This document shows positions 1 to 10,193 of a stretch of DNA of 10,193 bases, one piece after another. The translations under genes were made by a program, and so were the position numbers. The notes below the pieces were generated by a model. The model made no database searches, was not told where the DNA came from, and was given only the letters and a program-made list of their open reading frames with translations. The first letter of the stretch is position 1. Every line of letters starts with the position of its first letter. Source of the DNA: Chitinophagales bacterium (GTDB lineage Bacteria; Bacteroidota; Bacteroidia; Chitinophagales; JADIYW01); contig JADLAH010000257.1 of NCBI GenBank assembly GCA_020848315.1, positions 1 through 10,193 on the forward strand. The letters are read 5' to 3'.

Positions 1-180
1 AAATATACGGCGGAAGAAGCCGCGTTGCTGTCGCTGGATGAAGTGAAGGCCATGATAGTTGCGCAGGATCCAAAAGCATTTGAACAGAAGGAAAAGAAAA
101 AGGCCGCGCCGAAGAAAGCCGCCGCCGCGAAAGCGCCGGCCAAAAAAGCGGCTGCCAAAACGGGCACGAAGAAGAAATAG
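1..180 (+). CDS. C-terminal fragment, probably DNA topoisomerase I
   Basis: Only the last 59 codons are in the window; the gene starts to the left. The visible part has a short helical segment (YTAEEAALLSLDEVKAMI, then DPKAFEQ) and a low-complexity tail of Lys, Ala and Pro ending in KKK. In Bacteroidota, topoisomerase I commonly ends in small repeat domains whose last helix reads like 'LTLDEV.AMI', followed by a Lys/Ala-rich tail, and this fits that pattern. If so, the enzyme relaxes negatively supercoiled DNA in the cytoplasm, and the basic tail would help it bind DNA. The catalytic part is not visible, so the assignment rests on the tail alone. Another DNA-binding protein with a histone H1-like tail is possible. 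Confidence 0.5.
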   Translation, partial: KYTAEEAALLSLDEVKAMIVAQDPKAFEQKEKKKAAPKKAAAAKAPAKKAAAKTGTKKK

Positions 181-206
181 CATTGTGGAAAAATGCGCTT
201 TTTTCT
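180..206 (+). terminator. Weak intrinsic terminator-like hairpin after the first gene
   Basis: A 5-bp stem (GCATT at 180-184 with AATGC at 192-196, 7-nt loop) is followed two bases later by six T at 199-204. It begins at the stop codon of the left-hand gene. The stem is short, so termination would be inefficient. Its position argues against starting the next gene at the TTG codon at 183, which would lie inside the hairpin. Confidence 0.35.
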
Positions 207-251
207 TCCATGCGAATTTTACAAATTGCAACTAACTTAGCTGAGCCTCCT

Positions 252-1175
252 ATGCAACCTGTAACAGACAAAGAATTCAAGGCATTGATTACTTTACTGG
301 ACGATAACGACCGGGAAGTATATTCGCATGTTTCTGACAAACTTATGTCACTCGGCATAGAAGGCATCCCGATGCTGGAATCGGCCTGGGAATCTTCCGA
401 CAACCAGTTGATACAAACCCGACTGGAAGAGCTGATTAACAAAATTCAGTTTTCCAATATCAAAGACCGCCTTATCCGATGGATAGAACGCGGCGGACAG
501 GATTTGCTGGAAGGCGCGTTGCTGATAGCCAAATTCCAATATCCGGATCTGGATGAGTTCAAGCTTACTCAAAAGGTGGAATCCATTTCCAAAGCGGTCT
601 GGATAGAACTCAATCCTGCCCTCTCCGCATTGGAAGAAGCACATGTCATCAATCATGTATTCTATCAGCTGCATGGATTCTTCGGGCAACAGAATGCCTC
701 GCTGGATGCTGAACTAGGCTATATCAACAAACTGCTGGAAACTAAAAAAGGCAATTCCATCAGCCTCAGCATGCTGTATCTCATTATTGCAGAGAAAAAT
801 GATCTGTCCATTTACGGTGTCAACCTGCCCTATCATTTCATCATGGCGTACACCAGAAAACCTTTGACGGAAGAAGAGTTGCGCCAAAACGATCAGGAAA
901 AAAACGTACTGTTTTATATCAATCCGCTGAACAAGGGCATCGCTTTCTCCCGTGGTGAAATCACCCATTATCTCGAGCAGATGAAGCTGAAACCACAGGC
1001 AAAATTCTACTCACCTTGCTCTAATCTGGAAATCCTGAAAACGCTGGTATACAATCAGCTTTCCTGCTATGACCACAGTGGTCACACGGAAAAAGCACAG
1101 CAATTAAAAGAATTATTCGATTTGTTTCATCCGGAAGCGGATGATGAACAGGAAGAAGGAGAAGAAGAATTATAA
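252..1175 (+). CDS. Transglutaminase-like (SirB1 / Transglut_core2) domain protein
   Basis: A 307-residue cytoplasmic protein with no signal peptide or membrane segment. Residues about 5-65 are helical and HEAT-like. The core at about 130-230 matches the SirB1-type transglutaminase-like fold: a leading LDAELGYINKLLETKKG, then the hallmark GNSISLSMLYLIIA (167-180), then VNLPYHFIM with His195, and FYINPLNKG (221-229), where relatives have 'ID.FN.G'. As in many SirB1 proteins, the Cys expected in a classical transglutaminase triad is absent near GNSISL, so enzymatic activity is doubtful. Residues about 258-292 look like a TPR-type helical pair, and the end is a very acidic tail. The start is taken at the ATG at 252. 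Upstream in-frame TTG (183) and ATG (210) codons overlap or follow closely a terminator-like hairpin. The biochemical role of the family is poorly defined. Confidence 0.85.
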   Translation: MQPVTDKEFKALITLLDDNDREVYSHVSDKLMSLGIEGIPMLESAWESSDNQLIQTRLEELINKIQFSNIKDRLIRWIERGGQDLLEGALLIAKFQYPDLDEFKLTQKVESISKAVWIELNPALSALEEAHVINHVFYQLHGFFGQQNASLDAELGYINKLLETKKGNSISLSMLYLIIAEKNDLSIYGVNLPYHFIMAYTRKPLTEEELRQNDQEKNVLFYINPLNKGIAFSRGEITHYLEQMKLKPQAKFYSPCSNLEILKTLVYNQLSCYDHSGHTEKAQQLKELFDLFHPEADDEQEEGEEEL

Positions 1176-1186
1176 AGCCAACTCTA

Positions 1187-1600
1187 CTATTTATTGCTGA
1201 GGCGCAGATTGTACAATTGTCCCAATCCCGATAAAATTCCACCGATACCGCTCAACAAATGCTCGGTACTGCTGTTAATATCCAACATGAAATGCACTAA
1301 AGAAGCGGCACTCATCAGCATGAGTCCGCCAAAAAAGATATAGGCCGGCATTTTGTTGTGATGATGTTCTTTGTAACCGTGTAAAATGGAAGACGTACCC
1401 AACACAAAAACACTCGCAATGATGATGGTTTCCAACCAGTGATATTCCACAAAGTAAGCCCCTACTACAGGCAGAAAAATCACGAGTACCGGCGTCAGAA
1501 TGCAGTGTATGGTACACAAAAGCGACAGGAATATCGTGATTTGTTCCGAATAATGTTTATGTTTGTGGGTATGTTTATGGGTGTGTTTACGCACTTTCAT
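1187..1600 (-). CDS. MerC-domain small membrane protein, His-rich N-terminus
   Basis: A 137-residue inner-membrane protein of the MerC type. MerC itself is a mercuric-ion uptake protein of mercury-resistance systems, but chromosomal Bacteroidota homologues without mer genes probably handle another metal. The N-terminus is a metal-ligand run (HTHKHTHKHKH, residues 6-16). Four hydrophobic segments follow, at about 21-45, 55-75, 85-106 and 112-130. The first contains C29-T-I-H32-C33, matching the Cys pair in MerC's first helix, and a second His cluster (HGYKEHHH, 74-81) sits in the loop after helix 2. The start is the ATG at 1600; 18 further codons open upstream, but they run through the candidate operator. 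It is divergent from a Fur-family gene 66 bp away and converges on the preceding gene with an 11-bp gap. Control by that regulator, and zinc as the metal, are inferences. Confidence 0.82.
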   Translation of the reverse strand: MKVRKHTHKHTHKHKHYSEQITIFLSLLCTIHCILTPVLVIFLPVVGAYFVEYHWLETIIIASVFVLGTSSILHGYKEHHHNKMPAYIFFGGLMLMSAASLVHFMLDINSSTEHLLSGIGGILSGLGQLYNLRLSNK

Positions 1601-1601
1601 A

Positions 1602-1620
1602 TTTGCAATTGAGTTACAAA
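1602..1620. promoter_or_regulatory. Candidate Fur/Zur-type operator, site 1
   Basis: An imperfect palindrome TTTGCAA-N5-TTACAAA, with 6 of 7 positions symmetric (7 of 8 counting the flanking A at 1601 and T at 1621). It starts two bases from the ATG of the MerC-type gene, so it would cover that gene's promoter or translation start. Site 2 has the same layout exactly 30 bp further on. Size (19 bp) and position next to a Fur-family gene suit a Fur/Zur dimer; the actual binding specificity is not known from sequence. Confidence 0.5.
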
Positions 1621-1631
1621 TATAGACCACT

Positions 1632-1650
1632 TTTGCAACTTTATTGCATT
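1632..1650. promoter_or_regulatory. Candidate Fur/Zur-type operator, site 2
   Basis: A dyad with the same left arm as site 1, TTTGCAA-N5-TTGCATT; its inner ten bases TGCAA...TTGCA (1634-1638 and 1644-1648) are perfectly symmetric. It ends 16 bp before the ATG of the Fur-family gene, so binding here would give autoregulation. The 30-bp spacing from site 1 is about three helical turns, placing both sites on nearly the same DNA face. Confidence 0.5.
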
Positions 1651-1666
1651 TCAAGAAGTTAAATTA

Positions 1667-2086
1667 ATGAAAAATTTAGAACATATTCTGAAACACCATC
1701 ATCTGCGGATCACGCAGGTGAGATTGGATATTCTGAGTTATTTTCAGCATCAGAAAAGTGCGCTGACCCATGCGGATCTGGAAGCGAACTTTGACAAGAA
1801 GTTTGACCGTGTGACGATTTACCGCACGCTGACTTCCTTTCTGGAAAACGGATTGCTGCATAAAATTCCGGACGACTCAGGTGTGGCGAAATACGCACTT
1901 TGCCACCACGACAGTACAGAACATAACCACGACGACCAGCATGTGCATTTCAAATGCAGGATTTGTGCCAAAATCGAATGCCTGCACAACCTGGATATTC
2001 CGGCATTGCACCTGCCCAAACATTATAAGATGGAACATGCCAACCTGCTGATAGAAGGCGTTTGCGCGGCCTGTAACAACAAATGA
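1667..2086 (+). CDS. Fur-family metalloregulator, Zur-like
   Basis: A 139-residue cytoplasmic transcription factor with the full Fur layout. The winged-helix N-terminal half starts with LRITQVRLDILSYF (13-26), and the recognition helix is DRVTIYRTLTSFLENGLL (47-64). The C-terminal dimerization half carries the two structural zinc pairs C97-x-x-C100 and C133-x-x-C136. Between the halves lies a His-rich hinge (H80, H81, H86, H88, H92, H94) that includes the usual regulatory-site ligands, with Glu104, His118 and His124 as further candidates. Length is normal. Fur relatives sense Fe, Zn, Mn, Ni or peroxide. The His-rich divergent MerC-type partner makes zinc the best guess, but residues alone cannot prove Zur. 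The two dyads upstream suggest autoregulation and joint control of both directions. The oxidase-subunit gene follows 7 bp after the stop. Confidence 0.88.
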   Translation: MKNLEHILKHHHLRITQVRLDILSYFQHQKSALTHADLEANFDKKFDRVTIYRTLTSFLENGLLHKIPDDSGVAKYALCHHDSTEHNHDDQHVHFKCRICAKIECLHNLDIPALHLPKHYKMEHANLLIEGVCAACNNK

Positions 2087-2093
2087 CGACACC

Positions 2094-2717
2094 ATGAAAG
2101 AACCTGTTTCCACACCATTTCAGAAAGAGAAATCGTACGAACAGACGGTGGTGAAACGCTATCGCAATTATCGCATGCTGTTATATGCCAGTCTGCTGGG
2201 TATTTCCTTTATGTTTATCAGTCTGCTGTTCATGTACTTTACCACATCGCGCTATAACAGCAGTATTTCCATCAGCTTGCCGCCACTCTTTTATTTCAAT
2301 ACCATCCTGTTGGTCGCTGGCAGTTTTTGTATCATACTCGCACAGAATTACTACAAGGACGATGCACTGGCAGCGTATAAAAAGGCACTGTTGGCCTTTT
2401 CCGTGTGCGGGCTGCTGTTTTTTGCCGGACAGGTATTAGGCTGGTACCTGCTGTTTCAAAACGGATATCCACTCTCCCATCTGGGCGCATCATACCTGTA
2501 TATGTTGTCGGGCATGCACCTGCTGCACACACTCGGCGGACTTGTTTTCCTGACCTGGTTTTTGGTGAAAAATAAAACCCTGCTGGAAGACTATGCCATC
2601 TCCGTGGTATATTTCACCGATCCGGTGGTCAAATTGCAGCTCAATCTTTTCGGGCTTTACTGGCATTTTATCGCGATCTTGTGGGTCTTGTTATTATTAT
2701 CATTTATGGTCATTTAA
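2094..2717 (+). CDS. Heme-copper oxidase subunit III-like membrane protein
   Basis: A 207-residue inner-membrane protein with five hydrophobic helices at about 30-50, 68-84, 98-120, 134-157 and 186-206. This is the number found in short subunit III proteins that lack the first two helices of the seven-helix form. Family motifs are LSGMHLLHTLGGLVF (138-152) and LFGLYWHFIAILWVLLLLSF (185-204), the latter matching the conserved 'YWHF..vvWi.lf' of COX3. Subunit III does no redox chemistry; it stabilises the catalytic subunit I and helps proton uptake. Subunits I and II are absent from this window, so this is either a stray extra subunit III or the gene for a related helper protein. It sits 7 bp after the Fur-family gene and 9 bp before the SecA-like gene, indicating co-transcription. 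Confidence 0.85.
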   Translation: MKEPVSTPFQKEKSYEQTVVKRYRNYRMLLYASLLGISFMFISLLFMYFTTSRYNSSISISLPPLFYFNTILLVAGSFCIILAQNYYKDDALAAYKKALLAFSVCGLLFFAGQVLGWYLLFQNGYPLSHLGASYLYMLSGMHLLHTLGGLVFLTWFLVKNKTLLEDYAISVVYFTDPVVKLQLNLFGLYWHFIAILWVLLLLSFMVI

Positions 2718-2726
2718 ATTCAACGT

Positions 2727-3317
2727 ATGTTCGGACTCTTCAGCAAAAAACAACCGGCTTATATCATTCGTGATATCATCTGGAAAAGCAATGCAAAGAA
2801 AATACAGGCACTGACCACAGAATTGTCGGCACATGCAACCAAAACAATCATCATCACTTATTTTCCGGATACGCAGCGCGATGTAGAACAAGCATTGCAA
2901 ATGTCCGGCATTGCATACAGTCATGAAATAAACAGCCCAGAAAACGTGGTGGTGGCAAGTGCCGCTGTGCTTTCCAGAAGCTCAAGAAATCCGGTAGGAT
3001 ATCGCATCCTGTTCGCCGAACATCATCCTTCTTTCAAAAAAGAAGAAGCCTTGTTGCAGCGCATCACCGATGGAGGGACGAATATTCCGGTTACATTTTA
3101 TGTGGCTATGGATGAACCGCTGATGCAATTATTCGGCAGCGACAGAATCATGAGTGTGATGGAAAAAATGGGATTTCAGGAAGACGAGTCGATAGAACAC
3201 ACGATGATCAGCACCTCCATACAACGGGCACAGCAAAAGATAGATGAGCAACAAGCCTTCCCGCTGGAAGCAAACTCTGCGGCTTCGTGGCTGCAACTGA
3301 ATAATATCAGATTTTAA
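2727..3317 (+). CDS. Stand-alone SecA NBD2-like protein lacking ATPase motifs
   Basis: A 196-residue soluble protein. Residues 134-175 closely follow the end of SecA's second nucleotide-binding domain and the start of its helical scaffold: LFGSDRI (135-141), MEKMGF (145-150), then ESIEHTMISTSIQRAQQKID (154-173), where SecA has 'LFGSDRI..vMdrMGl..ge.I.H.miskSIerAQkKve'. Upstream, IWKSNAKKIQALTTEL...TIIITYFPDT...LQMSGIAYSHEIN (18-69) lines up with the NBD2 Rossmann start. Where SecA has motif V (TNMAGRGTD) this protein has ASAAVLSRSS, and where SecA has motif VI (QLRGRSGRQGDPG) it has LQRITDGGTNIP. NBD1, the preprotein-crosslinking domain and the zinc-binding tail are missing. It therefore cannot be a motor; it may be a binding or adaptor module. 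The role is unknown; context ties it to the oxidase subunit. The stop codon overlaps a 17-bp direct repeat. Confidence 0.72.
   Translation: MFGLFSKKQPAYIIRDIIWKSNAKKIQALTTELSAHATKTIIITYFPDTQRDVEQALQMSGIAYSHEINSPENVVVASAAVLSRSSRNPVGYRILFAEHHPSFKKEEALLQRITDGGTNIPVTFYVAMDEPLMQLFGSDRIMSVMEKMGFQEDESIEHTMISTSIQRAQQKIDEQQAFPLEANSAASWLQLNNIRF
3300..3316. repeat. 17-bp direct repeat, left copy
   Basis: AATAATATCAGATTTTA, identical to 4020-4036 and in the same orientation, 720 bp apart. This copy forms the last codons and part of the stop codon of the SecA-like gene (N-N-I-R-F-stop). Just inside the pair, composition drops to very AT-rich. Confidence 0.9.
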
Positions 3318-3348
3318 GACGCAGACAATATTTACTATACGTTATTCT

Positions 3349-3819
3349 TTACTTTTGAATAATAAGTTGTGGCGGTATGCCTAAATTTCTATGTATTGCA
3401 TTATTTATTTTCACACTACTAATAAACTTGTATTTATAACTTTTTTCACCACATTGTCTACACGTTTTATAATCAATTGTAAATTGTGAAACTTGATAAC
3501 CCATATTAAGATCTTTTACAAATAGAACATAATCATTACTGCCATCTATCTCATTTTTCAGGACACCTTCAAAAGAATTTATTGTAGCAGTGGGAATAAT
3601 GCTATCTATCCTTATACTATCTATTTTTGTTTGAAAGTTTGAGTTTAATGCATAGCTTACCAAATAGACACTGTCTAATTCCGATTTATCAAAATTTATA
3701 AATGAAATTCTTTTAACAGTATCTAATCCCTCACATATTTGAAACTCTTTCGTACAACAAGACGATAATATAAAAAGAGAAATCGAAATAACTACAACAT
3801 TAAATCCATAAACTTTCAT
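3349..3819 (-). CDS. Small hypothetical lipoprotein
   Basis: A 156-residue protein of no family I recognise. The N-terminus is a lipoprotein signal: basic start, hydrophobic stretch VVVISISLFI, and lipobox L18-S-S-C21, with Cys21 the lipidated residue and Cys22 next to it. The mature part is mostly beta-like and short of charged clusters, with further cysteines at 29, 120 and 123; the last two form FTIDYKTCRQCG. This resembles the general build of many small Bacteroidota lipoproteins exported to the outer membrane or periplasmic face. Codon use is strongly A/T-ending, unlike every adjacent gene, and the gene sits alone between the two 17-bp repeats, which points to acquisition. The ATG at 3819 is chosen because the signal peptide begins there. 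Function unknown. Confidence 0.72.
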   Translation of the reverse strand: MKVYGFNVVVISISLFILSSCCTKEFQICEGLDTVKRISFINFDKSELDSVYLVSYALNSNFQTKIDSIRIDSIIPTATINSFEGVLKNEIDGSNDYVLFVKDLNMGYQVSQFTIDYKTCRQCGEKSYKYKFISSVKINNAIHRNLGIPPQLIIQK

Positions 3820-3823
3820 AATA

Positions 3824-3854
3824 TAATTATTTATACTTTTTAAATAAATAATTA
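3824..3854. promoter_or_regulatory. 11-bp inverted repeat just upstream of the lipoprotein gene
   Basis: TAATTATTTAT (3824-3834) and ATAAATAATTA (3844-3854) are perfect reverse complements with a 9-bp spacer. The repeat ends 4 bp before the lipoprotein ATG. All bases of the arms are A or T, so chance is a real alternative in this composition. It could be an operator or a leader hairpin. Confidence 0.3.
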
Positions 3855-4019
3855 GGATTGATAAAACAAATTAAATATAAAACATTTTTTTTTAAAAGTA
3901 TCTATATCCTACACTTTTTTAGAAAAACCACCTAAAATAAAAAAATAAATGTAATTAAAAGTTTTACCTAAAGTATTTAAACAATAAAGACACAAAAGAT
4001 TCTTCTAAAAAGCACCACA

Positions 4020-4036
4020 AATAATATCAGATTTTA
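4020..4036. repeat. 17-bp direct repeat, right copy
   Basis: Same 17 bases as 3300-3316. Its last three bases (TTA at 4034-4036) are the TAA stop of the threonine aldolase gene on the minus strand. Identity ends at 4037 (G here, A at 3317) and before 4020 (A at 4019, G at 3299). Confidence 0.9.
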
Positions 4037-5080
4037 GGCTATCGGCTGATATGCCTTCAACACTTCTCCAATCCTTACTACCATCTGCGGGGTAACATCC
4101 AGGTGTGTGACCATTCGTATCTGCTGCGGTCCGAACTGCACCGCCAGTATGTGATTTTCCTTCAGATAATCTAGCACCTGTGCAACGGTGGCAACCGTAT
4201 CTTCCACTTCAAATAATAAGATATTGGTGACAGGTGACCATACTTTTTTCACCCAGGATAATTCCGCTAATACATCCGCCAATTGTCTGGCATGGTCGTG
4301 GTCGATTACCAGTCTGCCGACGTTATTTTCCAGTGCATACAAGCAAGCTGCCGCCAGAAAGCCAGCCTGCCGCATACCGCCACCGAAAGCCTTGCGCACC
4401 CGACGTGCCTGCCGGATAAATGACTTACTGCCGGTCAGCACGCTGCCCACAGGGGCGCCCAGTCCTTTGGAAAAGCAGATAGACAGCGAATCTGCCGCTG
4501 CACCCATATCTGCCGTCTGCTGTCCGGTGGCCACCATCGCATTGAAGATGCGCGCACCGTCTATATGCAGTTTCAGATTCCGCTGCAGACACAAGGCCCG
4601 GATAGCCTGTATTTCCGACAAAGTGTAACAAGTGCCTCCACCCTTATTGCTGGTATGTTCGAGACAGACCAGACTAGTTTTCGGGAGCCAGTCGAAATCC
4701 GGTTGTATATTGGCTGCCACCTGCGCGGCCGTCATGATGCCGCGCTCACCGTCGACGAGCTTGACGGAGACACCGGAATGAAAGGCGAATCCCGCGGTTT
4801 CGTAGTAATAGATATGCGCGGTTTTATCCAGGATAATTTCATCCATCGGCTGCGTATGCGCCTTCACCGCAATCTGATTGGCCATGGTGCCGCTCGCGCA
4901 AAACAAACCCGCTTCGTGTCCGAACATAGCGGCCACTTTTTCTTCCAGTTCCGTCACCGTCGGATCTTCCCCGAATACATCATCGCCCACTTTAGCATGC
5001 AACATCGCCTGCAGCATAGCTGCTGACGGCTTTGTTACGGTATCACTGCGGACATCAATCAGAATGTTTGTATTATCCAT
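4034..5080 (-). CDS. Low-specificity L-threonine aldolase (PLP enzyme)
   Basis: A 348-residue cytoplasmic fold-type I pyridoxal-phosphate enzyme that cleaves L-threonine or L-allo-threonine to glycine and acetaldehyde. Family landmarks in order: DVRSDTVTKP (9-18), the cofactor-phosphate loop CASGTMANQ (61-69), TAHIYYYETAG with His89, the residue that stacks on the cofactor ring, HIDGAR with Asp174 and Arg177, and SICFSKGLGAPVGS, where Lys205 forms the Schiff base. KAFGGGMRQAG (230-240) is also characteristic. Length is normal and all key residues are present, so it should be active. The ATG overlaps the stop of the rhomboid gene in TAATG, indicating translational coupling. The stop lies in the 17-bp direct repeat that bounds the AT-rich islet. 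The symbol ltaE is used for such enzymes but the exact stereospecificity cannot be told. Confidence 0.95.
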   Translation of the reverse strand: MDNTNILIDVRSDTVTKPSAAMLQAMLHAKVGDDVFGEDPTVTELEEKVAAMFGHEAGLFCASGTMANQIAVKAHTQPMDEIILDKTAHIYYYETAGFAFHSGVSVKLVDGERGIMTAAQVAANIQPDFDWLPKTSLVCLEHTSNKGGGTCYTLSEIQAIRALCLQRNLKLHIDGARIFNAMVATGQQTADMGAAADSLSICFSKGLGAPVGSVLTGSKSFIRQARRVRKAFGGGMRQAGFLAAACLYALENNVGRLVIDHDHARQLADVLAELSWVKKVWSPVTNILLFEVEDTVATVAQVLDYLKENHILAVQFGPQQIRMVTHLDVTPQMVVRIGEVLKAYQPIA

Positions 5081-5688
5081 TATCCGAAAACTTGTTCTAT
5101 AAAATTTTTAAGCGCATCTCTCCACAGCAGCACCGTGAGCAGAATGCCCCACAAGGCGCCGAAGAAATGGGCATCATGGCCGATATTATCAAGGTTCTGA
5201 CGTCCCATATAATAGGAATATACGAGATACAGAGGACCAACGATGTAGGATGGAATAAAGAAAGGAATGGGAAATATCATCAGCTTCTGCGTAGGATATA
5301 TCAGGATGCTGGCGAAAAGTACCGCAGAGACTGCGCCGGAGGCGCCCAGTGCATTGTATCCGGGATTTTCCTTGTGCTGATAAAAGGAAAACATGGAACT
5401 CATCACCAGTGCTGAGAGGTAGAGTCCGATATACATCAGATTGCCAATGCCCGGAAACAACACTGTAAATGCCATCTCCACGATTCTTCCAAAAAGATAG
5501 AGAGCATACATATTAAAAAACAAGTGCAGCATATCCGCGTGGATGAAGCCCGCTGTGATGAAGCGGTAATATTGCTTGCGCTTATCAATGACGTAGGGAT
5601 TGAATATGGTGGCCGACAGAAAGCGTTCATTGCTGAAAGCGTACAGACTGCAAGCCACGGAAATGGCAATCAGGATATAGGTAATCAT
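5080..5688 (-). CDS. Rhomboid-family intramembrane serine protease
   Basis: A 202-residue protein with six likely membrane helices, a minimal bacterial rhomboid core without extra domains. Counting from the ATG at 5688, the signature residues are H55-L-F-F-N59 in helix 2 (ITAGFIHADMLHLFFNM), the catalytic serine S117 in LGASGAVSAV, and the catalytic histidine H174 in NIGHDAHFFGALWG. Rhomboids cut transmembrane substrates within the lipid bilayer; the substrate here is unknown. A TTG two codons upstream (5694) is also open, but ATG is preferred. The gene lies 44 bp after the reductase gene, and its TAA overlaps the aldolase ATG by one base, so it is the middle member of a likely three-gene operon. 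The link between the three functions is not obvious. Confidence 0.92.
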   Translation of the reverse strand: MITYILIAISVACSLYAFSNERFLSATIFNPYVIDKRKQYYRFITAGFIHADMLHLFFNMYALYLFGRIVEMAFTVLFPGIGNLMYIGLYLSALVMSSMFSFYQHKENPGYNALGASGAVSAVLFASILIYPTQKLMIFPIPFFIPSYIVGPLYLVYSYYMGRQNLDNIGHDAHFFGALWGILLTVLLWRDALKNFIEQVFG

Positions 5689-5714
5689 GTACAATTAAGT
5701 GTAAGATGAATGAT

Positions 5715-5733
5715 ACGGATAATGGGTATCCGT
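5715..5733 (-). other. Intercistronic hairpin between reductase and rhomboid genes
   Basis: ACGGATA (5715-5721) and TATCCGT (5727-5733) form a perfect 7-bp stem with a 5-nt loop. In the minus-strand transcript it directly follows the reductase stop codon and has no U tract after it, so it looks more like a 3'-end stabilising or processing hairpin than a terminator. Confidence 0.4.
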
Positions 5734-6536
5734 TATTTTTTCTTTTTATTGGCGCCCGGCAGCATCTTTTTCAGAATAGCGCCGGACAGTGACGTGGCAC
5801 CGCTTCTGTTCAGAATACGACTATTGAGAAACACCTGTGTTTTATTGAGAATACCCGGTACGACATAGGCTTCCTTGCCGATATTGTCGAGTACGGTTTC
5901 CACCACCGGCGCGGCTTCCATCAGCATCGGGCCGTCCTTCATGCCTTTGGTCATTTCGGATTTGGTCATACCCGGACACAGGGCGATGACATCTACATTT
6001 TTGTCTTTGAACTCGTAGTTCATGCTTTCCGCCAGCGACAGGATATAGGCTTTGGTGGCGGCATAGTGCGAGAGATAAGGATGTGCATTGAACGCGCTGA
6101 TACTGGAAGTGAAGATGATACCACCTTTTCCTCTTCCGGCAAACTGTTTGCCATATTCATACGCCAGCACAAACGGTGCTTTCACGTTCAATTGTATCAT
6201 CTGCAGATTTCGTTCCAGACTGCCGCGATAGAAATGGCCTTCGCAGTTCATGCCGGCATTATTGACCAGCAATCCTACCTCCAGATCCTGCGTAGCATCG
6301 AGGATATCCTGCTGGAATCCATCGGCGGAAAGATCGGCTTCGACGGTCTTGCAATTGATTTTATATTGCTCACTGAGTTCTGTTGCCAGTTGGTCGAGCA
6401 ACTGCTTTCTGCGAGCCACCAATACGAGATGCAATCCCTTCGCGGCCAGTTGTCTGGCATATTCCACGCCGATACCGCTGGAAGCACCGGTTACAATTGC
6501 CCACGGGCCATATTTATCCAAGAATTTGCTGTCCAT
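5733..6536 (-). CDS. Short-chain dehydrogenase/reductase (SDR), classical type
   Basis: A 267-residue soluble NAD(P)-dependent oxidoreductase. The Rossmann fold starts with the cofactor loop TGASSGIG (16-23), and ARR (41-43) after the second strand suggests NADP preference. The structural NNAG motif is at 92-95. The catalytic residues are Ser145, Tyr158 and Lys162 (Y-A-A-T-K), and CPGM at 187-190 follows as in the family. The form resembles the SDRs that begin 'KYGPWALVTGASSGIG', some of which act on fatty-acyl or steroid-like substrates; the substrate cannot be told. The end is a short Lys tail. The ATG at 6536 is chosen because it leaves the usual ten or so residues before the fold. An in-frame ATG at 6569 would add 11 residues but lies in an arm of a 14-bp inverted repeat. 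It heads the likely operon with the rhomboid and aldolase genes. Confidence 0.9.
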   Translation of the reverse strand: MDSKFLDKYGPWAIVTGASSGIGVEYARQLAAKGLHLVLVARRKQLLDQLATELSEQYKINCKTVEADLSADGFQQDILDATQDLEVGLLVNNAGMNCEGHFYRGSLERNLQMIQLNVKAPFVLAYEYGKQFAGRGKGGIIFTSSISAFNAHPYLSHYAATKAYILSLAESMNYEFKDKNVDVIALCPGMTKSEMTKGMKDGPMLMEAAPVVETVLDNIGKEAYVVPGILNKTQVFLNSRILNRSGATSLSGAILKKMLPGANKKKK

Positions 6537-6563
6537 ATAATTTTTATAGCTAATATAGCTATT

Positions 6564-6617
6564 TTCCATAGTATTTAGGCCAGGGTTCACTATCTTTATA
6601 GTATAAATACTATGGAA
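6564..6617. promoter_or_regulatory. 14-bp perfect inverted repeat in the divergent promoter region
   Basis: TTCCATAGTATTTA (6564-6577) and TAAATACTATGGAA (6604-6617) are exact reverse complements separated by 26 bp. The right arm also contains part of ATAGTAT-AA-ATACTAT (6597-6612), so the ATAGTAT word occurs three times. The repeat fills the gap between the reductase gene and the divergent DUF4377 gene, so both starts are preceded by the same sequence in mirror image. A shared operator or a promoter-region hairpin are both possible. Confidence 0.55.
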
Positions 6618-8689
6618 TGAAATATTTTTTGTTTTTCTCAATATCATTTTTTGCCGGTTTTATAGCAAAAACACAATCTTATAATCCTGCCGTACAAACA
6701 TGGGTAATCAGTTCGGAAACCACCCCGTGCGAATCCGATCCTGACAAAGCTTGTTTACTGTATAAAGCAACCGGAAAGAAAGAATTTGAAATCCTGCCGG
6801 AGCCTATTGAGGGCTTTCAATATTCAGAAGGAAATGAATATACAATACAGGTAAAACAGGAAATCAAAAAACCACCTATTGCAGCCAATGAATCTGTATT
6901 TAAATATGTGCTGGTAAAAATAGTATCACAGAAACAACCTACACCTGCTCCGTCCGTAACTTCGACCAGTGGTCAGATTATCTTTGAGGTAAATTTCGAA
7001 TCTCTACCTTGCGAAGAAGACCCGAGTAAATCCTGTTTACTGGTAAGAAAAAAAGGGGCGAAAGAGTTTGAAATCCTCAATGCCAGTATATATGGTTTTA
7101 ATTACGAAAACGGATATACGTACATGATTGCGGTAAAACCTACCAGCAATGGTAATTATTACCTCGTTAATGAAATCAGCAAAAAATTTGTACAAAAAAG
7201 TGCGCAAACCTATACCCCGTTATCAAACGGCAATGCGGAAAATAACAAACCTATTATCGGTACTACCAACATCACCACCTCCTCTACCTTAGATGGCAAA
7301 TGGTATTTACGCAAGATGAAAGAAAAAGAAGGGGCCAGCTTCGTGACCGATGATAACATTATGTACATTGATATCAATACATTCAAAGACAGAATCGATG
7401 GTTTCGGGGCCTGCAACAAGTTTTCTGCCGTCATAAAATCAGATTTAAATACGACGTTTGAAGTATCTAAACTAACTTATAACTACGTTAATTGTGGCAA
7501 CAAGAAAATTGAAGATTTATTTTTCTCATTATTACAGGAAGCCAATAAATTTGAGGTCAGAAACGGACATCTTATCCTGTCTTACAACTGGAAGTATGTA
7601 TTAGAGTTTGTTGCTGATCCTAATAACAAGGAAGATATTGCCAGCACCTACGTGCCGGCAGCCATCATTGAAAAGGAAAATAAAACCTTTGCTACTGACC
7701 AGTACAAAAAAGAACCGGAAAACAAACCATCCGCTTCTGTTACCAAAAAGCCTGAAGTAGACGACCTGCAGAAACAACTGGAAGACTTACAGAAACAACT
7801 CGCGGAGAAGAAAGTAAAAGAAGAAGAGACATTGCAGAAGGAGGCGGCAGACAAACTGCAGAAAGAACAGGAAGCTGCTTTGTTGAAGAAGCAATTAGCA
7901 GAAAAGGCCGCTAAAGAAGCGGAAGAAAAAAGGCTCGCAGAAGAAAAGGCAAAACAAGAGCAGGAAATAGCAAAAAAACTGAAGGAAATTGAAGATCTGA
8001 AAAAACAACTCGCGGAGAAAGAAAAAATTTTAACATCAAATACAACTCAAAAAGAAAATTACACTTCAAACAACACAAGCCAGGCTAACGCAACTAAAAA
8101 GGTGGAAAGTGTAATAGAAGAAAAGCCGGCAGAAAAGAATGTTTCACCTAATTATGTAATAACAGAATTTACACCTAACAATTCAAATAGCAATATCCCA
8201 GACCCTCAATTTGCAGGGAGACCCTATTATTTAGACGGAAATACACTTAAGAATTTAGAAAGAATTGATGCAACTTATGACATGAAGATAAAAGGAATAT
8301 ACAGAGGTTCCGAGCAATATTTAACTGCATTTAATCCTGAATCTACTTTACAGTTCAAAGAGAATAATTTACCAAGAATTTTTATTAAAATTACAGGAGA
8401 AGTCGATCCTTATGATATAATCGATTTTAGTAAAGCCATTGAAAAAAATGACAGAAGGAGATTCAAAGTAGGAGACAGAAAACTCGGTGGAAAAGCAAAA
8501 GACATTACAGAAAACTTTATTCAACTTGACTTCGTACAAATTAGAGACGGGCTATATGAAATTATAATACCATCAAATTTAGAAGTTGGAGAATATGGTT
8601 TTTTACCAATTCTTGAGGGTAATAACTCTTTATTCTCAGGAAGTTCGAGTAGCAGCACTAAAATCAGTTGTTTTGGCATAGCTCCATAA
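6617..8689 (+). CDS. Secreted DUF4377-DUF4377-META protein with coiled coil
   Basis: A 690-residue exported protein. A signal peptide occupies about residues 1-20 (MKYFLFFSISFFAGFIAK). Two DUF4377 repeats follow, at about 27-103 and 119-193, each with W/F-containing start, a Cys pair about 8 residues apart (C38/C46, C132/C140), 'CLL' after the second Cys, and the 'I.GF.Y..G..Y...V' end. Next is a META/HslJ-like domain (225-333) opening with DGKWYLRKM and carrying GFGACNKF (262-269) and C293. Residues about 380-471 form a long Lys/Glu/Gln coiled coil with repeated LQKQL and KKQLAEK units; the DNA word AAACAACTCGCGGAGAA occurs at both 7793 and 8003. The last part (about 510-690, FAGRPYYLD... 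GEYGF) is a separate domain seen in Bacteroidota proteins of unknown role; its DNA is more AT-rich. DUF4377 and META domains are typical of envelope proteins; function here is unknown. A small paralogue follows. Confidence 0.82.
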   Translation: MKYFLFFSISFFAGFIAKTQSYNPAVQTWVISSETTPCESDPDKACLLYKATGKKEFEILPEPIEGFQYSEGNEYTIQVKQEIKKPPIAANESVFKYVLVKIVSQKQPTPAPSVTSTSGQIIFEVNFESLPCEEDPSKSCLLVRKKGAKEFEILNASIYGFNYENGYTYMIAVKPTSNGNYYLVNEISKKFVQKSAQTYTPLSNGNAENNKPIIGTTNITTSSTLDGKWYLRKMKEKEGASFVTDDNIMYIDINTFKDRIDGFGACNKFSAVIKSDLNTTFEVSKLTYNYVNCGNKKIEDLFFSLLQEANKFEVRNGHLILSYNWKYVLEFVADPNNKEDIASTYVPAAIIEKENKTFATDQYKKEPENKPSASVTKKPEVDDLQKQLEDLQKQLAEKKVKEEETLQKEAADKLQKEQEAALLKKQLAEKAAKEAEEKRLAEEKAKQEQEIAKKLKEIEDLKKQLAEKEKILTSNTTQKENYTSNNTSQANATKKVESVIEEKPAEKNVSPNYVITEFTPNNSNSNIPDPQFAGRPYYLDGNTLKNLERIDATYDMKIKGIYRGSEQYLTAFNPESTLQFKENNLPRIFIKITGEVDPYDIIDFSKAIEKNDRRRFKVGDRKLGGKAKDITENFIQLDFVQIRDGLYEIIIPSNLEVGEYGFLPILEGNNSLFSGSSSSSTKISCFGIAP

Positions 8690-8771
8690 CACAGACTCCT
8701 CTTTAAATTCATTACCAACAGATTAATCAACTATAAAGTTATTATCTTCCCTATCAGAAACACACCCTATA

Positions 8772-9476
8772 ATGCGATATTTTTATTTACTCTTTGCTCT
8801 CTGCATTTGTTTACAGATGAATGCTCAAAATGCCGGCAAACGCCATACCTGGCAGATTGCCTATACTACTAAACCTTGCCCTTCCGCGCCTGAAAAATCC
8901 TGTTTGCAGTATAAATCCAGTGACATGAAAGAATTCGAGGTACTCGACGGTGTTATCGCCGGATTTCAATATGAGGAAGGATACAGTTATCAGATAACTG
9001 TGAAAACCGACAGCAGCGGCCACTACACGCTGGTGAAAGAAAAGAGTAAAAAATTTGTACAGACACCGCCGCCCGCTCCTGTCGATACCGTACCTGCGGC
9101 TCCGCTGCCGGATACGCTCGCCGGAAATCCGGATGGCAAATGGTATCTCCGCAAACTCATCGACCCTGCCGGCGTTACCTACGCGTCTGACCACAATATT
9201 ATCTGGGTGGAACTGTCGCTGGAAAACGGCCGGATCAGCGGCTTCGGCGCCTGCAACGCATTCACGGCTACTGTCAGCCAGGGCACGCAGCGCCAACTGA
9301 CCGTCAGCGATATCGCCAGTGACAGCACCTACTGCGGCAACAAGAAAATTGAAGACATGTTTTACAAATTCCTGCTGCTATCAGAACAATATGAGATGCG
9401 GGAAGGCCAGCTGGATCTGATTTACAAAGGCAAAAAAATCCTGTCTTTCGTCGCGCTTCCGGCCAACAAGAATTAA
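8772..9476 (+). CDS. Secreted DUF4377-META protein, paralogue of the preceding gene
   Basis: A 234-residue exported protein with a signal peptide at about 1-18 (MRYFYLLFALCICLQMNA). It has one DUF4377 domain (about 26-97; C36, C44, CLQYK, VIAGFQYEEGYSYQITV), a Pro-rich linker (98-118), and a META/HslJ-like domain (119-226) with DGKWYLRKL, GFGACNAF (157-164) and C188. It matches the second DUF4377 repeat plus META domain of the upstream protein nearly end to end, including KKFVQ after DUF4377 and YCGNKKIEDMF/NCGNKKIEDLF. At DNA level GGCAACAAGAAAATTGAAGA is shared by 7496-7515 and 9336-9355. This protein lacks the coiled coil and C-terminal domain, and its codons are more GC-rich, so the duplication is old or the copies have different histories. 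An 82-bp gap separates the two genes. Probably periplasmic; the role is unknown, possibly envelope stress as for HslJ. Confidence 0.85.
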   Translation: MRYFYLLFALCICLQMNAQNAGKRHTWQIAYTTKPCPSAPEKSCLQYKSSDMKEFEVLDGVIAGFQYEEGYSYQITVKTDSSGHYTLVKEKSKKFVQTPPPAPVDTVPAAPLPDTLAGNPDGKWYLRKLIDPAGVTYASDHNIIWVELSLENGRISGFGACNAFTATVSQGTQRQLTVSDIASDSTYCGNKKIEDMFYKFLLLSEQYEMREGQLDLIYKGKKILSFVALPANKN

Positions 9477-9507
9477 CAGCCACCAAGATGATCCATTCAT
9501 CTGATAC

Positions 9508-9539
9508 AAAAAAATAGCGGAGGCAATGCCTCCGCTATT
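9508..9539 (-). terminator. Strong intrinsic terminator of the DUF4139 gene
   Basis: AATAGCGGAGGC (9513-9524) and GCCTCCGCTATT (9528-9539) form a perfect, GC-rich 12-bp stem with a 3-nt loop. On the minus strand it is followed by seven T (complement of 9508-9514) and lies 17 bp past the stop of the DUF4139 gene. On the plus strand there is no T tract after the stem, so it serves the minus-strand gene primarily; it might still slow transcripts from the plus strand. Confidence 0.88.
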
Positions 9540-9556
9540 CACACACAACAACGCTA

Positions 9557-10193
9557 TCAGTTGGTACCTTCTACCACCTGTTTGTCTTTCGGATATTTGA
9601 TACTGTACACCATTTTTATCTTGCGGGTTTCATTCGGTGCGAGCTTCAGTTTCCACAGCAACTTACCGTAGGCTTCCGTCACCTGCGCACCTGACGCTTC
9701 TTCCAAAGTCACTTCAATCTGCGCGTTTTTGGATATCGGATATTGATCCAGTAATTCAATTTCTACCGGCGTATTTTTATTGTTTTTGATAGTCGTCTCA
9801 AATGCCTTGGTTTCTCTGATATTATTGCTCAGCAATTTCTTCGCGCTGTAATCATTCAGCTTCACGCGTTTCACACTGATTTTCTCATCGCGCCCCAATG
9901 AAATGAGCAACGTATCAGCGCTGACATTCGGATTCAGATAGGATTTTCCGACATAATTATCGTCGAAGAAAATATTCGCTTCTCCCGCCAGCAGGTTATA
10001 TTTCGCCCAGTCGGTGACACGCGCCAGCAGGTAGGCATTCATATCCAGCTTCGGCACCGTATGATAGGAAAATACGGCCGGCATGCTGATTTCCTGAATG
10101 CCCACGATATGTTCTTTGTTGTCGCTCTCCACATCCTGCAAGGTTTGAATCACATATTCATTCGCCATATCGCCTTCCTGAATCACCACGCCG
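9557..10193 (-). CDS. DUF4139-domain protein, C-terminal part (5' end outside window)
   Basis: The last 212 codons are visible; the frame is open to the right edge, so the start lies outside. This is the C-terminal beta-rich DUF4139 domain found in the mucoidy inhibitor A (MuiA)-like family, usually preceded by an N-terminal DUF4140 domain, a coiled coil and a carboxypeptidase-like repeat. Telling stretches are AYLLARVTDWAKYNLLAGEA, the IFFDDNYVGKSYLNP segment, TLLISLGRDEKISVKRVKL, and the ending WKLKLAPNETRKI followed by YSIKYPKDK. The family is exported in Bacteroidota, and its molecular role is not established. A strong terminator follows the TGA stop. It converges with the DUF4377-META gene. 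Confidence 0.88.
   Translation of the reverse strand, partial: GVVIQEGDMANEYVIQTLQDVESDNKEHIVGIQEISMPAVFSYHTVPKLDMNAYLLARVTDWAKYNLLAGEANIFFDDNYVGKSYLNPNVSADTLLISLGRDEKISVKRVKLNDYSAKKLLSNNIRETKAFETTIKNNKNTPVEIELLDQYPISKNAQIEVTLEEASGAQVTEAYGKLLWKLKLAPNETRKIKMVYSIKYPKDKQVVEGTN

Follow-up and report, generated by a model that had tools for sequence, protein, structure and literature searches.

How a small foreign gene reached a bacterial chromosome can rarely be seen. At one locus of a Chitinophagales bacterium, where the edges of an AT-rich stretch can be read to the base, the question is how a single lipoprotein gene came to settle between two convergent genes and leave both whole. The window (the entire stretch of DNA analysed, 10,193 nucleotides, contig C257) belongs to a draft genome (352 contigs, 2.22 Mb, 85% complete), and the features concerned are the following.

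2727..3317, plus strand: SecA-like gene, 196 aa, matching the end of the SecA P-loop domain (PF21090)
3300..3316, plus strand: left copy of the 17-bp direct repeat, holding the end of the SecA-like gene
3317..4019, no strand: AT-rich insert, 703 bp, GC 0.243, delimited by composition
3349..3819, minus strand: lipoprotein gene, 156 aa, without a Pfam match, the sole gene of the insert
3820..4019, no strand: upstream part of the insert, 200 bp, GC 0.17, without an Rfam match
4020..4036, plus strand: right copy of the repeat, which ends in the three bases of the aldolase stop
4034..5080, minus strand: threonine aldolase-like gene, 348 aa (PF01212)

The direct repeat (AATAATATCAGATTTTA) is perfect, with exact copies at 3300-3316 and 4020-4036, which bears out the original prediction that the same 17 bases overlap the stops of both genes: the left copy overlaps the TAA of the SecA-like gene (3315-3317), and the right copy ends in the stop of the convergent aldolase-like gene (4034-4036). 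The DNA between the copies, described by the same prediction as AT-rich and as carrying a single lipoprotein gene, has a GC content of 0.243 (3317-4019) compared to 0.461 (2727-3299) and 0.527 (4037-5080) on its two sides. A two-state segmentation on G+C only, blind to the repeat, returned an island at 3300-4036, and because it used G+C alone, repeat and composition give the same edges independently. That the repeat is an assembly artefact or the product of chance is scarcely credible: the genome is a draft of 352 contigs and the linkage is seen on one contig only, but the usual assembly words are longer than 17 bases; the longest word shared by shuffled 100-bp junction windows (5,000 pairs, 7 of which reached 12 bases) was 13 compared to the 17 observed; and public data hold both a protein cluster (21 members) whose representative is 99% identical to the lipoprotein and a cluster (26 members) that is 98% identical to the SecA-like protein with the same C-terminus, although the linkage of the two was not seen there.

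Collapsing the repeat to one copy had been expected to restore a compact convergent junction, and in silico it does so: the SecA-like protein (196 aa) is unchanged, now ending in TAG, and the aldolase (348 aa) is likewise unchanged and overlaps the SecA-like gene by 4 bp at the stops. A stand-alone SecA P-loop-like gene (L069-L073) is present in six of the eight genomes of the genus, this one included, separate from the match to full-length SecA, and its last residues differ between genomes; when genome_contigs was scanned with the SecA-like protein, no relative turned up. Elsewhere in the window, two adjacent genes (6617-8689 and 8772-9476), both with DUF4377 and META domains, look like diverged tandem duplicates.

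Both neighbour genes occur in a window-like arrangement in only one congener, the Chitinophagales MAG SJ124 (G007; L004, L069), in which the SecA-like and aldolase genes converge with a 17-bp overlap and no lipoprotein gene between them. This congener is distant (its aldolase is 68% and its SecA-like protein 43% identical to those of the window); the locus used (L080, on the G007 contig) was among the best 80 of 569 loci in an aldolase alignment scan. The expectation of an empty site with one copy of the 17-mer in relatives thus held for the empty junction and failed for the 17-mer, which is absent from the junction of G007, and because of this absence the agreement between the 17-bp overlap in G007 and the 17-bp repeat in the window is read as probably a coincidence. 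In the other congeners, the SecA-like gene directly faces a rhomboid-like gene without the aldolase (G004, G006) or has other neighbours (G003, G005), or the aldolase lies near a cox-like gene without the SecA-like gene (G001, G002). In G001, the DNA that separates the aldolase from the cox-like gene (L005, 2100-2700) holds two near-identical tandem copies (~200 bp, non-coding) with GCACC...GGTGC hairpins followed by T runs. The lipoprotein gene is not clade-wide at this place, from which it is absent in all seven congeners, and no same-species empty allele was seen. The repeat, the composition edges, the intact collapsed genes and the empty site of G007 together show, therefore, that DNA was inserted here where two convergent genes meet and that 17 bp of the target were duplicated; the predicted entry of a unit of about 720 bp, with 17 bp duplicated and neither gene harmed, agrees with the empty site and the collapsed junction.

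The repeat might be a property of the lipoprotein gene and not of its insertion at this place. The 156-aa protein has a lipobox-like LSSCC, and its N-terminus resembles a lipoprotein signal; three more public proteins (P0002-P0004) are 61-65% identical to it, a profile search reaches 16 proteins, and the predicted fold is strand-rich (mean pLDDT 84.4) without a PDB match at E ≤ 0.001. No relative was found in viral contigs. Homologues are patchy, being present in 38 of the 396 genomes of the order that were searched, and G002 carries one (36% identical) at another place. The neighbours of the homologues differ in each of the five loci read, at none of which does a direct repeat of at least 12 bases tightly bound the lipoprotein gene; on L067, a 13-bp repeat that may be due to chance spans the lipoprotein gene together with a neighbouring ORF. 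With the window counted among 31 loci, the longest boundary word averaged 9.3 bases compared to 8.7 in mismatched pairs, a mean that retains at least five rows (L160, L165, L168, L170, L188) in which a neighbouring ORF was mistaken for the lipoprotein gene; the longest boundary word apart from that of the window was 14, and loci of related genomes are the probable source of the 40-base maximum among the controls. The idea that the lipoprotein family brings its own boundary repeats was rejected, and because no comparable boundary repeat occurs at the homologue loci examined, the 17-bp repeat seems to be tied to the window's insertion, not to this family of genes.

Transposition is marked by direct repeats and an empty site, and the insert could be a transposon remnant or passenger unit with an unusually long target duplication of 17 bp. 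This is very improbable, however: no terminal inverted repeat was found between the insert ends when the outer 60 bp of each were compared (longest shared word 6, equalled in 76% of shuffles); the sole gene of the insert has no Pfam match, so that no transposase is recognised in the unit; 17 bp is an unusual length for a transposon target duplication; and BLAST of the same genome with 3250-4090 matched only itself. There was also no Rfam match in 3200-4150 and no match to plasmid DNA at megablast level.

Inverted repeats do bound other inserts of this genome. Genes of the 23S_rRNA_IVP family (PF05635) form AT-rich inserts between genes at 1532-2009 of L262 (C275) and 691-1080 of L232 (C244), where the flanking genes look to us like parts of cys and suf operons, and the boundaries are inverted repeats of 19/20 bases on L262 and a perfect 18-mer on L232. 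Among PF05635 loci of the genus (L314-L343; 30 fetched, 7 dropped as too short, 23 tested), inverted boundary words of at least 12 bases were found in 7 of 23 compared to 5.1% of mismatched pairs, and direct boundary words were not above control. The anatomy of these inserts looks like that of rRNA intervening sequences, but they adjoin protein-coding genes.

A search for other AT-rich inserts with gene-end duplications had also been proposed, and was made in 120 of the 351 other contigs of the genome (0.77 Mb), the last 20 of which were scanned for direct repeats only. The window and the first 100 contigs contain 14 internal AT-rich islands of at least 250 bp, with boundary words of at least 10 bases in five (compared to 8.8% of control pairs) and of more than 12 bases in two, namely that of the window and one on C10 (L198), the maximum in mismatched pairs being 12. 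On C10 (region 10024-14688), a 78-bp repeat with one mismatch (11106-11183 and 13535-13612) encloses a gene resembling those for membrane proteins (GC 0.25), together with the body of a glycosyltransferase-like gene (GC 0.28), flanked by a homologue of the glycosyltransferase-like gene (GC 0.42) and by an epimerase-like gene (GC 0.46). These gene names are our own reading; Pfam gave no match for the membrane-protein-like gene, the glycosyltransferase-like gene or its homologue. In G003 and G006, a single glycosyltransferase-like gene is followed after 3 bp by the epimerase-like gene (87% identical), which is the empty arrangement of the C10 insert. The two inserts are alike in their AT-richness, in duplicating the 3' end of a gene and in keeping the genes intact. 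The C10 insert includes a gene homologous to its target (45% identical, in register through the repeat), and because of this a homologous crossover explains it well. The search thus yielded one comparable insert, but with a 78-bp repeat, an unrelated gene and an origin that need not share the mechanism of the window insert; it offers a parallel and does not prove a common mechanism. A 29-bp direct repeat on C46 (L294) was rejected as a further case, as it lies within tandemly arrayed genes for Crp-like regulators, whose paralogy accounts for it.

The original prediction had suggested that the insert may be a non-autonomous type of cassette that makes use of gene 3' ends. The 17-mer would then be an attachment core located at the 3' end of a gene, where a recombinase supplied in trans integrated a one-gene circle. 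Integrases with gene ends as targets use cores that restore the gene, the core here spans the gene ends and restores both genes, and the genome itself has three matches to the phage-integrase family; however, the window showed no ORF recognisable as a recombinase (six of its proteins scanned against Pfam), the C10 duplication differs in length and sequence, and the homologous lipoprotein genes lack such edges at the loci examined. A search of the host genome, which the prediction had proposed, indicated that the 17-mer is not a common repeat: allowing up to three mismatches there were 30 matches compared to 15 for a reversed control pattern, of which two were exact (both in the window), none had one mismatch, one had two (on C37, in unremarkable surroundings) and the remaining 27 had three. 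As a reused core the 17-mer was therefore rejected, the best match beyond both window copies in this 85% complete draft having two mismatches. With the core not reused, no inverted repeat and no such edges at the homologue loci examined, the cassette is unlikely and that part of the prediction was not upheld. It is quite improbable that a trans-acting system brings AT-rich single-gene units into the genus with a preference for the 3' ends of genes, of which it copies stretches of variable length, the inserts duplicated by 17 bp and 78 bp in this one genome (the latter possibly a homologous crossover) being its products; if it did, every gene at an insertion site would stay intact.

The absence of a terminal inverted repeat and of a recognised recombinase in the insert, the core that is not reused and the differing duplications argue against a transposon or site-specific cassette and for recombinase-independent insertion. 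The favoured reading, to which we assign a probability of roughly 0.75, is recombinase-independent capture of an AT-rich fragment with a 17-bp duplication, kept by selection. Foreign-looking AT-rich DNA of 703 bp with one lipoprotein gene would have entered a convergent junction with a 4-bp stop overlap, and no dedicated recombinase would have been needed. As to the manner of the duplication, we infer that the most likely route was a staggered break with ends about 17 nt apart, filled in around the captured fragment, as such fill-in would duplicate 17 bases without prior homology; a circle already carrying the 17 bases could have given the same product by one crossover, and is less likely. For capture at a staggered break, Ku-dependent end joining is unlikely because Ku was not found in this genome (it was found in only one of the eight genomes of the genus), and joining would have to be Ku-independent. 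Selection would then have retained the outcome, because the duplicated shared end gives each gene its own stop: insertions that broke a gene would have been lost, whereas duplication across overlapping stops would harm neither gene. The site thus suggests how an insertion is tolerated where overlapping stops are duplicated, and given same-species empty alleles it would be a test case for single-gene integration without a dedicated recombinase.

A literature search with narrow terms returned no match, from which absence from print is not claimed, and three known processes invite comparison. Homology-facilitated illegitimate recombination combines homologous exchange at one end with illegitimate joining at the other (PMC3240628); it fits the 78-bp insert of C10, whereas the window insert has no long homology to its site beyond 17 bp. 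In Arabidopsis, genes other than transposons have changed position; they lie between direct repeats, which in many cases match the orthologous empty site (PMC2869330), but the host is a eukaryote and the authors consider circles besides target duplication. The settling of single genes in a chromosome by insertion with duplication of the target is a known route that is poorly understood, and the window offers a clean example of it. Insertion with long target duplication was reportedly described by Nobusato et al. in 2000 in H. pylori. Later papers (PMC3031569, PMC1643837, PMC3154945) present insertion with a long, variable target duplication in H. pylori, mostly of restriction-modification genes and in two strains of one species, in which the inserted gene is bounded by direct repeats of the target, as in the window, and no dedicated element is named. 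The window differs in that the insert, in the draft genome of a Chitinophagales bacterium, carries a lipoprotein gene, the 17 bp lie across two overlapping stops, the empty site is that of a distant congener, and restriction-modification cargo, frequent and not defining in the H. pylori class, is absent. In structure the window insert resembles the H. pylori long-target-duplication class; cargo and host differ.
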